Source of the DNA: Liolophura sinensis
Lineage: Eukaryota > Mollusca > Polyplacophora > Chitonida > Chitonidae
Direction of reading: 5' to 3'
NCBI RefSeq assembly: GCF_032854445.1
Contig: NC_088305.1
Span: 11,287,606 to 11,351,605 of the forward strand
Length of the DNA: 64,000 nt
The notes below the pieces were generated by a model. It searched no databases. It was not told the DNA's origin and saw nothing but the letters and a program-made list of their open reading frames with translations. The position numbers and the translations under genes were made by a program. Positions 1 through 64,000 of this stretch are shown here, in pieces (position 1 is the first letter of the stretch; each line of letters starts with the position of its first letter).

Positions 1-3000
1 GTTTTGGAGTTACACTACTCGAGTAAACGGCGTTTTATTTAGCCATGATCAGGAGAGTTCTGATGGTGGCTAAATAAAATGCCAAAGTATTGAGTCACAA
101 TGAAGTCTTTTTTCAGAGTTACACTACTCGTGTAAACAGCATTTTATTTAGCCATGATTATGAGAGTTCTGATGGTGGCTAAATAAAATGCCAAAGTATT
201 GAGTCACAATGAAGTCTTTTTTCGGAGTTACACTACTTATGTAAACGGCGTTTTATTTAGCCATGATCTGGAGAGTTCTGATGGTGGCTAAATAAAATGC
301 CAAAGTATTGAGTCACAATGAAGTCTTTTTTCGGAGTTACACTACTCGTGTAAACGGCGTTTTATTTAGCCATGATCAGGAGAGTTCTGATGGTGGCTAA
401 ATAAAATGCCAAAGTATTGATTCACAATGAAGTCTTTGTTCAGAGTTACACTACTCCTGTAAACAGCATTTTATTTAGCCATGATCTGGAGAGTTCTGAT
501 GGTGGCTAAATAAAATGCCAAAGTATTGATTCACAATGAAGTCTTTTTTCAGAGTTACACTACTCGTGTAAACAGCATTTTATTTAGCCATGATCAGGAG
601 AGTTCTGATGGTGGCTAAATAAAATGCCAAAGTATTGAGTCACAATGAAGTCTTTTTTCAGAGTTACACTACTCGTGTAAACAGCGTTTTATTTAGCCAT
701 GATCAGGAGAGTTCTGATGGTGGCTAAATAAAATGCCAAAGTATTGAGTCACAATGAAGTCTTTTTTCAGAGTTACACTACTCGTGTAAACAGCATTTTA
801 TTTAGCCATGATTATGAGAGTTCTGATGGTGGCTAAATAAAATGCCAAAGTATTGAGTCACGATGAAGTCTTTTTTCGGAGTTACACTACTCGTGTAAAC
901 AGCATTTTATTTAGCCATGATCTGGAGAGTTCTGATGGTGGCTAAATAAAATGCCAAAGTATTGATTCACAATGAAGTCTTTTTTCGGAGTTACACTACT
1001 CATGTAAACAGCATTTTTTTTAGCCATGATCAGGAGAGTTCTGATGATGGCTAAATAAAATGCCAAAGTATTGAGTCACAATGAAGTCTTTTTTCAGAGT
1101 TACACTACTCGTGTAAACAGCATTTTATTTAGCCATGATCTGGAGAGTTCTGATGGTGGCTAAATAAAATGCCAAAGTATTGAGTCACAATGAAGTCTTT
1201 TTTCGGAGTTACACTACTCTTGTAAACGGTGTTTTATTTAGCCATGATCTGGAGAGTTCTGATGGTGGCTAAATAAAATGCCAAAGTATTGAGTCATAAT
1301 GAAGTCTTTTTTCAGAGTTACACTACTCGTGTAAACGGCATTTTATTTAGCCATGATCTGGAGAGTTCTGATGGTGGCTAAATAAAATGCCAAAGTATTG
1401 AGTCACAATGAAGTCTTTGTTCAGAGTTACACTACTCGTGTAAACAGCATTTTATTTAGCCATGACCTGGAGAGTTCTGATGGTGGCTAAATAAAATGCC
1501 AAAGTATTGAGTCACAATGAAGTCTTTTTTCGGAGTTACACTACTCGTGTAAACAGCATTTTATTTAGCCATGACCTGGAGAGTTCTGATGGTGGCCAAA
1601 TAAAATGCCAAAGTATTGATTCACAATGAAGTCTTTTTCGGAGTTACACTACTCGTGTAAACGGTGTTTTATTTAGCCATGATCTGGAGAGTTCTGATGG
1701 TGGCTAAATAAAATGCCAAAGTATTGAGTCACAATGAAGTCTTTTTTCGGAGTTACACTACTTATGTAAACGGCGTTTTATTTAGCCATGATCTGGAGAG
1801 TTCTGATGGTGGCTAAATAAAATGCCAAAGTATTGATTCACAATGAAGTCTTTTTTCAGAGTTACACTACTCGTGTAAACAGCATTTTATTTAGCCATGA
1901 TCTGGAGAGTTCTGATGGTGGCTAAATAAAATGCCAAAGTATTGAGTCACAATGAAGTCTTTTTTCGGAGTTACACTACTCGTGTAAACAGCATTTTATT
2001 TAGCCATGATCTGGAGAGTTCTGATGGTGGCTAAATAAAATGCCAAAGTATTGATTCACAATGAAGTCTTTTTTCGGAGTTACACTACTTATGTAAACGG
2101 CGTTTTATTTAGCCATGATCAGGAGAGTTCTGATGGTGGCTAAATAAAATGCCAAAGTATTGAGTCACAATGAAGTCTTTTTTCGGAGTTACACTACTCG
2201 TGTAAACAGCATTTTATTTAGCCATGATCTGGAGAGTTCTGATGATGGCTAAATAAAATGCCAAAGTATTGATTCACAATGAAGTCTTTTTTTGGAGTTA
2301 CACTACTTATGTAAACGGCGTTTTATTTAGCCATGATCAGGAGAGTTCTGATGGTGGCTAAATAAAATGCCAAAGTATTGAGTCACAATGAAGTCTTTTT
2401 TCGGAGTTACACTACTTATGTAAACGGCGTTTTATTTAGCCATGATCTGGAGAGTTCTGATGGTGGCTAAATAAAATGCCAAAGTATTGAGTCACAATGA
2501 AGTCTTTTTTCGGAGTTACACTACTTATGTAAACAGCGTTTTATTTAGCCATGATCAGGAGAGTTCTGATGGTGGCTAAATAAAATGCCAAAGTATTGAG
2601 TCACAATGAAGTATTTTTTCGGAGTTACACTACTTATGTAAACGGCGTTTTATTTAGCCATGATCTGGAGAGTTCTGATGGTGGCTAAATAAAATGCCAA
2701 AGTATTGAGTCACAATGAAGTCTTTTTTCGGAGTTACACTACTTATGTAAACGGCGTTTTATTTAGCCATGATCAGGAGAGTTCTGATGGTGGCTAAATA
2801 AAATGCCAAAGGATTGAGTCACAATGAAGTCTTTTTTCGGAGTTACACTACTTATGTAAACGGCGTTTTATTTAGCCATGATCAGGAGAGTTCTGATGGT
2901 GGCTAAATAAAATGCCAAAGTATTGAGTCACAATGAAGTCTTTTTTCAGAGTTACACTACTTATGTAAACGGCGTTTTATTTAGCCATGACCTGGAGAGT

Positions 3001-4030
3001 TCTGATGGTGGCTAAATAAAATGCCAAAGTATTGATTCACAATGAAGTCTTTTTTCGGAGTTACACTACTTATGAAAACGGCGTTTTATTTAGCCATGAT
3101 CAGGAGAGTTCTGATGGTGGCTAAATAAAATGCCAAAGTATTGAGTCACAATGAAGTCTTTTTTCGGAGTTACACTACTTATGTAAACGGCGTTTTATTT
3201 AGCCATGATCTGGAGAGTTCTGATGGTGGCTAAATAAAATGCCAAAGTATTGAGTCACAATGAAGTCTTTTTTCGGAGTTACACTACTCGTGTAAACAGC
3301 ATTTTATTTAGCCATGATCTGGAGAGTTCTGATGGTGGCTAAATAAAATGCCAAAGTATTGATTCACAATGAAGTCTTTTTTCGGAGTTACACTACTTAT
3401 GTAAACGGCGTTTTATTTAGCCATGATCTGGAGAGTTCTGATGGTGGCTAAATAAAATGCCAAAGTATTGAGTCACAATGAAGTCTTTTTTCGGAGTTAC
3501 ACTACTCGTGTAAACAGCATTTTATTTAGCCATGATCAGGAGAGTTCTGATGGTGGCTAAATAAAATGCCAAAGTATTGATTCACAATGAAGTCTTTTTT
3601 CGGAGTTACACTACTCGTGTAAACAGCATTTTATTTAGCCATGATCAGGAGAGTTCTGATGGTGGCTAAATAAAATGCCAAAGTATTGAGTCACAATGAA
3701 GTCTTTTTTCAGAGTTACACTACTCGTGTAAACAGCATTTTATTTAGCCATGATCTGGAGAGTTCTGATGGTGGCTAAATAAAATGCCAAAGTATTGAGT
3801 CACAATGAAGTCTTTTTTCAGAGTTACACTACTCGTGTAAACAGCATTTTATTTAGCCATGATCTGGAGAGTTCTGATGGTGGCTAAATAAAATGCCAAA
3901 GTATTGAGTCACAAAAAGTCTTTTTTCGGAGTTACACTGCTCGTGTAAACAGCATTTTATTTAGCCATGATCTGGAGAGTTCTGATGGTGGCTAAATAAA
4001 ATGCCAAAGTATTGAGTCACAATGAAGTCA
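1..4030. repeat. 109-bp satellite array with an internal hairpin, about 37 copies
   Basis: Direct head-to-tail repeats with a constant 109-bp period (the word GAGTTACACTACT recurs at 7, 116, 225 and so on). The array begins before the window and ends near 4028. Each unit has an inverted repeat, GCATTTTATTTAGCCA paired with TGGCTAAATAAAATGC, around a loop of about 21 nt that can form a smaller stem (ATCAG/CTGAT). Two unit types occur: one with CTCGTGTAAACAGCATTTT and one with CTTATGTAAACGGCGTTTT; the second dominates about 2090-3250. Single-base deletions occur near 1635 and 3913. No coding frame. It probably lies in an intron of, or just upstream of, the gene with exons from 4731 on. Confidence 0.97.
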
Positions 4031-4730
4031 CGACTCGTGTATTATGTTGATCTCATCAGTGGCACTACAGGATTTTAAAGAGGATTTTAAGTCTTTGAAA
4101 AGTTATGGCATTACATGTAGGAAGATATGAAATTCTGTGTTTTGACAACTAACATTATTACCATTCATTTCAAAGAATTACCCTCATTTTTCTGATTTTT
4201 TGAGACAGATATTAGTAGTGCTGAAAGCAGAATATTATATTTCTTTCCCAGCTTTTGGGAAAATTAAAGATATGAGTATGTTGTTCAATGTACCTTGCAA
4301 ATATGCACAAATATACTACCAACACTAAATGCACAATTTTTGAACGAGAAATGAGTCATGGCTGCTTGGTTGAAGTGCCTTTTAATTGCCAGGTCACCCG
4401 AGACCCGGGTTCATCCTCAACCTCCAACAGGGAATTTTCAAGATAACTCTGCTGTCATGGTTTTAGAGGCCATTGTGGCAAGAAATGGTTGATGTAGTGA
4501 TACATGAAGTTCGCACGAAAATTGCATCTCACCAATTTGATGCGTGTCACACTTTCGTGATTTGTGAGTTCCCACATCAATTCCTGTTTCCACCACATTT
4601 TAATAAAATAAATAAAACTATAAAAATGTCCAAAAAAATATTATTAACATTAACAAAAAGTAACAGTTGTGAACAGATGTGGTGCATGCAGTTTTTAAAC
4701 ACTTGATGTTTTTTTTTTCCCATTCAACAG
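4031..4730. other. Non-coding stretch between satellite and first visible exon
   Basis: No gene seen. About 4205-4320 resembles an internal part of the repeat at 59780-59985 (shared words GCTGAAAGCAGAATAT and TATGTTGTTCA), so it is a degraded mobile-element fragment. The rest is AT-rich sequence ending in the polypyrimidine tract and AG acceptor at 4715-4730. Confidence 0.5.
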
Positions 4731-7665
4731 ACGTTCAGAGAGGAAAGCCAAGACTGATGAAATCAGAAGGAAATACGGTAAGAATTGCATGTTTTTAATA
4801 AACTTCCAAAAAAAGCCAGGATTTCGGCTTTTTTGTGCAGTTTAGTTTTAGTAACAATTGTGATTGTTAACTGTGAGTAAGCAGCTCAATAATTCAGTTG
4901 TTCTGTCTGTTTTTGCTGTCAAATTTTTGGCCTCTATTTGTTAACCTGGGCCATTCACTCAATTATGGGTCTTGGTGCAAGCTGACATGAAAACCTACAT
5001 GTAGGGGTGTATTACTAATAACATTGCTACATGGACTGAATTCCTTTGTTTTGTTACGAACCCCAAACTGTGATGCCATCATCCAATTTCTCCTGTTGTC
5101 TGATCTTGACCTTTGACCTCAGCTAATTATTATCCCAGGCTCTCCCACCCAGTGATATCATGGTTTCACAGCATGGCTGTCATCCTAAAACACACAGTCA
5201 CCATTGTGAGCTCCTTGTTGATAGGTTAAGTAAAAAAGGGCACTGTCATTGATTGACACTTGGATTGTTAAAAATATGAATTTGAATGATAAAAAGATTA
5301 CCTGACCAAAGGAGAGAGGCCATTGACTGTTGGGGGGTTAAGAATGTTCACGTTGCTTGCGCAGAGGGCACAGGTGGATTGCAGCGTCCGTACCTGACTG
5401 GACATTCCGTCTCGCAACTCAAATATTCAAAGCTACATGTACATTTGTAGGCATGTTGTGCTTCTCAAATATGTGTATTTGAACAGTTTGTCCCTGATTT
5501 CATTTGGTCATGTACCTTTTTTTTACCTCTATTCATTTTTATGGTCCATAAAAACAAATTGGATGTGTCAGTAAACCTTTCACAGAAGTGCGAAATTTCA
5601 AGTAACATCTATAAAACTGTTCTCATCGGTTAATGTGCTTTACAAGATGATTGTTAAGTTCTGCTAAGTCTATGAACCAGACACAGGTATACCTGTAGCA
5701 CTATAGACCCATATATAGGAATGTAATGCTGGTCACAGTGAATGCGTAACTCCCCAGGGAATTGATTGTTTCTGTTGTTTGTTTTTTTCACCCATATTTC
5801 CTCTTACCTCACCAGGGATTGAGATCAAGGGTAAGTTTATCTGTCCTAAGGATCTAGATGTATACACTATAGTAGACTTTGGTTGATTAGCTATTCACTG
5901 TCCACGTATTTTTCTTGTACCACTGGTCATAGTTCACGGTGTGGCTATACCTGCATCTAAAAACACAGCTTCCACCGTTACTTTTTGTTCAAGGATGTAA
6001 GGTGTTGTCATCACAGCAAAGCTGAATCCTATAAACTTTTATCAACACCAAGTTCTCAAATTGTTACTTGTGTGTATGGTGAAATTACTCAAAATTTTGC
6101 CCATGACCAATACAAGTTTTGTGTGTGTGTGTATGTGTGTGTGTATGTATATGTGTGTGTGTGTGTGTATGTGTGTGTGTATATATATGTGTGTGTGTGT
6201 GTGTGTATATATGTGTGTGTGTGTGTGTGTGATTTTGAGAGTAATATTGATCTTAGAAAGGCAAAAATCCTCTTTTTCTCGGGCAAAATGCTGGTTCGTT
6301 TACTGTATTTGGTAAGAGTTGTGTGGTTTAACAGTTTACTTTTTTGACAACAGACTTTTTTGTAGTCATTCTGTGATCATATTATGTATTACTAGTGTTG
6401 GGTTTTGTATCAGAACTTTTTGTTGTGGAATACAGTATTTTGCTGTGAAGAGTATTGTATTTTTGCACAGTTTCATTTCGATTCATTTTATTTCTGTTTA
6501 TTGTGATGGCATTTGTTCTGGTTTCATGGAGATGCTCTCTTTTCTGCATCACTGGCTAAGTTTGCGCATCTAAAACATCTGCATGTAATGTTATTCATGG
6601 AATCGCAAACTACGTTTACCTCAAAAGGAGCAGTACTAGTTGCCATGACGACGTGTGACTTAATACATGTAGCCCATAGCCCACTCTGCACAAAGCCCCC
6701 TTAACGTTATGACCACGTAACTACTATGATGACGTAATGCCTACAGTGCTGGTAGTTATGGGCTCTTAACGTTACGAGGGCTTCGTGCAAGTGGGCCCTG
6801 ACCTCTTCTTGCTTACAGAAAGAGCCCCATGGCTGCATAGTGTTCTCTCAATAGAGCAATATGGGCTAGCAGTGTTCCAGTTGTCCTTTCTGTTGTCAGT
6901 TTGCGCCATGGCTTAACACATGCAGGTAGCTTTCAGAGTACTTAACCAGTGGCTTTACTGGGTATAGTGTTATATATACTGGGTTATGTGCACAACATAA
7001 ACAAAAAAAAAAAAAAAAAAAGGAAGTGAGCTCCGTAGAAAACATTATAATCATTTTTCAAAGAGGAAAACTGTGATGTATATGTCCAAAATGAGTTCTG
7101 AAGGAGAAAAGCAATATCAGGTTTCAAAAATACCCAAACAGTAAGATTTGATATTTAATGATAAGACATTGATTCACACCTTGTAAAAGTGTAACTGTTG
7201 TAGCTCTTCCCCCCCCCCCCCCCCCCCACCTCTTTCATTTTATGTATATTACTGTAATTCTTCAACCTTTTCGCATGTTTGCAAGATGCTTTTTCAGTCA
7301 TATTCTACAGGCATTATTCCGTGTAGAATGATAAAAATTATACTCTCTGTGAAGTCCTGAAATTTAATCAATCCAAACAATGTGGTTTTGTCACCAAAAA
7401 CATATCATAAATGGGAATAAATTGCACTGAAAGTTGCACTTTCATATGGGAAGAACTCCAGGAATTAGAGCAAGTCCTTTCAGACGCACACCTTTCTGTT
7501 ATTAAGCAAAGCAATGATATGCTCTTGAGGTTCCCCAAATAACACAAGTTTAAGTGTTAAGTACCAGTGTTCATACATGTGGTGGTGAATTGTATATTGT
7601 TGTTGTTGTTGTTTTTAGGATTGGTGAAGGATAACCCCTACTCCAGGTTTGATGCCGACGCGTAA
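4731..7665 (+). CDS. 3' end of an unrecognised gene (three exons visible)
   Basis: Visible exons are 4731-4777, 5816-5830 and 7619-7665 (TAA stop at 7663). All have AG/GT borders and matching phases. The last exon is read in frame both with and without the 15-nt middle exon. The encoded C-terminus is highly charged: RSERKAKTDEIRRKYG, then optional IEIKG, then LVKDNPYSRFDADA and stop. This looks like the tail of a cytoplasmic protein, with a basic/acidic helix followed by a short conserved-looking terminus. I do not recognise the family, and upstream exons must lie before 4731 or outside the window. The other two frames of the first exon either stop within it or stop just after joining the last exon, which supports this frame. 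A 3' UTR of about 3.6 kb follows. Confidence 0.72.
5816..5830 (+). other. 15-nt in-frame microexon
   Basis: The sequence GGATTGAGATCAAGG lies between a pyrimidine-rich acceptor (TTACCTCACCAG) and a consensus donor GTAAGT at 5831. Inserted between the flanking exons it adds five codons (IEIKG in context) without shifting the frame. In animals, exons this short are often alternatively spliced and enriched in neurons. No transcript evidence is available here. Confidence 0.6.
6117..6231. repeat. GT-rich microsatellite
   Basis: About 115 bp of GT dinucleotides with interspersed ATGT/ATATAT, inside the second visible intron of the first gene. The open frames across it on both strands are artefacts of the repeat. 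Confidence 0.95.
6677..6806. mobile_element. Foldback element (CTTAACGTTA family)
   Basis: An imperfect palindrome: AGCCCCCTTAACGTTATGAC on the left is mirrored by CTCTTAACGTTACGAGGGCT on the right, around a short core. A second copy lies at 58808-58912. Non-autonomous, no coding sequence. Confidence 0.6.
7001..7228. repeat. Homopolymer tracts
   Basis: A poly-A run (about 7002-7020) and a poly-C run (about 7209-7227) in intronic sequence. Both are prone to length error in assembly. Confidence 0.9.
7250..7480. mobile_element. MITE of the TTCTTCAACCTTTTCGCA family
   Basis: Begins with GTAATTCTTCAACCTTTTCG and ends with a diverged inverted terminus (GGGAAGAACTCCAGGAATTA). The internal words ATTATTCCGTGTAGAATGATAA and GCACTGAAAGTTGC are shared with the copies at 13498-13815, 15893-16097, 21635-21982 and 44288-44497. 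About 230 bp, non-coding, in the intron before the last exon of the first gene. Confidence 0.7.
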
Positions 7666-9410
7666 GCTGTGTGAAGCGAGGAGACAGACATGAAGCAGTG
7701 ATCATCTTTACCGCATCCAGTTCTGTCACGTCGTTGGCTTGCGCTTGAAGAAATTTTCTTTTTTTTGTCAAGTTTTTGATTTTTTTTTTCATTAATATTG
7801 TCGCTTTATTGGGCTTTATGGACAATGAGATATTGATAAATACAGTCGCTCATATTGTTAGCTCTGTGTGAAATGTATGTTGGGGGAATCAAACATGCTG
7901 GGATAGAGTTGTGTCCCTTCGTGTGGGTAATCTTCATCCATATCCACGTAGGGTTTCTTTCAAATGTTCCTTAAAGTCACTACAGAAGACTGAATCAGTG
8001 CAAGTTCATAATGATTTCAAGAGGGACTTCCCTGAAGCGAGGTTTGTGCAGGCCGGGTAGATTGGATTTAAATTGTGGAATGCTAGTCTTAATTTAAGAG
8101 GGCTGGAGGCAGGGGTGGGGTGTGGGCGGGCACTTAATAAATAACATAAATACAGTTTGTCATGGACTATAGCAGTTCAGTCATGGGATCAGATGAAGGA
8201 GTGGAACACACTCATTGAATCTTCATACACATTCTTGACATATCACAGATTTGCATTAAGATCACTCAATGAAATTCAGTCGTAGGAATTAATTAATAGA
8301 GTTAAGTAACATGCGCACTGCATTCACAGGCCTGGAAATAGTTTTCCAGTTGGTGCAGGGTATACTGAGAAATTTATCTTCAGCTGCTCACAATATTAAA
8401 AAGGTTACACTGTTATGTTGTTGTTGCAGGAGATTGCACTTGTCCTACTGCTTAACCCGGGCTTGCATTCATCATCGAAACTGTCCAAGAAAAATGTTCA
8501 GAATTTAGCATTTGTTAAAGTTGCTCGTACCACAGCCTCCAGAATTGCTTCAGTTTTGAATTTCTGAGTTGCCAATTTTGTGACGAGATTTACATCCTGA
8601 AAAAGTATTTAGATCACTATACGTTTGGTTGAGGGTTTATACCATCCTGTATTAAAACGGAGAGTTAGAACAATACATGTGTGGTATTTTGAGTCCCTGT
8701 GGCTCAAATGTTGTCATGTGTTTGCATGTATGTATACGTAAAGAATATTTTGTATATATTGACAGAGCATATATATATATATATATATATGTATATAGAT
8801 ATGTTTGATGTAATATTTCTCTGAACGAAACGCTTTGATTATGTCCTGTTTCTCACTCGTACGGGGGACGTTAAGCTAGTTCATAAGAAATGTCGTGAGC
8901 ACATTGAACCCGTTTGGCATGGCGTGAGTGAACAGAATTTAAGGCTTTTGAACCTTATTGTTTTCCACTGTTTGCCACATGTGTCAGCTACTCTAGACGT
9001 CTTATGCATGATGCAACTGGCTGAGTCCAGCACTGGCAAACAAGAGTCAAACAAGACTCTTAACGCAAGAGTTAATTGTATACAGAATCAGCTCTGATTG
9101 GCTAAGTATTTGTCTTTGATATGTGAGGGGTTGTTGCAAAAATCTACTTCTGAACAACAACATATTTAATACCATTGTTTGTGAAACTAATTTGTGTCAA
9201 CTAATGTCTCATTTGAGATTCAGTTTTGTGGTGTTGATGTCTAGAACTATTTGGGAGTGGTCTAAAATTAATGGATGAATATTGCCTCTATTATAGGACT
9301 ACAAATTGACATAACATTAACTTTAGGCTCTGTTTCATAAGTATGTTTATGTATGTGTTTGTAACAGGAGCAGCTATCCAGTGCTTATACAAGCAGTAGT
9401 TAGTGGGATT

Positions 9411-9482
9411 TCCCTTTAGCTCAGTTGGTATAGTGATGAAGTTTGGGCTGAGGAGCTCAGAGTTCAAAACCCAGGTGTGACC
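9411..9482 (+). repeat. tRNA-like remnant
   Basis: The words TTTAGCTCAGTTGGTATAGT (A-box-like) and GAGTTCAAAACCC (B-box-like) are spaced as in a tRNA head, but the acceptor stem does not pair. Most likely the head of an old SINE or a tRNA pseudogene. Confidence 0.4.
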
Positions 9483-11307
9483 CACAGAGTAAATCGTTCA
9501 ACTTGTACAGTAAATCATGCTTCTAAACATGATTCAAATTAAGCCTCTTTATATTGAAAGATGGAATTCTAAACGGACTCTAATAGCTCTTTTTCTGGCC
9601 AAAAAATGTCGGGCCAAGCATTGTATATGAATCCCATATTTTGGTGAAGACAGCGGCATAGTTCGTTAAATTTGATTCAAGGTGACCGATGTTGGAAAGC
9701 AGATGTAAAATATTCTTATATTATACCTAATATTTTTTTGTTTTTTGTGATTTGATATATTTTGGTATTTGCTGTGCTAACTGTTAATTAGCCATATATG
9801 TGTACATTTGTCACAGACAGACAATACCATTGGTAATAACTGGAGGTCGGTGCTTACGGTAGGACTAGTTCATATAAACACTTGTACAAAACAATTCTTC
9901 AAAGCTTTTGCTTGTGCAGGGGATAAAAATATATTTGTTTTTCTTGTCAGAGAAGTCTTTAGAGCAAAATAATTATATCTACATTATTTGTTGCCCAGCC
10001 TTGATATTCAGTCAGTTTCTTTTCAGTTGTTTTTTTTTTTTTTTGAGCATTTTGAGCAAAAATCTTAAGAAATTTCCAGATAAGACACACATGACACTGT
10101 CTGACATCAAATGCTGCCTAGACATCAATAAGACGAAAATGTGTTTTGATGTTTGTTTGGAAGGCACACGTAAGATAACCACCTTGAAAATATATGTTTC
10201 AGCACCAAGAGTAATTTGTTTCTAAAAAAAAAAAAGCGTCTTTTTGGAGTGAAAGTTTGGGTCATTCACAATAGTTTATCTGAATATATGGTGTTACAGT
10301 TGTAGTAAAAAAAAAATTCAGCAAATGCTGATGAGGTTCTAAGCGGCAGTACATTACAATTTAAGACAACTTTACTGTCAAGTGTCAAATATTTTTTAAT
10401 TATGTTTATGAACATGATAAATTCTCTTTCGTGGTTTTATAGATAATCTGTTTGACGACAGCTTGCACCTCATTTAGGATGTGCCTAGAGAGATTCAAGC
10501 TTCGACTACAAACTAGGCCAGCTAGTCTCCATTTTATGAGACTTTACCACTGTAACACTGATATATTCCTTTCTTTTTTTCCTTTTTTATTTTGTTTGTA
10601 CATACATTATTCCTGTGGAGAATTGTTTGACAGTTGTAGTGCTAATTTTTGCTAACAGGGACAGAGATACGCAAATTTGGCTACACTTTTTCTTGATCAG
10701 TGTATATATATATATATATTTTGTGGAATATTCTTCGATGTAACAAACTATGTCAACATTGTAATATTGTGGAGCCTTCACACCTACTTGTGTACAGATA
10801 ATCCCCCACAACTTCGCTGAACCCGTTTTTGTGCGATTAATGGTGGTGTATTAATTAAAATGTACATTCCGTCTTCATTGTTTGACTAGCTTATATTTCT
10901 GGTCGTTAAAATTAGTTTGTCATATTTTAAAATTTTAAACTCTTGTGCTTTATTCATGGGTTTCAGCAATTTGATGTTGACCAGTGTTTGAAATTATTGA
11001 TTATCTTGAAAACATGCCAAATGTCATTCACAGTATCCTGTACAAATGGTCAACTCATTTCTTACCCACACAAGTAGAATTTAAAAGACTAATTTGCAAG
11101 TGTTGTACTTCATATTTTGTAAGATCTGGGGGCCTTTGTGGTCTGGTCAGAGATTAAGGTTGCAGTTGTTATCCAAGCAACCAAAACATTTAAACTGTCC
11201 AATCAGCATCTGTGATTCTGTCAAATTTGCATAAATATTGTACAGTATGTAACATAATTTCTACCACTGATTATATTGTACATCTATGATTGTTGCTGGA
11301 GAACATT

Positions 11308-11313
11308 AATAAA
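11308..11313 (+). terminator. Poly(A) signal AATAAA
   Basis: Canonical hexamer at the end of the long 3' UTR of the first gene, followed by TTCTTATCCGCTTAGTC and then repeat-derived sequence. Confidence 0.55.
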
Positions 11314-11384
11314 GAACTATTCTTATCCGCTTAGTCTAATCGTCCTTGCAATGAAGGTGGATCAGGTAAATCGCTGGCTCAAGG

Positions 11385-11535
11385 CCCAGTTGTTCAAAAG
11401 TGTATTAAGTCTTAAGCCCGATATTAACTTTAGTCCAGACTAAAGTGTCATGTATTTTGTATGAGGATGAGACTGGTGTTAAGATTTAAGCCTGGCTTAA
11501 TTTTAATCCGCTTTCGAACAAACCGGCCCCATAAT
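11385..11535. mobile_element. Foldback MITE with GTTGTTCAAA-type ends
   Basis: The left end GGCCCAGTTGTTCAAAAG is mirrored by CTTTCGAACAAACCGGCCCC. The inner parts (TTAAGTCTTAAGCC and GGCTTAA) are also inverted. A related element lies at 17917-18152. Confidence 0.7.
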
Positions 11536-12702
11536 TTTAAAGCTCGGGCTGGCTATTCGAGGACCATGAGCACAATAAAGTCGCATGTTCAAACCCATCT
11601 TGCACTGTTTCGATTGAAACTCGAGTCAGAAAGTCTGTCAGGTATAGTTGAAGGGCAGGCAGGAGTTCGCACCTGGCGTGTTTTGCCAACCATAAACCTG
11701 ACTGCAGCCATACATGCATAAGTGAACTGTTCTTAGTGCAGTGTTCAACACGAGTCAAATAACCAGGTATCCAGCATACGATGTTGGTTTACTCTGCGCA
11801 CTCCTCTTCCCCCACCCCTTTAGATCTGACCACTGTTAAATGAAAAACTCTGTAGTAAATTTTTCAGGTATCTAAAAAGAAAGAGAAAGAAGAATAATTG
11901 CAAGCTGGTTTTGATGTGAAATTTGTAATTTGAAGTCACACTTTAGAATGAGATTTGCATATTATCAGATAGACTTGTGTTCACATACCAGTCTTGCCAT
12001 CTTGATGAAAATTCACATTGAGTATCAGGATTTCGCAGTGCATGGTTTCCTCTATTCTGGGATATACAATTACACAGTGTGCTTTATGATACAGTGATCA
12101 TACCTGTGTCCATTTTTCACCACTTTGCATATCAAGACCGTAAGGTCTGGTTAAATTTTTTTTGACCAGCTGACCACCACTGGTATGCATATCGTGCTGG
12201 TCGTGTAGTTAAAATGAACTTGGAATTCAATTGAGTACGACGTTAAACCTCAAGCACTCACTCACTCAATTACCTTCTGTCTGACAGGGCCACGTTCAAC
12301 CAAGACCAGGGTTTTTATTTTGTTTATTTTTTTTTTTTGGTCCTTTGGTTTGTGTTAGAGGATGTGAGCTATTTCATTCCATTTGAATTGTGCAGTTAGA
12401 TTTAAGGGAGGCGGAAACTGGAGAGCCTGGATAAAACCATTACCCTTTGCCAGGTAACAATCAAATCTCCAGCTTTAACGCCACAGTCAAACTAGCGAGA
12501 ACTGGATTTGAACTCGGACCTTAAAGTACAGGCGCCATCAAGAAGATGTTATGCGCTCAATGTCAGACAAATGATATAACCATCTATACATTATTTATCT
12601 TATTTGATTGTTGTTTAATGAAATATTAAGGAATATGAAAACTGAGAGGATGACATAGATATGCAAACCATATTAGTGGACAACTGGTCTTCAATGACCA
12701 CC
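11536..12702. other. Intergenic sequence between convergent genes
   Basis: No gene recognised. Contains a SINE 3'-end fragment at about 12226-12272 (TTGAGTACGACGTTAAACCT then CACTCACTCACTC) and a possible old tRNA-like SINE piece near 12480-12550. The rest is AT-rich. Confidence 0.5.
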
Positions 12703-13069
12703 GACCGGCCCGGATAGCACAGTTGGTAGAGCGTCCGTTTCAGGACCGGTAGATCCAGGATCAATCCTTGATCGAGTCGCACCTAAGACTTTAAAAGAGG
12801 AAGTTGTAACTTCCTCGTTTGGCGTTCAGCATGAAGGGGATAGTGCAACGACTCTGGTTGACCCGTATCAGTATAATGGCTCGGGCGGGGCGGCTTACTT
12901 GCCTTCGGTAAGTCGTCTCAGTGAAGCAGCACTAAATAAAAGAGCGGTGGAAATCCGTCCTGCAACAAGGAGGCACATTACACATGCATGCACCCTAAGG
13001 ATTCCTTCTTCGTCATATGACTGAAAAATTGTTGAGTACGACGTTAAACCCCAAGCACTCGCACTCACT
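12703..13069 (+). mobile_element. tRNA-derived SINE, full length (V-SINE/RUDI-like)
   Basis: The head shows an A box (TAGCACAGTTGGTAGAGCG) and a B-box-like region (GATCCAGGATCAATCC), followed by a body and a 3' end TTGAGTACGACGTTAAACCC plus (CACTC)n. An 11-bp target-site duplication CAATGACCACC flanks it (12692-12702 and 13070-13080). The naming is from memory of molluscan V-SINEs. A 5'-truncated copy lies at 43795-44107. Confidence 0.85.
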
Positions 13070-13084
13070 CAATGACCACCTCAC

Positions 13085-13143
13085 CACAATATGGCTGAAA
13101 TATTGCCGCTGTGGCGTTAAACCTCAATCATTCGTTCATTCAA
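13085..13143 (+). repeat. SINE 3'-tail fragment, third type
   Basis: ATATGGCTGAAATATTGCCG followed by GTGGCGTTAAACCTCAATC and (ATTC)n. It resembles the 3' tail of another molluscan SINE and shares the GACGTTAAAC-like core with the element just upstream. Confidence 0.6.
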
Positions 13144-13497
13144 TGACCAGAGTGTGCAAATAGCCATACGAGTGTAATTGTTGACCACTCATTGTCACCA
13201 AGATCCCAATACCTGTGAGAGAGGGGGAATCTACAAAATCCCTGTCCAAGGCCAGTTTTGAACCTGCTCCTTAGATGTTTTAGTGACTGAAAAAATTCAA
13301 GCACAGCTAATCACTGCAAGACATACCGCTTTCCCACAACAAGCATGTCATTACCCACCACTCAGTCAAAACAGGAATAATGAAAGGGCCTATAAATTTG
13401 AATATGCGACTCCCACTGGTAGAGATATTGAGCGCAATTCCAGTACGATAGTCTACTATAATGCTTCCACCTTTTCGCACGTTATCAAGATGTTTAT

Positions 13498-13815
13498 TCT
13501 TCAACCTTTGCGCATATGAAAGATCAACTTTCGGTGCAGTTCACACACTTTCAATTTGATTTTGGAGATAAAACTACATTGGTTGGATTGACCAGATTCA
13601 GGGCTTCGTAGAAAGTAAAATTTTTATCAATCTACACAGAATAATCTTAAACATGTTCTGAAGGCATTATTCTGTGTAGACTGATAAAGTTATACTTTCT
13701 ACGAAGCCCTGAAACTGGCCAATCCAACCAATGTAATTTTATATCCAAAATCAAATTAAAAGTGTGTATGAATTGCATCGAAAGTTGGATCTTTCATATG
13801 CGCAAAGGTTGAAGA
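13498..13815. mobile_element. Inverted head-to-head dimer of a MITE (318-bp palindrome)
   Basis: The left arm (about 13498-13645) reads TCTTCAACCTTTGCGCATAT and on; the right arm (about 13666-13815) is its near reverse complement, ending ATATGCGCAAAGGTTGAAGA. Arms of about 148 bp surround a spacer of about 20 bp. Each arm corresponds to most of the monomeric MITE found at 7250, 15893 and 44288. It sits about 40 bp beyond the predicted poly(A) site of the DPY19-like gene, in the gap between convergent genes. Confidence 0.9.
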
Positions 13816-13874
13816 ATTATAGGGTAGTAGCAGAAATCTGATAAAACAAACGTACACTTCCCGATAGTAACAAC

Positions 13875-13880
13875 TTTATT
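13875..13880 (-). terminator. Poly(A) signal AATAAA (minus strand)
   Basis: Plus-strand TTTATT; on the minus strand AATAAA is followed within 15-35 nt by a GT-rich stretch (GTGTACGTTTGTTTT). Candidate end of the DPY19-like transcript. Confidence 0.5.
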
Positions 13881-15892
13881 ATTGCGACAACAGAGAACAA
13901 TAACAGCTGAATTATGCCAACATGAACACAGATATACATATACACATTCAACAAGGTACACGTACTGTAATGCTTGACACACCCGCAGTGTGTTGCAGCT
14001 TAGTTTAAATTCAATGCCACAAAAACCTGGGTAAAATCATTTGCCTAGACGAAATATTTTCAGCGGTCATATCCTACAACATATAGGACAAAATAGGGAA
14101 GAACATAATACCAGATAAGTTAACAAAAAACACAAATGTGACTATGATACACTACTGCACCCAACCAGAGTGAAACGACTCCACCTTGGCATATATAAGC
14201 ACCTCTAGGTGTGAAACCTAGAAACCATAAACAAGCACCTCCCACCTTGAGGGTGTAGCAGGTGTTGTTGAGCACACAAAGTGTGGTTCTCTTTACCAGT
14301 GCCATTTCACAAATCCTTAAGTGTCACAGCTTCTGCCAATAACAGATCAAGTACAACAGCGCGATGTGAAGAATGAAAATCGGTGGAAGAGATCTACATG
14401 TACAAATTGTAAGATGTATGTATAGAGATTTTACTTGGAATTAAATTGCTGGTATAATAAAAACCTGATAGAGAGAAAATGTGACCACACCGCTTCCATA
14501 CAACACAACAACACTACTTGTAAATTAAGCCCAAAAGACTTGCATTACGACTTATGCATAACAAATTAGTGAAACAACTGCACTATACAAAAATACACTG
14601 CAGTCATTTCACCTCCTGCTGTAGTCAACACAATGCTAGTTCGGTCACTGCACTGGTTCAGCAGTCAGTAACTGTACATCTTCAACATTTTAACCACTCA
14701 AGCACATTCTTCCAGGGCAATTTATGTCCAATTACTACAAAAACGATCCGTTTGTGTTATTATAGATGCAACCTTCATAAAACTGTGCAAATTATTTCTC
14801 TACACACTATAGTTTTCTAATAATGTTTCAAATATTGGTTGCAGAGGTTGAAGAATGAGGGTACTTCAACAAATTCTGCATTAAATATTTCTACAATACT
14901 ATATTCATTACAATATTAAAAAGTTTATGACTACATTATTATTATTATTATTAAGAAGTCAATTTAAAAAAAAAAATCCCGTATCAACTATGCAATTAAC
15001 CTGTACCTTTTTTGATCAACTAAGAAAATAGCCTCTACCCAAAGTTTAGTTTCTACAACAGGCCTACAAAACGTAAGTTATGTCTTCAACCTGGGACTAA
15101 TATAAGGTGATTAGTACCAGCTTTAACAGAGCGAACTACAATTTTGTTCAATACACAGAATGAGATTATTTTCCTCGTGGATTCTGAATAAATGGAAATA
15201 AAATGTGTGAACATCATGCCAAATATATATACATACATACATGTTAAAATTGACTCAAAATAAAACACAATCTGAATTACAAATGCGTGCAAAAAAACAC
15301 GCGATTCTATGAACAGGAAACGCTTTTTATGAGAAACGCGTCATATTAATTTTTTTTTTTACATAGAATACTCAAAGAAAAAGAAATAAAATTAACAATG
15401 TATTTTTAATACCCATATTTAAACAATCTCTTCACATTTAAAACTGCATTTTTTCAAAACATTTTCCAAAAAAAAACAAAAAAAAAAACATTTTATTTCT
15501 GAATCTTAAAACAGTCATTTAAATCAATCAAATAAAACTGCCTCTGCTTGTGAGAAAATGCTGTAACATCAATATATGTATATACATGAACATCTTTTTG
15601 CAAATCACACCTCTTTGAATCGGTCTCATTTGTTCCAAGTCCAGTATGGTCTTAAACAGCTGCATAATGTATGTACACTTTCCACAAACAAAAACAATAC
15701 AATAATGCACAACAAGTAAAACCCATTAAAATATCAGGTTTCTTTACTGAAATAAAAAATAGAGCAAAATTTTTAAAAATGATGGAAAACATCAGCAGAA
15801 GTATTCTGCACCATTTAATCTCCCGTTAAAATAATTTGCATAATATGATCATGAAATAAAATGTTTGTTCCTACTATCCTATTTACTGTAAT

Positions 15893-16097
15893 ATTTCAAC
15901 CTTCTCTCATGATTGCAAGGTGTTTATTCAAGCAAATTCTGAGAGCATTATTCTCTGCAGATTGATAAAATTATACTTTTTGTGAAGCCCTGAATTCGGC
16001 CAATCAAACCAGCATAGTTTTGTCTCCAAAATCAAATTAAAACATGCATAGTTTGCACTGATTATTATCAAAAAAGGTTAAGGAATTAGGGCACTAT
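15893..16097. mobile_element. MITE of the TTCTTCAACC family
   Basis: Starts GTAATATTTCAACCTTCTC and ends AAAAAGGTTAAGGAATTAG, with the family words ATTATTCTCTGCAGATTGAT and GAAGCCCTGAATTCGGCCAA inside. Confidence 0.75.
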
Positions 16098-16897
16098 CAA
16101 CGTACAAAGAAAAGAATCCGCATTTGTGGGGGTCAAAATAATACAGACAGGTAATTTTCTCCGAGTAACCGGTGAAAAGAAAAGTTACCTGCCGAACATG
16201 ACAGGTTAATTTTAGGAAACTATTTGAGGAAATTACTGAATATTTTTGGTTCAAAATTGAGTAAAATCAAAAGTAGCATTTTTTTCAGAGTTTTGTATTT
16301 CTTTGAAAGCAGCAAGATGTTTATCCCCTGATATAGATGTATTCACAAATGTGCACAAGAGGATGAAAAATTACCTTTTACATACAACAGGTAGAAAGAA
16401 AAATGTCACATTTTAACTCTCGAATTGGATATCTAAGGCTGAGAAGAAAGTTCTTCATCATCCAACCAGAAGTGGCTGAATTTTCCCATAGCTTCAACAA
16501 ATACACGCACAAGGAAGTTTCTAATGTCACCTGCATTACTAGATTATACTCTCATGTTTTTGCTTAACTATAATTTTTTTCTCGTCACTTTCTATGCAGC
16601 TCTGAGAAAAAGTGACCCCCCCCCCCAAAAAAAGGATAACAACGATACCCATAATTTGGCTCTTTTTTTTTTTATTAAATGCCCCATATTTTTCCACAAA
16701 TAAAATGTGATCCCTGGTTGTGGGGAATACTTGTAAAATTAATAAACTTCTGTAAATATCATGGCATTTGCACCTGATATGGTGGTGGATAAAAATAAGA
16801 GATTTCCAAAAATGACAAATCGAACAGTAGCATTCAGCAGTTAATAAAAGGTGGAGACTGGCGAGCCCACACATAACAACACATTCATAAGGCATTA

Positions 16898-17133
16898 GTT
16901 TACAACAGTCATTTTGCAATTTTTACACGTATTCATGTTTGCAGTAGAAAGTAGAACCTCCAATTTCCACTGCCTATTTTTTATTTAAAGGCAAAGAAAA
17001 CGCTAACAGGAATTAGTTTACAACAGTCATTTTGCAATTTTTACATGTTTTCATGTATGCAGTAGAAAATAGAACCTCCAATTTCCATTGCCTATTTTTT
17101 ATTTAAAGGCAAAGAAAACGCTAACAGGAATTA
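16898..17133. repeat. Tandem duplication, 2 x 118 bp
   Basis: The block starting GTTTACAACAGTCATTTTGC at 16898 is repeated at 17016 with few mismatches. It lies in the 3' UTR of the DPY19-like gene, and part of it (TTTAAAGGCAAAGAAAACGC) is the terminal motif of a larger MITE. Confidence 0.9.
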
Positions 17134-17612
17134 TATGTCAGATGAAATCCTAGTAAGCACTGTCCATAAAGACAGTTCAATTTTTTTCTTAGAATTTTTT
17201 TTCGACATGGTAAAATGCATTTGAAACTTAGGATCCTTCAGTGGCCTTTCCTAACCTCGTTGGGACCAGTGATGTCATATCGGGTTTCTTAACATACAGA
17301 CTGCTGGAATTCACCTTTCAAAATGCGTACGTACATGGGTTGATGAATGAATTTTCGGAACGAACTTTGAAATGAACTATTTCAAGTCATAAATATGCCT
17401 GTGACGTCAGTGATACCCTTTGGGTCATTACAGACTGCCTGATCTTTTTATCTGATCTTTTTTGCCTGATATAGTGTTTTTAAACCATTTTACTCGGTTG
17501 GAAAAATACTACAAAAATAAATTGAACTACATTACATTACATTACTACATTGAACAGCGTTTAATGATCTTTAATCTGATGTAAAATTCATTTTAGTATT
17601 TCATTTGCTTTT
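17100..17612. mobile_element. Foldback MITE with TTAAAGGCAA-type termini
   Basis: The left end ATTTAAAGGCAAAGAAAACG is mirrored by a diverged right end TTTCATTTGCTTTTAAA. An inner GTGACGTCAGTGATACCC motif recalls the related copies at 29947-30296 and 49088-49368. Non-coding. Confidence 0.55.
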
Positions 17613-17916
17613 AAAAATTTTAAGGACGCACAAAATGACATACAATCTTAGTTCGTGCATATGCATACTGTGTTTCACCAAAGAATTCATCCAATACGGT
17701 GGATATTTACAGGCACAAAAAATCATAAAACTAGAAAATTTGGGGTGCTGGAATTTATCTTTTTCCAGCAGGGTATCGTCCTACATGTACAATCTATATA
17801 ACCTTCAAAACACTTTTACACATTCAACACAATTCTCAGCATCATAAAAAAAATGAGTGACAGACACAGACAAAATTTTAGATCAAATACAGTATATATG
17901 TTCAAAAGACTGGAGC

Positions 17917-18152
17917 CAGTTGTTCAAAACTGTATTAACTAATGCTAGTATTAAGCCGTATTTTATTCTTACAATTTTAGCTAAATTCAGCAGCCATTGC
18001 AGCTGTCCAAAGTCAGAGCATATCACAGCAGAAGATATAGTTCATATTTAAAATACTGTTATGCAATTATTTTGGGGCCAAGTACAAAATTGAGGACTCG
18101 GCTTAAAGTTAAACCTGGTAATAAGTCTTAAAACAGTTTTGAACAACTAGAC
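17917..18152. mobile_element. Foldback MITE with AGTTGTTCAAAA ends
   Basis: Left end AGCCAGTTGTTCAAAACTGT, right end ACAGTTTTGAACAACTAGAC. The inner CTTAAG/TAAGCC words are also inverted. Same broad family as 11385-11535. Confidence 0.75.
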
Positions 18153-18227
18153 CTGAAGCTGACTTTCATTTATTTGTAATTTGAAACGTTTGCAGCAATG
18201 AGAAATAGGTTAAGAATAATATTACCC

Positions 18228-18440
18228 TCAATGACCTAAAATTTCATCCATGACAAAGTTGCCCATTTTTCCAGATTCTGAGAGTTCTATTTATTTTAGA
18301 AAGGCGCTTTTCAGAGGTGTCTGGAATGGAGGGTGATATCCTACTGGGAAAATGTAAATTTTAGCACCAGAGGTAGTATCCCATCTCATTATTTGCCTCC
18401 AAAAACGCTCTTTCCTGGACATACTTTTAGGTCATTTAGG
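18228..18440. mobile_element. MITE with AATGACCTAAAA termini
   Basis: AATGACCTAAAATTTCATCC on the left is mirrored by TTTTAGGTCATTT on the right. Internal words AGTTCTATTTATTTTAGAAAG and GGAAAATGTAAATTTTAGCA recur in copies at 61190-61430 and 63035-63260. Confidence 0.7.
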
Positions 18441-18738
18441 GTATTTCAAATAAATCTCATAATAATTTGTTCATTCATTCAGGTAAATACGAGGGATAAC
18501 AGTAAATGTACTAAACACTAGTCCTCTACAATATTATACTGATGTTTTTTTTTTGTTTTTTTTTTATACAAGTACAACCTGAAAATCAAGAATTGAGCAC
18601 TTGCTTAAGATGGAATCCAAGTATGGAATTGTACAAATGGTCAATAAGCAGATCAGAAAGGAATGCAAGCTTGCAATTCAAAAAAAAAAAAAAATGATGG
18701 AAAGTTAAAACCTGAAAAATAAAAAAAATGTGTAATAT

Positions 18739-21700
18739 TTATTTGAGTACTTGTAAAATCTGATAAACGTTGTTCTTGAAAACTCTCCTAAAATGTGGCT
18801 TTGGGTCCTTTTTTAACTGGACGCAGGTAGGCGTGCCTCCTCTGTTAACCTTGTCCTCTATGTCCCAGATCTCAGGCATGCCACACCCTGGTCTGAAAAA
18901 CAAAACACACTTAAGTCATTTATGTATTTAACCCTTGTAATGTCAATATATTTAAAAAAAATTAACACAACATGAAAAACAAAGCTTGGCTTACACGAGA
19001 GCTTAAGATGCGACTTAACTCAACTGGTTGTTTGCAGTTGGTTACAGCTGCAAAATGTAACCTTTATCGGAGTTAAATACTTCATTCTTTTACAGTTACA
19101 AATATTCCTGATCTCCTTACTCCAAAACTGTCTGCACACGCTAAAATATAAACCGAACGAAGACTACTTAAAACTTTTTCTTTTTTGGGTGAAATGAAGT
19201 CTTTTTCTCACGCAGCTTAATGAACTGAGGCCCGTTTCACAAAGCGCACGCAGCGCTGCAACCACGTAACTTCTATGGTAACCAGTACTGTAGGTATAAC
19301 GTCGCCATGGTAACTACGTGCATGCAGCCCTGCATGCAGTTTGTGAAACAAGACCCTAACCTGGTTTTCCGTAAGCACCACGAATCCTCCAGAATAGCAT
19401 AGTCCACTTGTAAGTCTATAAGGTTCTGCTTCACTTCCTCTACAGGCTTACGGCTGTACATAGAGTACACCTTCTTTGTTCTCTCTCTGTAAAATAAAAC
19501 AGCTTCATGTTATACGGTCCATTAAATTCAGACATTTCATGCTAGCCTCCCTTTGCGCAATCTTCAAAACTGAAGGAAGAAATGGTGTGAAATAGTTGCT
19601 TTAATGGAAGAAAATTTAAAAAAATAATATAAAAAATAGATACCCATTACAACTTTAGGCTGGTTGAAATCATATTTTTCATACTGTGGCAAAACAAACA
19701 TTAACTCATAGAAACTTACCGGAGTCCGGCGTCTTCGTAATGTGGGTGGTTTACGATTGGTCGATTGGTTGACAGTTTGATGGTTGCCATGGTTGGCATG
19801 GGGCCAGCAAATACAGCATCTGTGACACAAACATGATCTGTACAGCTTTGTTTTTTAATACAGATTTTCCTGATTTCTCCAATCGTTGCTTAAAAGTGTT
19901 CCTAGTTGGTAAACATACATTATGCAGCGTTCTATATTCATGTATGAGTATTGTCATACCTTTGTCATGAAAAGAACAGCAAAATCAGCAAAATTTTGTT
20001 GACTCAAATGAAATGGAATTTTCACTGTTGAACATTCTAACATACAACGCCTTGCTTCGCCTTCGACCTAAAATATAAACTCTTCCACATCGATTTGAAG
20101 TAAAACTACCGTTAGACTACCCTGACGCGAACATTATTCCTTAATTAGACACTGTTTGTTTTGCATTGCAACACTGATGTCTTCTTTAACACAGGATGAC
20201 TCGCTTGTTGGAGCTCAGTTAAATGTCTTGCTTGTGCCAGCAGTTTCGCAGACACTGCCTATCACCCAAAAGATGGTATGTAAACATTTACTTTCACAGG
20301 CATATAAAAGCCTTAAAACGATATTTGTGATTTCTGATTAAAAAAATTAATCAAACTTTACAAAAAACTATTAAGTGGCCCTACAACGTGGTAGGATGAA
20401 TCTATCTGAATCAAGCCACTTGAAAAATGCTAAACTTTAGGTGCATACAGTATTGACTCATTTATTTGATTAGTGTTTTACGCAGTATCGTAAAATCTAA
20501 GTCTAATATTTCACTTAGACGACGGCGACCAGCATTATAGCGGAAGGAAACCCACACCATCTGCAGGTTGCTGGCAGAACTTGCCGCCAGAGAGGAAGCC
20601 TGCAAGAAGTGGACTTATCTCACAGTCTCCTGGGTCACTGTGCTGCACTAGCATGCTAAACCACTATGACAGATACAATATTGTATTTATTTATTTATTT
20701 ATTTGATTGGTGTTTTACGCCGTACTCAAGAATATTTCACTTATACGACGGCGGCCAGCATTATGGTGGATTGAAACCGGGCACAGCCCGGGGGAAACCC
20801 ATCACCATCCGCAGGCTGCTGGCAGACCTTCCCACTTACTGCCGGAGAGGAAGTCAGCATGAGCTGGACTTGAACTCACAGCGATACAATATTGTAAATG
20901 TTATCCGTGTGGGTAAGAGGCAGTTTTGAGATAAGAGTACTCACTCTGCGGGGTGTTGGCTTTCACCCACTCCACCATCTCCTCCATGGGGTAGTTACTG
21001 AACTCTCCCAAGATGCCCCACTGGTAACTCAGGTGGTTCACCCCCTGCACAGACATTCCCGCCAGGATCAGAGACACTAGGGCAAAGTGTCGTTCTCGTC
21101 CCCCTACCCAGCCAAACACCTGAGGGCGCAAACACACAAGTTTGATTTATTTATTTATTTGATTGGTGTTTTACGCAGTACTCAAGAGTATTTCAACATT
21201 TCCATATATACTCAAGAATATACAACAGCGCCCAGCATTATGGTTGGAGGAAACCCATGACCATCCGCAGGTTGCTGGCAGACCAAACAAACAAGTAAAA
21301 ACTGGTATAAATGCATAGGATTTATTTATCTGAGTGATGTTTTTATGCAGAACTCAATATTTCACTATTTGATGATGACCAGCATTATGGTAACATGAAA
21401 TCTGGCAGAGCCCCGAAGGGAACCTATGATCATTCACAGGTTGCTCGAAGGCCTTCCCATGTACGACTGGAGAGGAAGCCAGCATGAGCTAGGCTTGAAC
21501 TCACAGTGACTGCTTTGATGAGAGGCTCCTGGGTCATTACACTGCACTACCAAAGTACAGATTTGACTGATGACTGATAAAAGTTAATCTAAGGTTGAAC
21601 AAAGTGAATCTGCACACAATATTTTAACAAAATCAGACAAGTGTAATTCTTCAACATTTCCACTTGTTTGCAAGGCGTTTATGCAATTATATTCTGAGGG

Positions 21701-24700
21701 TATTATTTTGTGTGGAATCTTTTGTGTGCAACCTTTTGTGAAACCCTGAAATTGGCCAATTCCACCAATATAGTTCTATCTCCAAAATCAAATTTATTTA
21801 CCTGATTGGTGTTTCATACCATATTTAAGAATCTTTCACATTTGACAGCAGCAAGCATTATGGCAGGAGGAAACTGAGCAGAGCCCAGGGTAAACCCATA
21901 ACGATGTGCGGGATGCTGCCAGACACTAAATCAAACTGAAAATGTGCATTAATTGTTGAGAAAGCTGCTCTTTCATATACCAGGTTATGATGGAATAAAC
22001 TTGACACACCAGTTTTTGCAGTAATAACTTGGGACATTGGTTGAAATCGTCAGATAATACACAGGATCTAACAAGTGCTACAAGGCAGGATATGTACATG
22101 CCATATGCAGGATCTTAAGGATACTTTACAATGTCGACAGTTAAACTTTCCCTTTTGTTGTAACGCTGGCAAATTTTGACTGAGAGATGGACAGATAAAA
22201 AAATTCTCTTTTGCTGTAGCCAGGGATGCAAAAAATAGATTTGCTAGCAAGGTCACGAAAGAGATTGACTGTAGGAGACACAAATGCAAGACTTCATGAA
22301 GTGCTTAAATATTTACTTAACATGGATTCTATTAAACAAAAGAGAACAAAGTCAGGAATTTTGTTATTTGCAATAATTAATATGCACATAATATTTGATT
22401 TATTTGATATGTGTTTCACGCCATACTCAAGAATATTTCACTCTTATGACAGCGGCCAACATTACGGTAGGAGGAATCTGGGGGAAACCCATGACGATCC
22501 GCAGGTTGCTGTCAGACTTTCCCGCTTACGGCCGGAGAGGAAGCCAGCATGAGCTGGACTCACAGCAACTCACAGCAACCACATTGGTGAGAGACTCCTG
22601 GGTCATTACGCTGCTCTAACTTTCTAACCAACTGAGCTACGCACACAGAACATCAACTATGAAAATCCCACTTGTGTTATTGTACTTCACATGTATGGAA
22701 AACCTGAGCTCAATACATACATCATTACATCAAGACACCACCCTTGAAATTTACCTTAACATTACTTTAGCTCTTACAGGGTACCAATGCTCGGCGTAAT
22801 GACACAAAGTACAGGTGAGCTAAATATACAGAGGAAATCTTCTTACTTGTGGAGAGGCGAGGAGAGATGTGATCAAAGTCAGCTGAGGTGTCCAGAACAG
22901 CTTAAGTCTCATAATGATCAGAGCCATGGCCGTGAAGGCTACAGTCATCAGCAGATGGTAGACAACCTGTGACAACATCCATGCATCGTTTAACTCAGGT
23001 ATTATGAATTCCAACACGTACTGCAAGATTTGTTCATTTTATTGATTTGACTGGTGTTGTATATCTCACTCAAGAATATTTCACTTACTGTAACTCAACC
23101 TTTTCGTACTTTTGCAAGGTGTTTATTCAAGCATATTCTGAAGGCAATATTCTGTGTAGACTGATAAAAAATTAAAAGTTAAAGTTAAAAAAAGTTAAAA
23201 GTTAAAAATTAAAATGTCCGCAACAGGGTCTGGGTCACGTCAGAGGAAACAGCTATTTCTTGGGCTATAGAAATAACTCACTCCTCATTGATTAAACCTG
23301 ATAACTTGGCAGCACCTTCAATGTTCTCAATATACATGACTTTGCTTACTTTGAACTGCGATATCTCTGTAAAGCAAAATATCACAAAAATAGAAAGGGA
23401 TGTTTTTTTAAACGTAATGTTGGCATATATATATGGTATGGTGTTGTCTTTTCTTTTAAAACTGATTCTTACCTCAGCATACTGTCTTGAATGATTTCTG
23501 GAAAGAATGAAGGGAAATTTTATAGACAACCGCGTAGTGCAGAAATTAATCCAGGTAAAAACAGGTGTAAATCTATGGAACACTGCTGTGACCAATATGA
23601 CAAAGTAATGTTGTCTTGTATGACAGATCACATACATATGTGCAAATTGTGTTTTCTAGGACATATTTTGTGGTAATAATACAACATTCTGTAATATAGT
23701 ATGTGTTACAGGGATACAGAACTGTCACTGATTGGCTGTTGTGTGAGATGGACAAGAGCACTATCAACCAATTAGGAGGGATTTCTTCATATTTAATGCA
23801 CACGATGTAAACAAATGTGAAAGAGATCCTTCACAGAAATACTCGGTTACCCTCGAAAACACCATTCTGGTTGGAAATTTGGTCGAAGGAACTAGGCAGA
23901 ATTGTTCAGACAGTTTCACCTTGCCTACGAAACAAGTTGGCGACTACGTGGGCAGTTCGTGCTTCTGGCCTGCTGGCAGCGAGTAGCATGTGGCTGCTGT
24001 TCTACCACAACGACATTGAGAACATGCCTAGACAGACGATGCCAAGGTTAATAAATTGTTAGCCGGCATCTTAGTATCCTTTTCACTGGCCTGTTCCTCG
24101 TTTGCCATCTTTGCTAAACTTCTCCAGGTGAAGGTCACAAAAATTGATCCAGCAGATAACTTTCAAGTTCACGAGTGATAATTGCGAGTTATGAGGTTCA
24201 AAGAACAGGATTCACATATCGTAAAAATACGACTCCTTGGTGTGCAGCATACATGCTCCAAGTATATTCATGAATATTCATGAATCCTAGTTTCATCACA
24301 TTACTGTCATGCATATCTCAGGAAAGCCAGCCTGAGCTGGAGTTGAATTCATAGCCATCTCATTGGAGCTAGACCCCAAAGTCATTGTGCTACTTATATT
24401 TAATCCTATGGTATGCACCACAATTTATTAATTTGATATAGAGAAATAAGGACACAGAAATTCTCTAGTATTTATTTATTTACTGGGTCACTATGCTGCA
24501 CTAGCATGCTAAACCACTACGACAGATACAATATTGTATTTATTTATTTATTTATTTGATTGGTGTTTTACACCGTACTCAAGAATATTTCACTTATACG
24601 ACGGTGGCCAGCATTATGGTGGGAGGAAACCGGGAAGAGCCCGGGGGGAACCCACAACCATCCGTAGGTTGCTGGCAGACCGAAATTCTCTAGTACAGTT

Positions 24701-27700
24701 TCATCAAGAGAAAAGTGTATGGATTTTGAATTATCTCACAAGGAGTAATCTGGACAGTCCCCAGATCCATTGAGTTTGACAGTCTCAGTTTCCTCCCCTT
24801 GCTTCATAAGCCTGTATTCCTGCAGGAGGACCTAAACAAAATGCAGAAGGAAAATATGTCAGCTAAAATACTGATTTCAGATGCTGGTAGATGCACTGAA
24901 ATACAATTGGGACATTTCTAAAAGTTTAAACAGGTCTAGGTTTACAAAAAGTAAACTAAAAATTCTAAATTCTACTTTCCCAAATTTCCCATTTTAAGAA
25001 ATTTGCTTATTTTCAACAAAAACAAGCATGATTTTGAAAAGAAGCATGCTGGCTTCTTTTATCAAACAAATATTATCTTCGTTAATGCAAAAGGTTTTCC
25101 ACTGAACGTGTGCTTACCTTCACCATAACAGTCAGAACAACCACAACAGCAGCAGGCAGAAGCAGGGTTGTGGTGAGCTTTACCAGGGTCTGAAAACACA
25201 CAATCATTAACTCTCTTATCTACCTGTAAGTACTTCCTGATGTATACAAAATATTACTTACTGCCGCATCAAAACAACTGCTGCTGAATTGACAGATCCA
25301 TATAATACATCTCATAATTTTTACTTACAGTTGTATACATGTATTTGGTGTATTTTTACTGACAGATCTGTCTATTACTGCTGGATACATGTATTACATG
25401 TATATTGACTGACAGATTTGCCTATTACTTACTGCTGGATACATGTATTACATGTATATTGACTGACAGATTTGCCTATTACTTACTGCTGGATACATGT
25501 ATTACATGTATATTGACTGACAGATTTGCCTATTACTTACTGCTGGATACATGTATTACATGTATATTGACTGACAGATTTGCCTATTACTTACTGCTGG
25601 ATTTTTACTGATGGATCAGCTGTTACTCACCGAAGGATCCAGGTATTACGTACTAAAGGATCTGTGTGTCACTTACTTAAGGATCCATAAATTACTTACT
25701 GAAGGATCAGTGTATTACTTACTGAAGGATCTGTGTGTCACTTAATGAAGGATCCATAAATTACTTACTGAAGGATCCGTGTATTACTTACGGACGGATT
25801 TGTGCATCACTTGCTGAAGGATATGTGTATTACCTTAATATTGAAGGATATGTGTATTACTTATTGAAGCATCCATGATCCACGTATTACCTACTGATGG
25901 ATCCATGTGTTACTGACTGAAGGATCCACATTTACTCCATGACAGATCCGCGAGTTACTTACTGAGGGATCCGTGTATTACTTACTGAAGGATCCATGAA
26001 GTCAAACTCAGCAGCACAGGTGTACAGCATGGTGTGGAAATTCTGGAAGTTACTAAACTTGCTGCGGAAAATGTCAGAAATATGAGCCTGTTTGGGAGAC
26101 AAAAACACCCAAAATAAAAATGAGGCAGGGCAGAAATACACTAGCACAGGGTAACACATGGATCACAACTTCTATTTGTTCAGTAAACTCACGGAATGCC
26201 ATTGGAAGAAGTCAGATATACACTGCATAAAGGTCTTCAGCAGTCAGAATAATTCACAAACAAATTGCCCAGCTGCACCAAGAACTAGTCCTAAAATCAA
26301 TAATGAAAACAAAAGTTTGACTGAAATTTTGGGAGGGAGGGATCGTTCTCAAAATATTAAAACAGTTATGATGATTAAGTTATAGGGGGCATTTTTCTTT
26401 TTTTTCCATAAAATCCTTTTGAATACTATTCTCAAATCAGTAACGTGTCTTTAAGTTATTTATTTATTTGGTTGGTGTTTTACGCTGTACTCAAGAATAT
26501 TTCATTCATACGACAGCGGCTAACATTATGGTGGGAGGAAACCGGGCAGAGTCCAGGGGAAACCCACGACCATCCGCAGGTTGCTGGAAGACCTTCCCAC
26601 TTACAGCTGGAGAGGAAGCCAGCATGAGCTGGACTTGAACTCACAGCGACCACATTGGTGACAGACTCCTGGGTCATTACGCTGGGCTAGCGCGCTGACC
26701 AACTGAGCCACAGAGGCCCCTGTTAATTTTAATAGAAAGTCTTTTGTCGGAGTGATACCAAATTGTTATTATAATACAACATTCTGTCATATTCAATATA
26801 ATATCATCTTAGTCTGATGGAATGTTTATGTTGAATTAATATAATATGTGTGTCTTTATTTAATCCACATTATAATCCTTCATGCTTTTTATACATGTAC
26901 ATTTACATATAGACAGTTTGAATAGATGACCATTCTTACCTCCATATCTGGAGAGGTGTACTTACATCATCAGCCACACCAAGGAGCCTGGAGAGAGAGA
27001 ATTTGAGACCCAGTGTTCCACCGACCAATAGAACTCCCTGAACAACCTGTGAGACAAATAAAAAACTTGATGTTATGGTTTTTCTTGAATATTTTATTTA
27101 CTTGTGCTTTATGATGCTTTTACAAGCTTTTTCATTTTCATGATCGTGGTGAAGTTTGTTGGGATTACTGGTTGAATGAAAAAAATCACCACATGTGATG
27201 GTTGAAACCAAGTGAACTATGGGGTGTAGAGAAACAATCTGCACAGTTTTATGAAGTCTGCACCTTTAGAGACATGCACAAATCATTTTGGGTGCCATTT
27301 TCATAATAACTGTCCGCATAAATTCCACTGAAAAAAGTGCTTTAGTGGTTGAAAAGGTTGAAGATTTACAGTATATGTACATGACATACACAGCCCGGAA
27401 ATTGGCAGGATTTTTTTGTTATCTTTATGCGAGTCTCATGTTTCTTCACACAAAAATCAGAATTAACCTTCACACGAGATACTAAAGGCATGAAATTACA
27501 CATACAAGCATGTTAATGTTGACCACTGATTTCTTCACTACTTATCTCAGATTTAGATTTACAAATCTTGAAATAATCCAGAAGACATGTTTGTAGCTTA
27601 CCCAAATGATGAGACGGAAGCCTGCTCTGTGTATGACTGGCTCCAGCAGAACAATGGCCTGTAAACAAACACAGGGCAGTTGTCACTGCATTTCTATCTA

Positions 27701-30700
27701 AGCAGATATGTTCAGAAATGTTGCCTTGGTGAGACTCATGCAGGAGCAAGATAAGTATTGTCAATGCACCAAACAATATGCATCCTACTCTAAATACTCT
27801 GAAAGTCCCTTTTAATCTAGACAACAGCCTTGAACATGATAGGCGTAACACTGATATGGGTACGGTAACACTAACTTGCTTGTTTCTTAACCTGTTTGGT
27901 ATCTACATGTAGCGTTTTAACATTACTTTCATTATTATTTTGGTCAGACCATGACAGTATTTTGGTCAGACCATGACAGTATTTTCTCAGCAGTTTAGTC
28001 TCAATGCCAACATACCGTCTCATAATCATGATGTTACCAAAGGCTATGAAGTGTTAACTCCGTCTCCATAAACTTGTTTATGGAGTTTAACATTATGAAT
28101 TAGTAAACTCAGTTTTACCTGTGTTTTGTTTGCACTAATATGAACGTCAATATGAAGAGCTTGTGGTGTTATGTTTCATCAATGAAAGACTATTTAGGTA
28201 CGGACCATCTCACAGATGCCCCAATAGGTGCCAGATTAAAACAAACTTGCCTCATGTCCCAAAATCTAAACATTCTGTACCTGTAAAGAAAGGTGTGTTG
28301 CAGTTGTAAGGGAATCTTGTAGGTAGGTTGACAGACAGCTGGCTTATACGACACCCACTGATATATCTATGCTTTCACTTTCGTTATTCAGACTTACCAG
28401 AACTGTGAAAAGGCAGGAGGCATAGAATGAGGTGAGTAACATCTCGTTACCGAACAGGAGGATGAAACTCACAGCCAAACCAATCTGTATGAAAAGGTGA
28501 GCAAAGGATTAACAAGTGAGAAGGACTAACATGTGAGCGAAGGATTACCAGGTAAGCAAAGGATTAACAGGTGAGAAGGATTAATAGGTGAGCAAAGGAT
28601 TAACAGGTGAGCTAAGTATTAACAGGTGAGAAGGATTAATAGGTGAGCAAAGGATTAACAGGTGAGCAAAGGACTAACTGGCGAATGAAAGATTAACAGG
28701 TGAGTATGTACAATTAGTGGATATTTAGTTTACTAATGAGTGAACTTTTATTCTAGAGTAAACCAACCTATAAGTGCTATATATAATACAACCATATAGT
28801 ATACATGCAATAACTTTTTAAGGTAATGAACATGGTCTTTTACTTAGTTTTTCAGGTTGGACAGATTCATACCTAAATGACCCCAAAAAACCATATCAAA
28901 AAGGATTTATCATTTGTAAAAGGACAGATAAATTTCTAAAGAAGCTAACCTTCTTGAGTCTCTAATGATTTGTTTCATTTTTATGCTCGATTGTATTTCC
29001 CACCGCTCAGGCAGTTTGGCGCAGGGTGGCTTTGAACTCACTCACTCACAGGTGAAAGCCATGACTGAGAGAAACAAGTAAGGCAGCACAAACTCACCAG
29101 TTGACCTGTCAGAATGACCAGTGTTTTCTTTGCTGACAGGTATCCAATGACATACGTTCCAAACACAGCCAGAGTCTGGATGAGCAAAGCAAACTGTGCA
29201 AACTGGGCAAAAGATAAAAAAAAAAATTCTTTTTATTCAGGTCTTTGGTCAAACCCTGTTCACTGTTTTGGAACAAATGAAAAGTTGAAGTTGTGAGACG
29301 ATTTTCTCTTTATGCTAGCATTTCAACCAACCATTCCAATCTGAGTTGATCAATTTTAAATGGGATTAGATGAAACAAAATATGTGTAGCTATTGGAAAT
29401 GTTGTTATTGTTGTTTTGAAAAAGCATGAAAAAACCAATTTCATGTTTTCATGACATTACTGCAAAGTTTGTCAATTTTTTCCCATCCTATTTCCAATAT
29501 CACTGAAAAAAGTATTTATTTATTTGATTGGTGTTTAATGCCATACTCAAGAATATTTCACTTATACGACGACGGCCAGCATTATGGTGGGAGGAAACCA
29601 GGCAAAGCCCGGGGGAAACCCTTGACCATCCGCAGGTTCCTGACAGTCCTACCCACGTACGGCCGGAGAGGGAGGCCAGCATGAGCTGGACTTGAACTCA
29701 CAGTGACCGCACTGATGAGCAGCTCCTGGGTCATTAAGCTGCGCTAGCGCACTAAACAACTGAGCCACAGAGGCTCCCCAATGCAAAAGTCAGGGAGTCA
29801 CCACATAAAAGCCTGGTACACTGCCTGGTTATGTCTGCTGGTACAAAAAGTCACCTGAAGCATTCAGGGGCATCGCTGATGCTGGCACTGTGCAGGCCAG
29901 AGGAAAGATGCCGAAGTGTACTTTCATCATACCCATTGGGCTTCTTCTTAAAGGCAATGAAAACACTAACCTGAAGTATATGTCTGATGAAAGCACTTAA
30001 AAAAACTGTCCACAAAAACAATTGGGTTGTACAATGACCATTTCTAACCATATTGGCACCACTGACGTCACATCAGGTCTTATATACGTACTTATATTTT
30101 ATATAAGATCTGAGAATGCATTTGCCAAATGGACCCTCTGAAACAGACTATTTCAAGCAAAATGGTTTTAAAACCATTTTACTTGGTTGGAAAAATTTCA
30201 AAAAAAATAATTAGATCTATTCTCCTGGACAGTGTTTAATGGTCTTTCATCTGATATATACTTCATTTTAGTGCTTTCTTTGCCTTTAATGAAGAATACA
30301 CAGATAGCAAAGAATCCACAATACAAACAAAAACAGATTTTGCTAACTGAACCTTCGGAAATTGCACTTAAGCAGTTGTGTCCAAGCCTTAATTAGTTAA
30401 CTCACCTGCCAGGGTAACATGAAGCAGATGATAGCCAGGGCCAGGGACAGACTGGACTTGTAACCAGGCTCTCTACACCTGCGCACAGATTACAAAGGTA
30501 CGCCATTTATTTACATATTTAATTAATGGATTGGTAGCATAATAATAACACCCTAGTTAACAGTACAGTATAGTCTCACTATAAGACGCCTCGATATAGG
30601 GCATAACTTTATCGGGGATATAACACTACCAAAATCTTGTCCAACCCCCCAAAAAGTGTTTGGTGTACTTGCGTGCGACAAGGCTAAGATTATGAATGGC

Positions 30701-33700
30701 AGCAGCTAAAATGAAAAATAAAAAAGGATTTTCACCTAGAAATACACATAAATAGCTAGACATCATTTGCTTCATTTTCTACTGTTCGTGTATGACCCAT
30801 GGATTAGATCAATATTTTAGGCTTTGAATATCATGTTACTAAAAGCCAAACCACTGTTGTGTAGGATCAGGTCAACATTTTGGGTTTTGAATATCATGTC
30901 ACTAAAAGCCACACCACTGTTGTGTACGACCAGGTCAACATTTTGGATTTTGAATATCACGTCACTAAAAGCCATACCACTGTTGTGTAGGACCAGATCA
31001 ACATTTTGGGTATTCAATATCATGTCACTAAAAGCCAAACCACTGTTGTGTAGGATCAGGTCAACATTTTGGGTATTCAATATCATGTCACTAAAAGCCA
31101 AACCACTGTTGTGTAGGACCAGATCAACATTTTGGGTATTCAATATCATGTCACTAAAAGCCAAACCACTGTTGTGTAGGACCAGATCAACATTTTGGAT
31201 TTTGAATATCATGTCACTAAAAGCCACACCACTGTTGTGTAGGACCAGATCAACATTTTGGGTATTGAATATCACGTCACTAAAAGCCATACCACTGTTG
31301 TGTAGGACCAGATCAACATTTTGGGTATTCAATATCATGTCACTAAAAGCCAAACCACTGTTGTGTAGGACCAGGCCAACATTTTGGGTTTCACAGCTAG
31401 ATCTACACCTAGAAATGTAATGGCTATGCATTGGTGCAATGTTTGCAAATCCATGTATATGTATACCCTTTTCCATAAGGTTCTGCACAGACTCACACAC
31501 ACAAACGAAAGCCGCCAGAGACACACGATAAAACTTTCACGATGAAGGTAATGAATACCGTAATTCTTCTAATTTTTGGGACACCTGGTCTCCTCTTTTG
31601 AGCCAACATGTACGTAATTGTAGCCGGAATATTCAGTTCCTATTTTTTTCTTCTCGTGGTTAGCCCATCAAAGGAACACCATATTCATATCTTTAATTTT
31701 CCTTCCCCCCAAAAAAACAGGAGAGAAATGTAATTCTTTGCCTTCAGCTGTACTAATATCTGTCGTAAAAACTAGAAGAATTAAGGTAGGATCTATCCCT
31801 GAGGTAATTTTTTCAAAGCTATCTAAAAAGGATTTCATGTAATCTTACCTGATAATATAAGTTACAATGAACATTTGCACGACGAAGAAAGGATAAGCAA
31901 AGCTCTCTCGTAGAGGAGGCGTCCACTGAACTCTTGTACACTGAAATCACAACATTTATACATTTACTTACTCCATTGGTGTTTTACGATGTACTCAAGA
32001 AAATTTCACTTATACATACGACCATGACCATCTGCAAGTTGCTGCAAAACCTTCTCATACATGGCTGGAGAGGAAGCCAGCATGAGCTGGACTTGAACTC
32101 ACAGCAACCGCATTGGGTGGGAGGTTCTTTGGTCATAGCACCGTGCTGAATAAGAACGAGAATATAAATGCGGTTAGTCTTGTCAGCAATTTGCTATTCT
32201 GAACCTGTATTTCTTTCACAAAATGCTACATGTAGGCTGCGACTTAGAAGCACTGAAGTCATCCGGTTGGTGCACTTGTCATTTCAGTGCTATATTCTTG
32301 AGAATTTATTTATTTATTTGACTTGTGTTTTACGCCGTTACAAGACAGCAGCCAGTATTATGGTGGGAGGAAACCAGGCAGAGGCCAGTGGAAACCCATG
32401 ACCATGCACAGACCTTCCCACATATGGCCGAAGAAACTCTTGAGTACATAAATCCATGAACTGAATTAAATTGACTTACGGTCAAAATTTGAAGCATGAC
32501 TGAAATTTTACATCCAAATGCTAAAAAAGGAGTTTTTTTTAGGATGAACCTGTCACAATTTGAAGTTCTGAAATGATATATAAGATTTACATCAAAATTT
32601 TGAGTGATGAAATGTGCCCCAAAAATGACTTTTTGAAGTTGACTCCAATCCTTGAGATTTAGCATTTCAAAACCTACCTCTCCATGGTTGTAAAAGAATG
32701 CCGCCACAGTAAGGAGGCCCCCAAACAAAGAGCCACTGTAAACAAGAGAGGAGGTGTGCTCACTGCCAGCAGCAACATTTAAAACATGACAGAAGTTCGG
32801 GTGAAATGTTCCCTATAAACATTCCAGTAATACTGCGGAGACAGTGATATTCAAATTTTGAAACTCTTCATACAGAGGAAAGAAACAAATGTAATGCTTG
32901 AAACATATGTTCTAAAATGCAGGCAAACATATGTTCTAAAATGCAAGCAAAACATATGTTCTAAAATGCAAGCAAACATATGTTCTAAAATGCAAGCCTG
33001 ATTTAACTCTTCTCTCAGCAACACATTACTCAATATTACAGTAGAATGACTTTTAGTGGGCACAAATCTGGTTAAAACTCAACATCAAAATAATGAATCT
33101 GTTTTCAATATTTCAAAGGACACATTTAAATGGAAATGAAGGCAGATATGCCCAAACAGTTTTTTGGGGTTTTTTTTTTTTTGCATTTTCGAGGCATACT
33201 TTATATTTCTTAATAAGCCCTCTATTTTAAGTATATTTTCCGTCAATGGTCAGAAATATTTGGAAATGACATCATCCATGAACATACTGGGAATGCCCGA
33301 CCAATTTGGGCTTTTTCCCTTAACAGAGTTGACAGTTATCGCCGTTGACATCACTACAGCATGGACCATTAAGCCCATAGGAAAACTATAATTTAAAGCC
33401 ATCGTTTATGCTCGAAGAAAAAAGTTGAGATTATTTTTTTTTGTATCACATCACTTGCAAAACAGAAAACATTGCCAATTGCTGACACCTTGAGAGTTGT
33501 GAGGACAGCACACTTGAAATGAAAGACATCCAGGTTAGTGAATGCAGACATGATTGTGGTGAACCAAGAAAATAGCTGAAATTTACTATCATAGCCCAAA
33601 AAGGCCGGGGTCCAGGGGCCGCCTAGGCCCGGAAGCTAGAAAAATCTGCGGAAAACAGGTAAATTAATCGAAACTGAACAAAGAAAAAGCGGAATTCCGC

Positions 33701-36700
33701 TAAAAAGCGGAAAAAAATCATGTCTGTGAATGGAGCAGTAAAAGAGCTGAATTTCTGAAAGCTAAGCTTGGAAGAATGAAACAATCCTCAGATCTAGTCC
33801 TACTCCTCAATTGCAATATTCTGTTTATGCAAACAGATTTTATATGCAATCACTTTGCAACTCTGGCTCAATGGTATACCTACAATACATTAAAGGTTAA
33901 CGAATACACACCTGAGGTAAGTAGCAAAGAGGAAGAAGATCGCCATCATACAGCCGTTGAGCAGGAACACGGATTCCACGTAGAAGTAAGATGGCTCTCC
34001 AAGGCCTAGAATAACAACAACCACCAAATTATTTGATTAGCCTAAGTTTTCAACAAAACCATTGAACTATAAATTGAGATGAAAACTGATCACATTTTGA
34101 ACGTTAAAATCCATCGGTTAATAATATAACATAGCCCAATGAAAACAGTCCTCTAATGTGTTACATTCTAACCCGCTGTTAGCTGCGAGCCCCATGTAAA
34201 TAAACCTATTAATTAAAAATGACCTTTCAAACAAGTGTCACAAACACAAACTGATACTTAACCTCCTTGAATAAAATAATTTCATGCTGTTTATTTCTAT
34301 AAATAAAAGAATTTTAGATTGTTTACGTGTTAGATTTGCTTTGTTGATTCCTATAAAGGTGAACTATCAGATTTTCCCTTTGCGACAAAAGTGTTATTTT
34401 TCACAGTTTATAGACATCACTTGTTTTTACATTCTTGATATTTTAAAACCAGTTGCCATGATGTGGAAAGGAAACATTTCTTTCATGACCTTCCATTCTG
34501 AGCTCAGCGGTATGAGGTCGGTAGTACATGTGCACAAAACTTATACATTTCTACATTAAACAAAAATAAGACAGGATGCCATACATACACATCTGTCAAA
34601 TATCTAGGTCAACTGCTTACCTGCTTAAGTTTGCTGCTGATTGGTCTAACATGCATTTTTTAAAACCTCTGCAGAGCGAGTGATGAAAAAATGGCAGCAT
34701 GAAATATGCCGTTTTTGCAACATTTTCTTCATTTTTGGGGGGTAGAATGGACTTTAACACCTTTGTCTTGGCATCTGTTGTGTAACACGACGCTGCTGAA
34801 CCTTGCTTCTTACCGAGTCAAATCCGGAGAATGCTGATTATGCTCTGTACGAAACAAGGTTCAGCGATTTCGGGTTAGACTGCAAACAATAACTGTCTAA
34901 CTCAACGTTTAACTGTAAAACAATAATTAAACAAACAAATTGTCAGTTTTCTAAAAATTCTTTAATTCAAGAAATAAAAAAAACTGAATGATTTTGGAAC
35001 CAAAGATGTAGTACCTTCACAGCTCTGGACTGGCTCCAAGCCCTCACCCCTGTTCACTGTCCAGCAAATCTTGGTGCGCCTACCAAAGTATGCATTGGCA
35101 GCCTCGTAAAACCGATAACCCGCTGCCAGCACCACCTATAAATACAGAAACATGAGAACATTAGTACGCAGTACAATGCAGCCTTTTTCCTCGAGACACA
35201 CTAATCGATACAGGTCTTTTTTTGCCTTATATGGTAATATATTTTAACTTACCGTTAAAACAAATGTTTCCCCACCCATAAAATGGACCAGTAATGCACA
35301 AGGGGAAAATTCCTGAATTTAGCCTTAAGTAACAATCAAAGAATGCAGAGAAAAATATACTCAGGTATGTTCCCTAAGTACATGAAAAAGTGGACTGACT
35401 GAATTTGTGAGGCACAATGTGATATTTTGTGAGGCATAGTCTAATATCATTCTAGTCCACATGTAGAGAAATAATTTACAATTTTTGAAAGCTTGCATGT
35501 TTAGTGACACAAACAAATCATTTTAGCATCATTTTGATAATAACTGTATGCCTAAATTCCACTGAAAAAAACTGCTTCAGTGGTTGAAAAGGTTGAAGAT
35601 TTACAATAAACTATGTCATGTATCATGTCTACTATACATATTCAAGTAATTCGCCTTTCTCTGCAATTGTTATTAATTTTTCCTAAATAAATTAAACATA
35701 ATTGATTACAGGTGTAAACGTGAGGGGGCTCAGGGATGATTACAGCTTGACTTACCTCCGGGTAGAGGTTGAACCGCTTCAGAGTGTTAATCGTCAGGGG
35801 GTATTCCGTGATGTTGTCATTCATAACTTTGTGAAGTCCTTCCGAAAACGATGATGACTCGATCATCGTCTTGTAGTAAGAGAAATACAGGCCCTGTAAA
35901 AACAAAATTTTATTTGTTGACTTTTTTTTTTCATCACTTTGTAAAGTTCTTCAGAAAATGAAGAGGGCTCTATCATAATTGTACAGTAACAGAAATGCAA
36001 ATATAAAAATATTATTCGTTCACTTTCCTTTATCTGGCCGCTGTTAATGCCAAACCAACAAGGAGATAACCTCATGCAGCATTAAAAGTTCACCCAAATT
36101 TGCAGAAGCAGGATTTGAACCCAAAACTCTGACTGGTGAAACGGCTGTTCTTTCCAGTGATTACTAGTACAATATTTTAGATGCAAACATATTAAGTTAG
36201 CACATGTAGTACTTTTACTTTGTCCTGTGCCGAATGAAATGTGGTTTATTGTGGTTCACATAGAATAATGCCTTCAGAATATGCCTGAATATACACCTTG
36301 AAAACATGAAAAAAGTTTGAAATATTATAAAAAAGGGTGGAGAGGGTTTAATGGAATATCATACTCACTCAAAATCAAAACAGTACATGTCAGGTGATTC
36401 TTACATCACTGTCCAGCAAGTCATTCAAGTTCCTTTTAATTCTGATTTACTAAGGGCAATTCTTTTTCTACATTGTTTGGAGGAAGCTTAATGTTTGTCA
36501 ACAGGTGTGCATACTATTTATCAGTATTTCTTTTCATTTTAATTTTGTTTTTAATTTTTTCTTGCCCATACTCCTGTCAATCTTGCACATCCGTTACAAT
36601 ACACAGGTTATGGATCAATGTTTGTAACATATATAACTGTCGCTTTTGGTGCATTCGTGTGAATATTTATTCTTAAAATTAATCCAATTTTATCCTTCGG

Positions 36701-39700
36701 CCTTCACAGTTCTTTCCCCATAACTATATCTCAACGACTGTGATACAAATGACAAGGAGCAACATGCTGCCTGCAATAGAGTATTGCTTGGCACAGTTAC
36801 CATGACAACAATCAATGGCCACCTACTTGAATCATAGGAGCCTACTCATCACTACTGCATTTCTACTGGACGGATTACTGGTCATGGCCGTCAGACAAAT
36901 CGCCTGCAGCAAGAGGCCTATGTTTACAATACACTTTAGCTGTGTCATTCTTATCATGTTTGAGCCCTCCAACAGAGGAGAGCTCCACAGTATTGGCCAT
37001 TAATTTCACAAACATAGTGGCACCAGTCATAAGCCAAACAAATGCTCTCTGTAAAATGGTGTCTACTTGATAACATGGCAGTGAGAGCTGCACAACGCAT
37101 AAGGTATAGCAACTGATGTCTGAGAGAAACATCAGCACTTACCTGTAAAATCATTCCACAATCCAGACCTGTTTGTGTCATTTTTATTTCATAATTTGAA
37201 GGATATAGTTATTTGATTGGTGTGTTATGCTGTACTCAAGAATATTTTACTTATACAAGTGGCCAGCATTATAGTCAGGAAACCAAGCAGAGCCTGGGGG
37301 AAACCCACGACGATACACAGGTTGCATGCAGACCTTCCCATGTACAATTTGAGAGGAAGCCAGCATGAGCTGGACTTGAACTCACAGCGACCATATTGAT
37401 GGGAGGCTCCCTTGGCCATGGAGGCCCCCTTGAAGGATATAATCATACATAATAATATAAAGACGTCAGATATAAATATCACTGTACTCAATATTTGTAC
37501 ATGTGAATAACCGAAGACAAGTTTACGGCTTAAGAAAAACACCTTTTCGCCAGGTACCTGACAAACCACATGAAAAGTCCTTCAAACTGAACATTTACTC
37601 TGTCAGTTACAAAAACTGTTCTTCCCAGAGGCCCTATTAGAGGGTGACAAAACAAACACGACATTTACAACTTCAAATAAATATTAACAGTGACCAGACA
37701 AACAAATTGCACACATAACGGTATCAAAAGTAGCCATACATTCAGTTATTATGCTATACAAAGCAATACAAAAAGAACACAATCAGCAAAGGACAGATTA
37801 CAATCAAGATATTAACTGTGTATAAATTGAAAATGGGTTTTTAAGGATTTACATTTAGTTTTTCAAGCATGGTCAAATTAAACTTTTCACAGAAGGCTTT
37901 TGGAGATTTTGACTCTTTTAAGTCCCTTTCTAATGGGTTCCATAGTTTTGAACCATTGTATGAAAGGCTTTGTTTGACTCACTTTAAGGAAGAGGATGGC
38001 ACTTGGAGATTACCATTTGTGGTTGATCCGAGATGTTTTGTAGTTGCAGAGTTGACAGGTTTAAATAGTGCATTCAGGTATGTTGGGCACTTTCCGTTTA
38101 GTATCTTATACATGCAGATTCCTGTTTGCTGGGAAACTTTGTCTTGGATACAGAGCCAGTTGAGTTGCTTGAAAAGTTTGGAAGTTGTTGTTAAATAAGG
38201 GGCATTTAATATTAGTCTAACTGCTCTTTTTTGAAGTTTTGAGATTCTTTCTATCTGGTACTTGCTGGCAAATCCCCAGATCGTGCAACTTTATAACTTA
38301 AGCTGTTATCCAAGATGTTCAAACAAACAACCACACTGATCTAGAGGATGAAATCAGTAATGAGTCTGCGTTATAACTACATGTATCTGGGCCAGTCAAG
38401 GCCCTTTAGATTTATTTCTGAGTTTTACGCCGTACTCAAAAAAAAATTTCACTTATTCGCAGGCGAGCAGAATTATGGTGGGAGGAAAATCATCCACTCA
38501 GGTCAGGAGCACGATGGTAACACTCACCATCTCTGTCCTGAAGGCCAGTTCTCTCTCCAGTGTTGACAGGTGTGAAAAGTGACGGTCACTCTCAAACATG
38601 TGACTCAGGTGGTTCCTAAAATCAAAATTACAAAGCTTAAAGCTACCCTTTAACAATTCTTTGCCGGGCATAACCCCAGTTTATCAGGAAAATATGGTAG
38701 TTCAGTAGGGAATTTTCTCCTTTTTATTTTATTCTGCTTAATGAATATGAAAATAGGGATTTTGAATAAAATCAACTCTGAGAAAAATTTTTAAAAATTT
38801 CTAAATATATGTTGCATTGTAACTTATTGGACAATTCGTGTTAGAATCTTTGATCAAAATACAGATGTTGCACTGCGGCCAAAATATGAACGAAATGGTT
38901 TATTTTGTGAATGCAAAAATGTGGAAACACATGTAGTTCTATTTTCATTCAGCAATAAAAAATCACTGGCGAAACCTTTAAATGTTAAAATATATGAAAC
39001 AGGGCGGTATAAATCATGTGTGTCAATTTAGGAGAATAACATGGTACAGTTAGGCACATACCTATGAAGGACTCCACAGACAACAGCTGAAAACAAAGAA
39101 ATGCTGGATTTATTCACTCATTTACTTTATTTCATTGGTGCCATACTCATGAATTTTTCACTTATACCCTGTTCGTCTGTTTTATTAGTGAAGGAGACTG
39201 GAATGCTTGTGGTAAACCACAGACTTTTGGCAAGATACTAACGAACTTTCTGAGCGAACGAACTGGGACATAAAGATACTATCGTAGTGGAACACATGGG
39301 TCTTAAGCAAACATCAGACCTGGCAAACACCCAACAAATAGAGCGAATCGGAAAATCTACATATTACCTGTATAAGGCTAGGCTTGAGAGAAACAAGATA
39401 AAGTAACAAAACTGGCATAATTTAAAATGTTAAATTACTGTATTTCACCTAAAATTCAGCATTTTTGAACTGACACATTTCACCTGATTTTGACAGATTC
39501 GTCCACTTTATAGGGCCACAAAAACTGAAGGCACCCAAACATCATTTTAAGACCTTTATGTGGTTCTGATAGCATATTTTTACAGGCCAAACAGGATTCA
39601 GTGTACATGACAGACAATGCTTGAAACCATGAGAATTTGTCATTGTATAAACACCAATCAAATAAATAAATAAATCAAAAGGAATGTTCAGCTCATTCTC

Positions 39701-40813
39701 AGGGAATAAATGCACAAGTTTTTAAAAACCATATCTTTTACATTACCCAGCATAAAAGAAGATAATATTTTTTTCTGAAAGGTTAATGTGCCCATCAGCA
39801 ATATTTTCAGAAGCTCTCTAATAACTTCACCTTGCTTAGTGTTAAAACTTGATAGTATGATTTTGGATAGAAGTTAACCAATTGGACATCCAGCCTGGTG
39901 TGCGATCAGGTTTGCTGCAATGGAGGGAAAGTCTTACTGGGATCGTTGTCTTGGCTATTTGGATTTATCCCAGTATGTATTCACTGTCTTGAGCCACCAT
40001 TAAGGGCAGCAGAATCTCTGAACACTGTGTTAAGAAATTTTACCTGTGGTTAAAAGAATTAAATGTCTTGTCTCCAGGGCTATTAATAAATGACACGTAA
40101 CTGCCATTTCAAATACAACCGATGCTGCTGAATGCTTCATTTGCATATTAAATAGAGGATGAAATGGGTTATCATTTCCACCATTCACAAGAAGAATATT
40201 TTTGGGCATAATTATTCAACCTTCACAGTGCAATAGTCTACTTATTATTAATATTTGGATAACATGATGACTTTTGTGTATTTGAATGTTTTTATACTGA
40301 ATGTTTTCGCTGCAGGCCTTCACACACAGATTTAAGTTTAGTAAACGTGTATTATGACGTAATCCTGCTGAGTTCGGATTGGAACATCATGAAACAAGAT
40401 ACTTATATTTTGACGTCATGGCATCAGATGATACAAATAAAAATTTAAACATCATTAAAATTTCAATTTAATTTAACTAAAAACTTTGGAAAATATCTGC
40501 CCATATTTCTTGGAATATAACGCAAAAATGATCAGATTTGCTGTGAGAAATTTAGAAGCCGGACCGTATCCCTACTTGGAATGTAATACGTGTGATACAA
40601 CAACAACGCCGGTAAAAATCTATATCTTTCTGTAACATGATACTTACCCAAAACCAGAACTAGAGCTAGATAAGAGTGATTCCTTTCATGCTTTATATTG
40701 TCTTTCTCTGTCTCTCTCCCACCATTTCGTCGGGTCAGTCTACTTCTTCCAGAATTGTTAGATTTCGATGATGTATCCACGTTTTGATTTTGGTTCCTCC
40801 TCTTTGCCGCCAT
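18739..40813 (-). CDS. DPY19-like protein C-mannosyltransferase, 22 exons, 716 aa
   Basis: Multi-pass ER membrane GT-C enzyme; the family transfers mannose from dolichol-phosphate-mannose to tryptophan in WxxW/thrombospondin-type sequences. Exons, 5' to 3' on the minus strand: 40813-40648, 39086-39062, 38615-38528, 35893-35756, 35135-35015, 34005-33912, 32735-32678, 31940-31849, 30478-30406, 29202-29098, 28484-28398, 27658-27602, 27046-26966, 26087-25986, 25189-25118, 24831-24740, 23497-23473, 22966-22847, 21119-20945, 19819-19720, 19486-19361, 18892-18739. All phases agree; total 2151 nt with stop. Family signatures seen: [10 protein letters not shown] (about residues 71-80, acidic luminal-loop motif), [81 protein letters not shown]-like [21 protein letters not shown] and [13 protein letters not shown]. 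The closest match from memory is the DPY19L1/L2 type, and the length fits the family (about 675-720 aa). The intact frame and conserved motifs argue for an active enzyme. Confidence 0.96.
19229..19358. mobile_element. Short foldback element abutting an exon donor
   Basis: The left end GGCCCGTTTCACAAAGCGCA is mirrored by GTTTGTGAAACAAGACCC; the core has mirrored TGGTAAC...GTTACCAT-type words. Its right end lies about 3-5 bp from the donor of DPY19-like exon 21 (exon ends 19361), so the first intronic bases of that intron run straight into the element. Confidence 0.75.
20459..20664 (-). mobile_element. tRNA-headed SINE copy (AAATA-tail family)
   Basis: The tail is on the left (TTTATTTGATTAGTGTTTTACG read on plus) and the head remnant GGTTTAGCATGCTAGTGCAG lies on the minus strand at the right. 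Diverged. In the DPY19-like intron between exons 19 and 20. Confidence 0.8.
20686..20882 (-). mobile_element. SINE copy with target-site duplication (parent of the 24.5-kb copy)
   Basis: Flanked by a 14-bp duplication GATACAATATTGTA (20672-20685 and 20883-20896). Reads head-to-tail on the minus strand; the head is truncated after the CATGAGCTGGACTTGAACTC B-box region. It ends 62 bp before DPY19-like exon 19. Confidence 0.9.
21142..21285 (-). mobile_element. SINE copy, 5'-truncated
   Basis: The tail (TTTATTTATTTATTTGATTG on plus) lies just upstream of DPY19-like exon 19. The body runs to GTTGCTGGCAGACC and carries an internal duplication of the ACTCAAGA...TATTTC segment. Confidence 0.85.
21318..21557 (-). 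mobile_element. Diverged SINE copy
   Basis: Words ATTTATTTATCTGAGTGATG, CCAGCATTATGGTAACATGA and AGGAAGCCAGCATGAGCTAG mark the family. The head region ends near 21555. Confidence 0.8.
21635..21982. mobile_element. MITE interrupted by a SINE
   Basis: TTCTTCAACATTTCCACTTG starts a TTCTTCAACC-family MITE. It is split at 21785-21792 by a SINE (21793-21927) with duplication AAATCAAA and resumes at 21928, ending GCTGCTCTTTCATATACC. Confidence 0.8.
21793..21927 (-). mobile_element. SINE nested in a MITE
   Basis: TTTATTTACCTGATTGGTGT to GGATGCTGCCAGACAC, flanked by the duplicated AAATCAAA of the host MITE. 5'-truncated copy. Confidence 0.85.
22393..22650 (-). mobile_element. Near full-length SINE copy
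   Basis: Contains body words CAAGAATATTTCACTCTTAT, CCATGACGATCCGCAGGTTG and the head CTAACCAACTGAGCTACGCA (A box on the minus strand: TAGCTCAGTTGG). Confidence 0.85.
23035..23165. mobile_element. SINE 3' fragment joined to a MITE fragment
   Basis: TTTATTGATTTGACTGGTGT to CAAGAATATTTCACTTA is a SINE tail. It passes directly into CTGTAACTCAACCTTTTCGT and GGCAATATTCTGTGTAGACTG of the TTCTTCAACC MITE. A low-complexity AAAGTTAAA run follows (23165-23215). Confidence 0.7.
23473..23497 (-). other. 25-nt exon 17 of the DPY19-like gene
   Basis: Acceptor TTCCCTTCATTCTTTCCAG and donor GAG|GTAAGAATC on the minus strand. Phase 2 in and phase 0 out; it encodes the end of Leu then NHSRQYAE, leading into VVYHLLMT. 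Without it, exon 16 joined to exon 18 would hit a stop, so it is needed for the full-length product. Confidence 0.88.
23817..24062 (+). other. Unidentified 81-codon open frame inside a DPY19-like intron
   Basis: Plus-strand ATG to TAG frame, opposite to the host gene, richer in G+C than its surroundings. It predicts a basic N-terminal part and one hydrophobic segment (about residues 43-63: [20 protein letters not shown] region), then [18 protein letters not shown] faint likeness to the membrane-anchor segment of OMA1-type mitochondrial peptidases is from memory only. It may be a retroposed fragment, a stray exon or chance. Confidence 0.25.
24471..24681 (-). mobile_element. SINE copy carrying a 3' transduction
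   Basis: Flanked by a 14-bp duplication GAAATTCTCTAGTA (24457-24470 and 24682-24695). On its 3' side, after the usual (AAATA)n tail, come about 57 bp matching 20628-20685 (ACCACTACGACAGATACAAT and so on) and then a fresh (TAAA)n tail. It ends 45 bp from DPY19-like exon 16. Confidence 0.88.
25340..25985. repeat. Tandem array derived from the exon-14 splice donor
   Basis: On the minus strand the end of DPY19-like exon 14 reads GGATCCTTCA|GTAAGTAATAC. The intron that follows is an array of about 24-bp imperfect copies of this GGATCCTTCAGTAAGTAATA block for about 390 bp. It passes into 54-bp units (25405-25600, about 3.6 copies) that still hold GCAGTAAGTAATAG. At least nine extra GTAAGT words lie downstream of the real donor at 25985. 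Confidence 0.9.
26455..26722 (-). mobile_element. Full-length SINE copy
   Basis: Tail TTATTTATTTATTTGGTTGG on the left; head with A box (minus strand GTGGCTCAGTTGGTCAGC) and B-box region GAGTTCAAGTCCAGCTCATG at the right. Confidence 0.9.
28497..28715. repeat. Minisatellite abutting the acceptor of DPY19-like exon 11
   Basis: About 12 copies of an 18-20-bp unit, ACAGGTGAGCAAAGGATTA on plus, with variants (ACAGGTGAGAAGGATTAAT). It ends about 12 bp before exon 11 (starts 28484 on minus), so it occupies the place of the distal polypyrimidine/branch region. Confidence 0.9.
29512..29782 (-). mobile_element. Full-length SINE copy
   Basis: TATTTATTTATTTGATTGGT tail on the left through to head CTAAACAACTGAGCCACAGA on the right, in the intron between DPY19-like exons 9 and 10. 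Confidence 0.9.
29947..30296. mobile_element. Foldback MITE with TTAAAGGCAA termini
   Basis: CTTAAAGGCAATGAAAACAC on the left is mirrored by TAGTGCTTTCTTTGCCTTTA on the right. Inner TATATGTCTGATGAAAG and CTTTCATCTGATATATA are also inverted, as are GGTTTTAAAACC-like centre words. Confidence 0.85.
30815..31400. repeat. 63-bp minisatellite, nine copies
   Basis: CCACTGTTGTGTAGGA recurs at exactly 63-bp steps from 30851 to 31355. Because 63 is a multiple of three, both strands stay open (198 codons plus, 235 codons minus). It lies in the intron between DPY19-like exons 8 and 9. Confidence 0.95.
31555..31788. mobile_element. MITE with TAATTCTTCTA termini
   Basis: CCGTAATTCTTCTAATTTTT on the left is mirrored by AACTAGAAGAATTAAGG on the right. 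A copy in the opposite orientation lies at 59775-59985. Confidence 0.65.
31960..32150 (-). mobile_element. Diverged SINE copy
   Basis: ACTCCATTGGTGTTTTACGA to GAGAGGAAGCCAGCATGAGC and TTCTTTGGTCATAGCACCGTG. Internal deletion of the CCAGCATTATGG segment. Starts 20 bp upstream of DPY19-like exon 8. Confidence 0.75.
32307..32435 (-). mobile_element. 5'-truncated SINE copy
   Basis: TTTATTTATTTATTTGACTT tail to ACCTTCCCACATATGGCCG; the head is missing. Confidence 0.8.
32904..32998. repeat. About 25-bp tandem repeat, four copies
   Basis: ACATATGTTCTAAAATGCA recurs four times (AGGCA/AAGCA/AAGCAA spacers) in the intron between DPY19-like exons 6 and 7. Confidence 0.95.
37208..37432 (-). mobile_element. 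SINE copy
   Basis: GTTATTTGATTGGTGTGTTA to CAGCATGAGCTGGACTTGAA and GGCCATGGAGGCCCCCTTG; a degenerate head with A box partly lost. Confidence 0.85.
38405..38500 (-). mobile_element. SINE 3' fragment
   Basis: GATTTATTTCTGAGTTTTAC, ACTCAAAAAAAAATTTCACTT and GAATTATGGTGGGAGGAAA are family words; truncated within the body, about 28 bp from DPY19-like exon 3. Confidence 0.7.
39112..39255. mobile_element. SINE-related repeat, variant family
   Basis: TTTATTTCATTGGTGCCATA, then TGGTAAACCACAGACTTTTGG and GAACTTTCTGAGCG. It resembles 54075-54252 and shares only the 3' part with the main SINE family. A tail-only fragment (ACACCAATCAAATAAATAAA) lies on the plus strand at 39651-39678. Confidence 0.6.
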
Positions 40814-41245
40814 GTTTACGAAAAGCCATCTCTTTCGTTAGTCGGTATTTTCCGACATTTTCCGTACCTGTCAACATTATTTGTTTAAACCCTTATCATT
40901 TACTTCTAATGTCTTTGTTTTCCCGAAAAGTGTCAAAGTAATTCACTATTAAAAGATTAGTTTATTTCATTCGAGAAATAAATGAAAAGTTGATCGTTTA
41001 AATGGACAGGTGCCCGTTCCGAAAATTTCTATATTTGGAACGCCTCGCGCGTTGCCCAGGACAACCAGGTAGTTGACAGCTAAGGAGGCAACGTGCTACA
41101 GTCTAGTAAATCGTTTACATGTAGCTTTCTTAACAGGGTGCTATATGAATGCAAGCGCTTTGCTCTCTGACTCTAAAAGTACATGGTACATGGTGTACGT
41201 CGTACATTGAGAAGAAAATAACTACTGACGCATTATTCAGACGAA
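40814..41245. promoter_or_regulatory. Divergent promoter region
   Basis: 432 bp separate the start codons of the DPY19-like gene (minus, ATG at 40813-40811) and the IPGYTGC-protein gene (plus, ATG at 41246). Both 5' UTRs and promoters must fit here or overlap unseen upstream exons. No clear TATA box is placed for either gene; the stretch at 41035-41060 (AACGCCTCGCGCGTTGCCC) is CpG-rich for this window. Confidence 0.7.
41051..41065 (+). promoter_or_regulatory. RFX X-box-like site
   Basis: GTTGCCCAGGACAAC fits the X-box layout (GTNRCC, short spacer, RGYAAC) with one mismatch in the second half-site. It lies about 180 bp before the ATG of the putative axonemal gene. RFX factors drive ciliary genes in animals. 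Confidence 0.5.
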
Positions 41246-44200
41246 ATGACGGGGATGGACGTTGTCAGCAAATCGATGGACGAGGGTCACACGAGGCGCA
41301 ATTATCGCCCAAAGTCAGAAATACCTGCCTTTTTGAGGTCAGACCCTCAGTGTAAACTGAGTGAAGAAAAAGCAAAGGAAATTGAAGATAAGAGGAGGTT
41401 CAGACTCATGAAATTCCCCACGCTGAGTGGAAGATTTGACTTTGATTCTTTTCAGAAAGACATTCGTAAATATCCTGGCTTCAAACGCTGGAACGAAGAA
41501 GGAGATTTTAGACCCAGTGTACCATGCAGAGACTATGACAATATCGTGGACCCAGTGTCAGGTTTTGTGAGTGCTGGCGGGGATGTGGACCGTAACACTG
41601 GGCATTCTAAAATTAAATCTTTGGTACAGTTACAGAATACACCTAATTCTACCGAACCTTCTAAAATACATTCGGTTAGGTCACACAGTGCACTCGTACC
41701 AACAGAGACCAACAAAAGTCTGCAATATGAACCTGGGATGCCAACTTTGTGGAACAGCAGGAAAATACCTGATGCCAGACTCCGTGCCGATTTAGGGGGT
41801 AAATGTTGTAATTTTCAGTTGGTGTGGTTTGTTTAATGATGTATTTCCCTGTGTAATAATAACAGCATACACATTTATGATAATTCATTGCATATTGAAT
41901 TTCATCATGTGGATGAAAATTTTTTTACATGCGCCATTATTACGCCATTATATAAGGTGAAGGAAAACATGAAATGAAAAAGACATATAGCATTTAAGAT
42001 GAACCACAAAAAAAAACATATGCAATATAATACATGTTAAGATAAATTCCAGTAAATCTTTTTACCACTTTTATGTACGGTTTATGTTGTGTGTATATTT
42101 ATGTATATGTTTAAAAATCTGTTCTGTTTTTAAGGATGTAAAGTATCAATTTTTGAATCCTTCATTTATTCAAGTTTAGTACTGTGACGAGAAATTCTGA
42201 AAAACAGAGGTGAGAGTAAAATATTAATGTTGAGCTATCACTACTTTGTATTACAGGGTGGACAAGTGCAAAGGACCCACGGCTTCCAGAAAAACCTAAG
42301 CTAAGAGGAACTTTGGTAAGTATTATCTAAGTAAATTTCTTGTCCTTCGTTCAGTATTTAATTATTTATTTGGTTAGTGTTTCACGACGTACTCAAGAAT
42401 ATTTCACTTATACCACGGCAGCCAGCATTATGGTGGGAGGAAACCGCACAGAACCCAGGTAATACCTACGGTCATCTGCAGGTTACTGGTTGACCTTTCC
42501 ACGTACCGCCGGAGAGGAAGCCATCAGCATGAGCTGGACTTGAACTCATAGCGACTGCATTGGTGAGAGGCTCCTGAGTCATTACGCTGCCCTAGCACGC
42601 TAACCAACTGAGCCACGAAGGCACCCTAATTTCTTCAGTAAGACATGGCCTTGGATCAGAAAGTTTGTTGGGTACCTGGGTGAAGTGTAATTCTTTAAAC
42701 TTAGCACTCCAGGGTCCCAACCACCATCGCATAACCTGAAATATTTTTTGAGTATTTGTATATGCAGGGTTGTAGGCTATTAAAATATTTAAATAAATCA
42801 GATGGTTTATCATCTTCAAAATGCCTTCGATAATTACCCCAACAAGTCATGAAGTCGTGACACATGGCAATATAGCATGACATTGTAACTCTGGAATGAA
42901 ACAAAGCATGGAGAAGTTAATAGTGCACCATTAATTAGTTTGGTCTACAATTTTGTTTCCAGACAATCCCAAAGCCAGTTGTAGAACAGAGCAAGGAGAA
43001 TAGGGATCAACTTTCCCTGAATTACATGTACACAACATCTACTTCGAGGTAAGTGTTTCATGTCACATACATGTTCAGCTTGTTTTGCAGGTGAAATTCT
43101 ACTGTAAGTCACACTTCGAAAAAGTCCGCAGTTACTTGCCAATGGTCAGTGGTTTTCTCCAGCAGTCAATTAATGTATCGTAAAGCCGATATCCCCAACA
43201 AATTTGAAAAATAAAAGGAGCTACCATGTTTAAAATAGAGGGTCTTTTCTTTGCCTCAGCAGAGATGTATCATTGCATTCAGTGTGTACAAATTTTAACT
43301 TGTGTCTAAATCCTCGTTTGTTTTGAATACTCGTGTTCAAATGTAACTTGGCATGTTGTGTTTTGAGATTTTTAATCTACTGCTCTTTTGATGGAACTAT
43401 TTCCAAATCTGAAGGGTGGTTTGGTTGGAAAGGCAGTTGGTGCTGAGCATCAAGTTAGGTGATTGTTTAGGGGCCAGTGTTTGTGAAATGATTGCTCCAT
43501 AGAGAAAAAGTTCCCTCTGACTCCCTGGTTCCACTGCCTATGATCAATACTGAAAGAGTGCTGACACTGACTAGAATTTAATTAATGGAAGTGTTTAATT
43601 CAGGTGGCAGTCTCTTTGGTACATGTAAAAGCAAAAACAGTTTGCTGAAAAGCAAAAGATTGCATCAGTTAAAATGAAGGGAACATCAGGAGAGGCCACT
43701 GATAATTGTCTCTTAAGATATGTTTACTTGTATGATTAGCTTTTTGTTCATGGAGTTACATGCAAATATGGTCATATTGTAAGATGTTTGAGAGCGGTAG
43801 ATCCAGGGTCAATCCTGGGTCCAGTCACACCTAAGGCATTAAAAGAGGAAGTTGTAACTTCCTCGCTTCACTTGGCGTTCAGCATGAAGGGGATAGTGCA
43901 ATGACTGGTTGACCAGTATCAGTATAATGGCTTGGGCGGGTTGACTTACTTGCCTTTGGTAAGGCATCTCAGTGAAGCAGGACTAGATAAAAGAGCAGTG
44001 GAAATCCGTCCTGCAACAAGGAGGCACATTGCATCCACTCTAAGGATTCCTTCGTCGTCATAGGACTGAAAAATTTTTGAGTACGACGTTAAACCCCAAG
44101 CACTCACTCACTCTCTCAAATTGTAAGGTATGGACTATACTGCCAATTGCCAGGTACTCAGACATCACATTGATATTCAGACAGTGTTTGAGAACAGTGT

Positions 44201-47200
44201 TTAAGTATTTTTTACTTGTTGGTATTAAGAGCTATTCCTACATTAAAAACTATTTTGACATCAGAAACCCTGAATACCAGCTACCCTAATTCCTCAACCT
44301 TTTGGAATATGAAAGAGCAAAGTTCAGTGCAATTTATGCACATTTTTAATTTGATTTTGGAGAACAACATTGGTTTGACTGGCCAGTTTCAGTGCTTCAC
44401 AAAAAGCATAATTTTATCAGTTTACACAGAATAATGCCTTTAGACTATACATGAAGAAACAACTTGCCAATGTGCGAAAAGGTTGAAGAATTACAATATG
44501 CGGTTCATGAAACACTAAATAGAATTCAAACATTTGAAAGCATTTAACTTCAGTAAAAAAAATCCCCAAAAAATCAAAGGAAAGTATTTTTACACGTTAG
44601 AGATGATGCCTTTCTGATGAGCCTCACCCTACATGATATAAAATTTTACCCACAAACTGGCATTTTTAGAGGTAAATAACTGTCACAAAATTTTATTTTT
44701 GGTGCTGAAACTTTTGTCATGGACAAAATTTATTGTCATTTAGGTTACTTCATTTTTTAGTTTTAGCTTTCTTTTTCACTTTAATATGTGTACTTATTCA
44801 GAGTTATGATATTTTTATATTACAGACAGTACAGGGAAGTACCGTGGGATGAGATGTTACAAGCTAAGACGTGGATGCCTGCAAGCACCCTGGAGCAGAG
44901 GCCAGACATGATCTCACACAGATTCTCTACCAAGAAATATGACGCCGTGCCACAGGACTGGCAGGTCAGCTTACCTCATTTGGCCTTTTTTTTTTATTTG
45001 GTTTAAATGTATACAGAATACACCCTGATTGGCTGGCAGTGGAGATAGCATTTCCTGGGTTAAACCCTGCAACTTTTGTCACGCTTGAATAAATATGTCA
45101 TATATAAGATTCAGCTTATCTCAACTTATCTCACACCAGCCAATCAGAAAGGATTCAGTATCCCTGAATTTTGTCACTGATACAATATGGCACCTGTATA
45201 TATTATGAGGAAATCAGAGTGCCACACAGTGAAACCAGCTTGCTATCAAAGCCACCAGAACAATGGATTAGCAATGGAATTTTCAAAAATTTCCTCCGCA
45301 GGCTGGCCGGAATTGTGGCATTGTGTCAGGTGGTTTGAAAATGCGGAACTTGCAAAACTCCTTCCTGCTTGTATCAAGATGATCCAAAGCTGTGAACTCA
45401 TTTGTTATTTCCTTTATTACTTCACAATTATCGGTGCATGTGTGCTCATAAAACATATATCAAGTACACACGCACTGCAACGTTACAGATGAAAACGATG
45501 CGTTCTACTGTCTTTTCCCATTGTTTTCTTGAAACTTTGGGAGAAAAATTTTCTCCCTAAAAAACATGGCTTTGTGGATTTCAACCTGATGGTGTCATCT
45601 TGTGAGATTTGTTAAAAAGGCTCTCTGACAAGGTGCCAGTTTCTTTCGTTTCTAAACTGGGCGGCTCTTTTATGTACATCTGGCACAGTTTTAGCAGTGA
45701 TCACTGGTCGGTTAATTTTATATTTTCAGTAAAATAATAGAGCTATAAAACTTTACAAGCATAACTATCGTTATAAATAAAAATAAATATAAATATAAAT
45801 AAAAATATATATATTATAAAATATAAATAAAAATAAATGGGAAAATTCATCTTCTTATTCTGCCAGATCTTAATATCTTTGTTGTGATTTTTCTGGGGAT
45901 TTTTTTTACGGCTTTCCGATCAGGTATAAATGTGCTGCAACAGAATAAATTGCTGCAAACAGTCCACATTTCCCACAAATTAGATGATTTTTCAGTTTGA
46001 TTTTAATTTTTATACCCTCCTCGGCCACACTGGAAAAAGATTCATTCTGCCAGTAAAACAGAAATTTTCACTGATGTGGCCTAAATTAAACTAATGCACA
46101 AACTACATCTTGTGTCAAACTATGCTGCTGCTCTCTTTTTAGGCAACTGGGAGAAGTTGGGACTGGTTTCAAGGAAGGCAAACTTACTATGGCAACAGAC
46201 CTGTCACTTTGTGAGTTCTCAAAATTTCCGAGCGGTAAAGATTGTAGAAATTTTTTATATGAACAGCACAAGAATATGCACAGTTGCCTTCAGTTGTTAT
46301 CGAATGATCCTCGGGAATGTCACATTGCTAATGCCAAAGTGCAATGTGAAATATATTTGGCGCAGTCGAAAAAAAATAAAAAAATAAAAGATATATAAAC
46401 ATTGAAGGTGTATAATATATGAAATTTCTCTAGCAGGTATATTTTGTATACTGAAGTCTAATTGTTTTACTGGTTTGTTTTCTTGTAGTTGTAGCCCTTG
46501 TCCCAGAAAACAACAGATTCCCTTGTACAGGTGAGTAGGTTTTTGGCATGGAGATACTTTGCCAATAAGTTTATGCAACTTGTATCAAATTTATGCAACA
46601 AAATTTTTGTTTAATACAAAATTGTTTAATACAAAATACAGTTAGATACTGCAGGATCACTTGTTGATGGAAATTCTCTCAAAAATATGAGAAAAAACAT
46701 CACTAGACCAAATGAATATATGCATTAATAAAATATCTCACAGAAAATTTAAAAAGGATAATACATTTATACTTTTGTAATGTAGCACAACCAAGATATT
46801 GCAGTTCAAAATAAACATAATTGTGCACATGGAGACAATGAAGGCATGCTTTCAGTTTTAACCAATCAGTTGCTGGTTATTTCTATAACTCACGTGGCCC
46901 AAATGTGTGTTTTACCTTTTTTTAATTTTTTTTTGTTTTGATTTGTTTTTTTTTTTGATTGGTGTTTTACCCTGACTCAAGAATATTTCACTTATACGAC
47001 GGTGGCCAGCATTATGGTGGGGGAAACCCACGACCATCCGCAAGTTGCTCACAGACCTTGCCACGTAAGGCTGGAGAGGAAGCCAGCATGAGCTGGACTT
47101 GAACTCACAGCGACCGCATTGGTGAGAGACTTCTGGGTCATTATGCTGCACTAGCGCGCTAACCAACTGAGCCACGGAGGCCCCTGTTTTACCTTTTAAT

Positions 47201-50200
47201 CACATGTGCGTGTAGTTCAAGAGACATGACATTGTGTTTCCAGTTGCTGGAACATGACGCATCCCATGGCTTTGTAAGAATTCTTGATCAAAAGTGGATT
47301 TATAGAGTTGGCAAACAAGTCAGAAAAAATATCATTGACTATTCAGGTCTGTTCCTACCCCTCTTCTGAAATAATTCAAGCTATATTATTTGATGTCTTT
47401 TCTTGTAATAAATATGAGAGATTATTTTCTGTCTTGCTTTTTGTTCGTAAAATCACATACAAAAGTATGGAATAACTTAGAGATGTCTAATCACATCAAT
47501 TAGGCAAGCAATCATGTTTTCAGTCAAGCAGACATATCTCATCAAATCCTTTTATGATTGCTCTTCTTCACCTTCCAGTGGCTGCACAGGGGGAGACAAC
47601 TTGGAGGAGATTGATCATCCTGGGGTAGGGTTTGAGCCATACACGGTCAAGCGAGTGGACATTCCCAGATATGTGGAGACTGGACAGTACGTACACAGCT
47701 CTTGAACTAGTTAATTGTTCAAGTTAATTTTTGCAAGTTAATTCTCATCCATTTAAAGGACAAGACAGCACCGGGCTAAAACATATTTCAGTCGAAAGCA
47801 GGATGGTCAAGCTTTCTAAAAAGTATCATACTCTATTATTTGATGAGATTTCAACGATTAACATGTAGAACAAAATGGCAATACTGCACAAATGGCTGGT
47901 GTGAATTGAGGTAGACATGTTAAGAATTTTATCCAATCAAACACATTGCTATCAAATTGCGTGGCTTAAGCTGTGGCGTAACCTTTACCCACTCACTCCA
48001 TGAAGTGACATATGATAACACAGAACTACTGCATAAGACATCAGTTTGAGATCGTTTACAATGATTTAGTCATTTGAAGCTGAAGGGCCATTTTGTGCAG
48101 TGTTGTGGGATAGGTGTATATCATTTACAGACCAGCACAGGTGTAAAATTAGTTGATTTACAAGCAAGTGTTTAGTTTCTAAACACTAAACAAATATCAG
48201 AGTGAGTGCAAAATTCATTAGGGATTCTGTTTTCTTTTGTAAAATACAGTAAAATTATTGAATCGCCGTGTTCAAACCGAGGTGCTTTCTCTGATGTCCG
48301 TGATAACTATAACATTGAAGGATAAAATCCAGAGAAAGTTGAGTGCTTAGATCAGCCTTGGAGGTGTTTAGATTTATTTCCATTTTTTTTCCAGAATTGA
48401 GCGTGAATCTAGTTGTTCAACAATCCATTTGTAATTTGTAAACTTTTAATAGGGGTCAAAATCACGAGCATAGACCCTCCGGAGGCTATGACCTGAATCA
48501 GAAAATACCCCGGCCATGCAACCATAGCTAGGCTATTTAAACAGGGTCACTGGAGTTACTTGTAAATGATATAGTAGGTCTGCTGTATCAACAGTTCAGG
48601 CAGTGGAAGAAAAATTCTTCCAGTATGTCCAGTTTCCTAGAAAACGGTGTTTATAACTTGGGCCTTCATCGCTGCAGTCCACTACTTTTATCTGCCATAG
48701 GCTACTGCTTAAGCCATTGTACGGAAAATACCTTCGACGATAGAAAGCTAAAGTAAACGTGGCATAACCTTGCCCTCGATAATGGAGACGTGCTGGAGCT
48801 GTGTCAAGACAAAGTTTCACGAAACTTTTAATGGGTTGAAAAAAAATCTAAAAACATGTTTAATGGCGGGTTAGGATTCTGTGAAGGGTAGTCTTTCAGT
48901 GGACGTAAACAAATGTAATTATCATATCAGTTGTCTTCATTGTTGTCTCATAACTAGAATGTTTCATTCATGTAATTAAAGCCAAAAAAAAGCTAAAATA
49001 TGAAGTAAAGTTCATCATTAAGAAAACTAAAAACTATGCGGAAAAATACTTTCGTTTATTTCTTTCAGAATTTTTTGGAGAATGTTGAAAGGCATTAAAA
49101 TATTTGAAAATTATGGTGGGCTTTATAAGCCATACTGACGGTATCTGGGAATTCTGATGTCACATCGCCTTTTTTTCGTGATGTTCACCATAGGGAAGGA
49201 ATTTTTTTGGGAACATTATTTCAGTAATCATGGGTAAAAAGAGTTATTCCAACATTCAGTGTCATGTTTAAAGTTGGATAAACTTCCTGTGACGTCAGAG
49301 TTCCTAACCTCGGATAGTATGGTCCATAAAGCCCACAACAGAAGTCAAATATTTGAACGCCGTTAACTGTTTTCACAAAAATCTAAAAAAAAATAAAGGA
49401 AAGTATGTATATGCATAGTTTTAAATGGTCTACTCAGTGATGACTACCTTGATTTTTAGAGGTTTTTTCTTTTAATTCAGTATAAGTTCAGATACCAGCA
49501 GTGATTTCAAGCATGTTTGATGTAAAAACAAAAAGGGTCCTTCATGTGAACAATTTTGTGGATAGTGAGACAGCAATTACATTTGTTTTTAACTTGTATA
49601 AAACAAACTTGTGTCGTACCATTTTTTCACTTTGCTAATGATAAGAATTATTTTAATATATCGTATACCTGTATGTATTGTACATTTATTCACGGATATG
49701 TTTGATATTTTCAGTCGACCTAATATCCCAGGTTATACCGACTGTACCCTTTACCATGGTCAGTGGGCCCCTATGTATTGTACATTTATTCACGGATATG
49801 TTTGCTATTTTCAATCGACCTGATATCCCAGGCTACACCGGCTGTACCCTTTACCGTGGTCAGTGGGCCCCTATATATTGTACATTTATTCACGGATATG
49901 TTTGCTATTTTCAATCGACCTGATATCCCAGGCTATACCGGCTGTACCCTTTACCATGGTCAGTGGGCCCCTATGTATTGTACATTTATTCACGGATATG
50001 TTTGCTATTTTCAGTCGACCTGATATCCCAGGCTACACCGGCTGTACCCTTTACCGTGGTCAGTGGGCCCCTATGTATTGTGCATTTATTCACGGATATG
50101 TTTGCTATTTTCAGTCGACCTGATATCCCAGGCTACACCGGCTGTACCCTTTACCGTGGTCAGTGGGCCCCTATGTATTGTGCATTTATTCACGGATATG

Positions 50201-51918
50201 TTTGCTATTTTCAGTCGACCTGATATCCCAGGCTACACTGGCTGTACCCTTTACCGTGGTCAGTGGGCCCCTATGTATTGTACATTTATTCACGGATATG
50301 TTTGCTATTTTCAGTCGACCTGATATCCCAGGCTACACTGGCTGTACCCTTTACCATGGTCAGTGGGCCCCTATGTATTGTACATTTATTCACGGATATG
50401 TTTGCTATTTTCAGTCGACCTGATATCCCAGGCTACACCGGCTGTACCCTTTACCGTGGTCAGTGGGCCCCTATGTATTGTACATTTATTCACGGATATG
50501 TTTGCTATTTTCAGTCGACCTGATATCCCAGGCTACACTGGCTGCACCCTTTACCGTGGTCAATGGGCCCCTATGTATTGTACATTTATTCACGGATATG
50601 TTTGCTATTTTCAGTCGACCTGATATCCCAGGCTACACCGCCTGTTCCCTTTACCGTGGTCAATGGGCCCCTATGTATTGTACATTTATTCACGGATATG
50701 TTTGCTATTTTCAGTCGACCAGATATCCCAGGTTACACCGGCTGCACCCTTTACCGTGGTCAGTGGGCCCCTATGTATTGTACATTTATTCACGGATATG
50801 TTTGCTATTTTCAATCGACCTGATATCCCAGGCTACACTGGCTGTACCCTTTACCGTGGTCAGTGGGCCCCTATATGTATTGTACATTTATTCACGGATA
50901 TGTTTGCTATTTTCAGTCGACCAGATATCCCAGGCTACACCGGCTGCACCCTTTACCGTGGTCAGTGGGCCCCTATGAACTCTGGATATTCTCCAGGGAT
51001 GACGGAGGCAACAACAGCAAAAACCTACAGGTTGGTTGTTTTGTGTTTAAGATGAACTTTCTTCTTTGCTCATCAAAATTCTTTGTTTATTTATTTATTT
51101 GATTGGTGTTTTACGCTGTACTCAAGAATATTTCACTTATGCGTGGGAGGAAACAGGGCAGAGCCCGGGGGAAACCCACAACCATCCGCAGGTTCAAAAT
51201 TCTTTGTTGATATAGTTATATTTAACGTATACAGTACCATATTCGCTCATGCTTTTGCCAATTTTTCATATTTGAACTGCAGTTGGTTAGTGCGCTAAAG
51301 CAGCGTAATGACTCAGGAGGGATCTCTGTGAGTTCATGTCCAGCTTAGGCTGGCTCCCTCGCCGGGCGTACATGGGAAGGTCTGTCAGCAACCTGCGTAT
51401 GGTTGTGGGTTTTCACTGGGCTCTGCCTGGTTTCCTCCCATCATATTGCTGGTCGCCGTCGTATAAGAAATATTCTTGAGTATGGCGTAAAACACCAATC
51501 AAATAAATAAATAAATATTTAAGCTGTAAAAAGCCCTGCGCCAATAACACAGATAGATAATTTCTCCAACACTTAGTTTTCAAACTGTGAACTAAGGAGA
51601 TCGCTAAGCTGTAACAAAGCTCATTCAAACTCCAGATCTGGCCAGACACAGAGTATGGCATCAAGTAACAAAAAAAGAAATCAGTCAAATATATAAGCCT
51701 GATAAATAATATATTCTAATGTTTTATATGCATTTACTCAGAGGATTTGGGCAGGACATAATTGTTACCGTATGCCTATTTCTTTCTGCAGGATTCTCCC
51801 GATGAAACCCAACTCCTCAGAGTTCAAACGCGAATCCGTCATGTCTAAGATGATCACCACAGTTCCCCCTCATAACCCCTTCAACCAGATCAGCGCAGAT
51901 GAAGTTCCCGCCCAGTGA
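41246..51918 (+). CDS. Putative axonemal/sperm microtubule inner protein, nine exons, 431 aa
   Basis: Exons: 41246-41798, 42257-42315, 42963-43048, 44826-44964, 46143-46210, 46489-46530, 47579-47686, 50917-51030, 51792-51918 (TGA at 51916). Every junction has AG/GT and matching phase; total 1296 nt with stop. The start is the first ATG in frame; a second lies three codons on. Notable segments: RFDFDSFQKDIRKYPGFKRW (about 78-97), REVPWDEMLQAKTWMP (236-251), RSWDWFQGRQTYYGNRPVTF (283-302), the run QIPLYSGCTGGDNLEEID, and RPDIPGYTGCTLYRGQWAP (from about 353). No membrane segment or signal peptide. PGYTG-type motifs near the C-terminus occur in ciliary microtubule inner proteins; the closest I can recall is SPATA48/SPMIP7, but this is from memory and only moderately sure. 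An X-box-like site in the promoter fits a ciliary role. Confidence 0.85.
42355..42628 (-). mobile_element. Full-length SINE copy, antisense to its host gene
   Basis: TTTAATTATTTATTTGGTTA tail to head CTAACCAACTGAGCCACGAA, in intron 2 of the axonemal-protein gene. Confidence 0.9.
43795..44107 (+). mobile_element. 5'-truncated V-SINE-like copy (ACTC-tail family)
   Basis: GCGGTAGATCCAGGGTCAAT through TTGAGTACGACGTTAAACCC and CACTCACTCACTC. Flanking ATTGTAAG words (about 43776 and 44119) may be its target-site duplication. Closely similar to 12703-13069 but lacking the A box. Confidence 0.85.
44288..44497. mobile_element. MITE of the TTCTTCAACC family
   Basis: TAATTCCTCAACCTTTTGGA to GCGAAAAGGTTGAAGAATTA, with internal CAGAATAATGCC and GATTTTGGAGAACAACATTGG; reverse orientation relative to 7250-7480. 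Confidence 0.85.
46921..47184 (-). mobile_element. Full-length SINE copy with target-site duplication
   Basis: Flanked by TGTTTTACCTTTT (46908-46920 and 47185-47197). Head A box GTGGCTCAGTTGGTTAGC on the minus strand. In intron 6 of the axonemal-protein gene, antisense. Confidence 0.92.
47687..49671. other. Intron 7 of the axonemal-protein gene, non-array part
   Basis: No exon recognised. Contains the foldback MITE at 49088-49368; otherwise AT-rich with no open frame of note. A short open frame on minus at 48596-48820 has no splice or homology support. Confidence 0.5.
49088..49368. mobile_element. Foldback MITE with GTGACGTCAG core
   Basis: GGTGGGCTTTATAAGCCATA on the left is mirrored by TATGGTCCATAAAGCCCACA on the right; GGAATTCTGATGTCACATCG is mirrored by TGTGACGTCAGAGTTCC. 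Confidence 0.8.
49672..50916 (+). repeat. 100-bp tandem array of the exon-8 acceptor and exon-8 start
   Basis: Twelve units (exon-like parts start 49715, 49815, and so on every 100 bp to 50815) precede the real exon 8 at 50917. Each unit is about 40 bp of intron end (GTATTGTACATTTATTCACG then GTTTGCTATTTTCAG) plus the first 60 nt of exon 8 (coding RPDIPGYTGCTLYRGQWAP). The acceptor AG is intact before nine of the twelve units and mutated to AA before those at 49815, 49915 and 50815. Each unit leads into the next through AT|GTATTG; the GT is lost in the unit at 49815 and displaced by a 2-bp insertion in the one at 50815. Overlapping 86-codon open frames here are products of the 100-bp period. 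Confidence 0.95.
51088..51194 (-). mobile_element. 5'-truncated SINE with target-site duplication
   Basis: Flanked by CAAAATTCTTTGTT (51074-51087 and 51195-51208). Carries the tail and the body to CCGCAGGTT, with the CGACGGCGGCCAGCATTATG segment deleted. Confidence 0.92.
51272..51517 (+). mobile_element. SINE copy in plus orientation
   Basis: Head GCAGTTGGTTAGTGCGCTAA, B-box region GAGTTCATGTCCAGCTTAGG, then the body and tail ACACCAATCAAATAAATAAA. The only long copy of this family in the window on the plus strand, in intron 8 of the axonemal-protein gene. Confidence 0.9.
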
Positions 51919-52117
51919 ATAAGGCCTTAAAATCCTCACCACAATAACCTCTCATAAACAAAAACAGACAAAAAAGCAAATTTTATATCAGTACACATAC
52001 TTATTTATCAATGTGTTTTCAAGTGCAATTTGTTTATAGAACATCATATACAGAATATTTTGGTAGATGTACATGGATTTAGACCTGGTTTCAGCATTTG
52101 AATGAAATGGGATTTTT

Positions 52118-52260
52118 TTTTCATTGATTTGACAAAGCTTCTTGCATTTAGAACAGATTTCCAATGGACGGTGATGTAGGGTTATCTCCCCTGAGTCCGA
52201 CCAGATCTAGGCTTATTCCCCCCTTTTTCAAATTTTGACAGTGGTATCTTTATATGATGT
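52118..52260. repeat. Dispersed repeat, copy 1
   Basis: Shares GATGTAGGGTTATCTCCCCT and GAGTCCGACCAGATCTAG, plus flanking similarity (TTTTTCATTGAT), with 53783-53910. Family unknown; non-coding. Confidence 0.7.
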
Positions 52261-53069
52261 TGCCTATATTCTGCATTCAGAAGATGAAGAGATTTGCCCT
52301 GTCAGTTGTTAAGTGATTTTGTAAGTAGGTACATATTCATGCAGTATTATTTTGCGCATTGCGATTATTATATGTAAATGTATAAGACTAAGTCACAAAG
52401 TTGTAGCAATGACATGCAGTATTATTGTGACGGATGGATCACATATGAAGTAACTATGCTATGCTAAGTACATCCATACGGCTTTTATGCATTTCGATAT
52501 ATATTTATATATATATATATATATATATTTTTCATGTACTGTGGTTTATACAACATACACGAGATCTTGCCTGTTAAGACAGTGGTAATTAAGAATTTTT
52601 CATGCAATTTGTTTTTGTGTATTTATGCTTTGATATAGTATATGTACCATAAAAAATTTTTACTGTATAATTGTTTTCAAAGATATTTTTGACTGGACTT
52701 CAGTTAGCTTCCCTGATGATATTTAGTGGAGATTTGCAAATTCGTTGTAGTAAGAATGTATATTTTTTGATATTTGTGTGTATGCATATACATTGCATAT
52801 ACATTGCACTGTAGGGATTTCTATGCACCAGGCACCTATATCATTATGCAAAAGTATTAGTGGACTTGTGCTCAGCTGTATAGATTTACAGTGTACACAG
52901 CACTGGGGCAGTTCATTATATTTTAATGAATTTATGGGCCTCTTTTTATTACCAGCTAACAGTATTATATTGACAGGGAATTCCATTTGTTGTATACATA
53001 CAAAAGTATTATGTTTGTTTTTAAATCGATTTTTTATATTGTATATACATGTACATTGTCTTGTTTGCT

Positions 53070-53075
53070 AATAAA
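53070..53075 (+). terminator. Poly(A) signal AATAAA
   Basis: Canonical hexamer 1.15 kb after the stop codon of the axonemal-protein gene. Confidence 0.5.
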
Positions 53076-53782
53076 TCATGTAAGGTTTCTCATTTATTTG
53101 AAGTTTGTTTTGTGACTGCTCTTTTGCAGTTCACTGATACCGTTTGTTACACCTTACATAGTGCACATCACTATTTTGGAGAAATCTGTAGCTGTGGTTT
53201 CTCTAAAAGAACAAAGCAAATGACACATTTTGTACAATTAACAGCTTAGCACAATAAATAAGCAAAGTAACTCTGAAAAAATTCATTCTGACAAAAATTC
53301 ATTTTGAGATCATCAAAACGAATTTCTTTGGGGGAACTCGGCCTATTTTTTTTAGCTATGTAGCATGAAAGATGGAAACAAACCTTAGCAACCACAGCCT
53401 TTCTTTCTGACATGCTTGGTAATCCCATGAATTAACTTGGGCTTCTTACAAACGCCAATTTAGTGCAACTGGAAACACGAGGTCACACTAGTAACCCATT
53501 CTCTTCTGTGCATATGGCAAGAATGTAAAATGCTCTAGAAGTAATTTGCACCTGATTGTTTAAAGCTGATATAAACCTGGTGGTGTTTTAGATTTTGTCA
53601 ATGCTGATGTTTTTGCTCACTTTGAATTGAGATACCTCAATTATACAATATAACAGAACTAAAAGGGTACTCATATTGAACTCTGTGTAGGATACTTCAT
53701 GGATGCGTAAAAATATTTGGTAGAGTGTTGCCTTTAAGTTAGTCCCCGCTCAAACCATAATGACTATCCAGAAATCCTCTTT

Positions 53783-53910
53783 TTCATTGATCTGGCAGAG
53801 CTCCTTTCATTCATAACAGCATAAGAAAAAAACTGTGATGTAGGGTTATCTCCCCTGAGTCCGACCAGATCTAGAGTTATCCCCCCCTTCAGAATCTTTT
53901 ATTTGACGCG
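53783..53910. repeat. Dispersed repeat, copy 2
   Basis: Imperfect copy of 52118-52260. Just upstream, 53560-53700 (AATGCTGATGTTTTTGCTCA, TTGAATTGAGATACCTC) resembles intronic 23300-23410, so several unclassified old repeats meet here. Confidence 0.6.
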
Positions 53911-54074
53911 AATTTATATTTTTGTTGTCAGTAATATTTTCATACCATGCTGGGTAGATTTGCAAGCAGACCCTTTGTGCTGAAATGTTTGTTGCCCTAA
54001 AACTTTGACGTTCCAAAAACTTTCCTTATCCTTCAAAGCAGTGGAAATGAAATCTTCCTTTTATTTGTTTTGTT

Positions 54075-54252
54075 TTGTTGGAATGCTGAATAATACCATA
54101 TTCAAGAGTTCTTCATTTATACCATTGTAGTCAGTTTTATGGGTGAAGGATCCATGCCCAGGGTAAACCACCAACATTAGGCAAGTTACTGACAAACTTT
54201 CCCACGTGTGATGCAAACCATAATCACACTGCTGGAAGACAAGGGGCTGGTG
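54075..54252. mobile_element. SINE-related repeat, variant family
   Basis: TTGGAATGCTGAATAATACC, TCATTTATACCATTGTAGTC, AGGGTAAACCACCAACATTA and AACTTTCCCACGTGTGATG match the copy at 39112-39255 more than the main SINE family. Confidence 0.55.
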
Positions 54253-56930
54253 CACGAAGGGCCACTCAAGTGCTTACTGTAAGGCCACTAACTGTCCATT
54301 TGGTCCAGTGAACAGTATTTTCCTATAGGTTGAATTATAGACATCTTGACTGCTTGTTCATGATCCCGTCCATGGTATAGTTTATACTGGCGCTAAGGAT
54401 AACAAAACAAAATCCAATCAATGTCAGATTTTTGACGAGCTTTTTTATTGATATTTTTCTCCATACTCACATCTTACTGTACATGAAATCAAACATTGTG
54501 GTTCCTTTCCAAAAACGTCGGAGAAGATTATCGTAATAATGATCCAATCCAAATTATGATGTTAACAGCTAGAATATAATGTTATCTTCAAAATATTTAC
54601 CAGGTCAAAAATTAAGCTATTTCATAACTATCTGCACTTCTTTTCTCTATTATTTGAAAAAAAAAAGAAAAAAAAAAAAAAAAAAAAAAAGAAAACTTTT
54701 TACACAATATGCAAATTATTAAAAAAAATATTCCAAATTAAAAACGAAATAGCAAACAAAACTGAAATATACAAACAAATCTACAAATACCTGTAATTTT
54801 ATATCACACTATGTACAAATAACACCTCAAACGTATACATACTGATTCAGGCAGTACAGCTAAGAATTTTGTCCAAAAAAATAATAATAGACAACTTTGT
54901 ATCAGGCGAATAAGGTGTTCAAAATTTCAAAGCAAAACACATCCCTCAATTTTGCTTACCCTTTCTCAACCATTCCAAAATTTAATATCAAGTTCAGCAA
55001 AAATTATGTTTATTAAAGCTAATATGCATACACAGGAAATACAGGGAAAATGTCCAGAATGAAGTTGTTGTTCAAAACTGACCGTTGTCCAAAACTCAAG
55101 AGAAGAGTTTATCATGTGGTGAGTCTTACATGAACATCACTCTTCAACCTGAGACTTGTTTCAGGCAATATATAACGAGGCAATATATTTTCGTCGAAGT
55201 CAGTACAAAGATGACAAACATAAAACGATAATCAAATTCACTTCTCCTACAGCAGATATGTTATGACTGAGTAATTTTTATTCATTTTTTGTTTTGTTTG
55301 AATTGTCACATCAATATTGATGATATCAGTGTCTTAAAGACTCTTCGAAAAGTAAAACATGACAATTGCAATGAAGTTCTGAAATAAAAACTCAAAACAC
55401 TTATCAACTCCACGAAAACAATACGGTCAACCAAAGACACCAAAACAGCAGTGTATATACTTCAGCATGAGGAGAAGGATCTCCAGAGTAAAAGTAGCAC
55501 CTCAAAATAGCAAGCAGCAAAACAGCATTGTTTTATCATCAACCATAAAATTCATTGGTAGCTCACGGAAAACACACTGTATGTGAGCAAACTCAAACAA
55601 CGGTTTAAAAAAAATAAAGAAAATAAATTGTGCAGACATTCGTCTTTAGTTCAGCGAAACATTTAATGCATAGTTGGCGAGAACTTCGCAATCTGGCTTT
55701 TCCCAAAGCCACAAAGTCATTTCTGAGTGTGACCTGAAACTTAAAATCTCATTTGTGCTCATTTAATGGTGTTTGAAGCTGAAATTCTGATATATCAGTC
55801 CCAAAATAACATTGATCAAAATTTTACTTTCTAGAGATTCAAAGTGAGCTTTTAAGTCGTATTTCCAATGTTCACTTATGTCAGAAATGGCTTTGTGGGA
55901 TTGTCCACCAAGTCTAAATCTTAGAACGCGTTTGTTCAAATAGCTTTAGCACCTGGCTAACGTTTCAGAAAATTATTACTGTCATTACTCTAACAAATAA
56001 TTCCACTGTCTTGTGGAACACCTGCTGCCCAAATCGTTAGGAGAAAATGGATTTAGCACAAAAGCTGTCTTAGAGTTCTTTTGAAGTCTAACCATCACAT
56101 TTTCTCACAAGCATAGGATTGACAGCTCAGCAGCTCATTGGCATGCGCATATTTATGAGTAAGTTACTTGGACAAACAATATTGAGAAAGATACGCATAT
56201 GAAATCTCTTTCCTAATTACCCGCGTCACACGCACACATGTAGATACATGCTTTAGCAAAACTGGACAGGAAAGCGATCCAGGTGCTAAGCTCATGCTGA
56301 AATTAGGGATAAAACTGTGGTTGATACCTGTGTCCAGTAAAACTTCAGTATGGAGAAGTAACAACAATTTGCCTACACAACAGTAAGTATTGTCTTTACA
56401 TCGCAAATGAGCAAACACTGTCACTCTGCAGTAGCTAATCTAGTCCCAGTTCATTAAAACCTTATGATATATTGTTCCAAAGTCAGAAACACCAAAGATA
56501 CAGTGTTCCCTGGCTTTAATAGACAGTTTTTGATATACTGGAATACACTCTTGCCAGACCATCTGTCACGTTGTTGTTGTTGAAGATGAGAACGGAACAT
56601 ATAGGACAGATCAGTCCCAAGTTGAGTGTCAATGACACCAGACACATGTCCCATGGTTCCCGACCAGGAATTATCTGTTTTACTAGGTAAATGGCCTAAA
56701 ATTTCGCCCCACGAGTGCATTTTTAGAGGCAAGCAACTGTATGTAAATATTACTTTTGTGAAGAAAATTAATGTCTTCTTGTATTAAGATAAAACATCCT
56801 GTTTTCCCAACGAACCTCCGAACACTTTTGTTAGATCAACGGAACTCTCAAACTGATCAAAATGCATTACACTGTCTAAATTTTAGGTCATTTTATGTAC
56901 TGGTCTCAAGCTGGAGACATCTACAATGTA

Positions 56931-56931
56931 T

Positions 56932-56993
<62 letters not shown>
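56931..56993. repeat. (AT)n microsatellite
   Basis: About 28 TA repeats, ending TTTATATAAAAA. A shorter (AT)n lies at 61568-61592. Confidence 0.97.
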
Positions 56994-56994
<1 letters not shown>

Positions 56995-58807
56995 AAAACA
57001 CATTGCGTATTGTGGGATACTGCAATACATTACCTTTCGATTTTGGGCAAGGTTTCCCATAGCTTTCTACAGATCTTGATCAAATGTGAAAACGTCTATA
57101 AAAACTACACATAATGATACACAAAATGATGCTCTGAAATTTCACACACATCAGACAAACCGGTCCTTTCCTACTTCTATCACTTAATTTATAAACACAT
57201 ATCAACATGAACATCACAGAAGACAACATCTTTCACAACCTCAGGTTACCATGGGAACCAGGATTCAAACTTTTACAGTTATTTTTTCTGCAAGAAGTAC
57301 TTGTACATGCTTTCTGACAAGTCAGATGCTTGCCGTGTTTGAAAAGAGCGAAATTTTGCTAAACACTATACACTGAGCTGACATCTTCCTACCACCAACA
57401 GTAATGAATTCATCAGTTGAAGTGAAACACTGATTACAGGGGTCATGAAATTTTCATGCAGGTATTATCAAACACAGATATAAGTTCCAGTGCTCGATAG
57501 TTTTAAAATACTAAAAGTTTGGGTCACGGCACTTAAAATAGAAAACTGGAATATTAATGCTGATAAAACTAATCATTGCTTCATGGTACAATATGCACAG
57601 AGACGTAAATTGTGTATTTACTAAAATAACACACAGGTTTGTGCAGAATGAAAACATGTAACATACAAGAAAAGTGTAAACAAACACAGACACTATAATA
57701 AAAGACAAAATAACACTACTTTGTAAACTTGAAATACACTATATATGGAAGGGAGGAAAACTGTCAGGAATGAGGGGTTTCTATTGGTCCATATAACTTT
57801 TCTTGTAAATGACATTTTAAGAAAAGGTACTAGTTCATTGGTCAAGCTTGCCAGCTTCTGTCACAGGACATTTCATTGGTTGATGTTTGGAGGACTAAAA
57901 CAGACAAGTAACAATTGATCTTATTGGTAGAATGCCACAAAGTGACATTCCCCTATCAGCAAAAGTATCTGTTTTGCTGGAAACAGTACACACAGGTAGT
58001 TTATTTTTCAAAACTCAGAACGCGAATTTTGACAATTCCTGTATGAATTACCTTTAAACAAATCAAACTGGCAACAAAGTACATTACTGCAATATATGTT
58101 AGTTCTAAACCAGTCAGTTTTATGTCCACATAAAACTACACACACATGTAATATTAAAACAAGTGTCATGTAAAGTATGACCTCATGGGTAGAACACAAG
58201 GGGACAAAAAGGTACAAACAAAATAGTTTTTCTTCATAATTGTAAAAGGAAAAAAGAGTGGTCTCCCTTGTCACACTGACATGTGACTGGGTTTTCTACC
58301 ACAAATGGTCCTTGATGGAATGGACATTAGACATGGACAATGGTGGGAATTGGTCGTTTCTCGAAATGACACGGATGGAAAAATAATCTGGTCGTAAAAC
58401 CGTGATATTTTTGCATGGAACATAAAACACTGGTCTATGTTGGACATACATGTATAAAAAAAAAAAAAAAATTCATTACAAAACCAAACACCCCATGATT
58501 ATAGGAAAGGTTAGAAAACCAGGTTGTTTTTGTTAAGAAATATTTGTTTCTCCACAAATCCATGAGGCCAGGTATTTGTCAAAGCTCAATCTAGCTGTAC
58601 AAGGTGCCATGATACTACATGCCCCCTGAGTGATCTTTATGGCCTCTTTAGCTTCACCAGCTAGACAGAGGCACCAGTACCAGTGCTCCAAAGTGAGAGT
58701 ACAATCTGGAACAGCAGTGCCACCTAGTGGTTGGTGAGGCAAACACACTCTAGTGATTTCCAAGGAGATACATTTACACAGTAATTGTTTGCAAGCTTCT
58801 CAGAGTA

Positions 58808-58912
58808 CAGGGCCCACTTACGGTACGAAGCCCACTTAACGTTACATTGCTGGTTGCCATGATAGTTAGGTACTCGTAACGTTAAGAGAGCGTCGTACAA
58901 GTAGGCCTAGTA
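58808..58912. mobile_element. Foldback element (CTTAACGTTA family), copy 2
   Basis: GGGCCCACTTACGGTACGAA is mirrored by CGTCGTACAAGTAGGCCT, and CACTTAACGTTAC by GTAACGTTAAGAG. Same family as 6677-6806. Confidence 0.75.
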
Positions 58913-59360
58913 CTATGGCAACTCAATCAAAATTATGCGAATTGCAAGGCAATACACAATTCAATAGTTTGGTTTTCAATCATGTTTCGTCTTGCATCAT
59001 TTGCTAGAGTTCCTGGAGTACTCTACATTGTAAAGCGATGTTAACAATTTATTTTCCAGCAAGATGATCTATCTCGGCCTCTCATCTAAGTTACAAATGT
59101 TTATCTTAAAAGTACATGGAAAGATGTATTCAAACAATACAACAATGACATGGACACATGAACGCTACCAAACATTACCAAATGAATACATACAATACAC
59201 ACTCCGCTCTGTATCATCCCTGCAGGATAATACTACAGGACTGGCATGATTGAAGTTGTACATGTACCTGGACATGAAGACTGTATGACATGACTAAAAC
59301 ATCAGTGAAATTCAGGTATGCTCTGTCAGGTATGTGTACACATGCTAATGCAAAGTTAAC

Positions 59361-59503
59361 ATTTATTTATCTATTAGATTGGTGTTTTACGCCGTACTCA
59401 ACAATACTTCACTCAAACGATGGTGGCCAGCATTATGGTGGGAGGAAACTGGGCACAGCCCGGGGGAAAACTCACGACCATCTGCAGGTTGCTGGCAGAG
59501 TTA
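59361..59503 (-). mobile_element. 5'-truncated SINE copy
   Basis: TTTATTTATCTATTAGATTG tail to ATCTGCAGGTTGCTGGCAGA; the head is missing. Confidence 0.85.
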
Positions 59504-59774
59504 TACAATGTTGGATGAGAAACATACATGTACAAATGTCAGTGCTACTAAAACGTATGCAGCAGGATGTGTATATGGCACTCTTTGTTTACCACAATGT
59601 ACACGAAAAACTACAGACGTGGCGCAACATTCGTATGGAAGAATGCATCTCTATGTACCACAAAATGACAACCTTTTCACATCATCTCAAGTGCTGATCC
59701 ATTTCAAAATTGAAACCTGAAATGTGCTCCTTTATATCAACATAGCAGAACTTTTAACTGCAGGACATACATGC

Positions 59775-59985
59775 GGGTATCCCAATTCTTCTAACATTTG
59801 GGAGCTGCTGAAAGCAGAATATCACATTTTTTCCCAGCCTTTAGGAAAAATATAGATATGGGTATGTTGTTCATTAGATGGTCTAACCATGTCAGAAAAA
59901 AGAAACTTAATATTCCATACATATTGGCTAAAATGAACAGACCCAATGTCACAAAAATTAGAAGAAATAGGGTGGCCTCCCTCCG
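59775..59985. mobile_element. MITE with TAATTCTTCTA termini, copy 2
   Basis: CCAATTCTTCTAACATTTGG on the left and AAAAATTAGAAGAAATAGG on the right; an internal part recurs at 4205-4320. Confidence 0.6.
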
Positions 59986-61189
59986 AAAACTCAAAACAGA
60001 GAAACTGAATGCACCTGGAGCATTATGAAGAAAAGGCCGATGAACTAGCTACTGGTATAAAAGTTTTGCTTTGCTCTTTTAAGCATAGACTTTTGACTCT
60101 TTTATTGCCAATTCAAATTTATCACATCAGCAGGAACAGATATATATATATTTGAGTCAGTACTATGCCTTCAAAAGACATAAACTTCAAAATCCTGTGT
60201 ATCATTTGTTGGAATTTCTAGTTCAGGTCTTTAGTTAATATTAAACTCATGTAAGCTAAAACTGGCCAATATCTTTCTGTTCGAATAAACAGGAATTTAA
60301 GATGCTCAAACCAGAAAATTACTGCAGAATACTTGTACCATTTATAATAGAGGCTATCTCAAGAGAAAGTGACCTAAGCTTTTGTATTTTTCGGTTGTTT
60401 TTTTTTTAGTTTAAATGCTACACTATACAAATAGGTGCCTTTAAATATCTGTTAATTCTCACATACACGTATTTGTACATTTGCACTGGCACTATACTGA
60501 TTGAATTACACTAAACTTTATAATTACGAAATAAAAGATAATATTCCGATGATTTTTAAACTCTTCAACTACAACATGTAGTATATTTGTATTACAAAAT
60601 GTCAATAAAATCTATTTCAGGCCTATCTTCATTTAAACAGTGATACAGTACTCAGTTTAACATAACCAACAATGTTTATCCACACGCACCTTACAGAATG
60701 CACTCATACTTTATATACTAGTAAGTATCATTATAAAAGACAAAGAAAACTCAGAAATAAATACTGCATAACCAGACAGACTACTCAAAACTATATCTCT
60801 GAAATATCCTTACTTTCAAAGAAAATTTTTTTTCTTAAAAACTTCTCAAATATGGTTAAAGAGAGACTTAAGAGAGACTTAAATCCAGCCGCACAAAATT
60901 TTTTCTAGTTTTCTATTTAAATCTCTTGCACTGTGGTTCTTCACGTCAAACGTTACTAAACTTATTTTGTAGAGAAAGTCTCGAGATGAAGTTTTCCTTC
61001 CAACACAATTATCATCTACATGCTATGGGTAAATCGCAGAGTTAAAATTTTATTACCACAATTTAGCACATTCAAATTTGGAAAAAACAAAAAAGAAAAT
61101 TGGGAGATTATTTTCCGATATTTACTTTTTCAGTGTTGCACCTGGTAATGCTTGCATTTTTCTCTCTGTACAAGTTCATTCTTTCACGC

Positions 61190-61430
61190 CATCTACCCTA
61201 AATGCCCTAAAAATTCGCCTATGACTAAGTTGGTCATTTTTCCACATTCTGGGAGTTGTATCTAAGAAAGGTGCTTTCCGAGGTATCTGGAAGGTAGGAT
61301 GATATTCTATTTGGAAAATGTAAATTTTAGCACAGAAGTAATGTCTCACGACATTTATTGGCCTCCCAAAAATGCTCTTTTGCTGGCGAATATTCAGATC
61401 TTTTTGGGTATGATATCACACAGCAAAACA
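61190..61430. mobile_element. MITE with AATGACCTAAAA-type sequence, copy 2
   Basis: Shares GGAAAATGTAAATTTTAGCA and the AAATGCTCTTT region with 18228-18440. Confidence 0.65.
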
Positions 61431-62590
61431 TGTACGCCCTCTCATTTGTTCTCAATAAAACTAGTACTTTCACTGTGATGAGTCATAAATTACATTAAAA
61501 TGGCAGTACTAAGTTCATGAAGTCAAATACTTTTCATGAGGCAATGAATGAGGATGTCAGTATCGCGCATGTATATATATATATATATATACTAAGTCTG
61601 CCATAAATTACTGCTTTCTTATCATGAGCACTGAATTTTTTATGACTTCATACACATGTAATGTACTCTGAACTAATAAAAAATACATTTTTTTATGATT
61701 TAAATGTTCTTGAGATGCCTTTTTTCTGTTACATGTGCATTTTACCAAAAATTCTCTTTAAACTTTCAAGACCACCATCTAATTCTTCATACTAGAAACA
61801 GCTCTCATGAAATGATGGTGAGTTTCCGAAATAAGCAATAACTGCTTCAGACACAAACTTGGAAAATACTTAAATAATGTCATACATGCACGTATTATGT
61901 TACCTGATGATGCTTCTCTGTGCTAAAAATGTGGACATTTCGGGGAGATGTTTTCGGCAGATGATCATGGTTTGCACAGCAGTATGTCTCCCTGAAAAGC
62001 ACCTAAATACACTGTGTGACCGTTGTTGTCGTCGGACATCGTTGTTGTTGTTGTTACTACATGAACATGTAATATTTGGACAATAACAAATTCTTAAAGA
62101 AAAAAAAAAAATTTTTGTCAATAAATAAAATTCATCTCGTACATCAAGATTTTTTTTAGAGCACCTACGTGATCATATGTATGCAAACTGGAAATTTTTC
62201 ACACCACCACCCCTCGCAGAGGAAATGGTTAAACCCAGGTCACAAAGCATAACTTAACACATGCATGTAGTGTCAAAGGGTTACGGGCACTTTCATTTTC
62301 ATGACGAAGGGAGGGGAGAGCAAGTGAAACACCCTCGGGTTTGATACTTCTGACAGGCTTGCCTGTGAGACACACAGATGCTGTTCAACTCTCCCAATAG
62401 CAGGAATTACCACTGGCGTAATTGCTGATCTGACCCGATTCGATCTGCCTAGCACAGCTGGAGCGAATGTTCTCTATTATACACACACTAGTATTATTAT
62501 ACACACGATTACACAGTTACACGGGCCATCACTGGTCTATAGACGGTTCACACTGGTCACTTCCGTTAGCGCTGGCCGTTTGTTTCTCTG

Positions 62591-62992
62591 TCACTTTGTC
62601 AGCCGCAGTGCTCCCCGACAAAATGCCAACGGCTGATTTTCTTTGTCCCCTTCAGTATTATGCGTTGGCGCCACAATGAGGCTGCCGTTCACCGTGCGCG
62701 TTTTAAGATCCATGTCCGCATTCAATGGTGACTTTACACTGTTTTGTTCTTCCTCTGCCGGCAGAGAAGGGGGAGGTAAATTCGCCAGAGTCCCGTTACA
62801 TTTATGTCGTTTATTGGGCACTGGCTGTACGTGAACATGACCCGCTCTGTTTATACAGCTCAATTCCCCGAGGTCCAGCTCACATTTGACATCCAGCGTG
62901 CCACGTTGACGTCTCCGCCGGGGCACCTGTTGTCGGAGTTCTCTCCCTTAAGCCATGGGTGTTCCAGGCACTGTCGCGCTGTGAGGCGCTTC
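62591..62992 (-). CDS. Last exon of a STK17/DRAK-like serine/threonine kinase, frame interrupted
   Basis: Acceptor TTTGTCATTCAG then the exon start at 62992. The first frame reads KRLTARQCLEHPWLKG, the end of a CaMK/DAPK-type kinase domain (subdomain XI with its conserved Arg), but stops at 62862-62860. A second frame, open from about 62948 to the TGA at 62591, encodes a long tail with RRRRQRGTLDVKCELDLGEL, KCNGTLANLPPP and TEGDKENQPLAF. From memory, vertebrate STK17B has a CNGT and a DKEN motif in its tail, so this tail looks genuine. The two frames differ by one base at a GGG run (62945-62947), so either an indel error or a truncating mutation is present. Upstream kinase exons lie beyond the window. 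Confidence 0.55.
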
Positions 62993-64000
62993 CTGAATGA
63001 CAAATAAGCAAAAACTTAATAATTTAGGTAAAATTCCATGAATACTCTATGTAAATTTTGTTCATGAATAAGTTGTCCATTTTGCCTGAATCTTAGAGTT
63101 CTACTGATCTTGCAAAGGCGATTCAAGCCTGAGTTATAAAGGCAGGATGACATCCGAGTGGAAAAATTTCAGCATCATAAGTAAAATTTTATGACAATCA
63201 TTTACTGCTAAAAACGTAGTTTTTTGTGCAACATTTTACATCATTTAATGTAATCACAATACATAATATTTGACAAGTGAGTTATTTTTTTCTGGAAGGA
63301 TGAAAAGAATTTACACTGTCCTTCCAGCTAGGAAAGACTGCAAATACAAAAGACATTTTCAACCTCTAAACTTTAGCTGCTTCTACTGGAAAAGTATTCA
63401 ATGTATACAGTACTTGGTAATTTTCAGAAAAATTAGGAGTCCAAGCTAGTATCCTAGCTGGACACCTCTTGTTCAAATTCCTATTATTATGATTATTATT
63501 ATACTTAGTCAACTCGTAAAATTGCAAGATCGCAAAAAATGGCAAAGGCAAAAAAAACAAACTTCGCAGTCTTGATGAGGAACATATGACACAACTTTTG
63601 ACGATTTTCGTTGTTTTACCAGCCACAGGATTTAGCCATCATTTTGAATTTTATTGATAAGCTAAAAAAATCCTCTTCTCCAAAGTGACTAAACCTATCG
63701 AGATAAACTTTCATTTATAGTTTTTAGGTGGGTCACCCTACTCAGAGGGTAAAAATAAGGCCAAACCTCACCAATGAACTTGTCTGAAAAGTAAGTCCAT
63801 TTTTAAAACTGCTTAAAACCATTAAACAAGCACACTATCAGATCTGCAAGAATTATTTCTCTACCTCGCGTTGTTTTCATGTTATCACCAAAAAAACAAT
63901 AAAAATTTGACAAACCATCCTATCTAAATAACACAAGAGCTTCGTGCTAGACTGCATGAAATCATTCACTGCAGTTTACCCTGGGAAAGGGCATCAGCTC
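62993..64000 (-). other. Intron upstream of the kinase's last exon
   Basis: Contains a third copy of the 18228-type MITE (63035-63260). Two possible small exons on minus were noted but not proved: a 12-nt block at 63774-63785 with good splice borders, and sequence at the very end (63980-64000) preceding GTAAAC. No other gene seen. Confidence 0.35.
63035..63260. mobile_element. Diverged MITE, copy 3 of the 18228 family
   Basis: TAGAGTTCTACTGATCTTGC, AGGATGACATCCGAGTGGAA and ACATCATTTAATG are diverged counterparts of 18228-18440. Confidence 0.5.

Follow-up and report, generated by a model that had tools for sequence, protein, structure and literature searches.

Minisatellites of the kind called mirages reportedly had an earlier description, that of Canestro et al. 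in 2002. In amphioxus the name mirage was given to tandem repeats that span intron-exon boundaries, and Adh3 data and globin RT-PCR are reported to suggest that regular splicing is not disturbed by them (PMC3087553; PMC3902484). In BflGb6 the units described there combine an intron end with an exon start, in BflGb9 they are copies of the 3' boundary of an exon. They lie beside the true boundary, and many of them, though short of all, keep the AG or GT; the chiton array that is the subject of this work is built alike. A single-step relative is found in the potato RdRp gene, where an intron was gained by duplication of a boundary and the duplicated segment, again as in the chiton, carries the acceptor, the pyrimidine tract, a putative branch site and the start of the exon, as described in PMC4974935. 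The variable internal tandem repeats of human genes are also comparable in as much as they are minisatellite expansions at exon-intron boundaries, according to the account in PMC2812944.

The array adjoins exon 8 of an intact nine-exon SPATA48/SPMIP7 gene of the chiton Liolophura japonica. All positions given below, unless a locus is named, are those of the window, i.e. the whole analysed stretch of 64,000 nucleotides. The gene model lies on the plus strand, has an open frame of 431 codons (431 aa) and contains introns of 278 to 3230 nt. Exon 1, taken from the ATG, spans 41246..41798 and has the donor GGG|GTAAAT; it is followed by exon 2 (42257..42315), exon 3 (42963..43048), exon 4 (44826..44964), exon 5 (46143..46210), exon 6 (46489..46530) and exon 7 (47579..47686, donor ACA|GTACGT), the last of which ends within a codon (CA plus the T of exon 8). 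The true exon 8 (HRPDIPGYTGCTLYRGQWAPMNSGYSPGMTEATTAKTYR) is at 50917..51030 with the donor CAG|GTTGGT, and exon 9 with the stop codon is at 51792..51918. Exons 7 to 9 together match the Pfam profile PF15073 (SPATA48) with an E-value of 3.2e-21 (76.4 bits, cut-off 27), and PDB chains of SPMIP7/SPATA48 were matched with E-values of 8.4e-08 (8otz_Cl, phmmer), 2.2e-07 and 0.023. A PF15073 search of the chiton's own genome returned one place, exon 9 of the same gene, i.e. no SPMIP7 paralogue was found by this exon-by-exon search, in which short exons may be missed.

The array itself (49672..50977, plus strand, TRF score 2391) has a period of 100 with 96% matches and 13 copies, i.e. 12 copies and, as the thirteenth, the beginning of the true exon 8. 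A sequence-only reading of this DNA had described a 100-bp unit of intron end and exon 8 start, amplified 12 times in front of the exon, and TRF confirms this description; each unit consists of 40 nt of intron end and 60 nt of exon 8 start. Acceptor-like sites are found at 49715 and then at each 100 bp through 50815, and the true acceptor is at 50917. The AG is kept in 9 of the 12 array units, and the GT of the donor at the unit junction (AT|GTATTG) in 10 of the 12. Unit 1 (49675..49774, acceptor 49715) is the most diverged, with 6 differences from the consensus. Three acceptors have been lost by a change from CAG to CAA: in unit 2 (49775..49874) the CAA stands before 49815 and the GT of the mini-donor is lost as well (ATATTG), in unit 3 (49875..49974) it stands before 49915 and the unit's own mini-donor GTATTG is intact, and in unit 12 (50775..50876) it stands before 50815 and a 2-bp insertion lies ahead of the next copy. 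The proposal that loss of an acceptor is paired with loss or shift of the donor is thus right for 49815 and 50815, i.e. for two of the three units, but the third loss, with its intact donor, had been overlooked. Units 4 to 11 (49975..50774) have intact acceptors at 50015, 50115, 50215, 50315, 50415, 50515, 50615 and 50715, and the true end of intron 7 (50877..50916) is identical to the consensus of the units. Via its 2-bp insertion the acceptor-less unit 12 forms one open frame with the true exon 8 (50775-51030), an extension of 34 codons that corresponds to a protein of 465 aa. In a DNA search of the chiton's own 609-Mb genome the sole match was the array itself (best candidates scored, very common words skipped), and a search for structured RNA in 47500-52000 gave no Rfam match at the gathering score. 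That the array was made, or its copy number altered, by the assembly is extremely improbable: tandem arrays are error-prone and the assembly is based on 14x HiFi data, but the mean HiFi read of 8,347 bp would span the 1.3-kb array (figures given in PMC11068029), the units differ among themselves, and arrays of the same build are found at other genes.

As to the origin of the array, the motif TATG, standing ahead of TATTGTAC, is common to the left flank and the unit junction, and GGGCCCCTATG is common to the right end of the array and the unit junction. We propose that a tandem duplication across the 4-bp microhomology TATG first copied the last 40 nt of the intron together with the first 60 nt of exon 8, and that the duplicated 100-bp segment would then have expanded and been partly homogenised by unequal exchange, like ordinary minisatellites. 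The 40-nt 'intron' and the GTATTG 'donor' would be by-products of the duplication junction. Note that unit 12, which lies between unit 11 and the true exon 8 copy, differs by 4 bases from that copy, whereas unit 11 differs by 1; this suggests that there has been exchange between the array and the exon. Unit 1 is the most distant (mean of 7.1 per 100 nt vs. 2.5-5.2 for units 2-12). Its divergence may reflect concerted evolution with freer end units, but the opposite end of the array is the true exon, and the values are mean distances. We regard the array as very probably a minisatellite of the mirage kind, located at a 3' splice site and removed with the intron; the history given here, exon definition and the absence of stable array-containing mRNA are the parts of this reading that we infer.

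Exon 8 is flanked by introns of 3230 and 761 nt, and because these are long, exon definition is the likely mode of its recognition. If exon definition, which we assume for this species, applies, exon 8 would be recognised as a unit and exon 7 would be joined to 50917, since this is the acceptor nearest to the exon 8 donor at 51030; the array would then be excised together with intron 7. Leakage into the array acceptors would lead to premature stops, and the resulting RNA would be expected to be degraded. As the two proximity rules are put in PMC9225289, the exon-centric one would choose the true acceptor, whereas the intron-centric one would choose the first acceptor of the array. Several points count against the mirage reading. 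One is the near-identity of the array acceptors, which are barely distinguishable locally from the true one because eight of the 12, i.e. those of units 4 to 11, agree with the true acceptor in the final 32 intron bases or more. Another is the classical intron-centric rule, and a further one is an excess of synonymous variants discussed below. On balance we think it most likely that the array is ignored by splicing, unlike a set of new working exons.

The option favoured by the sequence-only reading was that the units are in-frame mini-exons making an IPGYTGC repeat protein. Units would be joined via the AT|GTATTG donors, across introns of 40 nt (more if units are skipped), and add 20 codons each; up to 9 units could be included, extending the protein from 431 to 611 aa and multiplying the tubulin-contacting PYG-type loop of a sperm microtubule inner protein. 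We hold this to be very improbable, even though several of the observations behind it are sound. The exon-like part is indeed exactly 60 nt long and ends at AT|GTATTG, in 20-codon phase, the frame is kept whichever one unit is inserted, and in 8 of the 12 array units the encoded peptide is identical to that of exon 8. SPATA48/SPMIP7 is, in addition, listed among the PYG-type proteins, whose loop contacts tubulin (as given in PMC10973386), and a translated ladder of such loops would be remarkable for this reason. If true, it would represent a length-variable ruler inside the sperm doublet microtubules, the number of loops changing with the minisatellite. That sperm-forming cells actually splice the array as a variable ladder of 20-codon steps, and make SPMIP7 isoforms with up to 9 extra PGYTG loops, is hard to credit.

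The splicing capacity of the units argues against such mini-exons. With a generic donor matrix, trained on other material than this species, the mini-donor TAT|GTATTG scores -5.88, whereas the eight real SPMIP7 donors score 0.19 to 8.84; most GTs nearby outscore or equal it (408 of 640 between about 41301 and 51800, the array's own included). The best-scoring donor in the unit is another one, GTG|GTCAGT, situated 44 nt into the exon part, which was absent from the earlier description. Its score of 2.27 is inside the range of the real donors, and GTCAGT is kept at this offset in 10 of the 12 array units. This better donor disrupts the frame: with one 44-nt exon ahead of exon 8 the protein ends at 386 aa, and with three (one combination tried) at 383 aa. 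It could give introns of 56 nt, or of 156 nt with one unit skipped, whereas the junction donor would leave an intron of 40 nt. If TTCAC, read by eye, is the branch site, the candidate branch A would lie about 18 nt from the mini-donor. In the human test genes of PMC11291888 splicing drops by about 90% or more when donor and branch site are less than 47 nt apart, and the shortest human intron mentioned in PMC4463651 measures 43 nt. An intron of 40 nt is also below the range sampled in this genome, where the smallest of 105 apparent introns, taken as gaps between neighbouring profile matches and unlike annotated introns in this respect, is about 92 nt. The two smallest dynein gaps (n=56) are 92 and 154 nt, and the smallest kinesin gap (n=49) is 165 nt. 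The dynein sample used all 86 rows, in which 56 pairs of neighbours satisfied the gap rule; one gene contributed three of these gaps, among them that of 92 nt. For kinesin, 92 of 132 rows were picked by eye, giving the 49 pairs, and the myosin rows were left out. The weakness of GTATTG and the shortness of 40-nt introns had been raised as counter-points by the proponent of the mini-exons, and both are borne out by these figures.

The variation among the units points in both directions. In the coding frame, the 13 copies contain 6 synonymous and 5 non-synonymous kinds of variants, with 2.6 synonymous kinds expected (P 0.012). For the 12 array units alone the synonymous kinds are 6 of 11 (P 0.008), and for the array-private changes, i.e. 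those unshared with exon 8, they are 4 of 9 with 1.7 expected (P 0.048). In this test the changes are placed randomly on same-letter bases, CpG effects being outside the model, and the variant kinds are few and interdependent. The earlier count of about seven synonymous against five non-synonymous kinds needs a small correction, in as much as the excess is real and the five is right, but the synonymous kinds are six. The excess slightly favours the mini-exons, though the real effect is small, and exchange with the selected exon 8, passing the constraint of the exon to the array, could be an alternative cause. Amino-acid changes, on the other hand, number 1 in 3 acceptor-less units and 6 in 9 acceptor-bearing units (small numbers). 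The acceptor-less units thus preserve the peptide at least as well as the splice-competent ones, which runs against the ladder. Variation is also higher in the exon part than in the intron part (pi 0.049 vs. 0.024), the difference in variable sites (10 of 60 vs. 4 of 40) being not significant (Fisher P 0.39).

The array might also have a regulatory role, i.e. surplus acceptors and 44-nt donors could divert some of the transcripts to degraded, stop-containing forms and in this way tune or lower SPMIP7. The nine intact acceptors and the retention of GTCAGT at offset 44 in 10 of the 12 units fit such a decoy. Extending any of the nine acceptors to 51030 results in a premature stop, at 387 aa in 8 cases and at 472 aa in 1, and in 8 of the 9 cases the stop of the extended exon sits 210-1210 nt upstream of the last junction. 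We nevertheless judge a regulatory decoy improbable: no sign of selection was found, three acceptors have been lost, and amphioxus mirages are reported not to yield aberrant mRNA (PMC3087553; PMC3902484). Some leak into the array is likely, while a selected regulatory role is putative. The sequence-only reading had offered a decoy acceptor array as its second option, and it was structurally right about the surplus acceptors; it is the selected role that lacks a sign of selection.

Minisatellites are common in this genome, as 6 of 10 4-kb stretches taken at round coordinates hold an array (period at least 15, at least 4 copies), and arrays at splice boundaries are found in other genes as well. 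In a dynein heavy chain gene (locus L015, C1:95578961-95582308), an exon at L015:1501 (PF08393, E 2.2e-28) is preceded by 21 copies of about 65 bp, each containing the acceptor region plus the exon start (array at L015:91-1536). The AG is kept in 6 of the 21 copies and the other 15 read TTGAT. An in-frame TAA interrupts the typed representative, consensus-like unit of this dynein array, so that an array built like the SPMIP7 one carries a stop in the frame that mini-exons would need. Judged from sequence features, namely donor strength, intron size, the pattern of variation and this comparison array, the mini-exon ladder appears unlikely.

Donor sites are affected too. In a minus-strand Dpy19-like gene within the window (PF10034, E 4.3e-09), the array 25605-25998 (exon end near 25986) repeats a 23-bp unit of exon end plus GTAAGT, and GTAAG is kept in 11 of 20 matched copies, a count that takes in the true edge and five copies from a neighbouring 54-bp array. 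This 54-bp array lies at 25321-25602. In a minus-strand myosin gene of C12 (PF00063, E 6e-23), 66-bp units at L060:990-1514 repeat the exon end plus CAG|GTATGT after the exon, with 7 matched copies, true edge included. A dynein exon in locus L003 has one diverged duplicate of its exon end. The array at SPMIP7 is accordingly not alone. The window also contains 37 copies of a 109-bp unit at its edge (2-4029, 96% matches). Similar wording (TGGTGTTTTACGC..CTCAAGAATATTTCACTTATAC) was seen by eye near 42360-42620, 46960-47180, 51100-51190, 51280-51500, 26460-26720 and 29520-29790, and these stretches are probably an interspersed repeat family.

In 60 partly overlapping dynein and myosin loci (L003-L032, L043-L072), repeats cross 4 of 120 exon edges (in L003, L015, L060 and L066, the last with one repeat) vs. 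39 of 360 positions taken at random in the flanks (Fisher P 0.0099); the edges are the ends of profile matches, i.e. inexact exon ends, so that the figures are rough. In a window test of the same loci, with 60 windows on each side, 5 on the low side and 1 on the high side contained repeats, vs. 30 of 240 control windows. A related look at L001-L032 showed one downstream repeat in L024. Targeting of exon edges by arrays was tested and found no support, the edges being if anything depleted. Repeats that cross boundaries are tolerated, untargeted and, on these rough figures, somewhat depleted at edges.

It is worthwhile to consider what such arrays mean. For SPMIP7 itself the array is probably ordinary. 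The cases listed above indicate that boundary-spanning minisatellites exist in a mollusc genome too, at acceptors as well as donors and in several genes. They represent natural splice-site competition, in which one of several adjacent, almost identical acceptors has to be picked, and with them the intron-centric and the exon-centric proximity rules could be tested against each other directly in vivo. They also allow a look at the raw material from which introns may be gained. Among the titles listed in a narrow search of one open-access library, none concerned a mollusc mirage.

Compared with the potato RdRp gene, in which a single duplication used an exon-derived GTAAG donor and 106 junction RNA reads are given (PMC4974935), the chiton array has many copies and a weak junction donor, and is known from sequence. 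The human repeats lie in recent segmental duplicates, and changed splicing is supported by transcripts in some of them, as the account in PMC2812944 has it. The resemblance to amphioxus is closer: the chiton unit spans a true splice boundary with an intron and an exon part, and many, short of all, units keep the splice-site letters (AG in 9 of 12, junction-donor GT in 10 of 12). There are differences in size, as the chiton has 12 units of 100 bp, whereas the two BflGb6 haplotypes are described with 6 and 3 units of 150-160 bp, and in the kind of evidence, since splicing was checked by RT-PCR in the cephalochordate, while the mollusc array comes from one assembly (PMC3087553; PMC3902484 for amphioxus). 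In its build the array looks like the amphioxus mirages, i.e. the kind is known and what is added here, by this analogy, is its occurrence in a mollusc.
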